This document shows positions 1-62,314 of a DNA stretch of 62,314 nucleotides, in pieces; position 1 is the first letter of the stretch, and every line of letters begins with the position of its first letter. This DNA is from Pseudomonadota bacterium (GTDB lineage: Bacteria > Pseudomonadota > Gammaproteobacteria > JAADHS01), in contig JAKACW010000025.1 of NCBI GenBank assembly GCA_021821045.1, positions 1-62,314 of the forward strand, read 5' to 3'. A program made the position numbers and the translations under genes. Below the pieces are notes generated by a model. The model did no database searches and was not told where the DNA came from. It saw nothing but the letters and a program-made list of their open reading frames with translations.

Positions 1-2
1 TC

Positions 3-83
3 TACCTCACTTATGTAAGAACGGGCCGCAACATCACCTGGGACAAAACAGCCCATCAGTACCCGACAACACCAGGACGATGA
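3..83 (+). CDS. C-terminal tail of a family 2 glycosyltransferase (partial, cut by window start)
   Basis: An open frame enters from the left edge and ends at TGA 81-83. The visible 26 residues contain a TWDKTAHQYP stretch, which resembles the end of the catalytic part of membrane glycosyltransferases of the NfrB/BcsA type, where a WDKT-H-P motif is common. The next gene starts 19 nt downstream and is NfrA-like, which fits an NfrB-NfrA type pair. Only the tail is visible, so the family assignment is inferred from a short motif plus context. Confidence 0.5.
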   Translation, partial: YLTYVRTGRNITWDKTAHQYPTTPGR

Positions 84-102
84 CGGCACGGATTGGGGGG
101 CA

Positions 103-3100
103 ATGTTCTGTACACGATTGTGGCGCTGCGGTGGAGTCTTCGCCATGATTCTTTCGCTAACGAGCGTCTTCGCAGCGGAGGACAGTGCCGAACACGAAGG
201 CTGGTGGACGCGGCAGTTCCTGCGGTTTCATAGCTACGGGCATTTGGACAGCGCCTACCGCCTAATGAATCAGGGCCGGTTGACGGAAGCCCGCGGCCAT
301 CTGGCTCACTACCTGACGCTGGTGCCCTCCGACCGTGACGCCCGACTGACCTACGTAAGCCTGTGTTTCGAACTGAAAGACTTCCCCGAGGTGTTGCGCG
401 CGGCGGATCAACTGTTGGCCGAGGATCCCGGATTGGACAAAGTTCGCCTGCAGCGCGCGTTGGCGCGACAAAATATGGGTTTGAATGACGGTGCCATCGA
501 CGACTTTCTGCACGTCGCCCGATCCCGCGGCGCCGACGAAGACGACCGCCGCGCCGCTTTGGACGCCGTGGCTCACTTGGCCACCGCTTTGGAGCGCTTC
601 GATCTGGCGCAATCCGCCTTGGATTTGCTGGCCGCGCGCTGGCCCAGCTATGACGTGGACTTGCGGCGAGCGCGCATGCTGCAACGCAGCGGACGTTTGG
701 ACGCGGCGGAGCTTGCCTATCGCGCCGCGTTAGCCGCCGCTGCCGACGACACACAGAAGCTGGACGCGCTGGCGGCGGTGGGAACGCTGCTGGCGCAGCA
801 GCAGCGCTGGGAAGAGGCCGAGCGCCATTTCACCTTGGCCTACGATCTGTCTCCCCGCGACCCCAATCTGCTTTCGCAACTGGCCGAAACCGCATGGGCC
901 GAGCGAGACCACGCCAAGACACTGCATTGGACCCAGGCACGGCTCGCCGTGTCCGAGGATCGCCGGGCACGGGAGTTGGCGGCCAATGCCTTGTACGAAA
1001 CCAACAACTACACCGGGGCAATCGCCGAACTTCGTCAACTCTTGGATGCCGCCCCGAACGCTCCCGAACGTCCGCGCTACGCGCTCCTTCTTGCCGAAGC
1101 GTACTATGCAGCAAAGGACTACCCATCCGCCATTCAATGGGCGCGGCAAGCCATGACGCCCGTCGCCAATCGGCGGGCATCGGAAATTCTCGCCCGCGCC
1201 TATTTCGACAACCGGCAGTATGCCGCCGCCGCCGATGCCTTCGTGACACTGCTCGGCGGCGCGGAATCGCCGTCCCAGCGCGCCGAATTTCAGATGTACT
1301 TGGGTTATGCCTATATGCACTTGGGTCGTTTCGCGCCCGCCGCGGAGGCATTCGCCCGCGCGGCACGCCACGATAACAGCCTTACTGCCCGGCTGGCCCA
1401 GGCGCAAGCCATCAACGAACTCGGCGATCACGCGGGCTTGATTGCGCTGTATGAGGATCTGCTGCAGCGCCCCGACCTGCCGCCGGGCACACGCGATGAG
1501 CTGTCCACACAATTGGGCTACCTCTACAGCCAACGCAACGACTGGTCTTCGGCCGTCGCCTCCTTTCAGCGCGTCGTCCACGACAGGCGCGGAGATTGGC
1601 GCACGCGCCTCGCGCTTGGCATAACCCTTTACGAATCCGGCGAACTGAACAAAGCGCTGGCGAGTTTTCTTTCCGTCCTCGACGATCACGCTTCAGCCGA
1701 AGCCATGCTTTACGCCGCGCTCTGCTACAAGCGCCTGGGCAAGCCCGGTTTGGCGATTCATTACCTCGAATTGGCGCGGCCGCTGAGCGGGGAATTGAAC
1801 GAAACAAGCGCAATTGGTCTGCATGACGAATCAGGCGACCTGTACGCAGGCGAGGGCGACTATGCCCGCGCCGCCGCGGCGTGGCGGGCCGCGCTGGCGT
1901 TGGAGTATCGTCCCGATCGGCTCATCCGTCTGGCTCGGTCCGAACGTCTGTCGGGGAATCCGCAATCGGCGCTTGATTTGCTCGAAAAGTCCGACGCCGG
2001 TTCATTGGACGATTCGCTTCGAACGCAGTTCTTCGACGAACTCGCCGCCGCTTTCACCGCGATGCAACGCTACAGCGAGGCTGTCGCCGCGCTAACCGAG
2101 GCCAACGCCATTGCGCCCTCTCACGCCCGGCAGTTCCAGCTCGCCATGAACTACCAGCGGTTGGGCCGCCTGCCCGCGGCGCAGAGCGCGCTGGAATCGG
2201 CTGTCGCCGCCGAACCGCGCAACGATGAGTATGCGCTCGCGCTCGCCTATCTTCATTTACGCCGCAAGAACGATCGGCGGGCCGCCGCCCTTTTCAAATC
2301 GGTATTGGCACGGGAGCCCGACTATGTCGCCCTGGAACGCGAACTCGGCTATATCTACATGCGGCTCGGCGAAAACGCGAAAGCCGTTCATCATTTTCGC
2401 CGCACCGTCGACACCGCCCGCTTCGCGGAGTTGAACAGCGCGCAACCCGCCGATCCCGCAACCGAGCGCGCGATCTACGAATCGCGCGCGGAAATCAGCA
2501 AGCTCACCAACCGAATCGACGTCGAGGCCTATCACGTGTTTCAGCAGGCGGCGGACGTGTCCGCTCCCTCGCCGCGGCTTCTCGGCGTCGGCTACGCGCC
2601 CTCGCAGGGTGGATTGGACGTCGCGTACCAGCCCGCTTCGTTCGGCTTTCGCAATGATAAGATTTTCCAGTTTGTCGGGCGCGTACTGTGGCAGAGCGAC
2701 GCCGGCTCTCAACGCATCGACGACGACACCGTACAAGGCGCGCTGGGCGCGCGCTACAAGCCGCTGCGCACGCACAACCTCTACTTGAGCGCGGAGCGAC
2801 GCTTCGGCATCGGCGCGGCCGCGGTGGATGATTGGCTCGCGCGCGGCCAGTATTCCCATAGCACCGGCCTGACGCTTCCCCCCGGAACCGAACAGGAAAA
2901 CTATCGCACTGTTTACGCCGACCTGGCCTACAGCCTGACCGGCACTCATCCGTGGTCATACTTTGCCGAGCTGCGCCAGGGCGTGACCCGCGCACTGAGC
3001 GAATCGCTTTTTGCTTCGCCGTACGCCTCGCTGGCTTCATACGGCGCAACCGAGAATAGCGAGGATGAAAACCTCGTCGAGGCCGGCGTCGGTCTGTCAC

Positions 3101-3228
3101 TGCGAAACGTCTTCGGCGGTTCTCGATACAGGGCCGACACCGCCCAGTTCGAACTCAATGTCCAATACAAAGCCAGCGTCTCCGATCATCAGTCGGGGTG
3201 GTCCGCGATGCTGGCCATGCGGTTTTGA
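103..3228 (+). CDS. NfrA/PgaA-like TPR outer-membrane polysaccharide export protein
   Basis: This 1041-residue protein has an N-terminal secretion signal (hydrophobic MILSLTSVFAAE; an in-frame Met at residue 15 is an alternative start), then about 800 residues of TPR-type helix pairs rich in A, L, Y and G/P turns. The last about 200 residues (from roughly 840) are aromatic-rich, alternate polar and hydrophobic residues and end in ...MLAMRF, typical of an outer-membrane domain with a terminal aromatic residue. The architecture matches bacteriophage N4 adsorption protein A (NfrA) and the TPR porins PgaA and BcsC, which take exopolysaccharide across the periplasm and outer membrane. It follows a glycosyltransferase tail and precedes two TIM-barrel proteins, suggesting a glycan synthesis, trimming and export operon. 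The exact polymer cannot be told. Confidence 0.75.
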   Translation: MFCTRLWRCGGVFAMILSLTSVFAAEDSAEHEGWWTRQFLRFHSYGHLDSAYRLMNQGRLTEARGHLAHYLTLVPSDRDARLTYVSLCFELKDFPEVLRAADQLLAEDPGLDKVRLQRALARQNMGLNDGAIDDFLHVARSRGADEDDRRAALDAVAHLATALERFDLAQSALDLLAARWPSYDVDLRRARMLQRSGRLDAAELAYRAALAAAADDTQKLDALAAVGTLLAQQQRWEEAERHFTLAYDLSPRDPNLLSQLAETAWAERDHAKTLHWTQARLAVSEDRRARELAANALYETNNYTGAIAELRQLLDAAPNAPERPRYALLLAEAYYAAKDYPSAIQWARQAMTPVANRRASEILARAYFDNRQYAAAADAFVTLLGGAESPSQRAEFQMYLGYAYMHLGRFAPAAEAFARAARHDNSLTARLAQAQAINELGDHAGLIALYEDLLQRPDLPPGTRDELSTQLGYLYSQRNDWSSAVASFQRVVHDRRGDWRTRLALGITLYESGELNKALASFLSVLDDHASAEAMLYAALCYKRLGKPGLAIHYLELARPLSGELNETSAIGLHDESGDLYAGEGDYARAAAAWRAALALEYRPDRLIRLARSERLSGNPQSALDLLEKSDAGSLDDSLRTQFFDELAAAFTAMQRYSEAVAALTEANAIAPSHARQFQLAMNYQRLGRLPAAQSALESAVAAEPRNDEYALALAYLHLRRKNDRRAAALFKSVLAREPDYVALERELGYIYMRLGENAKAVHHFRRTVDTARFAELNSAQPADPATERAIYESRAEISKLTNRIDVEAYHVFQQAADVSAPSPRLLGVGYAPSQGGLDVAYQPASFGFRNDKIFQFVGRVLWQSDAGSQRIDDDTVQGALGARYKPLRTHNLYLSAERRFGIGAAAVDDWLARGQYSHSTGLTLPPGTEQENYRTVYADLAYSLTGTHPWSYFAELRQGVTRALSESLFASPYASLASYGATENSEDENLVEAGVGLSLRNVFGGSRYRADTAQFELNVQYKASVSDHQSGWSAMLAMRF

Positions 3229-3241
3229 ACAAGGAGGCACG

Positions 3242-4264
3242 ATGGGAGAATGGCAGACTCGCGCGCGCGGCGGCCTGCAAGCCTTGTTGCTGGCGGTCGG
3301 TTGTCTCGCCGGCGCGGGTCACACGCAAACCGCGCCGCAGCCAGCGTTGACCGGCACGTTCATTCAACCCACCGCGGAAACCAGCAACTGGCACCAAAAC
3401 GATTGGTCGACGCTGTTCGAGCACTTCCGTCAATTGCGCCTAAAGCACATTGTCGTGCAGTGGACAGCGTTCGATGACCAGGTGTTTTTCGATTCCGAGA
3501 CCTACCGCGCCGTGCCCAATCCGCCCTTGGAGCACATCCTGCGACTCGCCGATGAATTGAACATGGATGTGCTGGTGGGACTCGCCCACGATTCGGAATA
3601 CTGGGACAAGATTAAACGCCCCCCCGCGCTGTTGGAGGTTTACTTCGGGCGACGGCGCGTCGCGGCTCAAGCGCTTATTCGAGAGCTGGCGGCGCAACTG
3701 CGCAAGCATCCATCTTTCGCCGGCTGGTACCTCTGCGACGAGATCGACGACGTCAACTGGCGGACGCCGGAGCGGCGCAGCGTGCTTCACGCCTATTTGC
3801 GCGGACTCACCGACGACATTCGTCGCGTTGATACCAAAGGGAAGGTGGCCATATCCGGATTTTCCAATGCCGCGCTCTCACCGGGCGGCTTGGCGGCGTT
3901 CTGGGACGAGTTGCTGCGCGCCGCGAGTATCGACATCTTGCTGTTTCAAGACGGCGTTGGCGCGGAGAAACTGCAACTGACGGAACTGCCAATCTACTTG
4001 GACGCGCTGCAGCCGCTTTTTCAAGACAACCCGCGAGAGTTGCGCGTCGTCGTGGAACTGTTTCAGCAGATTCCGGCCGCCGACGGCGAATTCCGCGCCG
4101 TTCCCGCTCCTCTTGAACGCATCTCACGCCAACTGCATGTCGCCAGCCGGTACACTACCCGCCCCATGGCCTTCAGCGTGCCGGACTACATGAACCCCTC
4201 TCATGGTGCTGAGCAAACCTCGCTGTTTAATAGCTATCTACGGAATTTGGAACCCGCACCATGA
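3242..4264 (+). CDS. Secreted DUF4434-type TIM-barrel protein (putative glycoside hydrolase)
   Basis: The start is ATG 3242, preceded by AAGGAGG at 3231-3237; the longer open frame upstream overlaps the previous gene and is ignored. The 340-residue product has a signal peptide (LLLAVGCLAGAGHTQT), then GTFIQPTAETSNW and LKHIVVQWTAFDD, typical of the DUF4434 family of TIM-barrel proteins found with glycan genes. GWYLCDEID (around residue 165) carries acidic residues at the end of a central strand that could be catalytic. It ends in an ATGA overlap with the next gene, so the two are translationally coupled. Activity on the polymer exported by the NfrA-like protein is inferred from context only. 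Confidence 0.7.
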   Translation: MGEWQTRARGGLQALLLAVGCLAGAGHTQTAPQPALTGTFIQPTAETSNWHQNDWSTLFEHFRQLRLKHIVVQWTAFDDQVFFDSETYRAVPNPPLEHILRLADELNMDVLVGLAHDSEYWDKIKRPPALLEVYFGRRRVAAQALIRELAAQLRKHPSFAGWYLCDEIDDVNWRTPERRSVLHAYLRGLTDDIRRVDTKGKVAISGFSNAALSPGGLAAFWDELLRAASIDILLFQDGVGAEKLQLTELPIYLDALQPLFQDNPRELRVVVELFQQIPAADGEFRAVPAPLERISRQLHVASRYTTRPMAFSVPDYMNPSHGAEQTSLFNSYLRNLEPAP

Positions 4265-5313
4265 GCAATCCGCCGCGCCGCTCGCCGCTGCGCGCATTAC
4301 CGGCGCTGCTGAGCGGCCTTGCGATCGTTCTGCTTGTCGCCGCCTGCGAGGAACGGCGGAAACTGCCCGAGACAATGCCACCGCCCGCGCCGGCGCCCAT
4401 ACCAACGCCGCCGCCCACGCCAAAACCGCCGCCGTCTCCTGCGCCGGTACCGATACCCACACCGACGCCACCTCCCGCGCCACCGCCACCACCTGTCCCG
4501 CCGCCCGTGACGGCGCTTTCGCACCCGTTGTACGGCGTGACCACCGACTCCATCGACAACTTGTCCGATATTGTCGACTCACTGTCGTCTCTCTCCCGCC
4601 GCCCCACCACCCGCGTTGTGTTCGACGAGTTCATGCCGGCAAGCTATTACACCTCGGCCGTTAATCAGATCCACGATGTCAGCTATGTCATGGGTGAAAT
4701 TCTCGACTCGTCGGCCATGTCCAAATACAGTCTGGCCGATTACACCGCGCGCACCCTGGAGTATCTCAATGCCATGGGCAACAGCGTGGACATTTGGGAG
4801 ATCGGCAACGAGGTCAATGGCGAATGGCTGGGCGATCCCGACGACGTCGCGGACAAAGTAACCGTCGCCTACCTATTGGCGAAAAATCAGCAACGCCGCG
4901 TCGCGCTGACGTTGTACTACAACGAAAACTGCTGGCTTTATCCATGGGAAGAAATGTTCACCTGGGCGCAAACCCGCATTCCCCAGGACATGAAAGACGG
5001 CCTGGACTATGTGCTGGTGAGTTACTACGAAGACGATTGCAACGACTTGCAGCCGGACTGGGCGCCGGTGTTTCAACGTCTAGGGGACATGTTTCCCAAC
5101 GCTTACATCGGGTTCAGCGAAGTCGGGACGGCAATCGCGGAGCGCAAAGAGGAATATATCACTCGCTACTACACCCTACAGATCGACGAGCCGGCTTACG
5201 TCGGCGGCTATTTCTGGTGGTACTTCAAACAGGACATGGTTCCGAGAACCCAGCCGCTGTGGTCCGTCTTGGACGCCGTCTTTGCAGCAGGTCCGATTCC
5301 GACGCCGCCATAG
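4261..5313 (+). CDS. Lipoprotein with proline-rich linker and clan GH-A-like glycosidase domain
   Basis: The start overlaps the preceding stop (ATGA at 4261-4264). The 350-residue product has a lipobox (LLVAAC), a linker of about 45 residues made almost only of P, A, T, V and I in PAP/PTP repeats, then a domain with IWEIGNEVNGEW and, about 130 residues later, IGFSEVG. The N-E pair followed by a late strand-end Glu is the acid/base and nucleophile layout of clan GH-A TIM barrels. I cannot assign a GH family. The long rigid linker would hold the enzyme away from the membrane to which the lipid anchors it. It probably acts on the same glycan as its operon neighbours. Confidence 0.65.
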   Translation: MSNPPRRSPLRALPALLSGLAIVLLVAACEERRKLPETMPPPAPAPIPTPPPTPKPPPSPAPVPIPTPTPPPAPPPPPVPPPVTALSHPLYGVTTDSIDNLSDIVDSLSSLSRRPTTRVVFDEFMPASYYTSAVNQIHDVSYVMGEILDSSAMSKYSLADYTARTLEYLNAMGNSVDIWEIGNEVNGEWLGDPDDVADKVTVAYLLAKNQQRRVALTLYYNENCWLYPWEEMFTWAQTRIPQDMKDGLDYVLVSYYEDDCNDLQPDWAPVFQRLGDMFPNAYIGFSEVGTAIAERKEEYITRYYTLQIDEPAYVGGYFWWYFKQDMVPRTQPLWSVLDAVFAAGPIPTPP

Positions 5314-5316
5314 CGA

Positions 5317-5982
5317 CTAGTCGTCCGCCGCGCCGCTGGTCTCCGCCCAGCGGCGCTTCACCGTTCCAACGTGCTTGACGTTCAGAAACAGCACGACCTC
5401 GTCGTCGATTTGCAGCTTGAAGTCGCCATCGGGAATGTGCAGACGCTCGTCGCGATAAACGCACATCACCCGACAGTCCTTCGGCAGATCGAGTTCGTTA
5501 ACCGTGACGGCGTCCTCCGCTTTCGCCACGAACGAAAACACCGTGGCATCATTTTTGATCAACGCCGACAGCTCCAGCGGATCCCGCCCCTCCACCATTT
5601 CAAACAAGTGGCGGCCGATGGTGCGCGAGGGAATGATGGTGTGCTCAAGACCGAGTTCGATGCAGATGTGCTCGAACTCCGGATCGTCAATTCGCGTCAC
5701 GACCTGCTTGAACTGCAGCGAGCGCCCCACCAAGCTGGCGATGATGTTGGTCTGGTCGTTGCCGGTCAAGCACAGCAGAAAATCCGACTCGTTCGGATTG
5801 GTTTCGCGCAGCACGGCCGGCGTGCTGCCGTCGCCGTGGACGAAACCGCAGTCGAGTTCCCCGCTGAGGGCGGCGATCTTTTCCTTGTTCCACTCGACGA
5901 TGACGACTTCATGACCGCGGCGCAACATCAAGCGCGCCGTCATGATGGAAAGATTCGATGCACCGACAAAAACGATTCTCAT
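5317..5982 (-). CDS. Trk potassium uptake regulatory subunit TrkA-like (TrkA-N/TrkA-C)
   Basis: The 221-residue start at 5982 gives MRIVFVGASNLSIMTARLMLRRG, a Rossmann nucleotide-binding start (GxSxxS variant). A TrkA-N domain follows, with HGDGS and LTGNDQTNI, and a TrkA-C domain with CRVMCVYRDERLHIPDGDFKLQ, typical of ligand-binding RCK_C. It is one RCK unit, about half of E. coli TrkA, as in KtrA and single-unit TrkA proteins. A longer open frame runs to 6144 through repeat sequence and is unlikely. The gene lies downstream of trkH on the same strand, separated by about 165 nt that include a palindromic repeat. It would gate the TrkH channel according to NAD(H) or ATP. Confidence 0.85.
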   Translation of the reverse strand: MRIVFVGASNLSIMTARLMLRRGHEVVIVEWNKEKIAALSGELDCGFVHGDGSTPAVLRETNPNESDFLLCLTGNDQTNIIASLVGRSLQFKQVVTRIDDPEFEHICIELGLEHTIIPSRTIGRHLFEMVEGRDPLELSALIKNDATVFSFVAKAEDAVTVNELDLPKDCRVMCVYRDERLHIPDGDFKLQIDDEVVLFLNVKHVGTVKRRWAETSGAADD

Positions 5983-6052
5983 AGGAGGTCCTGTTTGATT
6001 CCTCAACATCGCCGGCGTGGCTGTGGGAGCGGCTCCATAATGACGCTCATTT

Positions 6053-6117
6053 TGTGGGAGCGGTTTCCTACCGCGATTCTTCGCCGAGTCAATCGCGGAA
6101 TGATCCGCTCCCACAAC
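6053..6117. repeat. Palindromic GTGGGAGCGG repeat, single copy
   Basis: A nested palindrome: outer arms GTGGGAGCGG and CCGCTCCCAC, inner arms CCGCGAT and ATCGCGG. It lies between trkH and trkA. A degenerate half copy (TGTGGGAGCGGCTCC) is at 6022-6036. The same element is repeated in the array at 7648-7953 and in a related array at the window end. It resembles REP-type intergenic palindromes of Gammaproteobacteria. On the minus strand it could act as a stem-loop between the two Trk cistrons. Confidence 0.85.
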
Positions 6118-6147
6118 TAAGATCGAGTCCCACAACTCAATCAATCA

Positions 6148-7605
6148 TCACAACGATTCAACCCGTTTGCCCCACCACACGCGATGGTACACGACGACCA
6201 GCATTCCGATGATCTCAAGACGGCCCAACCACATGTCGAGGCACAACACGAGCTTCAGCGGCGTGGGCAACGTATCCGCGGTGATTCCCGCGCTCAAACC
6301 CACCGTGCAGGTCGCCGAAACGACCTCGAACAAACTGCGCAACGGATCATAACCATACGCCAAAAACGGCAGCCATGACAACGCGATGGTCGCGAAAAAC
6401 AATACAACAACGACCAGAGCGCGTTGGATTTCATCGTTCTCCAACTGCCGGCCGCCGAGCATCGGTGCCGACACCGCGTGTGCAGCGATGCTGCCGCGCC
6501 GGAGTAGAAACGCCACCATTTTCGCCGCAATCAACGTGCGGTAAATTTTGATACCGCCCGCGGTGGAACCCACACTGCCGCCGATCAACATGGCAATCAT
6601 GAGTGCGCCCATCTGCACCGCGGTGAGCGACTGGGTATCGGAGTACGAAAAACCGGTGGTCGTCTGAGCGGAAATCACCGTCACTAAACCGGCGACGATG
6701 TGATCAAGATTAGTATTGGCCGCGGAATTGCCCCACATCAGCGCGGCAGTGAACACGAGCACAAAAATCACCAGCGCGCGAAGTTCCTCATCTCGACTCA
6801 CAACGCCGATGCCGCGCTGTGTCGCGAAAAAATATAACGGCAGCGCCACCGCGCCGCACAACGACAAAAACGAGGTCCACAGCACCGACCCCAAACCGCC
6901 GAAACCGGCCAATCCGTCATCAAACGAGGAAAAGCCGCCGGTCGACACCGCGCTCATTACATGGGTAAGCGCGGCGAAGCCGTCGCCCGACAGCGTCCAC
7001 AACACCGCGAATCCGATCACCGTCAGCGCGCAATACACCAGCAGCACCCGGCGGGCATGGGTACCGGTGGTGGTGGCGAGAGCCTCTTCGCCGACGGATT
7101 CGATCAGCCGCCGCGATGCCATATGATGGGCACTGATCAGCGCCACCGCGAACACCGCGATGCCCAACCCGCCGTACCACTGCATGAAGGCGCGGCCGAA
7201 CAAGAATGTGCGCGGCTGGCCCTCGACGGTGGCGAATGTCGATAGGCCGCTGGTGGTCACGCCGGACACCGCTTCGAACAAGACATCGATAAACGGCGCA
7301 CCGCTGATCGATAGCGGGTAGGCCATGACAACGGGAGCGATCAGAAAGGCCAGGGCGACAACCAACGCGGCTTCGTTGGGCTGCACCCTCGCCGGTGACG
7401 GCAAGCGTTCCAGCAACGCACCCACGGCGGCATACCCGAGAACAACGACAGCAAAGCGCGCCGTGTAAGCGTATTCGGCGAAAACAACCGACGCCACCAA
7501 GGGCGCGAGGGAAAGGACCGCAAGCACCAGGAACAGCCGGCCAAGATATTTGCCAACCACGCGAGGTCGCGCCGCGTAGACCAGCGCTGTTTCCATCAAC
7601 GCCAT
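6148..7605 (-). CDS. trkH: TrkH family potassium transporter
   Basis: The 485-residue integral membrane protein has four pore-loop signatures, each with a central Gly: TTSGLS, STGGFS, TTTGFS and TVGLS, the selectivity filter of the SKT (TrkH/KtrB) superfamily. The GGSVGSTAGGIKIYR segment is highly typical of TrkH. I chose ATG 7605 (MALMETALVYAARP) because the longer frame to 7698 is translated palindromic repeat. It imports K+ with trkA (5317-5982) downstream. The pore motifs all keep their Gly. A KefB-type efflux system is also in the window (16953-18653). Confidence 0.92.
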   Translation of the reverse strand: MALMETALVYAARPRVVGKYLGRLFLVLAVLSLAPLVASVVFAEYAYTARFAVVVLGYAAVGALLERLPSPARVQPNEAALVVALAFLIAPVVMAYPLSISGAPFIDVLFEAVSGVTTSGLSTFATVEGQPRTFLFGRAFMQWYGGLGIAVFAVALISAHHMASRRLIESVGEEALATTTGTHARRVLLVYCALTVIGFAVLWTLSGDGFAALTHVMSAVSTGGFSSFDDGLAGFGGLGSVLWTSFLSLCGAVALPLYFFATQRGIGVVSRDEELRALVIFVLVFTAALMWGNSAANTNLDHIVAGLVTVISAQTTTGFSYSDTQSLTAVQMGALMIAMLIGGSVGSTAGGIKIYRTLIAAKMVAFLLRRGSIAAHAVSAPMLGGRQLENDEIQRALVVVVLFFATIALSWLPFLAYGYDPLRSLFEVVSATCTVGLSAGITADTLPTPLKLVLCLDMWLGRLEIIGMLVVVYHRVWWGKRVESL

Positions 7606-7647
7606 CGGATGATATCTCTGTAATCCTTTTACGGAAAGAAACGCCGC

Positions 7648-7953
7648 TGTGGGAGCGGTTCCCGACGCACAGGGATGTGCTAGTGTCGCGAAAGGCATGG
7701 ATGCCGAAAGCGACCACCGCGATGCTTCGCTAGACTCATCGCGGAATGATCCGCTCCCACAACGAAGATCGAGCCCCGCAACGATGCACTCTTTGTGGGA
7801 GCGGTTTCTTACCGCGATCCTTCGCTAGACTCATCGCGGAATGATCCGCTCCCACAACGAAGATCGAGCCCCGCAACGATGCACTCTTTGTGGGAGCGGT
7901 TTCCTACCGCGATTCTTCGCCCGTCTCATCGCGGAATGATCCGCTCCCACAAC
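7648..7953. repeat. Tandem array of 95-bp palindromic repeats
   Basis: About three units with a strict 95-nt period (the GCGGAATGAT core begins at 7741, 7836 and 7931). Each has the nested palindrome GTGGGAGCGG...CCGCGAT...ATCGCGG...CCGCTCCCAC followed by a spacer containing GATCGAGCCCCGCAACGATG. The leftmost unit is interrupted by about 40 nt of other sequence (7668-7715). It fills the gap between the trkH start and the end of the LolA-like gene, upstream of trkH. Confidence 0.9.
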
Positions 7954-7995
7954 TTAGAGGGAGTCTCACAACTGAGAGCGAATCCCGCAACAACG

Positions 7996-8835
7996 TTATT
8001 CGCGGATCTTATCCAACCCCCGCCGCAGCACTCGCTCGTCGAATAGCGAGTCTTTCAGACCGGTATTCAATTCGATCTCATCCAGATCGAAGATCGAAAG
8101 CTGCTCGGTCTGGTGATTGAGCACTTCCACATGCGCCCAAATCCACGCACCGTTAACCTGCTGCCAGCGTATCAACTGCGTCTTCAGCCTGAAGCCCTTG
8201 GGATCGAAATACTGCACCGCCTCCTTGTAGCACTGCGACCATTCCGGGGTTTTGGCGTAGTAACTGACGCGTTTGCTGTAAATCGCGTTCTCCTCCTGGG
8301 GGATGCTCTCGATGACGTAATACTCCTTCTGCCCCTGGCGGTGAATCCCCAGATAAGTGTGTTTGTCCTGCTTGATGCCGCGCACGCCGATATCCCCCAG
8401 CGCCAGGGTCGAACCGAGAAAACTCTCCCCGGCGTCGCGCACGGAAATGCGCCGCACGTTGCGCAGACTGGGCGTGTACAGCCATTGATCCGGCGGACGA
8501 TTGGCTTCGGGAACGTATTCCCAGCGCATGAAACCGATGCCGGCGGAATCCTGCGGGTACTCGGCGAACAACAGCATCTTCTCCAACACCTGGTTGTCGT
8601 CGCCGCCGTAGAAGCGCAAAAACCGCCGATAAATGCTCTTGCGCTCCAGACCTTCCTTATTCTTATTAATGAGCGTCATGCGCGCCTTTTGATCGTCGCC
8701 GACGGGTTTGTACTCGCAATGCTGGATGACTTCCTCGACGGAAGGGCCCGCCGCCGGGGTCTGGGCCTGAGCACCCGCTAAGAACTGAGCCCCCACAATG
8801 AGGGATAACGTGATGATTGTTATGGATGTATTCAT
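7996..8835 (-). CDS. Outer membrane lipoprotein-sorting protein, LolA-like fold (secreted)
   Basis: The 279-residue start at 8835 gives a clear signal peptide (MNTSITIITLSLIVGAQFLAGAQAQ); the longer frame to 9135 overlaps the divergent gene and is rejected. The body has MTLINKNKEG, LLFAEYPQDSAGIGFMRW, QWLYTPSLRNVRRIS and GSTLALGDIG, typical of the PF17131 LolA-like proteins annotated as outer-membrane lipoprotein-sorting proteins, often near RND exporters. No exporter is adjacent here. It would be a periplasmic lipid- or lipoprotein-handling protein; the ligand is unknown. It is divergent from the methyltransferase-like gene, with a 169-nt shared upstream region. Confidence 0.75.
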   Translation of the reverse strand: MNTSITIITLSLIVGAQFLAGAQAQTPAAGPSVEEVIQHCEYKPVGDDQKARMTLINKNKEGLERKSIYRRFLRFYGGDDNQVLEKMLLFAEYPQDSAGIGFMRWEYVPEANRPPDQWLYTPSLRNVRRISVRDAGESFLGSTLALGDIGVRGIKQDKHTYLGIHRQGQKEYYVIESIPQEENAIYSKRVSYYAKTPEWSQCYKEAVQYFDPKGFRLKTQLIRWQQVNGAWIWAHVEVLNHQTEQLSIFDLDEIELNTGLKDSLFDERVLRRGLDKIRE

Positions 8836-9004
8836 TGACACTCTAACGTAAAACAATGTTAAACATTTAGACGGGGCCGGCCGGGCAAGGTTCCCCGCCA
8901 AGTATAGACCGCCGCAGGCTCCGTCCAGACCCACAACTGCGTTTATACTGTAGCCAAAATTCCGGCCCAGGACGGGGTCCCGAGAAAAACCACGGAGGGT
9001 ACAC
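8836..9004. promoter_or_regulatory. Divergent upstream region with a -10-like TATACT
   Basis: This 169-nt region separates two divergent genes. TATACT at 8944-8949, about 55 nt before the downstream ATG, is a good -10 candidate for the plus-strand gene; I see no convincing -35. The left part, next to the minus-strand gene, is AT-rich. GGCCGGCC near 8875 is a short palindrome. Confidence 0.35.
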
Positions 9005-9820
9005 ATGACGGTCGCAGGCAAATTTATCAAATTGGCTGGGTTGTTTTGCCTAACGCTGGCCGGCGCCCACGCCGAGCCCCAATCCGAAAAACTGCAGCAG
9101 ATCGTCGCCGGCGAACACCGCAGCGCCGACAACAAAGCTCGAGACGTCTACCGCCATCCCGTCGAGACACTGACTTGGCTCGGCCTGCGCGATGACATGA
9201 CCGTCGTCGAAATTTTCCCCGGCGGCGGTTGGTACACCGAAATCCTGGCGCCGTTTCTGCGCGACAAAGGCAAGTATTACGCCGCCGGCTTCAATGCCGA
9301 ATCCCACAGCCGCTTCATGCGCGAGAGCGTCCAGCAGTTCAAGGATAAACTCGCCGGCTCCCCCGCGCTGTATGACAAAGTTGTGATCACCGTCCTCGAT
9401 CCGCCGGGCAAAACCGAGATCGCCCCCAAAGGCAGCGCCGACATGGTGCTCACATTCCGCAACGTCCACAACTGGATGGCGGCGGGAACGGACGAAGCGG
9501 TGTTCCGCGCCATGTACGATGCACTCAAACCCGGCGGCGTGCTCGGCGTGGTCGAACATCGCGGCGATCCGAACAAACCGCAAGATCCCAAGGCGCAAAC
9601 CGGCTACGTGACGGAACAATATGTGATCGACCTGGCAAAAAAAGTCGGCTTCAACTTCGCCGATCGCAGCGACATCAATGCCAACCCCAAGGACACGCGC
9701 GACCATCCCAAAGGCGTGTGGACGTTGCCGCCGACCCTGCGCATGGGCGATACGGACAAAGAAAAGTTTCTTGCCATTGGTGAAAGCGATCGCATGACGT
9801 TGAAGTTCATCAAACCGTAA
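9005..9820 (+). CDS. Predicted periplasmic class I SAM-methyltransferase-like protein (COG4798 type)
   Basis: This 271-residue protein has a signal peptide (LAGLFCLTLAGAHA), then RDVYRHPVETLTWLGL and MTVVEIFPGGGWYTEILAPFL. The VEIFPGGGWYTE segment is the SAM-binding motif I of the family, and the late ALKPGGVLGVVEHR matches the post-motif region of Rossmann methyltransferases. An exported SAM methyltransferase is odd because SAM is cytosolic; the family is nevertheless regularly predicted with a signal peptide and its substrate is unknown. An ACGGAGGGT Shine-Dalgarno sits at 8992-9000. Confidence 0.75.
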   Translation: MTVAGKFIKLAGLFCLTLAGAHAEPQSEKLQQIVAGEHRSADNKARDVYRHPVETLTWLGLRDDMTVVEIFPGGGWYTEILAPFLRDKGKYYAAGFNAESHSRFMRESVQQFKDKLAGSPALYDKVVITVLDPPGKTEIAPKGSADMVLTFRNVHNWMAAGTDEAVFRAMYDALKPGGVLGVVEHRGDPNKPQDPKAQTGYVTEQYVIDLAKKVGFNFADRSDINANPKDTRDHPKGVWTLPPTLRMGDTDKEKFLAIGESDRMTLKFIKP

Positions 9821-10119
9821 CGTCGGGCGACCAATAATAAGTTCGTAAGTAGTTTCACCAAGAGCTGAATGCTGTCGTGGGCACACGCCAAGAAATTTGC
9901 CTACACCGATGTAATTTTTGTTTTCGTTGTGTAAAATTACGAAGGCAACAAGAACGCCATTTGAATTGGCTATAAAAACAACAACGCTTTGGGCGGGGTA
10001 AGTTCACCTAGTCTGCTAATTTGCGGGAACAACCGTGGCGGGGCCGTTTCGGAAAGACGGTCGCTGACGCGTTTGAACGCGTAGGGTGTTGTCTTGTGCA
10101 TTCCTGAAGGAGATGGACC
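9821..10119. other. 299-nt intergenic region with AT-rich inverted repeat
   Basis: There is no gene in this stretch. GTAATTTT (9911-9918) and AAAATTAC (9933-9940) form an 8-bp inverted repeat around a 14-nt centre, either an operator or a weak hairpin. The 3' part (10020-10110) becomes GC-rich and self-complementary in short blocks (CCGT...ACGG; ACGCGTTTGAACGCGT) ahead of the diguanylate cyclase gene. It matches no riboswitch consensus I know, including c-di-GMP types. Confidence 0.4.
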
Positions 10120-11154
10120 CTGAAACAGGAAAGTGAACACGTCAACCGCGCCTTGCTGGCTTCGGCCGCCCAATTGGCGTCGGCGGATTCCATCGAACAT
10201 CTGTTTCAGTCTCTCTGCCAGCTTCTGCTGGCGGCCTCGCCACACGCTACGCTTTGCCAGATTTATCAGTGCCAGACGGACGGCGCCCAGCAAGTCCAGT
10301 TGATCTGCAACCGGGCCCTGCCGCAACCGACCGAACACGTCACGATCGGCAACGCCATGCTGGCCAGCCACCGTGCCCAGATTCTCTCGGCGGCGTTATC
10401 AGGTCAGCCCTTGGTGTTTCGCCCCACGTTTCTACACCAGTTCGACGCCGCCGAAACGGACATCCCGGCCGTGCAAGCGGCGGCGGCGATTCCCTTCAGC
10501 AGCCCCGAGACCAACGACAAGATCGTCGTTCTGCTCGGCATGGACAACGCGGATTACTTCAACGACCACGAGATCGAACCGTTCGTTGCCTTCGCCAGCT
10601 TGACCGGCGCGCTGTTGGCCCAAACCCACCAGCGGCAGCAGCTCAGCGACTTCGCGACCTTCGATCACCTCACCGGTTTGCTCAATCGCCGCGCCTTGGC
10701 AGAAATTCTGGAACGCGAACACGTCCGCGCCGAGCGTTACAACCGGCGCTACAGCGTGCTGTTCTTCGACCTCGATCACTTCAAACGCATCAATGACACC
10801 TACGGTCACAATGTGGGCGACCAGGCCTTGCAGGCCGTCACCAAAATCGCCAACCGTATCCTGCGCGAAGGCGATTGGATCGGGCGTTGGGGTGGCGAAG
10901 AATTTCTGTGCGTGCTGCCCGATGCCAGCGATAGCGAAGCGGAACGTATCGCCCAGCGCCTGCGCTCCCAGGTCACCGACCGCCCCATCGTCATCGAACG
11001 CCACACCATCTCGGTCAGCCTGAGCATCGGCGTCGCCTGCTTTCCGCAGGACGGCTACGACATCAACACCCTGCTGGTCCACGCCGACGCCGGCCTCAAC
11101 GCGGCGAAACTGGCGGGGCGCAATTGCGTGCGACGGTATCAACCGGTTTTGTAG
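10120..11154 (+). CDS. Diguanylate cyclase: GAF-like sensor plus GGDEF, apparent CTG start
   Basis: The C-terminal domain has DHLTGLLNRRAL, FFDLDHFKRINDTYGH and the active-site signature GGEEF at residues 258-262, so it should make c-di-GMP from GTP. RxxD (REGD, 249-252) lies exactly five residues before it, the allosteric inhibitory site. The first about 160 residues look like a GAF-type sensor domain with no membrane helix. Start: the frame opens after TGA 10105-10107 and contains no ATG or GTG. CTG 10120 has GAAGGAGA (10106-10113) at ideal distance and yields LKQESEHVNRALLASA. TTG 10153 is the alternative but lacks a Shine-Dalgarno. Confidence 0.9.
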   Translation: MKQESEHVNRALLASAAQLASADSIEHLFQSLCQLLLAASPHATLCQIYQCQTDGAQQVQLICNRALPQPTEHVTIGNAMLASHRAQILSAALSGQPLVFRPTFLHQFDAAETDIPAVQAAAAIPFSSPETNDKIVVLLGMDNADYFNDHEIEPFVAFASLTGALLAQTHQRQQLSDFATFDHLTGLLNRRALAEILEREHVRAERYNRRYSVLFFDLDHFKRINDTYGHNVGDQALQAVTKIANRILREGDWIGRWGGEEFLCVLPDASDSEAERIAQRLRSQVTDRPIVIERHTISVSLSIGVACFPQDGYDINTLLVHADAGLNAAKLAGRNCVRRYQPVL

Positions 11155-11215
11155 TGCCCAGGTCCGCCGCCCGGCCCGCCCCGGATTTCACTTTGCGAGC
11201 CCGGGAGTGCACGGG

Positions 11216-11230
11216 CTAGAATCTGTCCAT
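11216..11230 (+). promoter_or_regulatory. Putative -10/initiation region, 15-mer shared with 14676-14690
   Basis: CTAGAATCTGTCCAT occurs here, 25 nt before the YceK-like start, and again at 14676-14690, 42 nt before another lipoprotein gene. TAGAAT is a plausible -10. The shared initiation sequence could mean a common promoter type, but chance cannot be excluded for a 15-mer in 62 kb. Confidence 0.3.
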
Positions 11231-11254
11231 GCGCGCACGTCGGGAGAGGCGGCC

Positions 11255-11533
11255 ATGACTACGAAGCAAACGATTGCCGGTCTATGCACTGTCGCAGTGC
11301 TTTCGGCTGGTCTTTCTGGCTGTTCGACGGTCGCCGTGCATTTGGACAAGGACATCGAGCCCGGACCCTACTACGGCACCAAACACGCCATAAAGGAAAC
11401 CAAACGCTCGTGGAATCAGCCGCGATTCTACGGCGAGGCGACGTTCGTCGTTTGGGACATTCCGCTTAGCTTCGCAGCCGACACGCTGTTACTTCCCGTT
11501 GCCGTCGCAAGGCGCCAACCACCGGAGAACTGA
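11255..11533 (+). CDS. YceK/YidQ-type small lipoprotein
   Basis: The 92-residue start at ATG 11255 is preceded by GGGAGAGG. A lipobox (LSAGLSGC) is followed by STVAVHL and PYYGTKHAI, the hallmark of the DUF1375 (YceK/YidQ) family, then a central WNQPRFYGEATFVVWDIPLSFAADTLLLP segment in which the W-D-PLS-AADT-LLP pattern is conserved. The function of the family is unknown; it is a cell-envelope lipoprotein. It is monocistronic between a diguanylate cyclase and a PLD gene. Confidence 0.8.
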   Translation: MTTKQTIAGLCTVAVLSAGLSGCSTVAVHLDKDIEPGPYYGTKHAIKETKRSWNQPRFYGEATFVVWDIPLSFAADTLLLPVAVARRQPPEN

Positions 11534-11755
11534 CGCGCGTCGCTGACGTCAGAACGCCTATGGACGTTGGCGTATTCATCCTCGCGTCAATAACACTGCT
11601 GACTTGGTACGGCGGCATGCACTGCATTGTCGAGTTTGTTTCATCGGATTTTTTTGCATCGTGAAACCTCACTACGATTCGCGAAACAGCGTCTGCATTT
11701 TTGTGTCAATCTTTGTAGTACTCCTCGAAAGCCCGCTGACGACGAAAGCGACTCA

Positions 11756-13882
11756 ATGACTTCGGTACCGATTTTCAAGCCCGGCCGCAACTGTTGGCGC
11801 GTAGAACATGCCGATCGGGCCCGTGTGCTGATCGACGGCGCCGAGTACTTCCGCGCGTTTCGCGAAGCCGCCAAACAAGCGCGTCGCTCCATTCTCATCG
11901 TCGGCTGGGACATCGACAGCCGGTTTCAACTGGTGCGCGAACCGCCGGAAGATGACCTACCCACAGGATTGCGCGATTTCCTTAACGAGCTGGTGCGGCG
12001 AAACAGGCGGCTGCGCGTCGACGTGCTCGATTGGGATTTTCCCGTGCTTTACGCCCCAGATCGGGAATTTCTGCCGCTGTATAAATTGGAATGGACGACG
12101 CGCCGCCGACTGTGTTTTCGGCTCGACAGTCACTACCCGCTCGGTGCGTCTCATCATCAGAAAATCGCCGTGATCGATGATGCGGTGGCGTTTTGCGGCG
12201 GCTTGGATTTTACCCTCGGACGATGGGACACGCCGGAGCATCGGCCCGGGGACGTGCGACGTCGCGATCTGGATGAAACCATTCCCCAGCCCTATCACGA
12301 TATTCAAATGATGGTGAGCGGCCCAGCGGCCCGCGCCCTGGGCGATCTTGCGCGCCAACGCTGGCACGCCGCCACTGGACACCAAACGAAAGCGCCGCGC
12401 CAGCCCGCGAATGCCGATGCGTGGCCGAAGGACGTCGAGCCGGAGTTCCGCGATGTCGACGTCGCGATCTGCCGCACGCAACCGAAATACAACAACCAAG
12501 ACGAGGTGCGCGAGATTCAGAACCTGCTCGTCGACGCCATCGCCGGCGCCCGCCGCTGGATCTACATCGAGAACCAATACTTGACGGCCGCCTGCATCAG
12601 CGAGGCATTGAGCGAGCGCCTCAAGGAAAACGATCCGCCCGAAGTCGTCATCGTGCTCCCCGAGGAAACAGTCGGATGGCTGTCGCAGAACACCATGGAT
12701 GTCATGCGCGAGCGGCTGATCAAACGACTGCGCGAAGCGGACCATCGGCAGCGCATGCGGGTCTACTCTCCATACATACCCGGCCTCGATGGGCAGTGCC
12801 TCAACGTTCACTCCAAACTCCTGATCGTCGATGACGACATCGCGATCGTCGGCTCCGCCAACTTCAACAATCGCTCCATGGGGCTCGATACGGAATGCAA
12901 TCTGGCTATCGCCGCCGCGAACGACAACACGATCCGCGAGGGCATCGCCAAAGTGCGCGCCCGCCTGTTGGCCGAACATCTCGGAGTCCACGAGAAGACC
13001 GTGGTAGCCGCGATCGACGAGACAGAATCGCTGATTCAAGCCATTGAGTCCTTGCAGCAGGAAGGCCGGACACTCAAGCCCCTGCAATTGAAGGTCACGC
13101 CGGAACTGGACGCATTGGTGCCGAGCGAGCAATTTGCCGACCCGGAACGCGCCATCGACAGCGACTATCTTTCCGCGCAAATCGTCGGCGAGGAGGACAA
13201 GCCGCCGGCCCGGCGCGCGCTGCTGACGTTCGTTTCCGTGATCGCGGCGGCCCTCGCCCTCGCGGCGCTATGGCGCTGGACGCCGTTCGGCGAATCGATG
13301 GACATTTCCACCCTGCTGGAAAGCCTGTCCCAATACCGCAACAATCCGATCACGCCCGTCGCCGTCGCGCTGCTGTATGTCGTTGCGAGCTTTATCATGT
13401 TCCCCGTCACGTTGCTCATCGTCGGCACCGGCGTCGCCTTCGGCGCGTACTATGGATTCGCCTTCGCCCTGTTGGGGGCGGAAGCCGCCGCACTTGCCAC
13501 CTACGCCGCCGGGCACCTGTTGGGACACGGCACGCTGCGCCGGTTTTCGCACAAGGGCGTGGCCCGCGTCAGTCAACGATTGGCCCAGCAGGGGATCCTC
13601 GCCATGGTGACCCTGCGCATTGTGCCCGTCGCGCCCTTCACCATTATCAATCTGGTTGCGGGCGCGTCGCACATCCGCATGCGCGACTTCGCCATCGGCA
13701 CCGTAATCGGCATGCTGCCCGGCACCCTCGCCTTGACGTTGTTCTCCGATCAAGTCGTCTCCGCCATCAACGCCCCCGAGAACCAGCGCATCGCCATGCT
13801 GCTCGCCCTCGCGGCCGCATTGGTCATCGGCGGATGGCTGCTCGGCCGCTGGCTTTTGCGCCGCCAGGAACGTGCCTGCTGA
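11756..13882 (+). CDS. Phospholipase D-like protein fused to a VTT/DedA-type membrane domain
   Basis: Two HKD motifs are present: H134-x-K136 in HHQKIAVIDDAVAFCGG and H352-x-K354 in HSKLLIVDDDIAIVGSANFNNRS, so the two-lobed PLD active site is complete. From about residue 475 there are several membrane segments with FPVTLLIVGTGVAFG, LRIVPVAPFTIINLVAGAS and GTVIGMLPGTLALTLF, which identify a VTT (SNARE-associated/TVP38) domain. The 708-residue start at ATG 11756 (MTSVPIFKPG) begins the PLD domain; the longer frame upstream lacks similarity. The fusion suggests phosphatidyl transfer or hydrolysis, or cardiolipin-type synthesis, at the inner membrane. The next gene is a phosphodiesterase fold often found beside such PLDs. 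Confidence 0.88.
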   Translation: MTSVPIFKPGRNCWRVEHADRARVLIDGAEYFRAFREAAKQARRSILIVGWDIDSRFQLVREPPEDDLPTGLRDFLNELVRRNRRLRVDVLDWDFPVLYAPDREFLPLYKLEWTTRRRLCFRLDSHYPLGASHHQKIAVIDDAVAFCGGLDFTLGRWDTPEHRPGDVRRRDLDETIPQPYHDIQMMVSGPAARALGDLARQRWHAATGHQTKAPRQPANADAWPKDVEPEFRDVDVAICRTQPKYNNQDEVREIQNLLVDAIAGARRWIYIENQYLTAACISEALSERLKENDPPEVVIVLPEETVGWLSQNTMDVMRERLIKRLREADHRQRMRVYSPYIPGLDGQCLNVHSKLLIVDDDIAIVGSANFNNRSMGLDTECNLAIAAANDNTIREGIAKVRARLLAEHLGVHEKTVVAAIDETESLIQAIESLQQEGRTLKPLQLKVTPELDALVPSEQFADPERAIDSDYLSAQIVGEEDKPPARRALLTFVSVIAAALALAALWRWTPFGESMDISTLLESLSQYRNNPITPVAVALLYVVASFIMFPVTLLIVGTGVAFGAYYGFAFALLGAEAAALATYAAGHLLGHGTLRRFSHKGVARVSQRLAQQGILAMVTLRIVPVAPFTIINLVAGASHIRMRDFAIGTVIGMLPGTLALTLFSDQVVSAINAPENQRIAMLLALAAALVIGGWLLGRWLLRRQERAC

Positions 13883-13914
13883 GCGGATCGCGAACCGTTC
13901 CAACGCGGATTGAC

Positions 13915-14613
13915 ATGGAAGTCACGATCGCCACGTACAACATTCACTCCTGCGTCGGCACCGACGGCCGGTTCGATCCCGCCCGCACGGCGCAGGTGAT
14001 CCGGGAACTTGCCGCCGACGTCGTCGCGCTGCAGGAGGTTCATCACCGCGACTTCGAAAACGTCGACGTATTGGACTACCTCGCGCGGCAAACCGGCTAC
14101 CAGGCTATCGCCGGCCCCACGTTGCTCAACGATGATCGCGACTACGGCAACGCCATTCTCACCGGGCTGCCGATCCGCGAAGTCAACCGCATTGATCTGA
14201 GTTTGGACACACGCGAACCCCGCGGCGCCATCGACGTCATTCTGGAACAAGACGGCCAGGCGCTTCACGTGGTCGCCACCCATCTTGGCCTCAGCCCCGC
14301 AGAGCGCCGCCAGCAAGTCAACCGGCTGATCGACCTGTTCGACCGAAAGTCCGTCCGCATCGCCGTGCTGCTGGGCGATCTAAACGAATGGTTCCTGTGG
14401 GGCCGGCCCTTGCGCCGCCTGCGCCGACGCTTCACCGAAACGCCCCACCTGCGCACCTTCCCCACCCGCTTCCCGCTCTTTGCATTGGATCAAATCTGGA
14501 GCGCGCCGCGTACCGCGCTAGTGGAGGTCAAAGTGCACCGCACCGCAGTGGCGCGGGTGGCGTCGGATCATTTTCCGTTGATGGGGGTGTTGCGAACCGA
14601 GTGGTTTGACTAA
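13915..14613 (+). CDS. Endonuclease/exonuclease/phosphatase (EEP) family protein
   Basis: The 232-residue protein has the EEP signatures in order: ATYNIHSCVG (N), VVALQEVHHRD (metal-binding Glu), DYGNAIL, ATHLGLSPAERRQQ, LLGDLNEW (D-x-N) and the terminal ASDHFPLMG (D-H). All catalytic positions are therefore kept. It has no signal peptide. The start is 33 nt after the PLD-VTT stop, so the genes are probably one operon; EEP and cardiolipin-synthase-like PLD genes are frequently paired, which favours a phospholipid or phosphodiester role over DNA. The substrate is not shown by sequence. Confidence 0.85.
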   Translation: MEVTIATYNIHSCVGTDGRFDPARTAQVIRELAADVVALQEVHHRDFENVDVLDYLARQTGYQAIAGPTLLNDDRDYGNAILTGLPIREVNRIDLSLDTREPRGAIDVILEQDGQALHVVATHLGLSPAERRQQVNRLIDLFDRKSVRIAVLLGDLNEWFLWGRPLRRLRRRFTETPHLRTFPTRFPLFALDQIWSAPRTALVEVKVHRTAVARVASDHFPLMGVLRTEWFD

Positions 14614-14675
14614 CGCAAGATGTCGACGTGAAGTCAGCCGCACGACGGCCCTAAGCGCAGCTTAAGATTCGCCCC

Positions 14676-14690
14676 CTAGAATCTGTCCAT
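14676..14690 (+). promoter_or_regulatory. Second copy of CTAGAATCTGTCCAT
   Basis: This is the same 15-mer as at 11216-11230, upstream of a lipoprotein gene whose ATG is at 14732 with an AAGGGGG Shine-Dalgarno. TAGAAT would be the -10. Confidence 0.3.
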
Positions 14691-14731
14691 AAATTCAGTC
14701 ACACACGCGACTATCCATCTAAGGGGGAATT

Positions 14732-15871
14732 ATGAAACCTGTGAAAAACATACTATTTCTTGCGATTGTCGGATCCGTTGCAGCTTGCGGCGGCGGTGGT
14801 GGAGACGGCTCCACGACCAGCGGCCCGAGTGCGGCGAATTCCGCTACGGTATCGGCGTTTTTGACTGACAATTTGGCAGTCGACTACAGCGAAGTGTGGG
14901 TCACCGTCTACAGCGTAACAGCGGAAAATGCCGCCTCGCAAACGGTTACCGTATTCGACGACGCAGCCGGCAAGGTCGTGAACCTGGCCACGCTGGTAAA
15001 CATCGGCGAACTGCTTAACACCATTACACTGCCAGTGGGCCGTTACGACGATTTCACCGTCACCCTCGCCAATACGATTCAATTGGTGAGCAAAACCGGC
15101 GTGACATCAACAGCCAGCTTCGGCGCCAACGGCGATCACGCGACCATCCGCGTCGACGGAGATCTAAATGTCGCCAGCGGGCAAGCGACGTCATTTGCGC
15201 TGGACTTCGACTTGGCACAATTCACACTGAACCCGGCGACCGGCGTCGTCACACCCGTGGTGGTGTACAAAGACCGCGACGATGTCAGCCGCTTCTCGTC
15301 CTCCACCGCGGAGATCGAGGGCGTGATCCAATCCGCGGGCAATGGCTCGTTTACCATCGTGCCGCGCAACAGCGGGGTCGCGGTCACCGTCAACTATGAT
15401 TCCGCGACGCTGCTCTATGACGACGAGACACGTCGGATACTGACCGACACCTCGACATTGGCTCCAGGCGTGCGAGTCGAAGTGGACGGCGACTTCGACC
15501 AAAGCCGCTTGATCCTCACCGCCAGCCGGATTTCCTTTGAGGACGAGAGCGCCAGCTCCTCCGACCCCTCCGCCAACCGGCTCATGGAAGTGGAAGGCGT
15601 GGTGCAATCGTTCGACGGCTCGACCTTGGTGGTCGATGTCCGCGACGCCGATTTCCTGCCGCCGGCCAACGCCCTAACCATCGCCAACGTGACCAACGCG
15701 GCGTTTCACGACAGTTCGCTGGCGCAGCTGCAATCGTCCGGCCAATGGGTGGAACTAAAAGGACTGTGGGACGGCTCGAGCTTTACGGCCGTTATGGTGG
15801 AGATCGAAACGGAGTCGGATGATTCCTCGGCGGAGTCCGACGACGATTCCGACAGCGACGATCTGCGCTAA
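14732..15871 (+). CDS. DUF4382/DUF5666-type lipoprotein with acidic C-terminus
   Basis: The 379-residue protein has a lipobox (GSVAACGG) followed by a poly-Gly and Ser/Thr linker. SATVSAFLTDNLAVDYSEVWVTV and LLNTITLPVGRYDDFTVTL match DUF4382, a predicted carbohydrate-binding-like domain. Two later stretches (EIEGVIQS..., EVEGVVQSF... with VEVDGDF and VELKGLWDG) look like DUF5666 OB-like repeats. The last 20 residues are nearly all D, S and E. It is an envelope lipoprotein of unknown function and stands alone. Confidence 0.75.
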   Translation: MKPVKNILFLAIVGSVAACGGGGGDGSTTSGPSAANSATVSAFLTDNLAVDYSEVWVTVYSVTAENAASQTVTVFDDAAGKVVNLATLVNIGELLNTITLPVGRYDDFTVTLANTIQLVSKTGVTSTASFGANGDHATIRVDGDLNVASGQATSFALDFDLAQFTLNPATGVVTPVVVYKDRDDVSRFSSSTAEIEGVIQSAGNGSFTIVPRNSGVAVTVNYDSATLLYDDETRRILTDTSTLAPGVRVEVDGDFDQSRLILTASRISFEDESASSSDPSANRLMEVEGVVQSFDGSTLVVDVRDADFLPPANALTIANVTNAAFHDSSLAQLQSSGQWVELKGLWDGSSFTAVMVEIETESDDSSAESDDDSDSDDLR

Positions 15872-15942
15872 CGGCGAGCAACGGGGGCCCATCTTGAATT
15901 CTGAATGCAACGTTCAAGATGTGCCCCCGCTTTCACGAACAA

Positions 15943-16186
15943 TAAGCCCGCAATCTCTTCACAATTGCCACATCGTTTCCTCACGGTTGGTCCCTAATCT
16001 TGTCATCGTGGAATCAAGTTCGATTCCGCGCCGAACAGGAGATCACCATGAACACAGCCAATTGTCAGAACGTCAGCAACCCCGCCCGTGTGGCCCGCAT
16101 CGTCGCCGGTTTGGGCTTGATCGGAGTGGCATTCGCGCAAACCGGCCCGATCGGCGCCATCGCGCTCCTGCCCTTGATCGCCGTTA
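15943..16186 (+). repeat. Duplicated segment, copy of 44087-44331
   Basis: The upstream region and first part of the DUF2892 gene at 44190 are repeated here at high identity, including a stretch of more than 60 nt around TTTCCTCACGGTTGGTCCC and the GGAGATCACC Shine-Dalgarno. Homology stops at about 16186 (...CTTGATCGCCGTT), where unrelated sequence begins. Confidence 0.85.
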
Positions 16187-16266
16187 GGTCTGCATTGTTG
16201 ATCCCGAGGGCTACTCTTGAACACTTCCCGACGTGGCGCCGACACGAAAGCTCGGAAAATATATAG
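16048..16266 (+). pseudogene. Truncated DUF2892 membrane protein gene
   Basis: The first about 46 residues (MNTANCQNVSNPARVARIVA...) are nearly identical to the intact paralog at 44190-44432. The frame then runs into unrelated sequence (RSALLIPRATLEHFP...) for 26 residues. The second membrane segment and the GFLGWDPLHG region are lost, so the product is probably non-functional. It keeps its upstream region and Shine-Dalgarno, so it may still be expressed. It is a product of segmental duplication with a 3' truncation. Confidence 0.75.
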
Positions 16267-16351
16267 AGAGCGTGTGTCATTTTTTTCCGGCGGGCGACGG
16301 GGCGGATCGTAGACGCGTTTTACTTGCAGCGACATTCCGGTCAGCGAAGGG

Positions 16352-16765
16352 TTATCGGTGATACTCGCCGGAGCGCTCGGGTTGATACAGCACTTCCTGG
16401 ATGCGAACCTTCACCAATCCGCCGCCCGGTCTAGGCCATTCAATCTCGTCGCCTTGCGCCAGCCCAAGGAGAGCGCTGCCGACGGGGGCCAGAATGGATA
16501 TCGTGCCGCCGCTCTCATCGACATCCTTTGGATAAACCAGGGTCAAACTGAACTCTTCGTCCGAGGATGAAATGCGGAATTTGACTTTCGAGTTCATGGT
16601 GACGACATTCGGCGGCATGTCCTTTGGATCGACGATCTCGGCCCGCGCAATTTCGGCTTCCAAGTCCGTCTTGCCGGGAATGGCATTCGCCGGCAGCGAA
16701 CTCAATAATTTTTCGAGCCTCTCGGCATCCAATTCCGAAAGGATGATCTTTGGTTTCGATTTCAT
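16352..16765 (-). CDS. rnk: Regulator of nucleoside diphosphate kinase, Rnk (GreA/GreB C-domain fold)
   Basis: The 137-residue protein begins MKSKPKIILSELDAERLEKLL and has VVTMNSKVKFR, LTLVYPKDVDESGGTISILAPVGSALLG and GDEIEWPRPGG. These are the classic Rnk pattern: a short N-terminal coiled coil followed by an FKBP-like GreA_GreB_C domain. Rnk binds RNA polymerase in competition with Gre factors. Length and motifs match the family. It is transcribed alone, with 187 nt to the upstream antiporter gene on the same strand; I found no convincing gene in that gap. Confidence 0.93.
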   Translation of the reverse strand: MKSKPKIILSELDAERLEKLLSSLPANAIPGKTDLEAEIARAEIVDPKDMPPNVVTMNSKVKFRISSSDEEFSLTLVYPKDVDESGGTISILAPVGSALLGLAQGDEIEWPRPGGGLVKVRIQEVLYQPERSGEYHR

Positions 16766-16952
16766 GTCGTTCCTTTATCCACCATCGTGGCGGGCTGTCC
16801 CATGGGAACACAGTATAACGTTTCTCGGTGAGTCCTTGTTTTTTGGTGCAGACCAAATCGTTCGCGCACGAAGTCAATATCGACGCTACCCGCAATTCGT
16901 TTCCAATGCTTGGGAGTTTCCGGTGGCTCGGCTTCGGCTCGCAATACCCACG

Positions 16953-18653
16953 CTACTTCTTCGCGGGCTCCTCGAGAACAGGCTTATACCCCCAATCTCT
17001 GACCTCCTGGACGACCGATGCGATGTCATCGGGGGGAAGCTGAAGTATCCGCAGGGCCGTCTCACCCAAACGCAGACTCGCTTCAATTGCCTCCGGATAA
17101 GCGTGGGTGGCCCCCGCGGCGAGCAGGCGCGAACTCGTTTCGAGGTCGCGCGCCCGCGCGATGATGGGTACCTGCGGACATTTCTGTCGCAGCCACGCGA
17201 TGGCCGCGACCGATGTGGGCCACCGGTCCACCGTAAACACCACCAGGGAGGCCCGTTCCACATGAATCGCCGCCAGCAACTCTGGATCGGAGATGTCCCC
17301 ATAGAACACCGGCAAACCGTCGGCGCGCCCCTGCTCTACCCGCTTTGGGTCGACATCAAAGGCGAGAAATGGCACGCCGCTTGAATGCAACAACACGGCA
17401 ATCGTGTGGCCAACACGGCCATAACCTCCGATCACCACCTGCCCCTGCGGGGCAGCCAACAGCTCGGGAGCCTCCGGCCGTGGGGACTGCGGCGACTTGG
17501 ATAGCCGTGCCGCGATCGGGCCGTTAAAGCGTATCAGGAATGCTCCCCCGATCATTGCGAGCAGAACCGACGCTATCAGAATTTGCCCCATGTTCTGGTC
17601 TATTACAGTTGAATCAAGCGCGATCGCAACAAGCGCCAGACCGAATTCACCACCTACGCTCAACAGCAAGCCGGTGCGCCAGGCAACTTGAGTGTCGACA
17701 CCGGTCTTGCGCATCATCGCCGCGACAATCAGCGTTTTGCTCACCAAAATCAACACACCACCGAGAAGAGCCCAATGCCAGATCGGCTGTATGGCCAGCG
17801 GGTCGATACGCATCCCGATACCGATGAAAAACAGGCCGAGCAACACGTCGCGAAATGGGCGCACGGTCGACTCCACCTGATGGCGAAACTCGGTCTCACC
17901 CAGCATCATGCCGGCGAGAAACCCGCCGAAGGCCAGCGATAACCCAAGACTGTTCGTGGTCCATGCCGCCAGCAGCGCGACCAGTAGCACCGTCAAGGTG
18001 AACATTTCGGCCGAACGGCGCGACGACACGAGGTGAAACAACGGCCGCAGCAACCATCGCCCCGCGAAGAATACGAGCGCGAATGCCAGCACGGCCTTAA
18101 CCAGCGCCCAGCCCAGCGCGCCCGCCAGCACATCGGCGGCGACCGAAACGCCCAGCACGGGTATGATCACCAAAAAAGGAACAGCGGTGACATCCTGAAA
18201 AACCGACATGGCAACGCCGAGACGGCCGTGCTGGCTGTTTTCTTCGCCCTGCTCGGGCAAAAGACTGGCGATGATGGTGGTGGAAGACTGAGCAAAAACC
18301 GCCCCGGTCACGAACGCGACTGGCGCGGAAAGTCCGGCCAGCCACGCCGTTGCGCCAACCGCCAGTGTGGTAAGCGCAACCTGCCCCGTTCCAAGCCCGA
18401 GAACCTGGTGCCGCAAGGCATGCAGCTGCGGCAAGGAATAATTGAGCCCGATCGTAAACAGGAGGAACACCACTCCGAATTCGGCGAGCGCCTTGAATTC
18501 CGGAACAAAAACCGTTGGACCCGCTGTATACGGACCAAGGATCAGACCCACCAACAAATACCCGAGACTGGTCGGCACATGCAGGCGCTGAAATGCGAGC
18601 ACCACCGCAACCGCAACGCCGAGGAGCAAAAGAATTTGCGTGAGATGTTCCAT
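16953..18653 (-). CDS. KefB/YbaL-type CPA2 cation:proton antiporter with TrkA-N domain
   Basis: I chose ATG 18653 (MEHLTQILLLLGVAVAVVLA), preceded by AAGGA at suitable distance, over the ATG at 18713, which adds a polar leader. The 566-residue product has about 12 membrane segments with LGYLLVGLILGPYTAG, FLLFTIGLNYSL and GAVFAQSSTTII, typical of CPA2 exchangers. Residues from about 410 onward form a TrkA-N domain with VVIGGYGRVGHTIAVLL (GxGxxG) and YGDISDPELL. This layout is that of glutathione-gated KefB/KefC and YbaL K+/H+ antiporters. No KefF/KefG ancillary oxidoreductase gene is adjacent. Confidence 0.88.
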   Translation of the reverse strand: MEHLTQILLLLGVAVAVVLAFQRLHVPTSLGYLLVGLILGPYTAGPTVFVPEFKALAEFGVVFLLFTIGLNYSLPQLHALRHQVLGLGTGQVALTTLAVGATAWLAGLSAPVAFVTGAVFAQSSTTIIASLLPEQGEENSQHGRLGVAMSVFQDVTAVPFLVIIPVLGVSVAADVLAGALGWALVKAVLAFALVFFAGRWLLRPLFHLVSSRRSAEMFTLTVLLVALLAAWTTNSLGLSLAFGGFLAGMMLGETEFRHQVESTVRPFRDVLLGLFFIGIGMRIDPLAIQPIWHWALLGGVLILVSKTLIVAAMMRKTGVDTQVAWRTGLLLSVGGEFGLALVAIALDSTVIDQNMGQILIASVLLAMIGGAFLIRFNGPIAARLSKSPQSPRPEAPELLAAPQGQVVIGGYGRVGHTIAVLLHSSGVPFLAFDVDPKRVEQGRADGLPVFYGDISDPELLAAIHVERASLVVFTVDRWPTSVAAIAWLRQKCPQVPIIARARDLETSSRLLAAGATHAYPEAIEASLRLGETALRILQLPPDDIASVVQEVRDWGYKPVLEEPAKK

Positions 18654-18919
18654 GAACTCATGATCCTTAGTGAAAAGCCAACGTGGCCCGCCTGACTGAT
18701 TGTCACCAGACACCGAAGTGCGGCGCGAGACTAGCCGTGGAGGAGCGGCTATAACGCCACGTTACGAACACAAAGGCAAGCAGGGACAGACTCGATACAA
18801 TTGTGCGTCAAAGAATCTCCACTTGCCGGTTGAAAATAAATTGGATGAATTGTGAAGAAACTGTGAATTCGACCCGACGCGCCGCCCACTGCAGCCCCGC
18901 AACGGCTACTATTTTGGCC

Positions 18920-20335
18920 ATGATGAACTTATCCCTGACTAAACGGCTGTTCCTGCCGATTTTCCTCACTAGCATTCTGGCTGTGTTCCTAATGGCCGTG
19001 GGGGAACGTTACAGCTTTCAAAGGGGGTTACTCGAATACGTCAACAACGTCGATGTGCGGAACGTCCACGGGCTCGTCGATACCCTTCGCGGCCATTACA
19101 AGGACAAGGGCGATTGGGAAGCCCTGCGCGGCAATCGGACCGCCTGGCAGCAGTTTCTCACCGAGCATTTTGCGCGCCTCAAACACGAGTTCCTCGAGCG
19201 CGAGCTTTCCGGGCAACCCAGCGAAACGCCTCCGCCCGGCGGAACCATTGGCGTTCGACTGACCGTATTGGATCACAACGAGCAAATCGTAATCGGCAAT
19301 GCCGAGTTGCGGCCGGACGCGACTCGCATCCCCATTGTCCACGACGGCAAGACGGTCGGTTGGCTGCACATGAACCCAGAGACGCACCTCACCGATGCGG
19401 TGGCCATCAAGTTTCAAGAGAAGCAACTCAATACCATGTATCTCGTCGGCGGCGTTGTCCTGTTTCTCGCGGCGGCGGTGGCCATGACGACGGCAAGAAT
19501 TCTGAGCAGACCGATCGTTCATCTGGTGAAGGCCACCCGCACGCTAACCGCCGGCGATTACAAGGTTCGTATCGATTTGACTCGCTCGCCCGAGGATGAG
19601 CTCGGGCGTTTGCAGCGGGACTTCAATACCCTCGCCAATACGCTGGAGAAGAACGAAACGTCGCGCCGGCAATGGATCGCCGACATTTCTCACGAACTGC
19701 GCACGCCGATCGCCGTACTGCGCGGGGAAGTCGAGGCGTTGCAGGATGGGATTCGCGCGGTCGACGAAAAGAGTTTGAAGTCGCTCCATGGTGAGATCAT
19801 GCAAATCAACCAGTTCATCGAGGACCTCTACACGGTGGCGATGTCGGACATCGGCGCCCTCAACTATCGCAAAGAGGACGTAAATCTGACCTCGCTGCTC
19901 GATGAGATGATCGAGTCCTACCGCGGCAAGCTGGATCAGCGGCAGATCGCGGTCAGCGCTGACTTCAACAACTGCCGCGACGCGAAGGTATTCGGCGATC
20001 AGCAGCGCTTGCACCAGCTGTTCGCCAACATGTTCCAAAACACTCTGCGCTACACCGATCCGGGCGGGCGGCTGGAAATTTGGTGCGAGAAAGGCCCCCG
20101 GCAAGTCACCATCCAGTGGCGGGATTCCGCGCCGGGTGTCGATGATGCAGTGCTGGGCAAGCTATTCGACCGCTTGTTTCGTACCGAGCAGTCCCGCTGT
20201 CGCGAAACCGGCGGCGCCGGCCTCGGACTGACCATCTGCAAGAACATCGTCGACGCGCACGACGGCCAAATGACGGTGCAACATTCGCCCTTGGGCGGAC
20301 TCTGGTTCACCATCGTTCTGCCCACCCCAAAGTAG
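18920..20335 (+). CDS. baeS: Envelope-stress sensor histidine kinase, BaeS-like
   Basis: The start is ATG 18920 (MMNLSLTKRLFLPIF); the longer frame upstream is unlikely. The 471-residue protein has TM1 at about 9-30, a periplasmic sensor of about 140 residues, and TM2 (MYLVGGVVLFLAAAVAMTTA). A HAMP domain follows, then the dimerisation box DISHELRTPIAVLRGEVEAL with phospho-acceptor H258, and an ATPase domain with GAGLGLTICKNIVDAH (G2 box). The order and sequence match BaeS. It pairs with the response regulator 87 nt downstream. Confidence 0.88.
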   Translation: MMNLSLTKRLFLPIFLTSILAVFLMAVGERYSFQRGLLEYVNNVDVRNVHGLVDTLRGHYKDKGDWEALRGNRTAWQQFLTEHFARLKHEFLERELSGQPSETPPPGGTIGVRLTVLDHNEQIVIGNAELRPDATRIPIVHDGKTVGWLHMNPETHLTDAVAIKFQEKQLNTMYLVGGVVLFLAAAVAMTTARILSRPIVHLVKATRTLTAGDYKVRIDLTRSPEDELGRLQRDFNTLANTLEKNETSRRQWIADISHELRTPIAVLRGEVEALQDGIRAVDEKSLKSLHGEIMQINQFIEDLYTVAMSDIGALNYRKEDVNLTSLLDEMIESYRGKLDQRQIAVSADFNNCRDAKVFGDQQRLHQLFANMFQNTLRYTDPGGRLEIWCEKGPRQVTIQWRDSAPGVDDAVLGKLFDRLFRTEQSRCRETGGAGLGLTICKNIVDAHDGQMTVQHSPLGGLWFTIVLPTPK

Positions 20336-20422
20336 CGATACCGCGGAGACATTTCCTCCGGAAACCCGTTACACTACGGGCCACGGGTGCATGGACGCAC
20401 GGAAACCGCTTTGAAACCAGGC

Positions 20423-21112
20423 ATGGGCAACCAGGACAACACAACTGTCCTCATTGTCGAGGATGAGCCGAAACTGGCTCAGATCCTCAGCGACTACCTT
20501 GCGCGGGAGAACTACCACACCCATCGTCTACACTCCGGCGCCGAAGTGGTGCCATGGGTAAAATCGCACCAAACGGACCTCATCTTGCTGGACATCATGC
20601 TGCCTGACAAAGACGGCATGACACTGTGCAAGGAGATCCGCGCTTTTTCCAATGTCCCGATCATCATGGTCACGGCGCGCGTCGAAGAAATCGACCGCCT
20701 CCTCGGCCTGGAACTTGGCGCCGACGATTACATCTGCAAGCCGTTCAGCCCGCGCGAAGTCGTCGCCCGCGTCAAGGCCATCATGCGCCGCATCCAACGC
20801 GTACAAGAGACGGACCAAGCCTCCAATGGAGGGCTCACCATCGACGAAGAGAAATTCACTGCCACCTATCACGGCACGGAGTTGGATCTCACGGCAGTGG
20901 AGTTCCGCTTGCTGCGCACCATGCACCGCAATCCGGGCAAAGTCTATTCGCGCGCGCAATTGCTCGACCATCTATACGACGACCACCGCATCGTCACCGA
21001 TCGCACCGTCGACACTCACGTCAAGAATCTGCGCAAGAAACTCGAATCCATCACGCCGGACCACGAAGTCATCCGCTCCATTTACGGCGTCGGCTACAAA
21101 TTGGAAGTCTGA
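20423..21112 (+). CDS. baeR: OmpR-family response regulator, BaeR-like
   Basis: The 229-residue start is ATG 20423 (MGNQDNTTVLIVEDEP); a GTG at 20387 would add 12 residues. The receiver domain has the acidic pair in EDE, phospho-acceptor D57 in LILLDIMLPD, the switch Thr in MVTA and Lys in YICKPFSPREVVARV, the last very close to BaeR. The C-terminal winged helix ends with RTVDTHVKNLRKKLE and HEVIRSIYGVGYKLEV. Its last about 70 nt and 3' flank are repeated as a fragment at 43998-44100. Confidence 0.9.
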   Translation: MGNQDNTTVLIVEDEPKLAQILSDYLARENYHTHRLHSGAEVVPWVKSHQTDLILLDIMLPDKDGMTLCKEIRAFSNVPIIMVTARVEEIDRLLGLELGADDYICKPFSPREVVARVKAIMRRIQRVQETDQASNGGLTIDEEKFTATYHGTELDLTAVEFRLLRTMHRNPGKVYSRAQLLDHLYDDHRIVTDRTVDTHVKNLRKKLESITPDHEVIRSIYGVGYKLEV

Positions 21113-21237
21113 CCGTTTTCCCGTCGCGGCTTTAAACACACAGTCTCTAGGGAAACTCCCCCATTTACCCCGATCTATGCGGTCGGTCGAAAAGACCAAT
21201 CAATCGCCAGGGGCAAACCGGCTACCATGAGTAAGCT

Positions 21238-21858
21238 ATGCATCGCCGGAACCTCATCCATCTGCTCGACCGTTACGCCACGCCGTTCATCGAGGAGGCG
21301 GCCATGGTCGATAAAACACGCCGATTCGTTTTGGGGAACGAGCGTTGTTTCGACCGTGGACTGGCGCACGGCCACGTGTCGGGCTCCGCCTGGGTGCTCA
21401 ACCCGCGCCGAACGCACGTCTTCATGCTCCACCACCGAAAACTGAATTGGTGGCTTCAGCCGGGCGGGCACGCCGACGGCAATCACGACATCGCCGCAGT
21501 CGCGCTGAGCGAAACGATCGAGGAAGCGGGTGCGACGCCGCGCCAGGTGCGCCTGTTGAGCGATGAGATATTCGACGTCGACGTGCACACGGTTCACGCT
21601 ACCGCCACCGAGCCCCGCCACACCCACTTCGACATTCGCTTTCTGATTGAGCTGGACGATCGCGAGCCCCTCGACGGCAACGACGAATCCCACGCCGTGG
21701 CCTGGGTGCCGCTGCATCAGGTCATGCGTTTGAACAACTTTCGCTCCACCTATCGAATGGTGCGAAAAACCCGCTCGCTCACAAACGAAGGTCTTCGTCC
21801 ATCGGCCGCTCGTAGGATTGCGGCATCAGCACCGCCACGTCCGACACGAATACTTTGA
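21238..21858 (+). CDS. Nudix hydrolase with degenerate box
   Basis: The 206-residue protein has HVSGSAWVLNPRRTHVFMLHHRKLNWWLQPGGHADG, then a Nudix-like helix VALSETIEEAGA. The canonical G-x5-E-x7-REUxEExGU is altered: the first Glu is absent and R of REU is S, but SETIEEAG keeps the Glu residues that bind metal. It is one of the Nudix families annotated as phosphohydrolases acting on nucleotide-linked substrates; the real substrate is unknown. Its last 80 nt overlap the convergent end of the PII-like gene on the other strand, and its tail (RIAASAPPRPTRIL) is probably not conserved. Confidence 0.75.
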   Translation: MHRRNLIHLLDRYATPFIEEAAMVDKTRRFVLGNERCFDRGLAHGHVSGSAWVLNPRRTHVFMLHHRKLNWWLQPGGHADGNHDIAAVALSETIEEAGATPRQVRLLSDEIFDVDVHTVHATATEPRHTHFDIRFLIELDDREPLDGNDESHAVAWVPLHQVMRLNNFRSTYRMVRKTRSLTNEGLRPSAARRIAASAPPRPTRIL

Positions 21859-22114
21859 ACTTGTAACTCTTCTTCAGCAGCCGCTCCAACTCATCGAGCA
21901 AGCCGGCGACGCGGCTCTCCGGCAGAATGATTTTGATCAGAATATTGGTATCGATGTCCAAATTGCCGCTTTGCACGCCGGTGGAGCCGGCGCCGCGAGC
22001 TTCCGTCACGGTATAGCCGCTCACGCCGCTTTTCGCCGCAAGCTTGGTCAGCTTGGCTTCCAGCGCCCCGTCCGCGATGATCGTCAGCAGCTTTTCAGGT
22101 ACAAGTCGTTTCAT
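21779..22114 (-). CDS. sbtB: PII-like regulator of SbtA (SbtB-like)
   Basis: The 111-residue protein has KLLTIIADGALEAKLTKLAAKSGVSGYTVTEARG followed by GAGSTGVQSG in the place of the T-loop and a final FVSDVAVLMP strand, the ferredoxin-like fold of PII-like proteins. It lies 22 nt downstream of sbtA, the arrangement found for SbtB, a nucleotide-sensing subunit that binds the bicarbonate transporter. It lacks the full uridylylation loop of GlnB. The DabA tail (37740-41009) has the same fold, so both carbon-uptake systems carry a PII-like module. Confidence 0.85.
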   Translation of the reverse strand: MKRLVPEKLLTIIADGALEAKLTKLAAKSGVSGYTVTEARGAGSTGVQSGNLDIDTNILIKIILPESRVAGLLDELERLLKKSYKFKVFVSDVAVLMPQSYERPMDEDLRL

Positions 22115-22136
22115 TGATCGCTCCCACCCGCGCCGT

Positions 22137-23138
22137 TTAAGCGCTCATCAGTCGCTCGGCCATCCACTGATACAGCGGAATGCCGACTATCACATTAAAG
22201 GGAAAGGTAACGCCCAGGGCAAGGGTCAGATAATACGAGGGATTGGCTTCCGGCACCGCTAGGCGCATGGCCGGAGGAACGGCGATGTACGATGCGCTCG
22301 CGCCCAGCACGGCCACCAGCACTGTGCCGCCCACGCTAAAATCCAGCAGCATGGCGCCGGCGATCACGCCCACCGCGCCGCCGAGCAGCGGCATGCCGAT
22401 GCCGAAACCCACCAAAAATCCGCCGACGCGTTTGAACTCGTTGGCGCGCCGCCCCGCCTCCAGCCCCATCTCCAGCAGGAACAAGCACAGCACGCCCATG
22501 AATATCTCGTCGATGAACGGGATCACTTTATCGAACGCGCTCGGCTTGGCCACTGCGCCGATCACCATGGCGCCGATCAGCAGCACCACGCTGCCGTTGG
22601 TGAAGGCATCACGCAGAATTTCCGACAGATGGCCGTTGCCGTTTTGCCCGTTACTCTCGCGCTGCGCCTGATCGCCCTCCTGCTTGCGCGCCCAAGCCGC
22701 CAACAGCAATCCGACGATGATCGCCGGCGACTCCATCACCGCCAGCATGATCACCGGGTAGCTCTCGTAGCTAATTTGCGCGCTGTCGAGAAACGCCACG
22801 GCGGTAAGGAACGTGCCCGCGCTCACGGAGCCATAGTGGGCGGAAATGGCGGCGGCATTGAGCCGGTCCATCTTGGCCGACATCATGAGAATTCGATAGG
22901 CCGCCAGCGGTAGAAAAAAGCCCATGCCGAGCGCCACCAGAATGGACTTCATAGCGATGACCAAATCCGCCTTGGCTAATTCGTGGCCGCCGTGCAGACC
23001 AATGGCCACCAGCAGGTAAATTGACAAGGCCTTGGCCATATCGGGCGGAAACTTCAGATCCGAGCGGACGAGTTTCGCAATGTAGCCCAGGGCGAAGAAC
23101 AGTACGGCGGGAATGAGAAGATTTTGCAGACCTGCCAT
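22137..23138 (-). CDS. sbtA: Sodium-dependent bicarbonate transporter SbtA
   Basis: The 333-residue membrane protein has about ten hydrophobic segments and SbtA-specific stretches: FFALGYIAKLVRSDLKFP, YLLVAIGLHGG, AHYGSVSAGTF, VMESPAIIVGLLLA and GASASYIAVPPAMR. The polar loop in the middle (ARKQEGDQAQRESNGQNGNG) is the cytosolic linker between the two inverted halves. It would import bicarbonate with Na+ for the carboxysome. It is followed by sbtB and preceded by a LysR-type gene with an AT-rich palindromic region between. Confidence 0.93.
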   Translation of the reverse strand: MAGLQNLLIPAVLFFALGYIAKLVRSDLKFPPDMAKALSIYLLVAIGLHGGHELAKADLVIAMKSILVALGMGFFLPLAAYRILMMSAKMDRLNAAAISAHYGSVSAGTFLTAVAFLDSAQISYESYPVIMLAVMESPAIIVGLLLAAWARKQEGDQAQRESNGQNGNGHLSEILRDAFTNGSVVLLIGAMVIGAVAKPSAFDKVIPFIDEIFMGVLCLFLLEMGLEAGRRANEFKRVGGFLVGFGIGMPLLGGAVGVIAGAMLLDFSVGGTVLVAVLGASASYIAVPPAMRLAVPEANPSYYLTLALGVTFPFNVIVGIPLYQWMAERLMSA

Positions 23139-23206
23139 GACTCACCCCGCTGTGCTCTCCAAGATTCGTGCTTTGCGCACCGTTACTTGGATTATGTGAG
23201 GCGAGG

Positions 23207-23246
23207 CGTATTTAATAAAATTGATAGTTCCAATTTATAAAATTGG
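23207..23246. promoter_or_regulatory. Putative CbbR operator between cbbR2 and sbtA
   Basis: A perfect 7-3-7 palindrome, CCAATTT-ATA-AAATTGG, is at 23230-23246. Immediately left of it, read on the minus strand, is ATCAATT-N6-AATACG (23207-23225), also present upstream of cbbL (35429-35447). LysR-type regulators bind such AT-rich dyads with a T-N11-A core. The site lies 68-108 nt upstream of the sbtA start, right after the cbbR2 stop. Confidence 0.6.
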
Positions 23247-23253
23247 TGGTCGT

Positions 23254-24318
23254 CTATGCTTTTGAAACGCTCGCGGGGGGCAGCTTGAGGCCCGCCTCAT
23301 CAAGCAGGCGATTCATGAAATCCCGCACGGAGGGCTCGTTACTCAGCGCGAATTCCAGAAAGGCCTTGGCGACCAGCGAAAGATCCTTGTTCCGCGGATG
23401 AACGATGTACCATTGGCGCGGAATCGGAAATCCCACCACGTCGAGCAGCGCCACAGGGCCATTCACGCCTTCGAGGGTGAGCGTGTGCAGGGATTGAATG
23501 GCCAGACCGAGGCCGCCGACAACGGCGTGTTTGATCGCCTCGTTGCTGCCCAGTTCCAGCCGCACTTTCGGTTGAAACCCGTGCTGTTCGAACAGTTTCA
23601 CAACCGTATCGCGCGTTCCCGAGCCCGGTTCGCGCAGAATGAAAGGCTCTCTCGCGATTCGCTCGAATGGAATACGCTTCTGACCCACCAGCGGGTGATC
23701 CCGCGCCGCCATCACCACCAAGGGATTGGGCGCGAACGGGTAAGCTTCCACGTCCAGTTCGTCCGGCGGCGGCGCACCGAGAATGTACAAGTCGTCGTCG
23801 TAAGCCAGAATGCGCTCGATCGCGCGATCGCGATTGGAAACTTTGAGACTGACTTCGACGCCGGGATACAGTTTGCAGAAACCGCCGAGAATCTCGGGGG
23901 CAAAGTATTTCGCCGTCGTGATAACTCCCAGTTTGAGCTTGCCCGCCCGCAAGCCTTTTAGATCCGCGAACTTCGACTCGAGATTGCCGAGGGCGCGAAA
24001 AATGGTTCGACAGGCCTGGTACAGTGCGTCGCCGGCTTCCGTTGGCCGGGTTTGGCGCCCCACCTGTTCGAGCAGCGTCAAACCGACCGAGTCCGCCAAC
24101 TTCTTCATCTGCAGGCTGACGGTGGGCTGCGTAAGAAAGAGTTCTTCCGCCGCTTTGGTGTAACTTCCCAAACGCACGATGGCTTCGAACAATTGGAGCT
24201 GCCGTAGCGTGGCGTGGCGAATAAGGAATTCCGAGCTGCCTTGCGGAAGCGGCGCGCCCTCGGCGTCCGAATCCGTGCTGATCATCTTGTCGTCACCTGA
24301 ATCGCCCCGCTTCGTCAT
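23254..24318 (-). CDS. cbbR: LysR-type regulator, CbbR paralog 2
   Basis: The 354-residue protein has an N-terminal winged helix-turn-helix (LRQLQLFEAIVRLGSYTKAAEELFLTQPTVSLQMKKL) and a periplasmic-binding-fold effector domain with ILREPGSGTRDTV, GSNEAIKHAVVGGLGLAIQSLHTL and PRQWYIVHPRNKDLS, all strongly conserved in CbbR. It is close to the second copy at 25720-26802 over the whole length; the N-terminal about 30 residues and C-terminal tail differ most. It precedes sbtA by 115 nt on the same strand, so it may autoregulate and control bicarbonate uptake. Confidence 0.9.
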   Translation of the reverse strand: MTKRGDSGDDKMISTDSDAEGAPLPQGSSEFLIRHATLRQLQLFEAIVRLGSYTKAAEELFLTQPTVSLQMKKLADSVGLTLLEQVGRQTRPTEAGDALYQACRTIFRALGNLESKFADLKGLRAGKLKLGVITTAKYFAPEILGGFCKLYPGVEVSLKVSNRDRAIERILAYDDDLYILGAPPPDELDVEAYPFAPNPLVVMAARDHPLVGQKRIPFERIAREPFILREPGSGTRDTVVKLFEQHGFQPKVRLELGSNEAIKHAVVGGLGLAIQSLHTLTLEGVNGPVALLDVVGFPIPRQWYIVHPRNKDLSLVAKAFLEFALSNEPSVRDFMNRLLDEAGLKLPPASVSKA

Positions 24319-24432
24319 GGTTCACCGCCCCATCCGTCGTACCGCAAAATACCACAGCCGAGGCATGCAGTATCGCGCCTCGGCGGAAACACCAAGCGTC
24401 ATATTAACCTAATGGCAGAAGTGATCCAGCGA

Positions 24433-24894
24433 TTAGGTAACTGCGAGTTCCTCGAACAAAACGAGGGCCGCAGCCAACCCACCGACCACCGCGGCAGCGC
24501 GCCATACTCCGCTGCGGTTTCTGTATTTGTTCCGCTGCGCCGCCGGCTCACGTTTAACGAGGCGCAGTCGCGGTTCGAGTTTTGCGGGAATATCAAGATT
24601 GTCGAGATAAAAAACGAAGCGGCTTTGCGGGCGCAGTTTTTCGGCGTTGAGGCGAATCTGCCGATTGGGATGGGCCTTGCGGCACCCCACGATGGCATCA
24701 AGGATTTGGGACGGATCGCACACGGCGAAAAAGGCGTTACCCCACCGAGCCCAGGAATCAGAGTGCGACATTGTCTGGTCGCAGTATTCGATTTGGATTA
24801 CCCAGTCTCCGAACAGAGTATCAGCGACCAAGCGCTCCACCTCCGCCAAAGTCACCGTTGGGGTGCTTGGTTCATATCGCGGCGCAAGTTGCAT
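24433..24894 (-). CDS. RbcS-like (Rubisco small-subunit-like) protein with C-terminal membrane anchor
   Basis: ATG 24894 is preceded by AGAGGA at good distance and gives 153 residues; an in-frame GTG at 24951 would add 19. Residues 19-97 align without gaps to the window's own CbbS: W31, W48 and W51, FF55-56, C71, P76 and RL81-82 fall at exactly the spacing of W43, W60 and W63, FF67-68, C83, P88 and RL93-94. I count 16 identities in about 67 columns plus many conservative changes. After a basic linker (98-129), residues 130-150 are a single hydrophobic helix, so the protein looks tail-anchored with the RbcS-like domain cytosolic. The start region of CbbS (residues 1-28) is absent. It lies between csoS1D and cbbR2. 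A Rubisco-binding membrane tether or assembly factor is inferred; I know of no described family with this layout. Confidence 0.75.
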   Translation of the reverse strand: MQLAPRYEPSTPTVTLAEVERLVADTLFGDWVIQIEYCDQTMSHSDSWARWGNAFFAVCDPSQILDAIVGCRKAHPNRQIRLNAEKLRPQSRFVFYLDNLDIPAKLEPRLRLVKREPAAQRNKYRNRSGVWRAAAVVGGLAAALVLFEELAVT

Positions 24895-25022
24895 GGCTAT
24901 GTCCTCTGCGTTGAAAGCCGGTTCGGCGTTCGAGTGAGCATAGCCGGGCACCCATGCCCTGGGAAGCCGCTAAGGCATTGGGAATTTCAATGCCACCTCG
25001 GCATTCGATCACCCGGTGTCAA

Positions 25023-25673
25023 TCAACCAGTGTGGGCTTGCAGCACGCGAGACTCGTGATCCACACCCGTCAGTGCATTCAACGCGTTGATCGCGGCGCG
25101 GGCGGCTTCGTCGATGTCCGCTTCTTTGCCGGCTAGGGTCAATCGGCCGAAGGCGCCGACGGCTTTGACGTCCACGAGGGTGATGCGGGCCGCTTTTTCG
25201 GCTTCGTTGGCGGCGTAGACGACGTAGCCGGCGGGTTCGGTTTCGAGGATGAACATGCTTTGGCCGGGGAGGATCATGGAGCCGCGGCGGTCTTGGCGGT
25301 TGATGACCACGGCGTGGTCCGGCGTGATGGCACGGATCACTTCCGCCCAAGCGATGCGGCATTTCAGTCGAGCATCCTCGGATGTTTTCAGACGGTTCAA
25401 CACGCTGTGGCCCGCCTCCAGAACATCGCTCTGGTCGCGATGATGGACGAGCATGGAGCCGAAGGCGCGTTCGACGACCTGCTGCACCAGTCGCACCCGC
25501 GCCGCTTTCAGTGCGATGTCCGTCAAGCGATGCACGGCCATGCCGGGCGACACTTCCAGCCACAAGCAGGCGTCGCCGGGCACCGGCAGAAAGCCTTGCG
25601 ACACCGTTCCCAAGTATTCCGCGAGCTGGGGTTGCAACGAATCGATGAAGATGTAGGTGCGCAGTTTGATCAT
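25023..25673 (-). CDS. csoS1D: Tandem-BMC carboxysome shell protein CsoS1D (BMC-T)
   Basis: The 216-residue protein contains two BMC domains. [35 protein letters not shown] and the second half [45 protein letters not shown] are diagnostic for CsoS1D, which forms pseudohexameric trimers that can stack and open a large gated central pore. It sits downstream of cbbR1, separated from the main shell genes, as in several alpha-carboxysome loci. The conserved Glu and Arg around the pore (in LEVSPGMA and [10 protein letters not shown]) appear intact. Confidence 0.93.
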
Positions 25674-25719
25674 GATCTCGCCAAGCCCTGCTTGCGATTA
25701 CGCGTTGGCTGCACCGTGG

Positions 25720-26802
25720 TCACGCCTTTGCGGAAACGCTTTTCTTCGCCGCTGACACCTCGGCCGGTGTGAAGCCGGCCTGACGCAAGAGATCGTTCAT
25801 GAAGTTTCTGACGTTGGGCTCGTTGCTCAGCGCGAACTCGAGAAACGCCTTGGCCACCAGCGAGAGTTCCTTGCTGCGCGGATGGACGATGTACCACTGG
25901 CGCGGAATCGGGAAGTCCTGAACATCGAGCAGCGCCACCGGCCCCGTCACGCCTTCGAGCGTCAACACGTGGAGCGATTGAATCGCCAAGCCGAGACCGC
26001 CCACGACCGCATGCTTGATGGCTTCGTTGCTGCCCAACTCGAGGCGCACGCGCGGCTTGAAGCCGCGATCCTCGAAATACCGCACGATGGTCTCGCGGGT
26101 TCCCGAACCCGGTTCGCGCAGAATAAACGGTTCTTCGGCGATGCGCTCGAACGGGATGGATTTTTGTCCCACCAGGGGATGATTGCGCGGCGCCATGACC
26201 ACCAGCGGGTTGGGCGCGAAAGGATAGCTCACCAGATCCAGATCGCCGGGCGGCGGCGTGCCGAGAATATACAGGTCGTCTTCGCAGGCGAGAATGCGTT
26301 CGATGATGCGCTCGCGGTTCGACACTTTGAGGCTGACATCCACACCTTGGTACTGCTTGCAGAACGCGCCTAGCATCTCCGGCGCGAAGTACTTGGCGGT
26401 GGTGATGACACCCAAGCGCACTTTGCCGGCGCGCAATCCCTTGAGATCGGCAATCTTCGATTCCAGATTGCCCAGGGCGCGAAAGATGGAGCGGCAGGCT
26501 TGATACAGCTCCTGCCCGGCTTCCGTCGCCCGCGTGTGGCGACCGACGGGTTCCAGCAGCGTCAGGCCCACCGAGTCGGTCAGCTTCTTCATCTGCAAAC
26601 TCACGGTGGGCTGGGTCAGGAACAGCTCTTCCGCCGCCCGCGTGAAACTTCCCAGGCGCACGATGGCTTCGAACACCTGCAACTGGCGCAATGTGGCGTG
26701 GCGGATCAGAAACTCCGAGTTGTCGCGCGCGGCGCTCGCCTCCTCGCGTTCGGACGGCTCGCTTGTCGCTATGCCTTGATTCCGATCTTTCGCCTTTTTC
26801 AT
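25720..26802 (-). CDS. cbbR: LysR-type regulator of the CO2-fixation genes, CbbR paralog 1
   Basis: The 360-residue protein has the same CbbR architecture as 23254-24318: helix-turn-helix LRQLQVFEAIVRLGSFTRAAEELFLTQPTVSLQ and effector domain with FILREPGSGTRETIV and PRQWYIVHPRSKELS. The start is 2 nt after the mcdB stop, so it appears cotranscribed as part of the cso operon rather than divergent from cbbL, the usual place for cbbR. It would sense metabolites such as RuBP or NADPH and activate cbb genes. The presence of a near-identical paralog raises the possibility of mixed dimers. Confidence 0.9.
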   Translation of the reverse strand: MKKAKDRNQGIATSEPSEREEASAARDNSEFLIRHATLRQLQVFEAIVRLGSFTRAAEELFLTQPTVSLQMKKLTDSVGLTLLEPVGRHTRATEAGQELYQACRSIFRALGNLESKIADLKGLRAGKVRLGVITTAKYFAPEMLGAFCKQYQGVDVSLKVSNRERIIERILACEDDLYILGTPPPGDLDLVSYPFAPNPLVVMAPRNHPLVGQKSIPFERIAEEPFILREPGSGTRETIVRYFEDRGFKPRVRLELGSNEAIKHAVVGGLGLAIQSLHVLTLEGVTGPVALLDVQDFPIPRQWYIVHPRSKELSLVAKAFLEFALSNEPNVRNFMNDLLRQAGFTPAEVSAAKKSVSAKA

Positions 26803-26804
26803 AG

Positions 26805-26996
26805 TTAGTCCGGCCAGCGCAAGCCGCCCAATGCGTAGCGATTGTCGGCGCCGCCTTGCTGTGGGCGCGTCGCGCGTTCGGCGGCGCGACCGGGAGTCGC
26901 ACCCGCGGCTTTGCTCTTGCGCATGCCTTCCACCAATTGGTTCTTTGTTCTATCCGTTTGGGTCTTATCCGTTTGACTCTTGTCGCTCTGCGTCAT
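26805..26996 (-). CDS. mcdB: Carboxysome positioning adaptor McdB (alpha type)
   Basis: This 63-residue, very polar protein begins with TQSDKSQTDKTQTDRTKNQ, a low-complexity repeat, and ends with GGLRWPD. It overlaps the 3' end of mcdA by 32 nt. Alpha-McdB proteins are small, disordered, encoded immediately after the ParA-type McdA, and carry a conserved Trp near the C-terminus, all seen here. It would link carboxysomes to the nucleoid-bound McdA gradient. It is shorter than most alpha-McdBs. The assignment relies on position, composition and the C-terminal Trp. Confidence 0.75.
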   Translation of the reverse strand: MTQSDKSQTDKTQTDRTKNQLVEGMRKSKAAGATPGRAAERATRPQQGGADNRYALGGLRWPD

Positions 26997-27624
26997 ACCG
27001 CAATACCTCCGTTATCACATTCTCGATTTCTTTTACCGCATCCTCGCCCCGCCGGCCCATCGCATACACCGTGGACCCGATCAGCGCCGCGGTTCGAAAG
27101 GCCGCCCGGCGACGTATCACTGCTGCCAGGGCCGGTACGCCGAGTTCGCCCATGACATCTTTCACACCCTGGCCAAGCCGGGTTTTCGGCTCGACCTGGT
27201 TCAACACAATGCAGGCCCGCAGCGCCGGATTAACCGCCTTCGCCTCACTCACCCACTCGGCTACATGAGTTCCCGCCCACAAGTCGACGGGGGAAGGCTG
27301 CATGGGCACCAGCAGAACATCCGCCTTGACCAGGGCCTCGCGCGTCTGCTCGGCGGCGAACGACGGCGGACAATCGATGACCACGTAGCGATGGCTCGCT
27401 CGCCAGTCGTGGATTCTGCCCACCGCCTCGGCATCGCCGGCAGTCACATCGAACCGCAGGCGACTGCCTTCATCCGACACCCGCCACCACTGCAACGCCG
27501 ATTGCTGCGGGTCGGTATCCACCACGAGCGTGTTACCGCGTCGCGCCAGCCCTTCGGCCAAGTTCATGGCCAAAGTCGTCTTCCCGACTCCGCCTTTTCC
27601 GCTCGCCACTACGATGATGGTCAT
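26965..27624 (-). CDS. mcdA: ParA-family ATPase McdA, carboxysome positioning
   Basis: The 219-residue protein begins MTIIVVASGKGGVGKTT, a deviant Walker A motif with the signature Lys (K10) and K15. VVIDCPPSFA is the Walker B/switch II region and VLNQVEPKTRLG follows. Length and lack of an N-terminal DNA-binding domain are typical of type Ib ParA/McdA. In alpha-carboxysome operons this gene follows acRAF, as here. It distributes carboxysomes over the nucleoid with McdB, using ATP-driven DNA binding. Confidence 0.9.
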   Translation of the reverse strand: MTIIVVASGKGGVGKTTLAMNLAEGLARRGNTLVVDTDPQQSALQWWRVSDEGSRLRFDVTAGDAEAVGRIHDWRASHRYVVIDCPPSFAAEQTREALVKADVLLVPMQPSPVDLWAGTHVAEWVSEAKAVNPALRACIVLNQVEPKTRLGQGVKDVMGELGVPALAAVIRRRAAFRTAALIGSTVYAMGRRGEDAVKEIENVITEVLRYDAERQESNG

Positions 27625-27644
27625 AGGCTGGCCGCGCGGGTTAG

Positions 27645-27905
27645 CTAAGCTTCAACTGCCGTAACGCCATCCAGCATGCGGGCAAAGGCCCGCGGCCCGT
27701 CGCCGACCGTCTCGCCGTCCACATGTATGGTCATGTTCACGTAGGTGCGGCCGAAGCTGACGTCGGGATAGATCCGTGTTTGTTCCGACAACGCCGCCGC
27801 TTTGTCCAAGAACTGACGCGTCGAGTCGTAGTCGTCGAACACGAAGCGACGCTCGAGCCGCGCCGGCGATGTCTTTTCCTGCCACTGTTGTGTTTTCATG
27901 TTCAT
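27645..27905 (-). CDS. Pterin-4a-carbinolamine dehydratase-like Rubisco assembly factor, acRAF
   Basis: The start overlaps the preceding stop (ATGA at 27902-27905); ATG 27899 is an alternative. The 86-residue product (MNMKTQQWQEKTSPARLERRFVFDDYDSTRQFLDKAA...) has the alpha-beta PCD-like fold with YPDVSFGRTYVNMTIHVDG and a final GPRAFARMLDGV. The pterin-binding His-His motif of true dehydratases is missing (SFGRTYVNM where PxxxHHP would lie), as in acRAF, which folds or assembles form IA Rubisco. Position between the ferritin-like gene and mcdA matches the Halothiobacillus operon. Confidence 0.85.
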   Translation of the reverse strand: MNMKTQQWQEKTSPARLERRFVFDDYDSTRQFLDKAAALSEQTRIYPDVSFGRTYVNMTIHVDGETVGDGPRAFARMLDGVTAVEA

Positions 27906-28360
27906 GCTCCACTCCAGCCCGTTAACGATTCGTACCACCCTTGCAACTCCTGCGCGTGGGCACGTTCCTCGTCGAGCAACCGCTCGAAGAAGGCGGCATT
28001 GTCCCGGTCGCCGCCGCGCAGGCACGTGACCGTCGCATCCCGGTAAAGCGCCACGATGTCGGTTTCCATACGCAGATTATGGGCCACCAGTTCGAGCAGC
28101 GTTCGTCCCACCCTGACCGGCTGCAGTTGCGATGCGTTGGGCGCGACGTCGAGCGCTAGCATACGCTGTACAATGCGCTCGGCGTGTTGCGTCTCCTCCG
28201 CCGCCTCTTGCCGCCAGCGCCGGCTTGCCTCGGTCAGGCCCCACATCTCGCATAGCGCCGCGTGCGACATGTACTGTTGCACCGCGCTAAGCTCGAAACT
28301 CAGAGCCCGCCCGAGATAGCCGATCACCCTGACATTGGCATGCAGCTTCGCCGTATTCAC
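27902..28360 (-). CDS. Bacterioferritin-like protein of the carboxysome operon
   Basis: This 152-residue four-helix-bundle protein has ALSFELSAVQQYMSHAALCEMWGL, RQEAAEETQHAERIVQRML and ERLLDEERAHAQELQGW. Ferritin-like diiron ligands are partly present: E in FELSAVQQY, E-x2-H in EETQHAE and E-x2-H in DEERAHA. The heme-ligand Met of true bacterioferritin is not evident. Similar genes are found between csoS1 and acRAF in alpha-carboxysome operons; the role there is unsettled, perhaps metal or redox homeostasis. It is translationally coupled to acRAF. Confidence 0.85.
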   Translation of the reverse strand: MNTAKLHANVRVIGYLGRALSFELSAVQQYMSHAALCEMWGLTEASRRWRQEAAEETQHAERIVQRMLALDVAPNASQLQPVRVGRTLLELVAHNLRMETDIVALYRDATVTCLRGGDRDNAAFFERLLDEERAHAQELQGWYESLTGWSGA

Positions 28361-28395
28361 CGCTTTATCCCCGTCGTATCCGCCGCGCTACACGG

Positions 28396-28704
28396 TTAAC
28401 CCGGGATGGTCACCTGGGGCCGGCCCAAGATCGGCTCGACTTCACGGTGAGGACGGGCGATGATGTGCGCCGCCACCAAGCCGTCGCCGACCCGTTCGCA
28501 GGCATCGGCGCCGGCGCGAACCGCGGCATTCACCGCGCCCGTTTCGCCACGCACCATGACCGTTACGTAACCGCCGCCGACGAATTCCCGAGAAATCAAC
28601 CGAACCTCGGCCGCTTTGGTCATTGCGTCCGCCGCTTCGATTGCCGGCACCAAGCCGCGAGTTTCGATCATGCCCAACGCAATGCCATAGGTTTCAGATG
28701 CCAT
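28396..28704 (-). CDS. csoS1: Carboxysome major shell protein CsoS1 (BMC-H), downstream copy
   Basis: This 102-residue single-BMC-domain protein (GIALGMIETRGLVPAIEAADAMTKAAEVRLISREFVGGGYVTV...RPHREVEPILG) forms the hexameric facet tiles. FVGGG is the pore loop that lines the central channel for bicarbonate and phosphosugars. It is nearly identical to the upstream copy apart from the first few residues, a few substitutions (I-S for I-G, M for L) and the tail. Confidence 0.95.
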   Translation of the reverse strand: MASETYGIALGMIETRGLVPAIEAADAMTKAAEVRLISREFVGGGYVTVMVRGETGAVNAAVRAGADACERVGDGLVAAHIIARPHREVEPILGRPQVTIPG

Positions 28705-28747
28705 ACTCTTGTATCTCCTGTATCAATTTAATGAACGGGTGGCGGGG

Positions 28748-29062
28748 TTATTCCGCCGCCAACCGCTTCGCACCACCGGCGGGCAACACCGGCTCCACTT
28801 CACGATGAGGACGGGCGATGATGTGCGCCGCCACCAAACCGTCGCCAACACGTTCGCAAGCATCGGCGCCGGCGCGAACCGCCGCGTTGACGGCGCCGGT
28901 TTCACCGCGCACCAACACGGTGACGTAACCGCCGCCGACAAATTCACGACCGATCAGCCGCACTTCCGCCGCTTTCGTCATGGCATCCGCCGCTTCGATT
29001 GCCGGCACCAAGCCGCGCGTTTCGATCATGCCCAATGCGATCCCGTAGTATTCTTCAGCCAT
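28748..29062 (-). CDS. csoS1: Carboxysome major shell protein CsoS1 (BMC-H), upstream copy
   Basis: The start is ATG 29062 (MAEEYYGIALGMIETRG) with an AGGAGAAGC Shine-Dalgarno; a longer frame to 29089 is unlikely. The 104-residue protein is a paralog of 28396-28704, with the tail PVLPAGGAKRLAAE instead of PILGRPQVTIPG. It provides facet hexamers. Two copies rather than the three (CAB) of Halothiobacillus are present. Confidence 0.95.
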   Translation of the reverse strand: MAEEYYGIALGMIETRGLVPAIEAADAMTKAAEVRLIGREFVGGGYVTVLVRGETGAVNAAVRAGADACERVGDGLVAAHIIARPHREVEPVLPAGGAKRLAAE

Positions 29063-29103
29063 TTCGCTTCTCCTGTGGTTAAGTATCAAAGTTCAAAAAA
29101 AGT

Positions 29104-29358
29104 CTATTTACCCGTCTTTTCCCAATGATCGATGATCCCGCCGATCGTCAAGTCCGTCAGTACTCCGTAATCTCCGGCCGCGTAACGCGCCGCCGACCCG
29201 CTGACCACGAACACCCAGTTGCCGTCGCGCGCCCCGACCGGATCCACCGCCACCGAGTAGGCGCCCGCTTCGTTGCGCAATACTCGCAGGCTAGTTTTCG
29301 CCAAGCCCGGGATACGACTGGTGCACACCAGCGGCGAGACCACTTGCAGGATGTCCAC
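29104..29358 (-). CDS. csoS4B: Carboxysome vertex protein CsoS4B (BMC-P)
   Basis: The 84-residue protein MDILQVVSPLVCTSRIPGLAKTSL...DPVGARDGNWVFVVSGSAARYAAGDYG...LTIGGIIDHWE is an EutN/CcmL-type pentamer that caps shell vertices. It starts 1 nt after the csoS4A stop. It keeps the RIPGL and GSAAR motifs around the pentamer pore. Confidence 0.93.
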   Translation of the reverse strand: MDILQVVSPLVCTSRIPGLAKTSLRVLRNEAGAYSVAVDPVGARDGNWVFVVSGSAARYAAGDYGVLTDLTIGGIIDHWEKTGK

Positions 29359-29359
29359 G

Positions 29360-29608
29360 TCACGCCTCCTCTTTCCAGTAGTCGATGATGCCGACGATGG
29401 TCAGATCGCTGGGGTACTCTTTGCTGCCGGCGGCCTCGCGCGCGGCGGAACTGCCGACGCAAATCACCCAGTCGCCCGGCACGCAGCCCACCGCGTCCAC
29501 CGCTACCGCTCGGGTACGACCGTCACGCACCACCAGCAAGTGTTTATGCTCCATGCCCGGAATTCGGTTGGTGGACACTAACGGCTTTTCCACCTGACAT
29601 ATCTTCAT
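29360..29608 (-). CDS. csoS4A: Carboxysome vertex protein CsoS4A (BMC-P)
   Basis: The 82-residue protein MKICQVEKPLVSTNRIPGMEHKHLLVV...GCVPGDWVICVGSSAAREAAGSKEYPSDLTIVGIIDYWKEE matches CsoS4A, the main vertex pentamer. It lies 2 nt after the csoSCA stop and 1 nt before csoS4B, so the three are tightly coupled. Confidence 0.94.
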   Translation of the reverse strand: MKICQVEKPLVSTNRIPGMEHKHLLVVRDGRTRAVAVDAVGCVPGDWVICVGSSAAREAAGSKEYPSDLTIVGIIDYWKEEA

Positions 29609-29610
29609 GG

Positions 29611-31131
29611 TCAGTGCACTCCTGTGGATTCACCCGCGAGGGTCGATGCAATGATTTCCACGCCGCCGTCGCGCTCGCTTTCGCGAATCGCCATCAGTAC
29701 GTGCAGCTTGCCGTTCGCCGCCAGGTCGGCATATCGGGTCTGCACCGCTTGGCCGACGCGCAGGCAGCGTTCCACCGCCCGCTCGCGCGCTTGCGGCACG
29801 CTCCCGGCGTAATCGAAGCGCACGATCACCGGAATGGGCAGGCCGCGCGATACGTTCAATCCGCTGAAAATCTTCACGCCCACATCCAAATCGATGGCGC
29901 CCTCCTCCACGGTTTTGAGGTAGGCGAAGTACGTCAAGTTGCGCAACTGCAATTCGTCGAATCCCGCCCCGCTGCCGATGAAGCGCTCGTTGTGTCCCAC
30001 GTCCCGATACCGACCGCCGTGATACTGGCGTACGTAGTCGATCTGGGAGATGTTGTTCTCCAGCAGCTTGGCGATCAGCGCCGTCATGCCGGGGTTGGGA
30101 GCGCTCGCGTCATGTGCCGCGGAAACTTGCCGAATGCTCTCGATGATTTCCGCGTGCGCCTGCGACGGGCTGACGCGGGCGGTTTCCGCGTACACATCGG
30201 CCGCATCGATGTAGCGATTCAACACCATATCACCGGTGGCGTCCGGAACATGGACGCGGATGGCGTCCGTGTCGGTGTCGATCCCGATCAGCAGTAGATC
30301 AATCGACGCACCGCAACAAAATCCGCTTTCGATCGCCGTTCTGAATTCCATCAGTCGAGCCAACCCCGCGCCCGCCGCTTTGGCGTCATCGCTGCCGTGG
30401 GCGGCACAGCCCTCGTGCTTGGGATCCGAACTGCAGTAGTGATACATCACCACCTTGAGGTAACGGGTCGGCGCGTCCGGCGTGTTCGGCACGCCCTGGC
30501 GATAGCGGCAGTGTTCCACCTCGACCCATTTTTCCAGGCTGTCCTCGACGTCGAACATCGCTCCAGCATGGGCGCGTCGGCGCACTTGGGTCTTGGGCAG
30601 GCGCAGCACGTAGCGCACCGCGTGGGCCAGGCGTCCGTCGGCGCAGGGCGTGAAATCCAGGTAGTGATAGCCGCACGCCTGCAGGAAGACGGCGAATTCC
30701 CGTTCGTTGTCCGCCACGTCCATGGGTTGGCGATAGGAATCGTTCACCCAGCGGCGATAGGTCTCGAATACGCACCAAGCGTAAAGGGCGCGCATGTCCA
30801 AGGGGTCGATCCACGCTTTGGCCAGTACGTGGGACGGCAGCTCGAAGCCGAGGCGCTCGACAGCCAGCGCCTGGGCGCGCCGTTCGAACTCCGCGTCGTG
30901 CCGCAGGGCCGCAATGTCGCGAAGATGGGTTTCGATGCTATCGAATGCGTTCTTCACGTTTTCCTCGTAGCGCGCAAGTGCGGCGTTTTCCTGCTGGCGC
31001 GTCAGGGGATGGCACTCGGTCACGCGATAGGCGTTCGTCTCGCCCGCTGAACGCGCTTCCCCTTCCACGGGAAAGTTCGTCCAGAAGGTTGATCGAGTTG
31101 TCCGACGCTTCGAATACATGACCGTGTTCAT
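29611..31131 (-). CDS. csoSCA: Carboxysomal carbonic anhydrase CsoSCA
   Basis: The 506-residue protein has the three-domain layout of CsoSCA (epsilon/beta-type fold). TPCADGRLAH supplies Cys163 plus the Asp165-Arg167 pair, and H231 (VVMYHY) and C242 (HEGCAAHG) follow at spacings that agree with the zinc site Cys-His-Cys of the Halothiobacillus enzyme. The N-terminal part (MNTVMYSKRRTTRST...) is the disordered region that recruits the enzyme to Rubisco. It converts bicarbonate to CO2 inside the shell. It lies 17 nt after csoS2. Confidence 0.94.
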   Translation of the reverse strand: MNTVMYSKRRTTRSTFWTNFPVEGEARSAGETNAYRVTECHPLTRQQENAALARYEENVKNAFDSIETHLRDIAALRHDAEFERRAQALAVERLGFELPSHVLAKAWIDPLDMRALYAWCVFETYRRWVNDSYRQPMDVADNEREFAVFLQACGYHYLDFTPCADGRLAHAVRYVLRLPKTQVRRRAHAGAMFDVEDSLEKWVEVEHCRYRQGVPNTPDAPTRYLKVVMYHYCSSDPKHEGCAAHGSDDAKAAGAGLARLMEFRTAIESGFCCGASIDLLLIGIDTDTDAIRVHVPDATGDMVLNRYIDAADVYAETARVSPSQAHAEIIESIRQVSAAHDASAPNPGMTALIAKLLENNISQIDYVRQYHGGRYRDVGHNERFIGSGAGFDELQLRNLTYFAYLKTVEEGAIDLDVGVKIFSGLNVSRGLPIPVIVRFDYAGSVPQARERAVERCLRVGQAVQTRYADLAANGKLHVLMAIRESERDGGVEIIASTLAGESTGVH

Positions 31132-31148
31132 CTCCGTTCGCTATCCGT

Positions 31149-33485
31149 TTAGCCCCGCGCTCCGCCCGACACGGTAATGAGGGCACCCTTGTCGGTGTTG
31201 CCGCTGCTACCGGTGACTTTGCTCGCCGCCACCTCGACAGGCTTTTGCTCTTGCGCCACGCGGCGCGCGCTCATGGCCATTGCAGTGGGAATCGGACCGC
31301 GACGGCTGGGATTGCGGCGTGCCGCCGAACGCCCTTCCGTTCCGGTGACCCGATCGTTGCGGCCCCAGTCGTCGCCGGTGATGCGCAGACCCGTGTCGAT
31401 GCCTTCACCGGTGATGCGGGACTTTTGCGCCGCGGCTGCTTCGTTGTCAGCGGCGAGCACCTCGCCCACCAAGGGTGCCGCCGACGCAGGATTGTCTCTG
31501 GCGCCAAAGCGGAACTGTTCTGTACCCGTGATCTTGCCTTCGCCCATGACGAAGGGGCCGGTGATGTTGCCTTGTTCATAGCGGGTGCCGGTAACGCCCG
31601 ACTGTCGCTGCGCCCGCTGAGCTTGCCGCGCCGGCGTGCTCACACTGAATGTGCTCGCCCACGGCATGCCATCGAGGGACTGGGGAAAATCCGGGTTGCC
31701 GGGTACGGCGCCCATGGTGCCGCAGCTCGCGGCGAATTGGTCTTGTCCGACATACGGGGTGCCGGTGATGCTTTCACACGCACCTTTGCGATCGCCCGTC
31801 ATCTTGCCGCCCAGTCCCGGTTGCAGACCGGTCAACGGCATTCCCGGCGTGGCCCGTCCGACACGACTGCGAGCGACTGAACTCGACGTCGCTTGCGGAG
31901 CGCAGTAGTCGCGGTAATTCTCGATACCCGCATAGGGCGTTCCAGTGACGGACTTGCAGGTGCCCGGCTCGTCGCCGGTGACACGCATGCCACGCCCGGT
32001 TTGGGTTCCCGTAACCGATTTGCCCTTGGCGGTTTCCGACAATCCCACCTTGGCCGGTTCCGGCCGCGGCTTGGTGGCGCAGAATGTTTCGTACTGCTCG
32101 CTGCCCACATATTCGTCGCCAGTGATCATCCTGCACGAACCGGGCTCATCGCCCGTGACCCGAGAACTGCGACCGACGATCACGCCGGTCACCTGACCGC
32201 CGCGCGAGGTGGACGTCATGCCGACTTTCTTATAGGCGATCGGTTCTTTTCCGTTGCTAATCGGAGAAACGTACGGCGTACCGGTGGTCATGCGCTCGGC
32301 GCCCGCTTCCGTGCCCGTCACGTTGGACGGACGGTCCACGTTGCTGCCGCTGACCGGCCGGCCGCGACCGGTTTGGGTAACGGTAATCTTTTTCGGACTC
32401 GCGATCGGTTCCACACCGCAAAAATCGCTGACTTGGCCGGCGGGCAAGTATTCATTGCCGGTGACGCGCTTGCAGCTCCCGGCCTCGTCGCCGGTGACCT
32501 TGGTGCTGCGACCGACTTCCGTGCCCGTGACCGAGCGGCCGGCGGCGGTCTGTGTCAAAGAAACCTTTTTGGAACTGGGTGCCGCTTCGCTCTGGCAGTA
32601 ATCGCGAAAGATATCCGCCGCCATGTACTCGGTTCCCGTGATCGTTCGGCAGGTGCTCGGCTCGTCACCGGTCACGCGCCGGCTTCGTCCCACTTGAGTG
32701 CCGGTAATGGACAGTCCGCTAGTGGTTTCGCTGCTGCCCACTTTCCAAGTCGCATCCTGCGCCCCGCCGGCGGTCGGGCGCTTGCGGCCGCTGGGTGTGC
32801 TTGGCTTTTGGCCACGACTCCCACTGCGACTGCGCTCGCTGCGCATTTCCTGTGCCAGTTCGCGACCGCTCATCTCCGGGTTGAGTTGACGCGCCCGCTG
32901 CGCCGGCGAACGCACCCGTTCGGTTTGCGACAGGGCTGCCCGCCCCCGCTCCGCCAGCATGCGCCGACGGGCCAGGGACAACTGCCGACCTTCCGGTTGA
33001 CCGCTGTTGCGCCGCACGCCGTTGGTCTTCATCTTTGGTGCTGAAGGCTTGGCCATCGGCGGTGTTACGGACCCACTGGAAATGCTCTGCTCTTTCTCAC
33101 GGCCACCGCAACCACAGCCATCCCGCTTCACCGGAGTCGCCGGCGCCGTCGGAACGGCACCGCGGTCCCGAGCAGTTTGCGCCCGCGTCCGATTGGCATC
33201 GACGCTCGCGGAAATGCCGCGCTTGCCCTGGGACGACATTGCTTGACGCCGCGCCAACGATGCAGCACGCCCTTGCCCCGCTGCACCCGCAGACACCGGC
33301 GGCCGACTCGCCACCGGCGTCGCGGCCCGAGAACCACTTGCCTGCGCCGCCGCAGATGATTGCGTCGAACTCTGCGCGCGAACCTGACGGCCCTTGATTG
33401 CAGCCGCACCGGTTACTTGTGCGCGGCGGCGCTCTAAAGCTTGCTGTCTGCCCTGGGACATGCTTGGGGTGATCGCTTGTGCCAT
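31149..33485 (-). CDS. csoS2: Carboxysome assembly scaffold CsoS2
   Basis: The 778-residue repeat protein has an N-terminal region (1-230) with four basic helix repeats (GRQQALERRRAQ, GRAASLARRQAM, GRQLSLARRRML, GRELAQEMRSERS) that bind Rubisco. A middle region (about 245-570) holds six M-repeats with VTG(T/D)/ITG(T/D) and paired Cys. The C-terminal region anchors to the shell and ends in ALITVSGGARG. M-repeat 3 lacks the Cys pair. Two A-rich sites (CCAAAAAGG near 32571-32579 and CGAAAAAG near 32388) are candidates for the -1 frameshift that makes short CsoS2A in some species. Codons keep the frame throughout. Confidence 0.96.
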   Translation of the reverse strand: MAQAITPSMSQGRQQALERRRAQVTGAAAIKGRQVRAQSSTQSSAAAQASGSRAATPVASRPPVSAGAAGQGRAASLARRQAMSSQGKRGISASVDANRTRAQTARDRGAVPTAPATPVKRDGCGCGGREKEQSISSGSVTPPMAKPSAPKMKTNGVRRNSGQPEGRQLSLARRRMLAERGRAALSQTERVRSPAQRARQLNPEMSGRELAQEMRSERSRSGSRGQKPSTPSGRKRPTAGGAQDATWKVGSSETTSGLSITGTQVGRSRRVTGDEPSTCRTITGTEYMAADIFRDYCQSEAAPSSKKVSLTQTAAGRSVTGTEVGRSTKVTGDEAGSCKRVTGNEYLPAGQVSDFCGVEPIASPKKITVTQTGRGRPVSGSNVDRPSNVTGTEAGAERMTTGTPYVSPISNGKEPIAYKKVGMTSTSRGGQVTGVIVGRSSRVTGDEPGSCRMITGDEYVGSEQYETFCATKPRPEPAKVGLSETAKGKSVTGTQTGRGMRVTGDEPGTCKSVTGTPYAGIENYRDYCAPQATSSSVARSRVGRATPGMPLTGLQPGLGGKMTGDRKGACESITGTPYVGQDQFAASCGTMGAVPGNPDFPQSLDGMPWASTFSVSTPARQAQRAQRQSGVTGTRYEQGNITGPFVMGEGKITGTEQFRFGARDNPASAAPLVGEVLAADNEAAAAQKSRITGEGIDTGLRITGDDWGRNDRVTGTEGRSAARRNPSRRGPIPTAMAMSARRVAQEQKPVEVAASKVTGSSGNTDKGALITVSGGARG

Positions 33486-33530
33486 GGAAAAGCTCTCTCT
33501 CCGTTATGGGTTCCGTTCCACCGTCTTGTC

Positions 33531-33878
33531 TTAACCACGCGCCCGGTATACGACGAACGCGGCGCCCTGAGACTGGGTGTAGTTGTCGTAGCCGACCAGG
33601 CGCACGTGGTGATCCGGATACGCCCGGTGACAGGCTTCCAGTTCCGCCACCACCGCGCCCAAGTCGGTTTCGCCGAAGAACGGCAGCTTCCACATGGCCC
33701 AGTAGTGATTGCCGGCCTTGGACGGATGCTCATGCTCCACCGACGGCGACCAGCGGTTGGCCAGGAGGTAGGCGATCTGCTCGTAGATTTCGTCCTGCGA
33801 CATGGACGGGAGAAACGAGAACGTCTCCATCGTCTGCTTGGTGCGGTAGTCCTGCATTGTCTCGTTCTTGAGTGCCAT
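33531..33878 (-). CDS. cbbS: Rubisco form IA small subunit
   Basis: The 115-residue protein MALKNETMQDYRTKQTMETFSFLP...PSMSQDEIYEQIAYLLANRW...YWAMWKLPFFGETD...HVRLVGYDNYTQSQG is a standard carboxysomal form IA small subunit. It lies 47 nt downstream of cbbL and 45 nt upstream of csoS2. It is the reference for the RbcS-like protein at 24433-24894. Confidence 0.97.
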   Translation of the reverse strand: MALKNETMQDYRTKQTMETFSFLPSMSQDEIYEQIAYLLANRWSPSVEHEHPSKAGNHYWAMWKLPFFGETDLGAVVAELEACHRAYPDHHVRLVGYDNYTQSQGAAFVVYRARG

Positions 33879-33925
33879 AGTTGCCTCGTATTAATTGTGC
33901 TGTCGTTGATTTCCGTGAAGGACGC

Positions 33926-35341
33926 TTACGCAGCGTCCAGCTTGTCCACGGTCTCGAATTCGAACTTGATCTCTTTCCACGTTTCCAGAGCGATGGCGAG
34001 TTCCGGACTGCTCTTGGCCGCATCCATCAACACGTCGCGACCTTCTTTCTCGATCTCGCGGCCTTGGTTACGCGCCTTGACGCACGCTTCCAACGCGACG
34101 CGGTTCGCCGCGGCGCCGGCTGCGTTGCCCCACGGGTGCCCCAAGGTGCCGCCGCCGAACTGCAGTACGGAGTCGTCGCCGAAGATGGTGACCAGCGCCG
34201 GCATGTGCCACACGTGGATACCGCCGGAAGCGACCGCGAACACACCGGGCATGGAACCCCAGTCCTGGTCGAAGAAGATCCCGCGGGCGCGGTCTTCCGG
34301 AATGAACGATTCGCGCAGCAGATCGACGAAGCCCATGGTGGCGCCGCGATCGCCTTCGAGTTTGCCCACGACCGTACCGGTGTGGATGTGGTCGCCGCCG
34401 GACAGGCGCAGGCACTTGGCCAGCACGCGGAAGTGAATGCCGTGCTTTGGATGGCGGTCGATTACGGCGTGCATGGCGCGGTGGATGTGCAGCAACATGC
34501 CGTTCTTGCGGCACCACTTGGCCAGACCCGTGTTGGCAGTGAAGCCGGCGGTCAAGAAGTCGTGCATGATGATCGGCATGCCCAGTTCCTTGGCGAATTG
34601 CGCGCGTTCGTACATGGCTTCCGGATCCGGCGCCGTGACGTTCAGATAGTGACCCTTCTTCTCGCCGGTTTCCTGCTGCGCTTTGTAGATCGCTTCAGCA
34701 ACGAATTCGAAGCGGTTCTGCCAGCGCATGAACGGCTGCGAGTTGATGTTCTCGTCGTCCTTGGTGAAATCCAGACCGCCGCGCAAACATTCGTAAACGG
34801 CGCGGCCGTAGTTCTTGGCCGACAAGCCGAGCTTGGGCTTGATGGTGCAACCCAGCATGGGACGACCGTATTTGTTGAGCTTGTCGCGCTCGACTTGGAT
34901 GCCGTTCGGTGGCCCCAAGCAGGTCTTGACGTAGGCGATCGGGAACCGGATGTCTTCCAGGCGCAGGTGCTTGACCGCTTTGAATCCGAAAACGTTGCCG
35001 ACCAGAGACGTCAGCACGTTGACGATCGAACCTTCTTCGAACAGATCGATCGGGTAGGCAATGAAAGCGTAGAACGCTTCGGGATCGCCGGGAACCGGTT
35101 CGATGCGATAGGCACGGCCTTTGTAGAAGTCCAGATCGGTCAGCAAATCGGTCCATACCGTCGTCCAGGTACCGGTGGACGATTCTGCGGCAACCGCAGC
35201 AGCGGCTTCTTCATTCGGCACGCCCGGCTGAGGCGTGACTTTGAAACACGCCAACAGGTCCGTGTCCAACGGAATGTAATCTGGAGTCCAATATGTCTCC
35301 CGATACTCTTTTACCCCGGCTGCGTATTTGTTTTGACTCAT
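33926..35341 (-). CDS. cbbL: Rubisco form IA large subunit
   Basis: The 471-residue protein has all Rubisco signatures: [18 protein letters not shown] (catalytic Lys), [20 protein letters not shown] (carbamylated Lys and metal ligands D and E), [31 protein letters not shown] (catalytic His and loop 6) and [24 protein letters not shown]. The N-terminal [21 protein letters not shown] is typical of carboxysomal form IA. GAGGAG before ATG 35341 is the ribosome-binding site. It leads the cso operon. No cbbX or cbbQO activase gene is seen in the window. Confidence 0.98.
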
Positions 35342-35572
35342 TTACATGCTCCTCTATTTGGATCTGAGTTCCTACAGTGGTTTGAATTCGTCGGTGCCGC
35401 TTCGATGATGAAAAAATGCCATGATCGACGTATTAACTCCAATTGATGCTTTCAATTCTTTGTATTGGGTTTCGTAAATGGGTGGCGCAATCGCGCGCGC
35501 AGCGAACGCCCAAGTGCCTGCACGCGCGCGCTGCGCACCACCGAATGCAACAAGCAAAGAAAACATGGGAAG
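35342..35572 (-). promoter_or_regulatory. cbbL upstream region with putative CbbR site
   Basis: This 231-nt region precedes the cso operon. Read on the minus strand it holds ATCAATT-N6-AATACG (35429-35447), identical to the element before sbtA, and the dyad AATTGA-N5-TCAATT (35441-35457). The rest close to the aldolase-like gene stop (35460-35572) is GC-richer and shows nothing definite. A -35/-10 pair is not clear. Confidence 0.55.
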
Positions 35573-36415
35573 TTAAGCGAGAGAAAGGCTTTCGACGGCT
35601 TCTTTTGCGGGCGCCAATTGCCGCGCCGTGCGATGCTGAGGATGTTTGTAGACACGCGCGGCGCATGCAATCACGTCCGCCGCGCGCCCGGTGGCGCCCG
35701 TGTTGCGCAAACACTCGGTCACTTCCGCGATCAGCGCGGCGGCGACGTGATCCATCGCGCAGCGGAAATCATCGCCGGCCTTCTGGGCAATGCTGCGGTT
35801 GGCCCGCGCCATGGATCGGCGCAGACGCCTGTCGAAATTGATTTTCGCCACGCCCAATCGCGGCAGTGCGGGGAGCGTGCCGTCACGCCACGCCAAGTCA
35901 CCGTTCACGACCAGAGGGCCGTCGAAATGATAGCGAATGCGTTCGATGGTGTTGCGCACGAGGCCGATCTGCAAGCATTTCTTTCCTTCATCATCGAAGG
36001 CAACGCCGAAGCGATCCGCCGCCATCGATCCGCAGCAGCCGTCTGCCGACGCCCATGCCTCCACATCGCACGCAACGGCGGCCCTATCGTCCGCGGTCAA
36101 ACCCTCAAGTGCGACATTGCTGGCGTGGGCCGGCCACGCGACGCGGCGCTGATCCGATCCGGTGCCCGAGACGACCTCGATCGCGACAGGTACCGTGGCA
36201 CGGGCGATAATGGATGCCGCGACGGCGATCCGTGTCTCGGGATCGACGAATGAGCCGCTCGGGTTCTCGACGGCAATAATGGCCGGCGCCCGATTTGCCT
36301 CCGCGGCCGTCACCACCGCCTGAATCTCGTCGGCGCCATTCACGGTGAACGACGACACCAGATAGCCGTGCCGGCTGGCATGCTGAACGAGATCGCGAAC
36401 GTTGGTTTGCGGCAT
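35573..36415 (-). CDS. Class II fructose-bisphosphate aldolase-like protein lacking metal ligands
   Basis: The 280-residue start at 36415 gives MPQTNVRDLVQHASRHGYLVSSFTVNGADEIQAVVTAAEANRAP, the usual class II aldolase opening (F-V-N...I-AV-AAE...P-I). The catalytic segment expected as V-A-L-H-L-D-H-G reads VPVAIEVVSGTGSDQ, losing both the catalytic Asp and the first zinc His. The later HGGSG reads NGDLA, losing a second His, while GVAKINFD is kept. So it looks like an aldolase-fold pseudoenzyme. It sits 231 nt upstream of cbbL on the same strand and is divergent from a second such gene. Confidence 0.75.
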   Translation of the reverse strand: MPQTNVRDLVQHASRHGYLVSSFTVNGADEIQAVVTAAEANRAPAIIAVENPSGSFVDPETRIAVAASIIARATVPVAIEVVSGTGSDQRRVAWPAHASNVALEGLTADDRAAVACDVEAWASADGCCGSMAADRFGVAFDDEGKKCLQIGLVRNTIERIRYHFDGPLVVNGDLAWRDGTLPALPRLGVAKINFDRRLRRSMARANRSIAQKAGDDFRCAMDHVAAALIAEVTECLRNTGATGRAADVIACAARVYKHPQHRTARQLAPAKEAVESLSLA

Positions 36416-36663
36416 ATTCCCTCCGCGGGCAGCGGTGCGGCCGCTCTGCCCGTTTAGTATGGCTCGATGATGCGCGAGCGCGGCCCATTGGTAAAATTGG
36501 GAATCCCGATACCATGTATTGACGTGGGTCAATGCAAAGCCATCGGCTTGATTCGCTTTGGATTGTCGGCGAATTTCGGGTAATCTGGGTTGGCCGTTAT
36601 CGACACCGCCGGGGCTCGTTCCCGCGTGATTTGTGAGTGCATTCTTCGCAGAGGACTCTCATC

Positions 36664-37743
36664 GTGGCTATCGTGAGCTTTACCGACTTACTCCGGCACG
36701 CACGCCAACACCGTTACGCCCTCAGCATCATCCCCGTATCGTCGTTGACCATCCTTGCCGACGCCCTGGCCGCGGCCCATACTCAACGCGCGCCCGTGAT
36801 TCTCGCGCCGATTCCGGACCGTAGCGATCGGCCCAGCGTCAAAGCGCTGTATGCGGCCTGCGAAACCGCCGCCAGCGAGGCGGACGTGCCGATCGCATTG
36901 TTGGGATACCAATCCGCCGCGGCGGACACGCTGGCCCAACGCATCAATCTCGGCTGCAATGCCGTGCACATCACGCCCACGTCCCGCAACTTTCCGGATG
37001 CCGTTGCCCAAATCAAAGCACTCGCCGAGACCGGGCGCGCATGCGGCATCGCGATCGGCGGATGGCTGTCCGGCGCGCCGGCCGCGGACGACGCAGCAGA
37101 ATCGGAACCGCTGCCCCCCGTTGCCGAGTGCATCGCCTTTGCGGAAAGAGCCAATCTGGAATTCCTCGAGGTCGATATCGGCGGCGGCGAAAGCAACAAA
37201 CGACGCGCAAAGTTCGATTACGACCGGCTGCGGCGCATCAGCGAAACCATCGCCATCCCCTTGATGGTTCGGGTCGAAGGCGATGTGCTGCCCGACCAGA
37301 TCTACCGCATGATCGAGTGCGGCGTCGCTTTAGCGCACCCATCCGCCGCAGCGTCCGCCCGGACCGCCGCCGCCATGGAAGAACAGTTCAAAGCCTGGGG
37401 TGCCGCAGGCCGCGCGGCGGAAGTGCTCGCGCACTGCCGTCCTTGGCAACTCGTCGAACACGTCATCGAGTTCAATGTTCAGGCGGACGCATTGCCACGG
37501 GTGGATGAGATCCTAAAGATCGGTCGCCAACAGCTCGCGAGCATTCCCGGCGTGCGCCGCGTCCGCACCGGGCAAGCCATCGCCCCCGACGCCAAGTACC
37601 GCTTTTGCTGGCTGGTCACCTTCGCCAATGAAAAGGTGGTGGCCTATTACCGTGATCACCCGCTCCACGCGGACTATGCCAACACCTATTTCCGGCCGAT
37701 CGCCGCCGATCGCTTAACCATCGACTATCGCACCACTGGCTAA
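36664..37743 (+). CDS. Degenerate class II aldolase-like domain fused to a Dabb (stress-responsive A/B barrel) domain
   Basis: GTG 36664 follows AGAGGA at 8 nt and gives 359 residues; a GTG at 36637 is less likely. Residues 1-245 follow the aldolase pattern (SFTDLLRHARQHRYALSIIPVSSLTILADAL, DVPIALLGYQSA, FLEVDIGGGESNKRRAKFDYDRLRRIS), but the catalytic D-H pair and zinc His are absent. Residues from about 262 (PWQLVEHVIEFNVQADALPRVDEIL...FCWLVTFANEKVVAYYRDHPLHADYANTYFRP) form a Dabb dimeric ferredoxin-like domain, recognised by V-x-H-x-x-x-F and the YxxHPxH motif. Its stop overlaps the convergent dabA stop. Function unknown; location between Rubisco and DAB genes suggests a link to carbon fixation. 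Confidence 0.75.
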   Translation: MAIVSFTDLLRHARQHRYALSIIPVSSLTILADALAAAHTQRAPVILAPIPDRSDRPSVKALYAACETAASEADVPIALLGYQSAAADTLAQRINLGCNAVHITPTSRNFPDAVAQIKALAETGRACGIAIGGWLSGAPAADDAAESEPLPPVAECIAFAERANLEFLEVDIGGGESNKRRAKFDYDRLRRISETIAIPLMVRVEGDVLPDQIYRMIECGVALAHPSAAASARTAAAMEEQFKAWGAAGRAAEVLAHCRPWQLVEHVIEFNVQADALPRVDEILKIGRQQLASIPGVRRVRTGQAIAPDAKYRFCWLVTFANEKVVAYYRDHPLHADYANTYFRPIAADRLTIDYRTTG

Positions 37744-40700
37744 CCGCTAAACTTCACCAGCCGCGTCACCTGAATATCCGAAATGAACACGACACCGGAA
37801 TGCTCGTTGTAGAACGGCGCGAGTCCTTCCAGGATCGGCTTGACCAGACTCTCGGGCACGGCGGCGATGATCATGATCAGCACGTCGTCTTGGTTGAACA
37901 TGAGATGTCCTTCGTGGAAGCCGTGGCGGCCTTTTCCCGAAAGATTGTTGATGATGGTGTAGCCCTTCACACCGGCACGATCGAGAATATCGGTTGCGAA
38001 CTCTTGATGCTCGCCATCCAGTATGATTTCCAGCTTCTTGAGCGGGCTGAATTCGACGGCCCGACGCGCATGGTCGAAGGGCGCTTCGATCAACGTAATG
38101 AGCCGCAACGGCCGGTGATAGGGCAAGCCGTTTTCCAGGACCGTTTGCGACGGTAAGCCGGTACGCAAATCGCTGAGATTGCCGGTCATAACGGCAAAGC
38201 GGCCCGCGACGTTGTGATAGACCTTGCTGCCGCTGCCGAAGCGCTCGTTATCTACGGTCGAAAAGTAGTGCTCCATATTGATCCACTGCCCGACCACCAG
38301 CGGTCCGGCCAGGATGTTCTCCAGAAGGCGCTGCTTGCGGTCGAGGCGATAGTCATACGAGTGAAGGAACGCGCGCCCATCCAACGATATCTGGCGGGTC
38401 AGTTCCCGCTGGCCGATGATAAAGTACGCATTGCCCGACAGTCCCCATTCGGGGCGCACTTGCGACCAGTCCATGGCGTTGCGTTCGGCGCTTCGATAAG
38501 CCGCCGCCGGATCCTCGGCGGTCTCGGAGAAAACCTGCAGCGTCGGCATGCGCTCCTGGGCGCAGCGGCGCGACGCCCCGTCGAGTCCGTTGCGCAAGCG
38601 GTCGAGGTACACCATGTGGGATGACGGCAGCGTATCCAAGTCGAAGAGCTTCAGCTCATCGGTGGTGGTATTGTGCAGCGCGGGCAAAAACCAAGCATCG
38701 TCCGCGATGTCGATGCCGGTCTCGCGTAAACGTCGGCGCACGACGGGATTGTTGGCCATTTGGGCCAGCACTCGCGCGCTCACCACACCGTGGTTTCCGC
38801 CGCAAGCGCCGCAATCCAGCGCCGATTCGTAGGGGTTATTCTCGCTCGTGCTGCCATGACCGACGAGCAAAATGAAGCGGGAGAAGCCTTCGGTGAGACC
38901 GATGGCGCGCAGGGCTTGGGACACGAACAGGGCCTGCTCGTCGACGGTGAAACCAATCCGGCCCAGCCGCGCCATCTGCTCCTGGGCGAACGACGGGTTG
39001 ATGCGGTAAGCGACGCGCAGCCGGCTGACGAATGCCTCTACTCCGGCTTCGTCGACCCCCAGGGCATCCATGAGCTCGGGCGCGGCGTCGGCGTTCCCCA
39101 ACGCCGCTTCCCGCAACGCGCGTATCAAATCGTCCGTAATGCGCTCGGGCACGAAACCCAGTTCCTGCTGGACGGCTTTGACGATCACGGCCCGCTGCAC
39201 CGCGCGCACAATGGAGTCCGCCTGCTCGCGGCTGAGCTTGTCGAGCAACAGGCGGGTGGGCGGCTTGCGCGGATGCATGCGCTTGCGCCAGCGATTGTAC
39301 GATTGGGGCGACACCGTTTTGCCCACCATGTCGAAGCCGAACAACAATCCGATGGCTTCGACCGTAACGAACGGGGACAACACGGACTCCTTGAGCGCGT
39401 GCATAGCCTTCTCGAGCGCGGTCACCGCGGCGTCGTTGGTGGCGCTTGCCGCCGTCATTTCCAACACGACGTTTTTCGGCGTCAACAGCACCGGACACAA
39501 ATGGGTTTCGCTGCCTTTGCCCAGTTCGATGAAGCTGACCGGCACGCCAAAGAACCCGGCAAGCCCGTAAGTCTGATAGTCGCCGATGGACTCCAGATGG
39601 CGGCGAATGCGCTCCGAGCGGGTATCGATACAAAACATCGCCTGCACGAACGGGCGTTTCTCCCTGTGCGGCGGCGGATTCCAACTCACGCCGCCCAAGA
39701 GCCGATCCATGGCATGGGATTCCATGGCGCGCAACCACATTGTCCCTTCCTGGCGTTCGAAGTCGCGCAGCGTTTCCATCAGGCGATCCAGATCCTGTTG
39801 GGCAAGGCGGGCCGGCGCGTCCGGCTCGCCCGCCAGCGCCGCCAGTTGCCGCAGACGTTCCGCTTGGGCGAGGGCCTCGTGGTTACGTTTCTTCGCGACA
39901 TACTCTGAGAACACCTGACCCAGCACCCGCTCCGGCCGACGGGACAGGGCATCGTCCACCCGGTGCGCCAGCTCGGGTAGCACCCGTCCGCTGTGCAGTT
40001 CGTGGCGCAGATAGGTTTCCACCGTTCGCGTCTCGATCGCTTCGGCGAGACCGCTGGCGGTGTATGCAATCTTCCGGCGCCCGCGCTCGCGCAGCAGCGC
40101 CAGAGCGAGTGTCAACCGCACCGCCATATAGTCGACCAAATCCGCGGGATAGCGATTGGCCCAGTAATAGTTTTTAGCGCCTGCGCGCCAGCGAATGAAG
40201 CCCGTCCACCCGTGCAGCCGGCTCAGTTCGCGGGTGAAATAGCCGATCCAATGCCGCTCGGGCACTTCCAGGCTTTCCATCACGTGGGCGATGACACCTT
40301 CGGCGGTATCGTCGGCCGAAAGAATCCGATTGATGTGCAGGCCGCGCAGAAAAAATCGCACGTTACGCCGCGCGACTTCGCGCCACGCGGGGAAAAAGCC
40401 GCGCTCACGCTCGGGCATCGCAAAAACGGACTGACCTTCGTCAAAGAAATCGAGACAACTTTTGACGACCAGCTCATCCAGACTGGCGCCGATCTCGGTG
40501 CCGTAAAGTGCGTCCACCGCTTCGTATACGGGGCACTCGCCCAGCAAACCCTCTCGCAGTTTGGCCGCCAAGACCTCCGGAGCGATGGGCCGCTCTTGGC
40601 TCGGCGCGGCATTGTTCAACGCCGCTGCCACGTCGGCGGCATCGGCCAATGTCGTCGGGAGAGCGACCGGCTGTTTCATTTCCGTAAGCAGCGTGATAAG

Positions 40701-41009
40701 CCAACGCTGCAGGTCCACTCCTTCGGTGCCGGGGCGCGTGGCGACGAACCCGGCCACACTGGCGGCCAGCGCGCCGCGAGCCACTTCGCCCTTGTCCAAG
40801 TAACGTTGGTAGAGGCGCCGCGGCAGATAACCGCGGGCGTGAAACAGACGCTCACCCCGCTCCACCGCCTCTGGAAACGGCAAGTTTTCCAGGCCATGCA
40901 ACGGATTGTGGTGGATGAACGATCGCATGGGCCAGTAAAAGGGAACCGGTTCTCCGGCGACATAAATCATGCCGCGGATGCGAAGCTGTTGGCCCAGTGG
41001 AAGACTCAT
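37740..41009 (-). CDS. dabA: DabA, inorganic carbon-accumulation subunit (DUF2309) with C-terminal PII-like domain
   Basis: The 1089-residue protein starts in an ATGA overlap with the gene before it. FYWPMRSFIHHNPLHG is the typical DUF2309 start. The beta-carbonic-anhydrase-like zinc site is complete: C460 and D462 in QAMFCIDTRSE, H718 in LVGHGSTSENNP and C733 in ALDCGACGGNHG, with the His-Cys distance (15) as in Halothiobacillus DabA. The last about 100 residues (KKLEIILDGEHQEFATDILDRAGVKGYTI...FISDIQVTRLVKF) are a PII-like domain similar to the window's SbtB. With DabB it makes an energy-coupled, vectorial CO2-to-bicarbonate pump at the inner membrane. Confidence 0.93.
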   Translation of the reverse strand: MSLPLGQQLRIRGMIYVAGEPVPFYWPMRSFIHHNPLHGLENLPFPEAVERGERLFHARGYLPRRLYQRYLDKGEVARGALAASVAGFVATRPGTEGVDLQRWLITLLTEMKQPVALPTTLADAADVAAALNNAAPSQERPIAPEVLAAKLREGLLGECPVYEAVDALYGTEIGASLDELVVKSCLDFFDEGQSVFAMPERERGFFPAWREVARRNVRFFLRGLHINRILSADDTAEGVIAHVMESLEVPERHWIGYFTRELSRLHGWTGFIRWRAGAKNYYWANRYPADLVDYMAVRLTLALALLRERGRRKIAYTASGLAEAIETRTVETYLRHELHSGRVLPELAHRVDDALSRRPERVLGQVFSEYVAKKRNHEALAQAERLRQLAALAGEPDAPARLAQQDLDRLMETLRDFERQEGTMWLRAMESHAMDRLLGGVSWNPPPHREKRPFVQAMFCIDTRSERIRRHLESIGDYQTYGLAGFFGVPVSFIELGKGSETHLCPVLLTPKNVVLEMTAASATNDAAVTALEKAMHALKESVLSPFVTVEAIGLLFGFDMVGKTVSPQSYNRWRKRMHPRKPPTRLLLDKLSREQADSIVRAVQRAVIVKAVQQELGFVPERITDDLIRALREAALGNADAAPELMDALGVDEAGVEAFVSRLRVAYRINPSFAQEQMARLGRIGFTVDEQALFVSQALRAIGLTEGFSRFILLVGHGSTSENNPYESALDCGACGGNHGVVSARVLAQMANNPVVRRRLRETGIDIADDAWFLPALHNTTTDELKLFDLDTLPSSHMVYLDRLRNGLDGASRRCAQERMPTLQVFSETAEDPAAAYRSAERNAMDWSQVRPEWGLSGNAYFIIGQRELTRQISLDGRAFLHSYDYRLDRKQRLLENILAGPLVVGQWINMEHYFSTVDNERFGSGSKVYHNVAGRFAVMTGNLSDLRTGLPSQTVLENGLPYHRPLRLITLIEAPFDHARRAVEFSPLKKLEIILDGEHQEFATDILDRAGVKGYTIINNLSGKGRHGFHEGHLMFNQDDVLIMIIAAVPESLVKPILEGLAPFYNEHSGVVFISDIQVTRLVKFSG

Positions 41010-41764
41010 GCCAGACCTCCCATTGCATATATACCGGCGGCAAACAGCGCGCCCAGCGCGGCGACGTATGCCCAAGTGGCGCTTGGACTGAGATCCTGCG
41101 GCGCGGCTTCACCGGCGGGGCCGATGATAAGACCATGCAGCAGCCGCACTCCCGCCCAACTCCACAGCAGCCAGGTGCCTGCCAAGACTGCCGCCACCAC
41201 CGGCATGGCAGGCAACGCGGTCACGATAACGTCGAGCATGGTGGCAAAGCCTGGAAACAACGGCGTGGCCGTGATGGCAAGCACGACGAACACCAATACC
41301 CCGGATAAGCGCGGCAAAGCGTGCGCCAGACCGCCGTACAATCCTGTGTATGCCGCGCCGAATCGTCGTTCCAATTCCGTGACAAGCAGCGCGAGCAAAA
41401 CCAACGGCGCGCTGAAACCCAACGCGTAAAGCTGCAGTTGCACGGACTCCGCTCCGCCATAAGCGGGTATCCACAGCACCGCCCATGCGGACGTGGCGAG
41501 AAACCCAGTCCAGATACTGACCTCACGCAACGCCAGCGCGCGCACGCCGTACAACAGGGCCGTCCATATGGCGAACAGAATGACCCAGACTGGAATGTCA
41601 CCGCTCGAAACGGACAGCACAGCGACACCGGCCTGCGGCCAGGCGAGCAGCAGCAAGACTCGCAATGCGACGCTTCGAGTACGTGCATAGAGCATGTTGA
41701 ACGCCATACTCAGCGGGAATACGGGCAAGAACAGCGCGGCGATGATATAGCCGTAGGACGCCAT
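41006..41764 (-). CDS. Hydrophobic membrane protein between dabB and dabA
   Basis: This 252-residue protein has about seven or eight hydrophobic segments (IIAALFLPVFPLSMAFNML, VWVILFAIWTALLYGVRAL, FSAPLVLLALLVTELE, VLVFVVLAITATPLFPGFATML, AALGALFAAGIYAMGG). FVVLAITATPLFPGF recalls a loop of proton-pumping NADH dehydrogenase/Mrp subunits. It starts 1 nt from the dabB stop and overlaps dabA by 4 nt, so all three are one translationally coupled operon. I do not recognise the family; it may be a third subunit of the DAB complex supplying membrane helices. Confidence 0.6.
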   Translation of the reverse strand: MASYGYIIAALFLPVFPLSMAFNMLYARTRSVALRVLLLLAWPQAGVAVLSVSSGDIPVWVILFAIWTALLYGVRALALREVSIWTGFLATSAWAVLWIPAYGGAESVQLQLYALGFSAPLVLLALLVTELERRFGAAYTGLYGGLAHALPRLSGVLVFVVLAITATPLFPGFATMLDVIVTALPAMPVVAAVLAGTWLLWSWAGVRLLHGLIIGPAGEAAPQDLSPSATWAYVAALGALFAAGIYAMGGLA

Positions 41765-41765
41765 A

Positions 41766-43445
41766 TCAAGCCCACCTCAGCCAGACATTCAGCCGCGACG
41801 CGGCGTTCAGAATCGCCCGCGAGGCCCACCCGTACACGTCAGTCAGATAGAACTCCCGGGACACCAGGGCGTAGAAGCTCATCCACAACCGCCCGGGCCG
41901 ATCACCGCGGCGCTTCCCGTTGCGCTCGGAGTAATAGGTCCCCAGCCAGCCCAGCACGATGATGCAGGTGACGAGCACCACCAGCACGTCGAACCACACC
42001 ACGTCGAATCCCGCCGCGGCGTAGATTCGATCGCGGAAGGCGGCCTCGGGGTAAAGGAACAAATCGAAGATGTGGCTTATCGCGGCGTAACCCAGCACAA
42101 TGATCGTGAACGAGAACACGATTAATCCCAACAAGCGCCGCACGTTCTGGGTGCGCATCCGGTAAGTTGCGAATATTAGCTGGGCACCGGTGATCCAACC
42201 GAAGAACAACAGCACGATGGCCCCCTGCTTCTGGAAAAAGTCCTGCGCGACAAGCCAGTGCGCCACAACCAGAATCACGATGGGTATGGCCAGGGTCAGC
42301 ATCGCCATCACAATCCACGGCTGACGCAGGCGCGCCGGCCGCCGTTCCACAACGAACGTGTACAAATGATCCTTGGGCACGCCGTCGTCCTTGCGCGCCG
42401 CGCCGATGACACCGCCCGCCCCCAGAAACAGCGCCCCCTTGAACAACCCATGCGCAATCAAGTGATAGATCGCCAGCGAAAACGCCCCGACGCCGCATTC
42501 CATGGTCATGAATCCCATCTGGCCCATGGTGGAGTAGCCCAGTGATTTTTTGACGTCGTTCTGGGTCAGCATGAGCACCGATCCGATCACGGCGGTGATC
42601 AGGCCGACGATGAACAGTCCGTGGAGCACGTCGCCGGCGTGAACGAACACCGGCGCGAAGCGATTGACCAGGAATCCGCCCGCATTGACGATTCCGGCGT
42701 GCATCAGGGCCGATACGGGGGTGGGGCCGTCCATGGTGTAAGGCAGCCACGTGTGCAGCAGGAACTGCGCCGAACGGGCGAAGGCCGCCAACGCCAACAG
42801 CCAACCGACCGCCTCCGGCACGGCAAACCCGAACACGGTCTGAGCGACGGTGTCCTGGTCGATGCGTTGAAAAATCTCCGCCAGCGACCACGTCCCATAG
42901 GCGTAAACGAGCAACGCCGCCGCGAGCACCAGCGCGGCATCGCCGATACGGTAAGTAAAAAACGTCCAAAAGGCGTAACGGTACGCTCCGATGCTGCGTG
43001 TGTCGTGACCGAGCAGAAAATAGAGCAATACGCCGACAAGGTGCCACGCCACCAGCAAGGTGAGCAGATCGCCGGCCGCCACCATGACCAACAGTGTGGC
43101 AGCCATGAGATCGAGCAGCACGAAGAACCGCGCGTAGCCCGCTTCCTCCGCCATATAGCGCACGGAATAGATGTGAACGATGGTGCTGATTCCCGCAATG
43201 AGCAAACCCATCAGCGCGCTCAAGGGATCACTGACCAGAATGCCCACACCGTCGGCGAGCGCAAACTGCCCGGGGCCATGGCCCGTCAACTCCGCCACGA
43301 GAATCACCACGATCAAAATCAGCGTCGTGGTCGCAAAGGCCACGCTGAGGCGCGCGACCTGTCGCCCAAGCCGGTCGGCAAACAGGTGCACGAGCGCTGC
43401 ACTAAGCAGCGGGAGCGCGGGGACGAGCGCGATGAGTTGCTCCAT
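41766..43445 (-). CDS. dabB: DabB, proton-channel subunit of the DAB carbon pump (NuoL/MrpA-like)
   Basis: The 559-residue protein starts at ATG 43445 with AGAGGTGA upstream. It has about 14 membrane segments and the proton-translocating signatures YMAEE, WHLVGVLLYFLLGHDTR, LHTWLPYTMDGPTPVSALMHAGIVNAGGFLV and STMGQMGFMTMECGVGAFSLAIYHLIAHGLFKGALFLGAGG. These mark the NuoL/MrpA family with the key Lys/His positions. As the first gene of the operon with dabA it is DabB, coupling cation flow to CO2 hydration. Confidence 0.92.
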   Translation of the reverse strand: MEQLIALVPALPLLSAALVHLFADRLGRQVARLSVAFATTTLILIVVILVAELTGHGPGQFALADGVGILVSDPLSALMGLLIAGISTIVHIYSVRYMAEEAGYARFFVLLDLMAATLLVMVAAGDLLTLLVAWHLVGVLLYFLLGHDTRSIGAYRYAFWTFFTYRIGDAALVLAAALLVYAYGTWSLAEIFQRIDQDTVAQTVFGFAVPEAVGWLLALAAFARSAQFLLHTWLPYTMDGPTPVSALMHAGIVNAGGFLVNRFAPVFVHAGDVLHGLFIVGLITAVIGSVLMLTQNDVKKSLGYSTMGQMGFMTMECGVGAFSLAIYHLIAHGLFKGALFLGAGGVIGAARKDDGVPKDHLYTFVVERRPARLRQPWIVMAMLTLAIPIVILVVAHWLVAQDFFQKQGAIVLLFFGWITGAQLIFATYRMRTQNVRRLLGLIVFSFTIIVLGYAAISHIFDLFLYPEAAFRDRIYAAAGFDVVWFDVLVVLVTCIIVLGWLGTYYSERNGKRRGDRPGRLWMSFYALVSREFYLTDVYGWASRAILNAASRLNVWLRWA

Positions 43446-43695
43446 GAACCACGTCACCTCTCGCAAGGGGCACGCCGAAAGCCGCCTCGCGGTTTCCGTG
43501 CCCTGTTGCGTTGCATGCGTTACGGTAGCAAGCCAAAAAAGAACGCCCTCTCGTGGCGCATCGCGATTGGCTATTGCGTCACGAGTAAGTCTACAGGGTC
43601 GTCCGATAGAGAATTATTGATATTACAAATGGCCGCGATTGCCTTTTGACAATGCGGCAGGATGGCGTGGGACGGCGGACGAGGACGAAGTGCGC
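43446..43695. promoter_or_regulatory. Region upstream of the dab operon
   Basis: This 250-nt stretch has no gene of its own. An AT-rich patch (GAATTATTGATATTACAAAT, 43611-43630) resembles the AT-rich dyads before sbtA and cbbL but does not match the ATCAATT-N6-AATACG element exactly. It is the best candidate for the dab promoter and operator. Confidence 0.35.
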
Positions 43696-43899
43696 CTAGC
43701 GTTGGTCGGGCGGAAGCGCCAGTTTACCCTTGGCGGAAAGTGCCGCACGGTGGGCGCGGCTTGCCCGACGCGCAGCGGCGGCCGAATCTTTCAGTTCCAC
43801 CGCGGCCGCCATTGAATCCTCGACGGTGGCGGTCTTGCGTGCTTGACCGGGCGCAGATGCGAATTGGGGTTTGTGCGGTTCCAGTATTTCGTCGATCAT
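43696..43899 (-). CDS. Small basic hypothetical protein upstream of the dab operon
   Basis: This 67-residue frame (MIDEILEPHKPQFASAPGQARKTATVEDSMAAAVELKDSAAAARRASRAHRAALSAKG...) is Ala/Arg-rich, with a GAGG Shine-Dalgarno 9 nt before ATG 43899. The middle is probably a helix. I recognise no family. It is on the same strand as dabB, 250 nt upstream, and could be the first gene of that operon or spurious. Confidence 0.35.
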   Translation of the reverse strand: MIDEILEPHKPQFASAPGQARKTATVEDSMAAAVELKDSAAAARRASRAHRAALSAKGKLALPPDQR

Positions 43900-43997
43900 G
43901 TTCGACCACCTCGGGAAAGTGTCGCGGGGGCGTTAACTATACATGCAGACAATTCTCGGATCAATTGCGCGTTTTTGAACGACTTGCTTGAATGCAT

Positions 43998-44064
43998 TAC
44001 CATCATGCCGGAGCACGAAGTGATTCGCTCCATCTACGGCGTCGGCGACAAATGGGAATTATGA
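43998..44064 (+). pseudogene. Fragment of an OmpR-family response regulator (baeR 3' end)
   Basis: The sequence encodes only the last residues of a BaeR-type regulator (MPEHEVIRSIYGVGDKWEL, stop at 44062-44064) and matches the 3' end and 3' flank of baeR (21044-21150) at the DNA level, including GCGGCTTTAA after the stop. The rest of the gene is missing. It directly precedes the DUF2892 gene and its conserved upstream block, so the ancestral order was probably regulator then DUF2892. Confidence 0.8.
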
Positions 44065-44189
44065 CCATTTCCCCGCCGCGGCTTTAAGCCCACAATCTCT
44101 TCACATTTGCCACATCGTTTCCTCACGGTTGGTCCCTAATCTTGTCATCGTGGAATCAAGTTCGATTCCAAAACGAAAAGGAGATCACC

Positions 44190-44432
44190 ATGAACACGAC
44201 CAATTATCAGAACATCAGCAACACCGCTCGCGTGGCACGCATCGTCGCCGGTTTGGGCTTGATCGGAGTGGCATTCGTGCAAACCGGACCGATCGGCGCC
44301 ATCGCGCTCCTGCCTTTGATCGCCGTTTACCCGATCTTGACCGGCTTCTTGGGTTGGGATCCGCTGCACGGCGGCGCCGCGAAGGCGAAGGATCGCACCA
44401 AAGGCCACACCACCCGTGTCGCGACGGCGTAG
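44190..44432 (+). CDS. DUF2892 inner-membrane protein (YgaP C-terminal type)
   Basis: The 80-residue protein MNTTNYQNISNTARVARIVAGLGLIGVAFVQTGPIGAIALLPLIAVYPILTGFLGWDPLHG has the N-R-x-R--G pattern and two membrane helices of DUF2892. AAAAGGAGATCACC precedes the ATG. A truncated paralog is at 16048-16266 and they share about 95 nt of upstream sequence. Such proteins often accompany rhodanese or sulfur-oxidation genes, though not here. It may form a small membrane dimer; function unknown. Confidence 0.85.
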   Translation: MNTTNYQNISNTARVARIVAGLGLIGVAFVQTGPIGAIALLPLIAVYPILTGFLGWDPLHGGAAKAKDRTKGHTTRVATA

Positions 44433-44564
44433 CCATGGGCTGCTGTGTGACGCAATCTCCGGGGCGTCGGGGTCACTCAAGTGATTCCGACGCTCAGGAA
44501 ACCTGGCGCAAGAGATGAGCCCGAGCGGCGATAGACCACGCACTAGTGGGTCTTGCGGACATGA

Positions 44565-44945
44565 TCACGCTGGCTTCTTGTACGACTTGAGGAGGTAAAT
44601 CTTCATCATGATCAGACCGACGAACACCGTCAGCGAGCCGACGCTTAGCACGGGTTCTACGAATTGCGGTTGTACGAAATTTCCGTACGCGAGAAATAGT
44701 CCGACCAGCAGCAGGAATGAACCCAGTTGGTGCACATAGTATTGCGCCGATGCCAGCTTCGACGGCGCGGACGGCAGCCACAGCTTATGACACACCGCAT
44801 AGACGAATGACACGACGAAACCGACCAGCATTATGTGCGCGTGGGTAACCATTTGACCATGATTCTTCGACGCGGCCATATGGATGCCCAGCGCCAAACC
44901 GAGAATGGCGTAACCGAATGCCGTCAATAAGAACTTTCTATCCAT
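44565..44945 (-). CDS. Four-helix membrane protein with oxidase-subunit-I-like His pattern
   Basis: The 126-residue protein has four hydrophobic segments. HMAASKNHGQMVTHAHIMLVGF and VCHKLW...QYYVHQLGSFLLLVGLFLAYG place His residues near helix ends much as in helices of heme-copper oxidase subunit I (THAHxxxxGF). It is far too short to be an oxidase. Similar small proteins are annotated as oxidase-like or hypothetical. A heme-binding role is possible but unproven. It is monocistronic. Confidence 0.55.
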   Translation of the reverse strand: MDRKFLLTAFGYAILGLALGIHMAASKNHGQMVTHAHIMLVGFVVSFVYAVCHKLWLPSAPSKLASAQYYVHQLGSFLLLVGLFLAYGNFVQPQFVEPVLSVGSLTVFVGLIMMKIYLLKSYKKPA

Positions 44946-45079
44946 TTTTCTTCCTTTCTCTGTTCAGACGGAATCTCGCGCCGCGCTCGTCAAGTCGCGC
45001 GGCGCCCGAGATCATACTCCGGCCCTCCACAGTCCCGATAGTGGAAAGATTTGAACGCAAGGCGTCGGTCACACCTTGA

Positions 45080-45820
45080 CTACGCGGCTTTCGCCTTCTG
45101 GACCTCGATTGATGTCGCCAACGCGCGCAACAGCGCGGCGCCGTTGCCTCGCCACGCACTGCCGTGCATACAAGCCAAGGTGATGGGCGCCTCGTTGGCC
45201 AGGCGTTCCAGCATGGTACGGGTATCTGGGGCGTGGGCGTAGTAATCCATGACGCCACGGAACGCTTCGCTCGGCCCTAAGATGTCGCTCTCGACGAGTG
45301 CGTCTTTGCCTTCCCCGGGCTGGGTAAACAGATCGCCGCACAGCAAGGTGCGGGTGGTATCGTCGATCATGAAACCGCACTCCCAGCCATGGGGCAGATG
45401 GGGCGTATCGAACCAGCGCAGCGCATGTCGACCGAGCTCCAACTTTTCGCCGTCGCCGAGCGCAAACGCCGGCCGATCCGCAACATCATTGACCGAGACC
45501 ATGGCCGCGACTTGGCCGCACACCGGCACGGCTTGCGGCGCGATCGCCAAAAATTCATTGAGCGAACCGCATTCGTCCGCCTCGAAGTGGGAAAACCCGA
45601 TATAGCGCAGCCGCTCGGGCGGCAGGATGGTGGCAATGGCTTCCTGCACCAACGGGAACATGCGGCGCGGGCCGGTGTGAAAGAGCATGGGTTTGTCGTC
45701 CACGATCAGGTACTGATTGAAGCTGAACGCGCCGGCCGGCATGTGGACGGGGGTGTTGATCCGGTAGATGCCGTCGGCGATTTCGCTGATGTTGGTGCCG
45801 GATTGTGCGTTGGTGATCAT
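45080..45820 (-). CDS. MBL-fold metallohydrolase of flavodiiron/ODP type
   Basis: The 246-residue protein has QYLIVDDKPMLFHTG, then SHFEADECGSLNEFLA (H-x-E-x-D, the diiron motif of flavodiiron proteins rather than HxHxDH), WFDTPHLPHGWECGFMIDD and LLCGDLFTQPG. It keeps H-x-E-x-D-E-x-G, a distal D and H, so it is probably a diiron oxygen or NO reductase-like or redox-sensor (ODP) domain without flavodoxin or rubredoxin parts. It is divergent from the sigma factor gene. Confidence 0.75.
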   Translation of the reverse strand: MITNAQSGTNISEIADGIYRINTPVHMPAGAFSFNQYLIVDDKPMLFHTGPRRMFPLVQEAIATILPPERLRYIGFSHFEADECGSLNEFLAIAPQAVPVCGQVAAMVSVNDVADRPAFALGDGEKLELGRHALRWFDTPHLPHGWECGFMIDDTTRTLLCGDLFTQPGEGKDALVESDILGPSEAFRGVMDYYAHAPDTRTMLERLANEAPITLACMHGSAWRGNGAALLRALATSIEVQKAKAA

Positions 45821-45930
45821 GATGTAGCCTCCTTGGTTGGATTGGATTTAACCGGAATTCACTTGGAGGTGTAACGACACCGCCGATCGTTACACTTCCA
45901 ATGCAAAGGAGGTCCGGCTATGCTCCCCAA

Positions 45931-46500
45931 ATGCTTGCTTCAGACCCGGATATCCCGCTGGACGACGCCACCCTGGCGCGACGCGTGGCTCAGGCCGCGC
46001 CCGACCCCGATCGGGAAGCGGAGGCCGAATTGTGCCGACGGCTGGCACCGCGCGTGCGCCTCTACGGATTGCGCCACTTGCGCAATGAGGCGGCGGCCGC
46101 GGATCTCACGCAACAGGTTTTGCTCATGATGATCGAACGTCTGCGCGGCGGGACCGTGCGCGAGCCGGAACGGCTGGCCTCGTTCGTGTTTGGCATGTGC
46201 CGCATGGTGGTGCTGGAGTTGCGGCGCGGACAGGCACGGCGCGACCACCTTCTGGAAGTCTACGGCGAGGCATTGGCGCCGCCCGACCCGCAGCCGCCCA
46301 ATATTGACCACCCGCGGGTGGCCCACTGCCTGGAGCGTTTGCCGGAGCGGGAGCGCACCGTGCTGCTGCTGACCTTCTATGACGATCTGCCCGCCGATAC
46401 GTTGGCGCAGCAGTTGGATTTGAGCCCGGCGAACATCCGCGTGATCCGCCACCGCGGGCTCGACCGCTTGCGCGCCTGCGTCATGGGAGAATCCAAATGA
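45931..46500 (+). CDS. ECF-like RNA polymerase sigma-70 factor
   Basis: The 189-residue protein has a sigma-2 region (LRNEAAAADLTQQVLLMMIERLR) and sigma-4 region (CLERLPERERTVLLLTFYDDLPADTLAQQLDLSPANIRVIRHRGLDRLR). Start is uncertain: the strong AAGGAGGT at 45905-45912 is 7 nt before an out-of-frame ATG at 45920, whereas the in-frame ATGs are 45901 (no Shine-Dalgarno) and 45931 (about 18 nt away). It overlaps its anti-sigma by ATGA. Confidence 0.8.
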   Translation: MLASDPDIPLDDATLARRVAQAAPDPDREAEAELCRRLAPRVRLYGLRHLRNEAAAADLTQQVLLMMIERLRGGTVREPERLASFVFGMCRMVVLELRRGQARRDHLLEVYGEALAPPDPQPPNIDHPRVAHCLERLPERERTVLLLTFYDDLPADTLAQQLDLSPANIRVIRHRGLDRLRACVMGESK

Positions 46501-47075
46501 ACGCGCCGTCGTGCCGATCGCCGCTCGCGTGGGAAACGTTGACTGCCTACTGGCTCGGGGAACTGGATCCCGCCGAAGCGGAGCATGCCGAAGAACACTA
46601 CCTCGGTTGCGCCGAGTGCAGTCGCCGGCTGGAGCAATTAGCAGCCTTGGCCCATGGCGTACGCGCACAAGCGCGAACGAGCGGCGTCGACATGATCATC
46701 AACGATGAATTCGTGCGCCGGCTGAAACAAGATGGTCTGCGGGTGCGCGAATATCACTTGCCGCGCAATGGTTCGGTCAACTGCACAGTCGCCCCCGAAG
46801 ACGATTTCGTGGTAGCACGCTTGGATGCGCCGCTGGCAGGCGTGCAGCGCGTCGACATGCTCACCCTCGACAGCACCGGCCACATTGCAGCGCGACAGCA
46901 AGATGTCCCCTTCACCGCCGACAACGGCAGCGTCGTATTCGCCGCCGGCATCGACAAGCTGCGCGCCCTCCCCGCTTCCACCTTCCGCGTGCGCCTGCTC
47001 GCCGTCGATAAGGATGGGGACCGCACACTTGGCGACTACACTTTCAATCACAGGCCGTATGCGTATACGCCGTAG
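46497..47075 (+). CDS. Zinc-finger anti-sigma factor (soluble)
   Basis: The 192-residue protein has HAEEHYLGCAECSRRL, a H-x3-C-x2-C anti-sigma zinc finger (zf-HC2), near residue 35. No membrane helix is seen, and the C-terminal half (SVNCTVAPEDDFVVARLDAPL...RTLGDYTFNHRPYAY) is beta-rich and may be a sensor domain. It starts in an ATGA overlap with the sigma gene, the typical pair arrangement. It would bind the sigma factor and release it on an unknown signal. Confidence 0.8.
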   Translation: MNAPSCRSPLAWETLTAYWLGELDPAEAEHAEEHYLGCAECSRRLEQLAALAHGVRAQARTSGVDMIINDEFVRRLKQDGLRVREYHLPRNGSVNCTVAPEDDFVVARLDAPLAGVQRVDMLTLDSTGHIAARQQDVPFTADNGSVVFAAGIDKLRALPASTFRVRLLAVDKDGDRTLGDYTFNHRPYAYTP

Positions 47076-47108
47076 CGACCTGCGGGCACGACGCTAGACG
47101 ATGTGCTG

Positions 47109-47642
47109 TCAATGGCGCTCGACCAACGCCTGCAGGTTCGCCAATCCCTTGTCGTAGTCTGCGCCGATCATGTCGTCGAAAAACAAACCGAAATAGCGGG
47201 CGATAGGATTGTTACCCAGGTCCGTATCGAACCCCCATATCAAGCGGGTACCGTTCGACGCCGGCGTCAGCCGGTAGTACGCGGTCGCTTGGCCATGCCC
47301 GTCGAACTCGAGGGCCACTTTGACGTGTTCATTCGCAACGCTTTCGATGATTTCCTGACTGCCGCTGCCCACGTTCGGGTGATCGCTGTTCCAAGTCATT
47401 TTTGCGCCTTCGCCGCGAGTGCCATTCTCGAAGGTATAGTGGGTGTCCGGATCGATCCTCGCCCATGGCGACCACCGATTGAATTCCTGAAAGTCGTTAA
47501 CATAGGCGAACACATCCGACGGCGGCGCGCGGAGCAGCGCTTCGCGTTCAACGTGAACTTGCCTCGGCAACAAATAGGCGCCCGCGATCAACACAACCAG
47601 CAGGGATCCCACCACAACGACGATTTTTCGAATTGGACTCAC
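47109..47642 (-). CDS. Membrane-anchored SRPBCC/polyketide-cyclase-like protein
   Basis: GTG 47642 (VSPIRKIVVVVGSLLVVLIAGAYLLP) with GGGAGGAATCGAC upstream is the better start; the longer frame to 47774 crosses the promoter of the divergent gene. A single N-terminal helix is followed by VEREALLRAPPSDVFAYVNDFQEFNRWSPWARIDPDTHYTFEN, the SRPBCC/START-like opening with NRWSPW, and ends with DYDKGLANLQALVE. A hydrophobic-ligand pocket in the periplasm is likely; ligand unknown. Confidence 0.82.
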   Translation of the reverse strand: MSPIRKIVVVVGSLLVVLIAGAYLLPRQVHVEREALLRAPPSDVFAYVNDFQEFNRWSPWARIDPDTHYTFENGTRGEGAKMTWNSDHPNVGSGSQEIIESVANEHVKVALEFDGHGQATAYYRLTPASNGTRLIWGFDTDLGNNPIARYFGLFFDDMIGADYDKGLANLQALVERH

Positions 47643-47839
47643 GTCGATTCCTCCCTCGCGGTTGCGTGCTCCGATTGTAACCGGGAGCGCAGTACAGTGA
47701 ATCCGTAGGATCATTGACCTCGGCGAACAGATTGTCCGGATTGAACGTTTTCTGCGGGCGTCCCGTACTGCCATTCGTCCAAAAAGTGGTCAAAATACTC
47801 GACCAGACCTTGGCGCATCCGCACCATACACGAAACACC

Positions 47840-50116
47840 ATGAATCTTTTTTTGAAACTAGCGCTCTACATCGCCCTGGCTGCCCTTCTTGTTGCTTGCG
47901 GCGGCGACGATAAATCGGGCTCTACACCCGTGCCGGTCGCGGAAAACCCGGGGACGACGGATCCACCGGTGGACGACGAACCTCCCGGCAACGGCGGCGA
48001 CCCGATCGCCCCTGCGCCCCCAACTGCGGAACGTCCGACCGGTCAAACCTGTCTCGCCGGAGCGCGGCCCGCGCCGGGACCGGTGCGTTTGGAGCGAGCC
48101 TTTGCGCCGCTTGGTTTCGTCGTACCCGTGCAGATCATTCAGTCGCCGCGACAGGACGAGCGATGGTATGTGGTGGAAAAGGCCGGCCGCATCGCGACCT
48201 TTACCGCGAACGCGCCTGCGCCGGCCGCGGTGACTGTGCTGAATATGCCGGAGCGGGTCGATGAGCGGTCGGAAGGCGGGTTGCTGAGCATGGCCTTCGA
48301 TCCGCGATTTCCGGCGCAACCGTTCGTATACGTTTACTACACCACCAGCGACGATGCAGCGCGGGATAACGGTGGAAACTTTCGCAGCGTCGTGTCGCGC
48401 TTCGCCTACGACAGCACAACTCATACTATCGATCCGGCCAGTGAGCTGCAGTTGCTTGTCGTGGCGCAGCCCTTCGGCAATCACAACGGCGGCATGATCG
48501 CATTCGGGCTCGACAACTATCTATACATCGGCCTGGGCGATGGAGGCAGCGGTGGTGATCCGCAAAATCATGGCCAACGGCTGGAAACCTTGCTCGGCGC
48601 GATGTTGCGCATCGATGTCTTGAATCCTCGCGCGGGGCAGCCCTACGCGATTCCGCCAGACAACCCGTTCGCCGACTCATCCGGCTGTGCATCCGGCCGC
48701 TGCCCGGAAATCTACGCCTGGGGTTTACGTAACCCTTGGCGATGGAGTTTTGATCGCCTTAGCGGCGACTTATGGGCCGCGGATGTGGGCCAGGACAGTT
48801 TCGAGGAGATCAACCTCATCGAAAACGGGAAGAACTATGGTTGGCGCTGCTATGAAGGCAGCGCGAGTTTCAATCTCAACGGCTGCGCGGATCCAGCCAA
48901 TTTCACCGCTCCGCTGTACGCCTATGCGCACGTATCTGGCGCAGTGAACTCCGTTACCGGCGGCTTCGTTTATCGCGGCACCCGACTGCCGCAACTCACC
49001 GGCCGCTATGTTTTCGGCGATTTTGGAACCGGCAACATCTATGTTCTGTCACGCAATGCGGACGGCACGGCCGGAGTGGAAACTTTGCTTGAGAGCGGGC
49101 TGCAAATTGCGTCGTTCGCCGAGGATCGCGACGGCGAATTATACGTTGTGTCATTCGACGGCACCCTCCACCGTTTTACGCCCGGGGCGGTGTCTGCGCC
49201 TTCGGTTGCGGAGCGGTTGTCCCAGTCAGGCTGCGCCGATGCAGCCCAACCGCAGCGCGCCGCCGCGACCATGTTGCCCTATGCGGTGAATGCGCCCTTG
49301 TGGTCCGATAGCGCGCGGAAAGAGCGCTGGTTGGCGCTACCCGATAACGCGACCATCACACTGGGCGACGACGGTGACTGGGATTTTCCGCCGGGAACGG
49401 TCATGCGCAAAGATTTCCTTATCGAACAACGCCGCGTCGAGACGCGCTTGCTCAAACGTCACGATGATGGAGGCTGGGCCGGCTACAGCTACCAGTGGCT
49501 GGCGGACGGCAGTGACGCGTTGTTGCTGGCCGACGGGGCCGAGTCACAGGTCGGCGACATTGTGTGGCGATTTCCCAGTCCCGTTCAATGCCTGCAATGC
49601 CACACCGCCGCGGCGGGACGCTCCCTTGGATTGGAGACTGCGCAATTGGATCGGCCAGGTGTGGGTCCGTTGGCAGCGGTAAATCAACTCGCGTTCTGGA
49701 ACGAGATGGGTCTGTTTGGTTCGTCGGCGGGCAGTGAACTTGCCCGCTTCGACGCACTCAGCAACATCGATGACGCTAATCTGCCGCTGGCGCAGCGGGC
49801 GCGTTCGTATTTGCACAGCAACTGCGGCGGTTGCCATCGCCCGGGCGGACCCGGCGGCGGAGCGTTGGACCTGCGCTACAGCGTAGCGCTAGCGCAGACA
49901 GGCGCATGCGATTCGATTCCCTTGAGCGGGGATTTGGGGATTCCGGGCGCGCGCGTCATTGCGCCGGGCGATCCCGATCGTTCCGTGCTCGTTCAACGCA
50001 TGAGTTCCGTCGGTGAAACGCGCATGCCGCCGCTGGGTAGCGCGCTCGTCGATGCGAATGCCGTCGCGGTGTTGCGCGCGTGGATTGCTGAGCTACCCGC
50101 GGCGGCGTGCCAGTGA
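47840..50116 (+). CDS. Lipoprotein sugar dehydrogenase (Gdh/sorbosone type) with c-type cytochrome domain
   Basis: The start is ATG 47840 (MNLFLKLALYIALAALLVACGG); 758 residues. A lipobox and Pro-rich linker are followed by a six-blade beta-propeller with FVVPVQIIQSPRQDERWYVVEKAGRI, SEGGLLSMAFDPRFP, NHNGGMIAFGLDNYLYIGLGDGGSGGDPQNHGQ and WGLRNPWRWSFD, diagnostic of the glucose/sorbosone dehydrogenase family (PQQ-type). The C-terminal part has two heme motifs, CLQCH and CGGCH, with a distal Met late (MSSVGETRMPPLG). It is a secreted or anchored sugar-oxidising cytochrome fusion. Confidence 0.87.
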   Translation: MNLFLKLALYIALAALLVACGGDDKSGSTPVPVAENPGTTDPPVDDEPPGNGGDPIAPAPPTAERPTGQTCLAGARPAPGPVRLERAFAPLGFVVPVQIIQSPRQDERWYVVEKAGRIATFTANAPAPAAVTVLNMPERVDERSEGGLLSMAFDPRFPAQPFVYVYYTTSDDAARDNGGNFRSVVSRFAYDSTTHTIDPASELQLLVVAQPFGNHNGGMIAFGLDNYLYIGLGDGGSGGDPQNHGQRLETLLGAMLRIDVLNPRAGQPYAIPPDNPFADSSGCASGRCPEIYAWGLRNPWRWSFDRLSGDLWAADVGQDSFEEINLIENGKNYGWRCYEGSASFNLNGCADPANFTAPLYAYAHVSGAVNSVTGGFVYRGTRLPQLTGRYVFGDFGTGNIYVLSRNADGTAGVETLLESGLQIASFAEDRDGELYVVSFDGTLHRFTPGAVSAPSVAERLSQSGCADAAQPQRAAATMLPYAVNAPLWSDSARKERWLALPDNATITLGDDGDWDFPPGTVMRKDFLIEQRRVETRLLKRHDDGGWAGYSYQWLADGSDALLLADGAESQVGDIVWRFPSPVQCLQCHTAAAGRSLGLETAQLDRPGVGPLAAVNQLAFWNEMGLFGSSAGSELARFDALSNIDDANLPLAQRARSYLHSNCGGCHRPGGPGGGALDLRYSVALAQTGACDSIPLSGDLGIPGARVIAPGDPDRSVLVQRMSSVGETRMPPLGSALVDANAVAVLRAWIAELPAAACQ

Positions 50117-50187
50117 GTCGTGCGGTGATGCGGCGCAATGAGGCATGAGACATTTGGTGTCGGGGCTTGAATCTTGCAATTCACAGT

Positions 50188-51348
50188 TCACGAATTGACC
50201 CCGTTGTTTGTGCCGATCAGCGTCTCGAGCCCGACTGCCCTTATCGTTTCAGTCAGCGGAAAAGAATCCTGGCCGGGAAAGACCACGATTAACTCGTCGA
50301 TCCCAAGATCCTCCTGCGCCGTCACCAAGGACGTCGTAACCTTCGGCGTGCTAGTGTGCTTGATTTCGAATCCCAAGCGCTTGCCGCCCTTTACGAGCAA
50401 TAAGTCCACCTCTGCCCGTCCGTATGCGGACCAGAAATAACATTCGCCCTCCTCCGCCTGGTAAAGCTGGATGATTTGTTCCATCGCGAAACCTTCCCAC
50501 GACGCGCCGAGCTTGGGATGAAACGACAGCGACTTGGCATCGTCCACGCCCAACAGCGTGTGGAGCAAACCGCAATCGCGAAGATAGATCTTCGGCGATT
50601 TCACCTGCCGCTTCTTTAGATTCTCGTGCCAGGGCGGAAGCTGGCGCAACATGAACGTGGCGCTCAGAATATCGATGTACTTCCGCGCCGTGGTGTCGGC
50701 AATGCCAAACGATCGGCCAAGCTCGGAGTAATTCACGATCTGGCCGTGATAATGGGTGAGCATCAGCCAAAAGCGCCGTAGCGTCGGCGCGGGGATTTGT
50801 ATCCCGAGCGCGGGGATGTCACGCTCGAGATACGTTGCGATATACGACTTTCGCCAAGCGGCGCTATTGGCCTCGTTTTTCGCCAGAAAGGAAAGCGGAA
50901 ACCCGCCCCGCAGCCACAGCGTTTTGATACTTGCCGAACCGACCTCGGACGCCAGAAATGGAGTCAGTTCGATATGCGCGATACGCCCAGCGAGCGTTTC
51001 CGACGACTGTTGAATTAGATCGCGTGACGCGCTGCCAAGAATGAGAAATCGGGCAGGATTGTTTTCACGATCAACCAAAACGCGAATGACCTCGAACAGA
51101 CCCGGCGCACGCTGAACCTCGTCAATCACCACCAAGCCTTTGAGCTCTTGCAGCGCGAGCATGGGCTCTTGCAGCCGGGCAAGATGGGTTGGGTTCTCCA
51201 GATCGAATTCGGTAACATCAGCGGCCGACGCCTTGGCGAACACGCGGGCCAAGGTGGTCTTGCCACATTGGCGCGGCCCCAGCAAGGCGACGACGGGATG
51301 CACGTCAAACGCGGCTTCGATCTTCTGCAGATAGGCTGGTCTGTCCAC
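50188..51348 (-). CDS. AAA+ ATPase with DUF4143 domain
   Basis: The 386-residue protein has Walker A GPRQCGKTT (residues 24-32), Walker B LKGLVVIDEVQ and a sensor LGSASRDL, followed by the DUF4143 PD-(D/E)xK-like tail with GASWEGFAMEQII and EVDLLLVKGGKRLGFEIKHT. These stand-alone ATPases are common in Bacteria and Archaea, often mobile or defence-associated, and their function is not established. It is single and intact. Confidence 0.9.
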   Translation of the reverse strand: MDRPAYLQKIEAAFDVHPVVALLGPRQCGKTTLARVFAKASAADVTEFDLENPTHLARLQEPMLALQELKGLVVIDEVQRAPGLFEVIRVLVDRENNPARFLILGSASRDLIQQSSETLAGRIAHIELTPFLASEVGSASIKTLWLRGGFPLSFLAKNEANSAAWRKSYIATYLERDIPALGIQIPAPTLRRFWLMLTHYHGQIVNYSELGRSFGIADTTARKYIDILSATFMLRQLPPWHENLKKRQVKSPKIYLRDCGLLHTLLGVDDAKSLSFHPKLGASWEGFAMEQIIQLYQAEEGECYFWSAYGRAEVDLLLVKGGKRLGFEIKHTSTPKVTTSLVTAQEDLGIDELIVVFPGQDSFPLTETIRAVGLETLIGTNNGVNS

Positions 51349-51478
51349 GAACTCATTTTAGTGTGAAATTTCGGTTATATCAACCGAATTTTCACAGTCC
51401 AACGCGGCTTAGCGACCGTTGGATTAGTTCTTTTTTTCTATATTTTTCATGGCTGTTTTTTCCCTTTACCGACCTCGC

Positions 51479-51991
51479 TCACCCCTCGCCGCGCCCGTCG
51501 TAGGCCCGCCGAATCTTTTCGATGTCGACTTTCTTCATCTCGAGCAATGCCCTCATGGCACGCTCGGATTTTTCCGATTGGGGATCGCCCACCAAGTCGG
51601 ACAGCGCTTTCGGGAAGACCTGCCATGACACACCGTACTTGTCTTTCAGCCAGCCGCACTGTTGGGCGTTCTCATCGCCGCCTTCAGATAAGCGTTCCCA
51701 ATAGTAGTCCGCCTCTTGTTGCGTCTCGCACGGCACTTGAAATGAAATCGCTTCACTGAACTTGAACAGCGGCCCGCCGTTGAGTGCGGTGAACGGCTGG
51801 CCGTCGATCTCAAAGTCAACCGTCATCACCGAACCTTCCGCTCGACCATGGATTTCGTGCCCTTCCTTGCCGTAGCGCGCGATTCGTCCGATCTTGGCGT
51901 TCTTAAACACGGAAACGTAAAACCGCGCCGCTTCCTCGGCCTCGTTGTCGAACCACAAACAGGGCGTGATTGTTGGAGTGCTGGTTTTCAT
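51479..51991 (-). CDS. VOC-family PhnB-like protein
   Basis: The 170-residue start at 51991 follows GGAGGGAACCC. It begins with the PhnB pattern PCLWFDNEAEEAARFYVSVFKNAKI and contains GQPFTALNGGPLFKFSEAISFQV, WERLSEGG and GWLKDKYGVSWQVFP, the standard signatures of 3-demethylubiquinone methyltransferase-like VOC proteins (PF06983). Glyoxalase fold; activity of this branch unknown. It ends in the shared 3' half LEMKKVDIEKIRRAYDGRG. Confidence 0.9.
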   Translation of the reverse strand: MKTSTPTITPCLWFDNEAEEAARFYVSVFKNAKIGRIARYGKEGHEIHGRAEGSVMTVDFEIDGQPFTALNGGPLFKFSEAISFQVPCETQQEADYYWERLSEGGDENAQQCGWLKDKYGVSWQVFPKALSDLVGDPQSEKSERAMRALLEMKKVDIEKIRRAYDGRGEG

Positions 51992-52025
51992 GGGTTCCCT
52001 CCGAATGGTTGCTTGTTCGCTCAAC

Positions 52026-52727
52026 CTAGTTCAAACAACACTTCTTGAATTTCTTGCCACTGCCGCAAGGACACGGATCATTCCGACCCGGTGGGGGTGC
52101 AGCGTGCCGAAAGGTGGTCGGCGGTGGTTGAAATTCGTCACGCCTGTCGAGCCAGTATGCGTGAATCTCCCGGACATTGGGCGCAATGGCGTTCTGAGTC
52201 GCTTCCACGTTCGCGATCGGACCTTCATGACCGGGCCAGTTCGCTTTCTCGGTGAATGCGCGTATCGGCTCAAGCAGTGTCGCCATGGCGTCTCCGCCGG
52301 CATTCCACGCCGCCTCATTCAACCCAACACCGCGCATGTAGCCTTCGCACCATTCGTCCACAACGGTGTAGATCTTCCGCTTGACCTTTCTTTCGTAAAA
52401 AAGCGGCTCGAATTCCTGCGGCCGCTCCATCAGCGACGCGGCGATGCCGGTCATGTATCGAATCATCACTCCGACAATTTCGCCGAATTCCTCTTCACTC
52501 TCCCACTGCGGCTCAAAGTCGCCCCACACCGCCGGCAGCCACTGCGAGGGCGGAATCATTGTTGGACCGCTGACCACTGCCGTTAGAAATCCGTCCAATT
52601 CCGAAATGTCTAGAATCCCCTCGTCCATCCCGTCCGTCACGGCGTCTTCGTCGACACGATCGAGCAGAAACTCGTCGAGCCGCTCCAATTCGTCGTCAGT
52701 GGGTTCGGAAAATTCGTTTTGCAACAT
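52026..52727 (-). CDS. UPF0149/YecA family protein with C-terminal SEC-C zinc motif
   Basis: The 233-residue protein has an N-terminal UPF0149 helical domain (DELERLDEFLLDRV, LDGFLTAVVSGPTMIPPSQWLPAVWG) and a C-terminal SEC-C motif GRNDPCPCGSGKKFKKCCLN with CxC...CC zinc ligands, as in SecA and YecA. YecA-like proteins may act with the ribosome and nascent chains. The VOC gene starts 34 nt downstream on the same strand. Confidence 0.9.
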   Translation of the reverse strand: MLQNEFSEPTDDELERLDEFLLDRVDEDAVTDGMDEGILDISELDGFLTAVVSGPTMIPPSQWLPAVWGDFEPQWESEEEFGEIVGVMIRYMTGIAASLMERPQEFEPLFYERKVKRKIYTVVDEWCEGYMRGVGLNEAAWNAGGDAMATLLEPIRAFTEKANWPGHEGPIANVEATQNAIAPNVREIHAYWLDRRDEFQPPPTTFRHAAPPPGRNDPCPCGSGKKFKKCCLN

Positions 52728-52754
52728 GGTTATGGTCTCGGGAAGTTTTGTGAT

Positions 52755-53058
52755 TGGCGGATTTTACCAGGAGTGTCGATGGACCGACCCGGCGTTCTTC
52801 ATCGCGCCACTCGCCGCCATGCCCGTGTGGTACGCCGCGGACGATCCGCCGTGGGCAGGGTCGGCTGTGGATCGGGCACGTTCGGATCGTGTCGTTTTCT
52901 TGCGGCCATTAGCAAATGATCGGTGAATACCGGGAATCGACTCTCTAGGAACTCGGTTTTTTGGCCCAAAAACCAATTCGAAGGTTCTTCTTCATTCCGT
53001 TTAGGCGAAACTTCGTTAGGGGTGACAATGAGTTTCCGTGGTGCGACCTGGAGTTGCA
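52755..53058. pseudogene. Decayed, internally deleted copy of the locus at 53755-54712
   Basis: Three blocks match the later locus in order: 52761-52795 (TTTTACCAG-GTGTCGATGG) to 53762-53796, 52797-52865 (TTCATCGC...GTACGCCGCGGACGATCCG) to 54195-54265, and 52865-53058 to 54500-54712 (GGCCCAAAAACCAA, GTGCGACCT-GAGTTGC). So it is a copy of the membrane-protein gene plus its 3' flank with most of the coding part deleted. It supplies the region upstream of the toxin-antitoxin pair. Confidence 0.8.
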
Positions 53059-53197
53059 CTGGCTGGTGTTGCAAACTGCCGCCCGCAAACTGCCGGCACC
53101 GGTGGCATCCCTGGATGCAGCCATGATGTGCTACTATTTCGCTACAAAAGCGTTCCCGAGTATACCATTCCATGCGATGCCGACGGAGATAGATGCG

Positions 53198-53377
53198 ATG
53201 CAACCGTTGAAACAAGAAGCTATCGATGCCATTTCCGCGCTACCTGACGACGCGGACCTCGACGACATCATGTACCGACTTTATGTTTTAGACAAAGTAC
53301 GCAAAGGTCGCAAAGCCGCGGAACAGGGGCGCACGACTTCCAGCGAGGACCTTAAGCGCGAGATCGAAACGTGGTAG
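53198..53377 (+). CDS. Antitoxin of a RelE/ParE-type module
   Basis: The 59-residue protein MQPLKQEAIDAISALPDDADLDDIMYRLYVLDKVRKGRKAAEQGRTTSSEDLKREIETW is the size and style of the small helical antitoxins found before ParE/RelE toxins (VLDKVRKGRKAAEQGRT is a common motif). GGAG lies 10 nt before ATG 53198; ATG 53177 is an alternative. The stop overlaps the toxin start by 7 nt. Confidence 0.8.
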   Translation: MQPLKQEAIDAISALPDDADLDDIMYRLYVLDKVRKGRKAAEQGRTTSSEDLKREIETW

Positions 53378-53661
53378 TTTGGTCCGATATCGCCAAGGCC
53401 GACATCCAACACATCTTCGATTTTATCGCCCATGACCCAAAACAATACGCAAGAAAGGTCGTGGCAGAAATCGTCGCAAAAACCGACATCCTTGAAGAAC
53501 TCCCCAAGATCGGTAAAGTCGTACCTGAAATCAACCAAGACGCGGTCCGCGAGCTGCATATATATTCATATCGCATACTGTATGAAATCACGTCACCAAA
53601 CATCGTCGTTCTAGCGGTCCTTCACCAGCGCAGAAATTTCGATGTGAACAATTTGCGATAA
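53371..53661 (+). CDS. RelE/ParE-superfamily toxin
   Basis: The GTG start at 53371 is inside the antitoxin gene. The 96-residue protein has VVWSDIAKADIQHIFDFIAHDP at the N-terminus and REIHIYSYRILYE-like (RELHIYSYRILYEITSPNIVVLAVLHQRRNFD) at the C-terminus, the ParE/RelE fold with the conserved Arg-Tyr-Arg-I-x-Y-x and V-x-x-V-x-H-x-R-x. Toxin of a type II module, either ribosome-dependent nuclease or gyrase poison; ParE-like by sequence feel. Confidence 0.88.
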   Translation: MVVWSDIAKADIQHIFDFIAHDPKQYARKVVAEIVAKTDILEELPKIGKVVPEINQDAVRELHIYSYRILYEITSPNIVVLAVLHQRRNFDVNNLR

Positions 53662-53849
53662 CCGCCCGCCCGATCCTCATGCTCCACCCCCGTCAACGCC
53701 TTAATCGCGGCGTCGCCTCCACTTGCTTGACTGCCCCCCCATGACCGGCCGTGTTGCCGCATTTTACCAGCAGTGTCGATGGCTCGACCCGGCGATACGG
53801 ACGAATACCGAACAAGCTGTACAATTGGCCGATATTAGAGGAGACCGCT

Positions 53850-53897
53850 GTGCCACCCAACGCCGCGGCCTACCCCCGTACGGAGCATCACGCGTGA
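53850..53897 (+). CDS. Possible 15-residue leader ORF coupled to the next gene
   Basis: GTG 53850 with AGAGGAG at 53837-53843 opens a frame of 15 codons ending at TGA 53895-53897, which overlaps the GTG at 53894 proposed as start of the membrane protein. The Shine-Dalgarno is much better placed for this short frame than for the long gene. This could be a translationally coupled leader, or mean that the long gene start needs revision. Confidence 0.25.
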   Translation: MPPNAAAYPRTEHHA

Positions 53898-54499
53898 TAA
53901 TTGATTCGAGCGGCGCGCTCGTCGACAAGACTTTTCTGGCTGCCGTCGCGACGGTGCTGACCGTCGTGGCATTCGTGCCGTACCTCCGTTCGATTCAACG
54001 CGGCCGAACCCGTCCCCATGTGTTTTCCTGGATCATCTGGGGCATCAATACCGGGGTTGCCTTTCTGGCAGTTCTCGCCGAACGCGGCGGCGCGGGCGCC
54101 TGGGTGATCGGCTTTTCTTCCGCGGTGACACTGTTGATAGCAGTGCTGGGCTATATCAAGCGCGCCGATGTTTCCATTACGCGAACGGACTGGCTGTTCT
54201 TCATCGCAGCACTCGCCGCCATGCCCGTATGGTACGCCGCGGACGATCCGCTGTGGGCCGTGGTGCTGATCACCAGCATCGAACTGCTCGGCTTCGGCCC
54301 GACGTTTCGCAAGTGCTGGCATCAACCGCACTCGGAATCCATGAGCTTTCTCGCCATCCTGACCGTGCGCAACGCGCTGATCGTCGCCGCCCTCGAACGC
54401 TACATGATGACCACGCTATTGTTTCCCGTGGCCATGGCCGCGGCCTGCGCGCTGCTTATGGCGATGATGGCCTGGCGCAGACCGCTGGTTGAATCTTGA
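53894..54499 (+). CDS. Hypothetical polytopic membrane protein
   Basis: The 201-residue protein from GTG 53894 has about six or seven hydrophobic segments (FLAAVATVLTVVAFVPYLRSI, VFSWIIWGINTGVAFLAVLAE, WVIGFSSAVTLLIAVLGYIK, WLFFIAALAAMPVWYAADDP, LWAVVLITSIELLGFGPTF, TTLLFPVAMAAACALLMAMMAW). The pattern YLRSI--G-TRPHVFSWIIWG resembles small SWEET/PQ-loop-like or unclassified permease proteins. The open frame extends upstream to 53723 but that part matches a decayed duplicate and reads poorly. Function unknown. Confidence 0.6.
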   Translation: MIIDSSGALVDKTFLAAVATVLTVVAFVPYLRSIQRGRTRPHVFSWIIWGINTGVAFLAVLAERGGAGAWVIGFSSAVTLLIAVLGYIKRADVSITRTDWLFFIAALAAMPVWYAADDPLWAVVLITSIELLGFGPTFRKCWHQPHSESMSFLAILTVRNALIVAALERYMMTTLLFPVAMAAACALLMAMMAWRRPLVES

Positions 54500-54712
54500 A
54501 TGGGCTGGGGTGCCTGTGGCTCGGGCGAATTTGGATTATGTCGTTTGCTTCCGGCCAGGAGCGGACATTCGGTGAATGCCCGGAATCGATTTTCTAAGAG
54601 CTCGCTTTTTCGGCCCAAAAACCAACTCTAAGGCACTTTTTCATTCCGTTTTGGGGTAACTTCAGTAGAAGTGACAACGAGTTGCCGTGGTGCGACCTCG
54701 AGTTGCCCATCT
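54500..54712. repeat. 3' flank repeated at 52865-53058
   Basis: The region after the membrane-protein gene is repeated at about 75-80% identity in the decayed copy, including AATCGA-TTTCTAAGAGCTCG, GGCCCAAAAACCAA and GTGGTGCGACCT. It encodes no plausible protein. The remaining 54713-54929 up to the next gene shows nothing I can name. Confidence 0.75.
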
Positions 54713-54929
54713 CGTTCCTCGCGTTGAAGTGCGTCGGCACGGCGCACTGCGCAGAACCAACCCCGAGAGTCGGGAGATCGGGACTGTCGAGAATTTTAAC
54801 AATGACGACCTCGGGTTCGCGCTTCATCCTCTCGGCAATTCATTAACGCTTTGATCTTGCCTCACCAATTCCAACTGGAATGGAATTTGCTCGCCCTCCA
54901 TATCCGGTAGTCGTTCTTTGGGGCTTACA

Positions 54930-55550
54930 ATGACAATAAGAAAGGTACCCGCCCAAATCGCTGGGGCATTAGTGGCATGTTTTGGCGTAGCGATCATGGC
55001 TTCGGCCAGCGAGTTCCCTGAAGCGGGCGCGATTTCCTCCGGCTTCGGCCTGGGCACAGCACGCGCGGGGATCGTAACGCGTTACCACGCGACGGAAACT
55101 GTCGCGCTGGGTCTAACCATCAACATGACGACTTTTGATCGAGAGTCTTCGTCCGATGCAACCGACGTTTACTCGTATGACAAAACCTCGAGTAGCGCCT
55201 TCGGGTTCGAGCCAGGGTTGCGCTACTACTTCTCTGACGTCGGCCCATTGTGGTTTGGGGAAATAGCCGCTTCACTGACATATGTGAAAGACGAATCAGA
55301 GTTCTACCGCGACAGCGACACATTTGGAACGACAGAAAGATTCTCGAATCTTGACGGCTGGGAATACGGACTCAACCTTTATGTGGGCATGGAGGAATTT
55401 CTCACCGACCATATTTCGCTTGACGCACGTGTCGGTTGGACCATCGATTATCTGGATCAAGAAGGTGAGCGCGAGGAGAACGTGACGGAGTCTTCGTCCC
55501 TGACAAGGTCGGGCACGATTGCTGTACTCGGGGTGAACTTCTACTGGTAA
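54930..55550 (+). CDS. Secreted beta-barrel (porin-family) outer-membrane protein
   Basis: The 206-residue protein from ATG 54930 has a signal peptide (AGALVACFGVAIMASASE) and then alternating strands rich in Y, F, W and G: ISSGFGLGTARAGIVTRYHA, FGFEPGLRYYFSDVGPLWFGEIAASLTYV, WEYGLNLYVGMEEFLTDHISLDARVGWTIDY and IAVLGVNFYW with a C-terminal Trp. This fits an eight-stranded OmpA/OmpW-like barrel. Ligand unknown. The next gene begins 12 nt downstream, so they may be one operon. Confidence 0.75.
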   Translation: MTIRKVPAQIAGALVACFGVAIMASASEFPEAGAISSGFGLGTARAGIVTRYHATETVALGLTINMTTFDRESSSDATDVYSYDKTSSSAFGFEPGLRYYFSDVGPLWFGEIAASLTYVKDESEFYRDSDTFGTTERFSNLDGWEYGLNLYVGMEEFLTDHISLDARVGWTIDYLDQEGEREENVTESSSLTRSGTIAVLGVNFYW

Positions 55551-55561
55551 TAGCGGGGGGT

Positions 55562-57727
55562 GTGGTGCGCGTTGTCCGAGGTCTTGCGGCGCCTGGAGTG
55601 TGGGCGCGTTTCTTTCTTTTTTTGGCGACAATTTCCTTCGGTTCGACGTGGGCGCAGAATTCGCAACAGTGGGCTTATGTCGGCCCCGATTCGGCCATGG
55701 TCTCGGATGTGTTGCTGCTGCCGTCGGGCAAGCTGTTGGCGGCCACCAATGCCGGTTTATATGCCTCTGCCGATAACGGGGCGACCTGGGCCAAGCTGCC
55801 GAACGCCGAGCTTGGGCAGTCCGTCCGGTCGCTGGCAATGGAAGCCGACGGCGAGCTGATCGTCTATGCGGCAACATCCCGCTCGGTCTTCGTCTCGCGC
55901 GACGGGGGCGAAGTCTGGCAACAAGGCGGGCGACTGCCGCTGATCGACGGCACGGCTTTTCCGCCCAATATCTTCGACACGGTGGTGTTCCCCACCCTTC
56001 CCGGCAGAGTGTTTGCGCTGACGGATAACGGCATTTATGCAAGCGCCAATGGCGGTCTGACTTGGGCGGCGTTCGGACTGACGGGCATGTGGGTCGGCTC
56101 TCTGGCGACGGATCCGCTAAATCCACTGCGATTTTTGGCGGGAGTGAGAAATACCACGGCGGCGAGACCGACCACGGGCGGGATATTTGAATCGGCGGAT
56201 GGCGGCGCGAACTGGCGGGCGTTGGTTCAGCAGGTGCCGTGGGCGAACAGGCCGTTTGAGCTGCAGGGCGTCGACGCCATTCTCTACCAACTGCCGTTAA
56301 ACCGCTGGCTTGCCGCGGCAGACTCGACCATCATCTATAGCGATGACAACGGCGCGACGTGGGCGTGGGATTCGTCGGCGCCGCCGAACGTGTCGTTGCT
56401 TGTCAACATTGGTGGACAAGTGTATGGCGCATCGGCTCGCGGCGAGGTGGCTGCGCTGAATGAAACATCGAGATCATGGCGCGTCGTCAGCAATCTTGGC
56501 GAGCGCATCGCGGTCCTCGCACCGAATCGCGCGGGCGCGTTGATCCTCGGCAGCATAGGCGGCATCGCCATCAGTGGCGACGGCGGCACAACATGGCGAC
56601 GTTCCTCGACAGGTTTGCAAGGCGCGAGCATCAATCGGTTGCTGGCAGGGGCAGACGCCACTCAATCGCTCTACGCCATCAGCGTGTTCGATAACGTCTA
56701 TCGTTTCGATGCGGCCGCCGCGCGCTTCACTCCGCTCTTTCCGGACCTTAGCCCCGAAGCGACCAGTACCAGGGACATTGCGCTTGACCCGAAAGATCCG
56801 GCGCATTTGCTCGTAGCCGGTCGAAACGCGTTGACCAGTCGCGACGGCGGCAAGACTTGGACTACGGGCCGGTTCCACGTCGCACCAGGCATAGTAGTGA
56901 CCGAAGTCGGCTTGCCGGATGTTGCCATCGATCCCAATGACGGCACCATCAAATACATCGCCGCCGGCGACCGCGTTTACGTCACCCGCGATGACGGTGT
57001 GACGTGGACGCCGTCACTCGAGGCATCACCGATCGGTGGCGAATTTTGGCAGTTGATCGAAACGGGGAACACCCGCCCGACGACGCTCTACGTGCTTGGC
57101 TCAAAGGGCGTTCGCCGCAGCAACGACGGCGGCGCAACCTGGTCGGACTCGGTACAAGTGTCGCGTGAACCGGGCAGTTTGGAACTGCGGGTGAATCCGT
57201 TCGACGCCAACATGGTGTATGTGCTTACCGGAACGCTCAAAGTCAGTACCGACGGCGGCCAAACTTGGACGGAGACGGCGCAGGACTTAGGGTTGGTGAC
57301 GGACCTGGCATTCGACACGCGCACGCCGAACGTCGTGTACGCCGTCGCACCCAACGTGGGCATCGGCGTGTCCCGCGATGGCGGACTGACGTGGCAAAAA
57401 ACGACTGAATTGGGTACACCGCCCAGCAGCACCGTAACGTTGGCGGTGGACGCTGTCTCGGGCGATGTGTTCGCGGCCTCAAGCGGCGATGGCGTATGGC
57501 GCTGCGCCGCCTGCATTCCCGGTGGAACGCCGGTCAATCCCGGTGATGGTGGTGCGAACGCCGGCGATCAAGAGCCCGGCAACGGCGGTGGTTCGCCGTC
57601 GAGTTCGGGAGGTGGCGGCGGTGCTGTTGTTTGGTTGCTGTTCGTCTTGGCTGCGGGGCAAGTGTTAATTGGGCACTCGGGGCCACGAAAATCTTCTTTC
57701 AGGTCTGACGGAAAGCACCAAACTTGA
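55562..57727 (+). CDS. BNR/Ycf48-like propeller protein with Gly-rich C-terminal anchor
   Basis: The 721-residue protein from GTG 55562 has a signal peptide (FFLFLATISFGSTWAQ), then many Asp-box (S-x-D-x-G-x-T-W) repeats, for example SADNGATWAK, SRDGGEVWQQ, SANGGLTWAA, SDDNGATWAW, SRDGGKTWTT, STDGGQTWTE and SRDGGLTWQK. These indicate one or two sortilin/Ycf48-like beta-propellers. The C-terminus (GGGSPSSSGGGGGAVVWLLFVLAAGQ) resembles GlyGly-CTERM sorting signals: Gly run, hydrophobic helix, but then a 20-residue polar tail rather than a short basic one. Surface display is likely. Confidence 0.75.
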   Translation: MVRVVRGLAAPGVWARFFLFLATISFGSTWAQNSQQWAYVGPDSAMVSDVLLLPSGKLLAATNAGLYASADNGATWAKLPNAELGQSVRSLAMEADGELIVYAATSRSVFVSRDGGEVWQQGGRLPLIDGTAFPPNIFDTVVFPTLPGRVFALTDNGIYASANGGLTWAAFGLTGMWVGSLATDPLNPLRFLAGVRNTTAARPTTGGIFESADGGANWRALVQQVPWANRPFELQGVDAILYQLPLNRWLAAADSTIIYSDDNGATWAWDSSAPPNVSLLVNIGGQVYGASARGEVAALNETSRSWRVVSNLGERIAVLAPNRAGALILGSIGGIAISGDGGTTWRRSSTGLQGASINRLLAGADATQSLYAISVFDNVYRFDAAAARFTPLFPDLSPEATSTRDIALDPKDPAHLLVAGRNALTSRDGGKTWTTGRFHVAPGIVVTEVGLPDVAIDPNDGTIKYIAAGDRVYVTRDDGVTWTPSLEASPIGGEFWQLIETGNTRPTTLYVLGSKGVRRSNDGGATWSDSVQVSREPGSLELRVNPFDANMVYVLTGTLKVSTDGGQTWTETAQDLGLVTDLAFDTRTPNVVYAVAPNVGIGVSRDGGLTWQKTTELGTPPSSTVTLAVDAVSGDVFAASSGDGVWRCAACIPGGTPVNPGDGGANAGDQEPGNGGGSPSSSGGGGGAVVWLLFVLAAGQVLIGHSGPRKSSFRSDGKHQT

Positions 57728-57861
57728 ATGTTTTCCCCAACCCCCGTACTCTTCTCGCGCCCGACCAGAACGTCGCGGCCCGTCGGACGATTACCGGCCG
57801 GCAAGTTCACGGATCAATTCAAGGCTTTTTTTAATACAAACAACAAAATCGAGTCGGGTAA

Positions 57862-58620
57862 ATGGAAGAAATGCTTGCAAGCGTGTCGGCGTGGTTCGCG
57901 GACCCTAAAACTTGGACCGGCCTCGTGCAGATCATCATCGCGGATCTGCTGCTGTCGGGCGACAACGCGCTGGTGATCGCCCTCGCGTGCCGCCGCCTGC
58001 CGGCCCATCAGCAGAAGCGCGCTATTTTCTTCGGGGGCGGCGCGGCCATTGCGTTGCGCGTGATTCTTACCATCTTCGCGGTATACCTGCTGCAGATGCC
58101 GTTTCTCAAGCTGGTCGGCGGCGCGCTTCTGTTGTGGATCGCAGTCAAGCTGCTGCTGCCCGAGCATGAGGGCGAAGCGCATATCAAGGAAAGCGGCAGC
58201 ATGTGGGGGGCGATCAAAACCATCATCATCGCGGATTTCGTGATGAGTGTGGACAATGTGTTGGCGGTGGCCGGCGCGGCCCACGGCGACATCGCGTTGC
58301 TGACCATTGGCCTTCTGTTGAGCATTCCGCTGATCATCTACGGCAGCACCATGATCCTCAAGCTCATCGAGCGCTTCCCCATCATAATCACGCTCGGCGC
58401 GGCGATGCTCGGTTACATCGGCGGCGAGATGATCGTGGGCGACGTGCGCGTCGCGCCTTGGGTGGAAGCGAACCTGCCCATTTTGCACACTATCGTGCCG
58501 ATCGCGGGCGCCATAATCGTCGTCGCCATCGGCAAGCTGCGAGCGCCCAAACCGGTGCCCGCCGCCGCGCTGGTGGATCTGGCCGAAGCAGACCAGAACG
58601 CGAACCAGCGGAAAGACTAA
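57862..58620 (+). CDS. TerC family integral membrane protein
   Basis: The 252-residue protein has the TerC signatures IIIADLLLSGDNALVIALACR and IIIADFVMSVDNVLAVAGAAHGD, the two inverted repeats with conserved Asp/Asn (SGDNA and SVDNV), and LIGLLLSIPLIIYGST-like segments. It has about seven helices. TerC family members are linked to metal (Mn) export or co-translational metallation. It is followed by usp, 22 nt downstream. Confidence 0.9.
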   Translation: MEEMLASVSAWFADPKTWTGLVQIIIADLLLSGDNALVIALACRRLPAHQQKRAIFFGGGAAIALRVILTIFAVYLLQMPFLKLVGGALLLWIAVKLLLPEHEGEAHIKESGSMWGAIKTIIIADFVMSVDNVLAVAGAAHGDIALLTIGLLLSIPLIIYGSTMILKLIERFPIIITLGAAMLGYIGGEMIVGDVRVAPWVEANLPILHTIVPIAGAIIVVAIGKLRAPKPVPAAALVDLAEADQNANQRKD

Positions 58621-58642
58621 GACCAATTTTGGGAGACTGCTC

Positions 58643-59068
58643 ATGAATATCCTGTTGCCTGTGGACGGCTCCGAGAACGCGTTGCGCGCCACCCGTTTCG
58701 TCATCGACCTGGCCAAGTCATGCACGAAACCGGCGGAGATCCATCTGCTCACCGTCCAACCGCCGATCATCTCCGGTGATGTTCGAATGTTCGTCAGCAA
58801 AGATGCGATCAACGATTACTACCGCGACGAAGGCACGAAGGCCCTTGCCTCCGCCCGCGCGGCGCTCGACGCCGCCGGCGTGGTTTATCAGTTCCACATC
58901 GGCGTGGGGCACATCGCCGAAACCGTCGCCGCCTACGCCAAAGACAAGAACTGCGATCAAGTGGTCATGGGCACCCGCGGCATGGGCGGGCTCGCCGGCC
59001 TGGTGATGGGATCGGTTGCCTCCAAGGTGATTCATCTCGTTGATTGTCCCGTCACGTTGGTGAAATAG
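58643..59068 (+). CDS. Universal stress protein (UspA family)
   Basis: The 141-residue protein begins MNILLPVDGSENALRATRFV and ends with the ATP-binding pattern MGTRGMGGLAGLVMGSVASKVIHLVDCPVTLVK (G-x2-G-x9-G-S). It is a single-domain nucleotide-binding Usp. The start is preceded by GGGAGA. Downstream of the TerC-type gene, probably cotranscribed. Confidence 0.95.
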   Translation: MNILLPVDGSENALRATRFVIDLAKSCTKPAEIHLLTVQPPIISGDVRMFVSKDAINDYYRDEGTKALASARAALDAAGVVYQFHIGVGHIAETVAAYAKDKNCDQVVMGTRGMGGLAGLVMGSVASKVIHLVDCPVTLVK

Positions 59069-59113
59069 GCGCGCGGTCACAGCGTTCGTGATCAAGTCCG
59101 AGCATGGAGCGCC

Positions 59114-59461
59114 ATGAGACTCAGCCATCACTCGAGTAACCACGGATGGCCCACGATGCTGATGTTCATCGTGCTTGCGACGATGTCCTTCGTCGCGCCC
59201 GTGTTCGCTCAACAGATCGGCCCCATCCCGCCGAGCGATCCCGCTCCGCGCTGCCAGATGTGCCAACAAAACTGCAACCTGCAGAGTGACATTTGCCAGT
59301 CGCCGTGCAACAACGCCAATAAGAACTGCGAACTGGGCTGCGGCAGCAATCAGGGCTGCCTGTTCAATTGCGCAATCGCCTTCAACAACTGCGTCAGCCA
59401 ATGCATCGTGCAGCGCAACAAGTGCTGGCAAGGGTGTCCGTGCCGCGGCGTAAATCCGTAG
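59114..59461 (+). CDS. Secreted Cys-rich protein with repeated CX3C motifs
   Basis: The 115-residue protein has a signal peptide (MLMFIVLATMSFVAPVFAQ) and 14 Cys in the mature part. Six CX3C units (CQQNC, CQSPC, CELGC, CLFNC, CVSQC, CWQGC) are separated by 5-6 residues, an 11-residue period that puts the Cys on one side of a helix. The rest is rich in N, Q and S. This layout could form a disulfide-laddered helical rod or bind soft metals. I recognise no named family. It has a weak GGAG Shine-Dalgarno. Confidence 0.75.
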   Translation: MRLSHHSSNHGWPTMLMFIVLATMSFVAPVFAQQIGPIPPSDPAPRCQMCQQNCNLQSDICQSPCNNANKNCELGCGSNQGCLFNCAIAFNNCVSQCIVQRNKCWQGCPCRGVNP

Positions 59462-59549
59462 CAAATCCCGTCATACACGACTGCGTTCGTCGGCCAGTTG
59501 GTCAGTCCATCACCCTGTGGTAGATTGGCGGCAACCTCGGAGGACGGGC

Positions 59550-61334
59550 ATGCCTTATCTGCGAGTATTTCCGTTGTTCCTTTTTGTTCTTACCGTTGTC
59601 ATCGGCTGCGGTGGCGGTGGTGGCGGGGGCAGTCCCGGACCGAGCGGAGGATCGCCCAATCCGCTGAATCTCACCCTCTCGAAAAGCGCGGCCGAGGCCG
59701 GCGATTTGCTGCTGATCTCTCATCCGCAAATCACAGCGGGCAGCGAATTGACGGTGTCGTTCGAGGACGCCGACGCCGCGGACTCCGGCTATGCTCTCAC
59801 TGCCAAAACGGCACTGACCTTCAGCGGCAGCGCCATGATCGCCGTGCCACCTTACGTCGATCCCCAGTCGGCCGCGGTGATGAGCGGCAACGTGACCGTG
59901 CGCATCGACGGCATCGCTGCCAGCGCCGCGCTGACCATCAATGAACCGGCCGAGATTCTGGACATGGCGCCCGGCGAAGCAACGCGCATGGTGGTGGAGT
60001 TCGCCATCGCCGAACACTTCGCGGCGCTGGATAAGATCGATGCCCTGCCCGTTGCGGAGCAAGCGCCTTTCGCCGACTGGATCGACGGCGCGGAGAACCT
60101 GATCACCTCGCTGGTGGATATGTCCGACGAGCTGGCCACGGGACGCCTAACCGTCAGCGACGGCGCGAACACGGTGATTCTCGAAGGGGCGCCGTTGGCG
60201 ATGCTCGACTGCTTGTTAGTCGCGCAATTCTACGGCATGGTCGATGCAGCGACAGTCCTTACAGCGCGGGCGGTGAACATGCCGCCGTTCATGACCACGC
60301 CGCGAGACTTACGCACCCGGGAAGGTTTCGCTGACATTCTGCGCCGAGTGAAAACGGTGGGCATCCCCGGCGTGCAAGCCGCCTCGAGTTCCATCACTGT
60401 CGGAGTGGGCGTGGTGTCGTTGGTGGCAGCGTTGGTTCCCGGCGGACAACCGTTAGCAGTCGCCGGCGCGGCTGTCGCTATGTTCACCACGTTGATCTCC
60501 ACCGCCGGCGCGGCCACCGCGGGCTTTTTCACCGATTTATCCATCGATGCGATCGAGGGGCGCGATCCGGATGTGTACCGGGCGGCGGATGGCGCGCAGG
60601 TCGTGCTGCGTGATGGTTTTGTCTCCATTGCTCTAACGGCGACCGGCGGCGTGAACTGGGCGGGAAGCACACTCGCCGGCATCGCCTCGGTGGTCAACGA
60701 CGCTATTGCAGGCCGCATAGGATTGCGCGATCTCAAATGCGCCCTCAGTTCCCAGAGCGCGCTGGTCAAGGCAACGTTGACCGAGTTTTGCACGCTGACG
60801 CTGGCGAGCGGTCCCGCCGCACCCTCCTCGTTCAGCGCAGACATTACGATCCCGGGTTTTTCGCTGTCGTTCGATCCGTCGATCAGCGCGGCAATCCCCT
60901 CCGTGTGGTTCCGACCGCAAAGCACCGTGGCCGTTGTGGCCGCGGAAGGGTCGGACATCAACAGCGCGTACATGCTGATTACGCTCAATCCCAACGTGCT
61001 GTCAGGTCCGGGCACGTTCAATGTGTCGAATGATTTGACATCGAGCGCGGCATTGATTGTGTATGCAACGCCCGAGATCAAACACGCGGCACCCGGACTG
61101 CCCATCGATGGAACGAGTGCCGCGCTGTCCAGCTTTGCCGGGACGATTACCATTGACACCTTGGGACAAAGCATCGGCGAAACAATCGCGGGTTCGTTCT
61201 CCGTCCAGATCGCCGGCAATCAAGTGACAGGCGTCGATGCGCGGGGCAATCCGATTTCGGTGCAGCATACCGGCACGGCAAGCGGCAGTTTCAGCGTGAC
61301 GATCGAAGCGACCAGCCCGGTGGCGCTGGAGTAG
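59550..61334 (+). CDS. Large lipoprotein of unknown function
   Basis: The 594-residue protein from ATG 59550 has a lipobox (VLTVVIGC) and poly-Gly linker. The region 35-150 looks like an Ig-like/carbohydrate-binding beta domain (LTVSFEDADAADSGYALTAKTALTFSG). The middle has helical segments, including hydrophobic VGVGVVSLVAALVPGGQPLAVAGAAVAMFTTLISTAGAATAGFF. The C-terminal 150 residues (GTITIDTLGQSIGETIAGSFSVQIAG...GTASGSFSVTIEA) are beta-rich. No family recognised. It is upstream of csaA by 30 nt. Confidence 0.65.
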   Translation: MPYLRVFPLFLFVLTVVIGCGGGGGGGSPGPSGGSPNPLNLTLSKSAAEAGDLLLISHPQITAGSELTVSFEDADAADSGYALTAKTALTFSGSAMIAVPPYVDPQSAAVMSGNVTVRIDGIAASAALTINEPAEILDMAPGEATRMVVEFAIAEHFAALDKIDALPVAEQAPFADWIDGAENLITSLVDMSDELATGRLTVSDGANTVILEGAPLAMLDCLLVAQFYGMVDAATVLTARAVNMPPFMTTPRDLRTREGFADILRRVKTVGIPGVQAASSSITVGVGVVSLVAALVPGGQPLAVAGAAVAMFTTLISTAGAATAGFFTDLSIDAIEGRDPDVYRAADGAQVVLRDGFVSIALTATGGVNWAGSTLAGIASVVNDAIAGRIGLRDLKCALSSQSALVKATLTEFCTLTLASGPAAPSSFSADITIPGFSLSFDPSISAAIPSVWFRPQSTVAVVAAEGSDINSAYMLITLNPNVLSGPGTFNVSNDLTSSAALIVYATPEIKHAAPGLPIDGTSAALSSFAGTITIDTLGQSIGETIAGSFSVQIAGNQVTGVDARGNPISVQHTGTASGSFSVTIEATSPVALE

Positions 61335-61364
61335 CCTGTTCCGCTTCGCCATTCAGGAGGCTCT

Positions 61365-61703
61365 ATGCAAACCATATCCTGGGAAGACTTCACCAAGGTC
61401 GAGCTACGCGTCGGTCGCATTGTCAGCGCCGATTATTTTCGGGAGGCGCGCATGCCCGCCTACATTTTGCAGGTGGACTTCGGCGACGAGATCGGCGTGA
61501 AGAAATCCAGTGCGCAAATCACCGCCCTCTATAAGCCGGAGGACTTGGTCGGAAAACTGGTGGTGGCGGTGGTCAACTTCCCTAAAAAACAGATCGCCTC
61601 GCTGATGTCGGAATGTCTCGTGACCGGCTTCCACAACGACAAAGGGGAAGTCGCCCTGTGCGTGCCGGATCGACCTGTTCCATTGGGGACAAAGTTGCTG
61701 TGA
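61365..61703 (+). CDS. csaA: CsaA-type tRNA-binding/chaperone protein
   Basis: The 112-residue protein (ISWEDFTKVELRVGRIVSADYFREARMPAYILQVDFGDEIGVKKSSAQIT...LVGKLVVAVVNFPKKQIASLMSECLVTGFH...VPLGTKLL) is the stand-alone tRNA-binding OB domain found in CsaA. The KKSSAQIT and FPKKQI motifs are characteristic. AGGAGG precedes the ATG. It is known as an export-related chaperone in Bacillus; here it may act in protein quality control or RNA binding. Confidence 0.92.
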   Translation: MQTISWEDFTKVELRVGRIVSADYFREARMPAYILQVDFGDEIGVKKSSAQITALYKPEDLVGKLVVAVVNFPKKQIASLMSECLVTGFHNDKGEVALCVPDRPVPLGTKLL

Positions 61704-61802
61704 ACGCCGCACACGCGGCGCAAATTGAGGCATAATTGGCCCAGCGGGGCGTTAAACCCCGACACCGACACCAAAATTAACCGTGCAACGGGAGGAAGAA
61801 TC

Positions 61803-62090
61803 ATGTCGAGCGTTGGTTACCATGAGCCGGTCAACGAGCTGTCCGATGAGACACGAGACATGCATCGCGCGATTGTGTCGCTCATGGAGGAATTGGAAGC
61901 CGTCGATTGGTACAATCAGCGCGCCGATGCGTGCAAAGATCCCCACCTCAAGGCAATTCTCGAGCACAATCGCGACGAAGAAAAAGAGCATGCCTCCATG
62001 GTGCTGGAGTGGATTCGGCGCAAGGATCCGACCTTCTCGAAGGAGATGAAGGACTACCTATTCACTGAGAAGCCGATCGCTCACAAATAA
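61803..62090 (+). CDS. Encapsulated-ferritin-like (EncFtn) protein without targeting tail
   Basis: The 95-residue protein matches EncFtn closely: HRAIVSLMEELEAVDWYNQRADACKDPHLKAILEHNRDEEKEHASMVLEWIRRKDPTFSKEMKDYLFTEKPI. The iron ligands of the Rhodospirillum protein (E32, E62, H65) correspond to E30, E60 and H63, and W38/Y39 to W36/Y37. It stops 5 residues after the ferritin domain, where the family usually has a tail ending in an encapsulin-loading peptide. The next 220 nt are a palindromic repeat array, and no encapsulin gene is visible before the window ends. It would be an annular ferroxidase. Confidence 0.9.
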   Translation: MSSVGYHEPVNELSDETRDMHRAIVSLMEELEAVDWYNQRADACKDPHLKAILEHNRDEEKEHASMVLEWIRRKDPTFSKEMKDYLFTEKPIAHK

Positions 62091-62093
62091 GAA

Positions 62094-62314
62094 ATCGCGG
62101 TAAGAAACCGCTCCCACAACAACGAATGCATCCACCTGTGGGAGCGGATCATTCCGCGATTGAATTGGCAGTGGCGACGAGTCAGGCGAAGAATCGCGGT
62201 AAGAAACCGCTCCCACAACAACGAATGCAGCCACCTGTGGGAGCGGATTATTCCGCGATTGAATTGGCGCTGGCGACGAGTCAGGCGAAGAATCGCGGTA
62301 AGAAACCGCTCCCA
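62094..62314. repeat. Tandem array of 99-bp palindromic repeats at the window end
   Basis: ATCGCGG starts at 62094, 62193 and 62292 (period 99). Each unit has ATCGCGGTAAGAAACCGCTCCCAC...GTGGGAGCGGATCATTCCGCGAT, the same arms as the array at 7648-7953 but in the everted order with other spacers. It begins 3 nt after the ferritin-like stop and runs off the window. Confidence 0.9.

Follow-up and report, generated by a model that had tools for sequence, protein, structure and literature searches.

A Rubisco small-subunit-like protein family of alpha-carboxysome gammaproteobacteria with a predicted membrane anchor in some members

Introduction

Small-subunit-like (SSUL) Rubisco-binding modules are central to the assembly of beta-carboxysomes; alpha-carboxysomes are understood to rely on the disordered protein CsoS2. 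We know of SSUL domains only from beta-cyanobacteria, where they are part of CcmM and Rubisco activase (Rca). CcmM35 lacks the key RbcL-binding motifs and sits in a groove without displacing RbcS (PMC9833052; PMC8580825), and in alpha-carboxysomes one Rubisco site is common to CsoS2 and CsoSCA (PMC10614612).

Here we describe RbcSL, an RbcS-like protein encoded in a 62,314-nucleotide stretch of a gammaproteobacterial genome (contig JAKACW010000025.1 of assembly GCA_021821045.1; hereafter the window), together with its relatives. RbcSL resembles the SSUL domains of CcmM and Rca in combining a predicted RbcS fold with a carboxysome context and, taking a list of conserved residues as proxy, in missing the RbcL-binding motifs. 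In contrast to them, it is a single-domain protein in all eight members, with neither a gamma-CA nor an AAA+ partner and without tandem repeats, it comes from gammaproteobacteria with alpha-carboxysomes, and some members carry a predicted membrane helix. Its sequence also stands nearer to true CbbS than to the SSUL of cyanobacteria, and the only CcmM SSUL match of the family profile was 6mr1 (E 0.6). With the Rubisco small subunit CbbS/RbcS it shares the fold, the Pfam family PF00101 and the spacing of W, W-x2-W, F-F, C and R-L, but it does not stand in a cbbLS pair, it has an extra C-terminal linker and helix in the window, and its carriers own separate cbbS genes. We found no description of an RbcSL-type protein in the open-access literature as far as its text was available, including the accessible portions of PMC12918739, PMC9164163, PMC4207490, PMC4633670 and PMC10880623. 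Provisionally, we regard RbcSL as a small, apparently undescribed family that occurs only in carboxysome bacteria.

Results

RbcSL lies between a carboxysome shell gene and bicarbonate uptake genes

A sequence-only reading of the window had marked an open reading frame beside csoS1D, cbbR and sbtA as a membrane-anchored relative of the Rubisco small subunit. Both ends of that frame proved correct, with a putative ribosome-binding site ahead of the ATG (Table 1) and a start of MQ or MK that also opens most relatives in the family alignment, and Pfam and NCBIfam matches confirmed the neighbours. The gene order is csoS1D, RbcSL, cbbR, sbtA, sbtB, with no cbbL adjacent to RbcSL. The protein belongs to Pfam RuBisCO_small (E 1.6e-12, 47.7 bits against a gathering cut-off of 27). 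A scan for promoters and terminators scored no better than shuffles.

Two CbbR-type regulators (23254-24318 and 25720-26802) flank csoS1D and RbcSL, and a NUDIX hydrolase gene lies at 21238-21858. After the ParA-type gene comes a 63-aa open reading frame (26805-26996) that has no Pfam match and ends in WPD, as in locus L027; we take it to be probably McdB, the carboxysome-positioning protein. The window genome (G000) encodes three form I Rubiscos, namely the carboxysomal form IA, a form IA with cbbQ and a form IC whose operon has cbbX (loci L002 and L001 on contigs C131 and C76).

Table 1. Coordinates of the features discussed, in the window unless a locus is named
Feature	Position	Strand	Remarks
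RbcSL, RbcS-like with C-terminal hydrophobic anchor (predicted)	24433..24894	(-)	153 aa, ATG at 24894; Pfam PF00101
RbcS-fold domain, residues 12-98 (helix, two strands, helix, two strands)	24601..24861	(-)	AlphaFold2; VIA-align
Basic linker, residues 105-130	24505..24582	(-)	Arg/Lys-rich by sequence; pLDDT under 60
Predicted transmembrane helix, residues 131-147 (WRAAAVVGGLAAALVLF), then six-residue tail EELAVT	24454..24504	(-)	
Putative ribosome-binding site of RbcSL, AGAGGA	24902..24907	(-)	from sequence; ~8 bases 5' of ATG
csoS1D, BMC-T shell protein	25023..25673	(-)	Pfam BMC; NCBIfam CcmP-type 246 bits; 128 bp upstream of RbcSL
Second CbbR-type LysR regulator	23254..24318	(-)	114 bp downstream of RbcSL
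sbtA, Na+-dependent bicarbonate transporter	22137..23138	(-)	PF05982 (Sbt_1) 383.6 bits
P-II/SbtB-like protein	21779..22114	(-)	PF00543 58.9 bits
ParA-type carboxysome-positioning gene	26965-27624		same locus as RbcSL
Carboxysomal form IA CbbS, genuine (comparison)	33531..33878	(-)	PF00101 131.9 bits; 10/10 conserved residues
CbbL of carboxysomal Rubisco, proposed RbcSL partner	33926..35341	(-)	served as cbbL reference in searches
CSL copies, part 1	L086:9529-9840; L099:9544-9846; L072:9589-9900		
CSL copies, part 2	L079:9545-9865; L095:9575-9874; L076:1835-2149		
CSL copies, part 3	L085:9196-9510; L077:2434-2739; L027:9551-9859		

RbcSL has a predicted RbcS fold and has lost residues that CbbS keeps

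To the CbbS of the window, RbcSL aligns over 88 aa at 25% identity (BLASTP, E 5e-10) with a gapless core, in which W31, W48-x2-W51, F55-F56, C71, P76 and R81-L82 fall at identical spacing, just as the sequence-only reading had described. In the AlphaFold2 model, computed from an alignment (A5) of the window RbcSL with csoS1D-locus proteins, helix 16-27, strands 31-39 and 49-56, helix 61-74 and strands 78-86 and 91-97 follow one another in the order of RbcS, and pLDDT is about 79-92 for residues 31 to 100. All Foldseek matches of the model at E up to 0.001 are Rubisco small subunits. The top structural match in VIA-align is the carboxysomal CbbS of H. neapolitanus (7snv; Z 10.8, 3.6 A over 99 residues); the SSUL domain of Nostoc Rubisco activase (6has) gives Z 8.8 and 6z1g gives Z 8.5. 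On these models RbcSL is a real RbcS-fold protein.

Ten residues are nearly universal in CbbS according to Table 2 of PMC9164163 (S9, L11, P12, Y25, E36, W48, L53, P54, F56 and E67), and our argument for a lost interface rests on this list. The window RbcSL keeps 4 of the ten and the eight family members keep 2-4, against 8-10 in real CbbS (n=14); the equivalents of S9, L11, Y25, P54 and E67 are gone in most members. Because each of the seven relatives' genomes also holds two genuine cbbS genes (three in the window genome), RbcSL is never the sole candidate small subunit. In G405, where a cbbL lies behind RbcSL, that cbbL is followed by a cbbS of its own. RbcSL is not a stray or ordinary cbbS.

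By sequence, the nearest solved structures to RbcSL are red-type (form IC/ID) rather than form IA small subunits. A red-type Rubisco was considered as partner on this ground and dropped as unproven, since the other cbbS genes of most relatives have form IA-like lengths.

RbcSL forms a small clade under purifying selection

Other gammaproteobacterial genomes hold seven intact relatives, at 27-35% identity. When 369 genomes were searched across the class, clear relatives turned up in G242, G125 and G133, and order-level searches added those in G373, G413, G404 and G405. Relatives came from whole-genome searching alone; a contig search with the peptides of the window RbcSL itself returned none, and an order-level search of the window's own lineage (three genomes) gave no further copy. 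The eight proteins have in common GDWVIRIEY, W-x2-W, C and RL-x-AEK-x2-P-x-S (alignment A4), of which AEK..P.S is specific to the family. In a maximum-likelihood tree they form one clade (support 99/97) that spans several orders and lies apart from form IA CbbS, red-type CbbS and the CSL family described below, with the warning that this tree joins long branches. The family evolves under purifying selection, with dN/dS of 0.25 for G242/G373 and 0.19 for G125/G413. It is not a binning artefact, since the genomes of three carriers, G133, G242 and G413, reach 100% completeness with one to three contigs each.

Several further matches were rejected as members. Those in long open frames of G259, G354, G310 and G083, considered as RbcSL fusions, are ordinary red-type CbbS, and the G016 match is a normal CbbS. 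A SulP transporter gene in G298 is immediately followed by an RbcSL copy that has decayed and is interrupted by internal stops (L187:620-883).

A C-terminal helix is predicted in three of the eight members

The single hydrophobic helix that the sequence-only reading had placed at the C-terminus is indeed there. The Kyte-Doolittle maximum over 19 residues is 1.99 (134-152), the hydrophobic moment is 0.12, and the purely apolar core is short, at about 15 residues (133-147). With one hydrophobic helix within the last 30 residues and a hydrophilic N terminus without signal, the protein shows the pattern of a tail anchor. Since an Arg/Lys-rich linker precedes the helix, the positive-inside rule predicts that the RbcS domain would be cytoplasmic. 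Insertion is a prediction only, because the segment is short and the AlphaFold2 model has no confidence there; the Wimley-White value of the helix is -1.1 in the window against -6.6 in G242.

Encapsulation peptides are amphipathic and overall not hydrophobic. The RbcSL tail, uniformly hydrophobic and of low moment, does not resemble the amphipathic C-terminal helix of BMC encapsulation-peptide cargo, and three control peptides reached Kyte-Doolittle values of -1.0 to 0.0.

The helix is present in the window, G242 and G373, the latter two having a matching helix of VGGLxxxALLF type (VGGLLVSALLF versus VGGLAAALVLF), and missing from the other five. The small-subunit-like domain is thus the common part and anchoring the variant. 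A role in membrane tethering, as first proposed for the window protein, stands for these three genomes as a prediction; it cannot be the common function of the family, because five intact relatives have no anchor. What is common is presumably a small-subunit-like module that faces Rubisco. The least likely version of tethering is that of whole carboxysomes, since the locus has a ParA-type positioning gene and the short frame that is probably McdB.

RbcSL is confined to carboxysome genomes and often lies near Ci transporters

The expectation that homologs would turn up in other carboxysome loci was borne out. All eight carriers have carboxysome genes and seven have csoSCA; in G405, a 70% complete genome, the contig of RbcSL itself bears csoS1D, cbbLS and csoS2. 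Within the class sample, csoSCA occurs in 68 of the 369 genomes and all four RbcSL carriers are among those 68, for which our own arithmetic, ignoring relatedness, gives a chance of ~0.001. RbcSL is accessory, as only about 6% of the sampled carboxysome genomes have it.

Carboxysome/Ci-uptake clusters contain five of the eight genes: sbtA is nearby in the window, SulP (assigned by Pfam) is directly upstream in G133 and G405, and in G125 and G413 SulP is no more than a few kb away. The order is parA, cbbR, SulP, RbcSL in G133 (46 bp after SulP), csoS1D, NUDIX, SulP, RbcSL, cbbL in G405 (60 bp after SulP), and parA, SulP, cbbR, then a convergent RbcSL in G125 and G413. RbcSL stands alone in G242, G373 and G404, with no cso or transporter genes near. 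Since cso clusters often include Ci transporters anyway (PMC10880623), proximity to a transporter is by itself weak evidence.

A second, cysteine-rich family occurs at csoS1D

Another small-subunit-like family, CSL, belongs to purple sulfur bacteria (about 104 aa; C26, C31 and C71 invariant in alignment A2). It lies directly upstream of csoS1D in 8 of 80 csoS1D loci and also occurs in G017; carriers include Thiocystis minor and Imhoffiella purpurea. Like RbcSL, it is small, has a predicted RbcS fold, sits in cso clusters and has lost the same holoenzyme residues (3-5 of the 10 CbbS residues kept); unlike RbcSL, it forms a separate clade, has many conserved cysteines, is directly upstream of csoS1D and has no membrane helix. 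We rejected CSL as part of the RbcSL family: it looked like a member only while the window RbcSL sat in the profile, its leave-one-out score of 37 bits is no better than that of real CbbS, and the tree separates the two. Profile-profile comparison gave clear homology (98%), as two branches of the RbcS superfamily should show. CSL could be a redox-sensitive analogue of SSUL. In 40 of the 80 csoS1D loci a NUDIX hydrolase gene lies <=4 kb from csoS1D, often immediately adjacent, a proximity of which we found no mention in the accessible parts of the carboxysome literature searched.

Discussion

A stand-alone RbcS fold, lost holoenzyme residues and confinement to carboxysome genomes are together best explained if RbcSL is another ligand of the Rubisco hub. 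Our leading explanation, to which we give an even chance, is that RbcSL serves alpha-carboxysome bacteria as a non-catalytic, SSUL-type adaptor that binds Rubisco and, in the window organism, has a tail anchor in the inner membrane. It draws on sequence and computation for the fold, the loss of holoenzyme residues, the helix, purifying selection, restriction to carboxysome genomes and clustering with Ci transport; membrane insertion, Rubisco as partner, the binding site and the biological role we infer. RbcSL would descend from a true CbbS, having lost most of the residues that CbbS keeps in the holoenzyme, and would have arisen separately from the SSUL domains in cyanobacterial CcmM and Rubisco activase but work in the same way. 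Its most likely target would be assembled form IA Rubisco, to which it would attach externally, probably in the CbbL-CbbL-CbbS groove used by CcmM-SSUL, CsoS2 and CsoSCA. In the window organism and two others, the helix would anchor the protein in the inner membrane with its small-subunit-like domain in the cytoplasm. There it might retain Rubisco, or an early CsoS2-Rubisco condensate, close to the bicarbonate transporter whose gene is its neighbour in the window, or else keep the Rubisco binding site occupied until encapsulation. That an anchored small-subunit mimic, evolved independently of cyanobacteria, spatially couples uptake and carboxysome assembly in the former manner is a more tentative idea, which we hold with low confidence.

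The neighbourhood invites a different reading, in which RbcSL would act as partner or regulator of SbtA or SulP/STAS instead of binding Rubisco, with an RbcS fold recruited for the sensing or coupling of transport. The genes directly behind SulP in G133 and G405, the decayed copy likewise placed in G298, and cbbR and sbtA in the window all fit; three genomes (G242, G373 and G404), however, have no adjacent transporter, and the transporter type varies by locus whereas the RbcS-like core is constant, so that we think it unlikely. The full RbcS fold, with a sequence nearer real CbbS than cyanobacterial SSUL, would also suit a true small subunit of an alternative kind, which would become part of L8S8 and thereby anchor the whole Rubisco to the membrane. 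The five conserved positions lost in most members, the low count kept and the two ordinary cbbS genes in every relative argue against this, and we consider it improbable.

There is a slightly slimmer chance that RbcSL is a Rubisco assembly factor, transiently filling the CbbS site or the groove of CbbL intermediates while these are held at the membrane. Its mimicry of the small subunit and the assembly factor acRAF encoded in the same cluster would be in keeping with such a task, but acRAF and chaperonins already perform assembly, and RbcSL is missing from most carboxysome genomes. A C-terminal helix behind a flexible linker, with csoS1D alongside, recalls a shell-encapsulation peptide that would bring the protein into the carboxysome; the hydropathy and moment of the tail, set against the control peptides, make this very improbable. 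Least credible of all is a decaying cbbS duplicate: low identity and the internal stops of the G298 copy would agree with decay, but the dN/dS values of two relative pairs, the AEK..P.S motif and a single clade across several orders speak against it.

If the adaptor reading is true, the existence of a stand-alone small-subunit-like family in alpha-carboxysome genomes only would imply repeated evolution of small-subunit mimicry. PF00101 matches in cso loci should also be read with caution, as not all are catalytic small subunits. In its anchored form, RbcSL would be a candidate for connecting Rubisco physically to the inner membrane, the site of bicarbonate entry.
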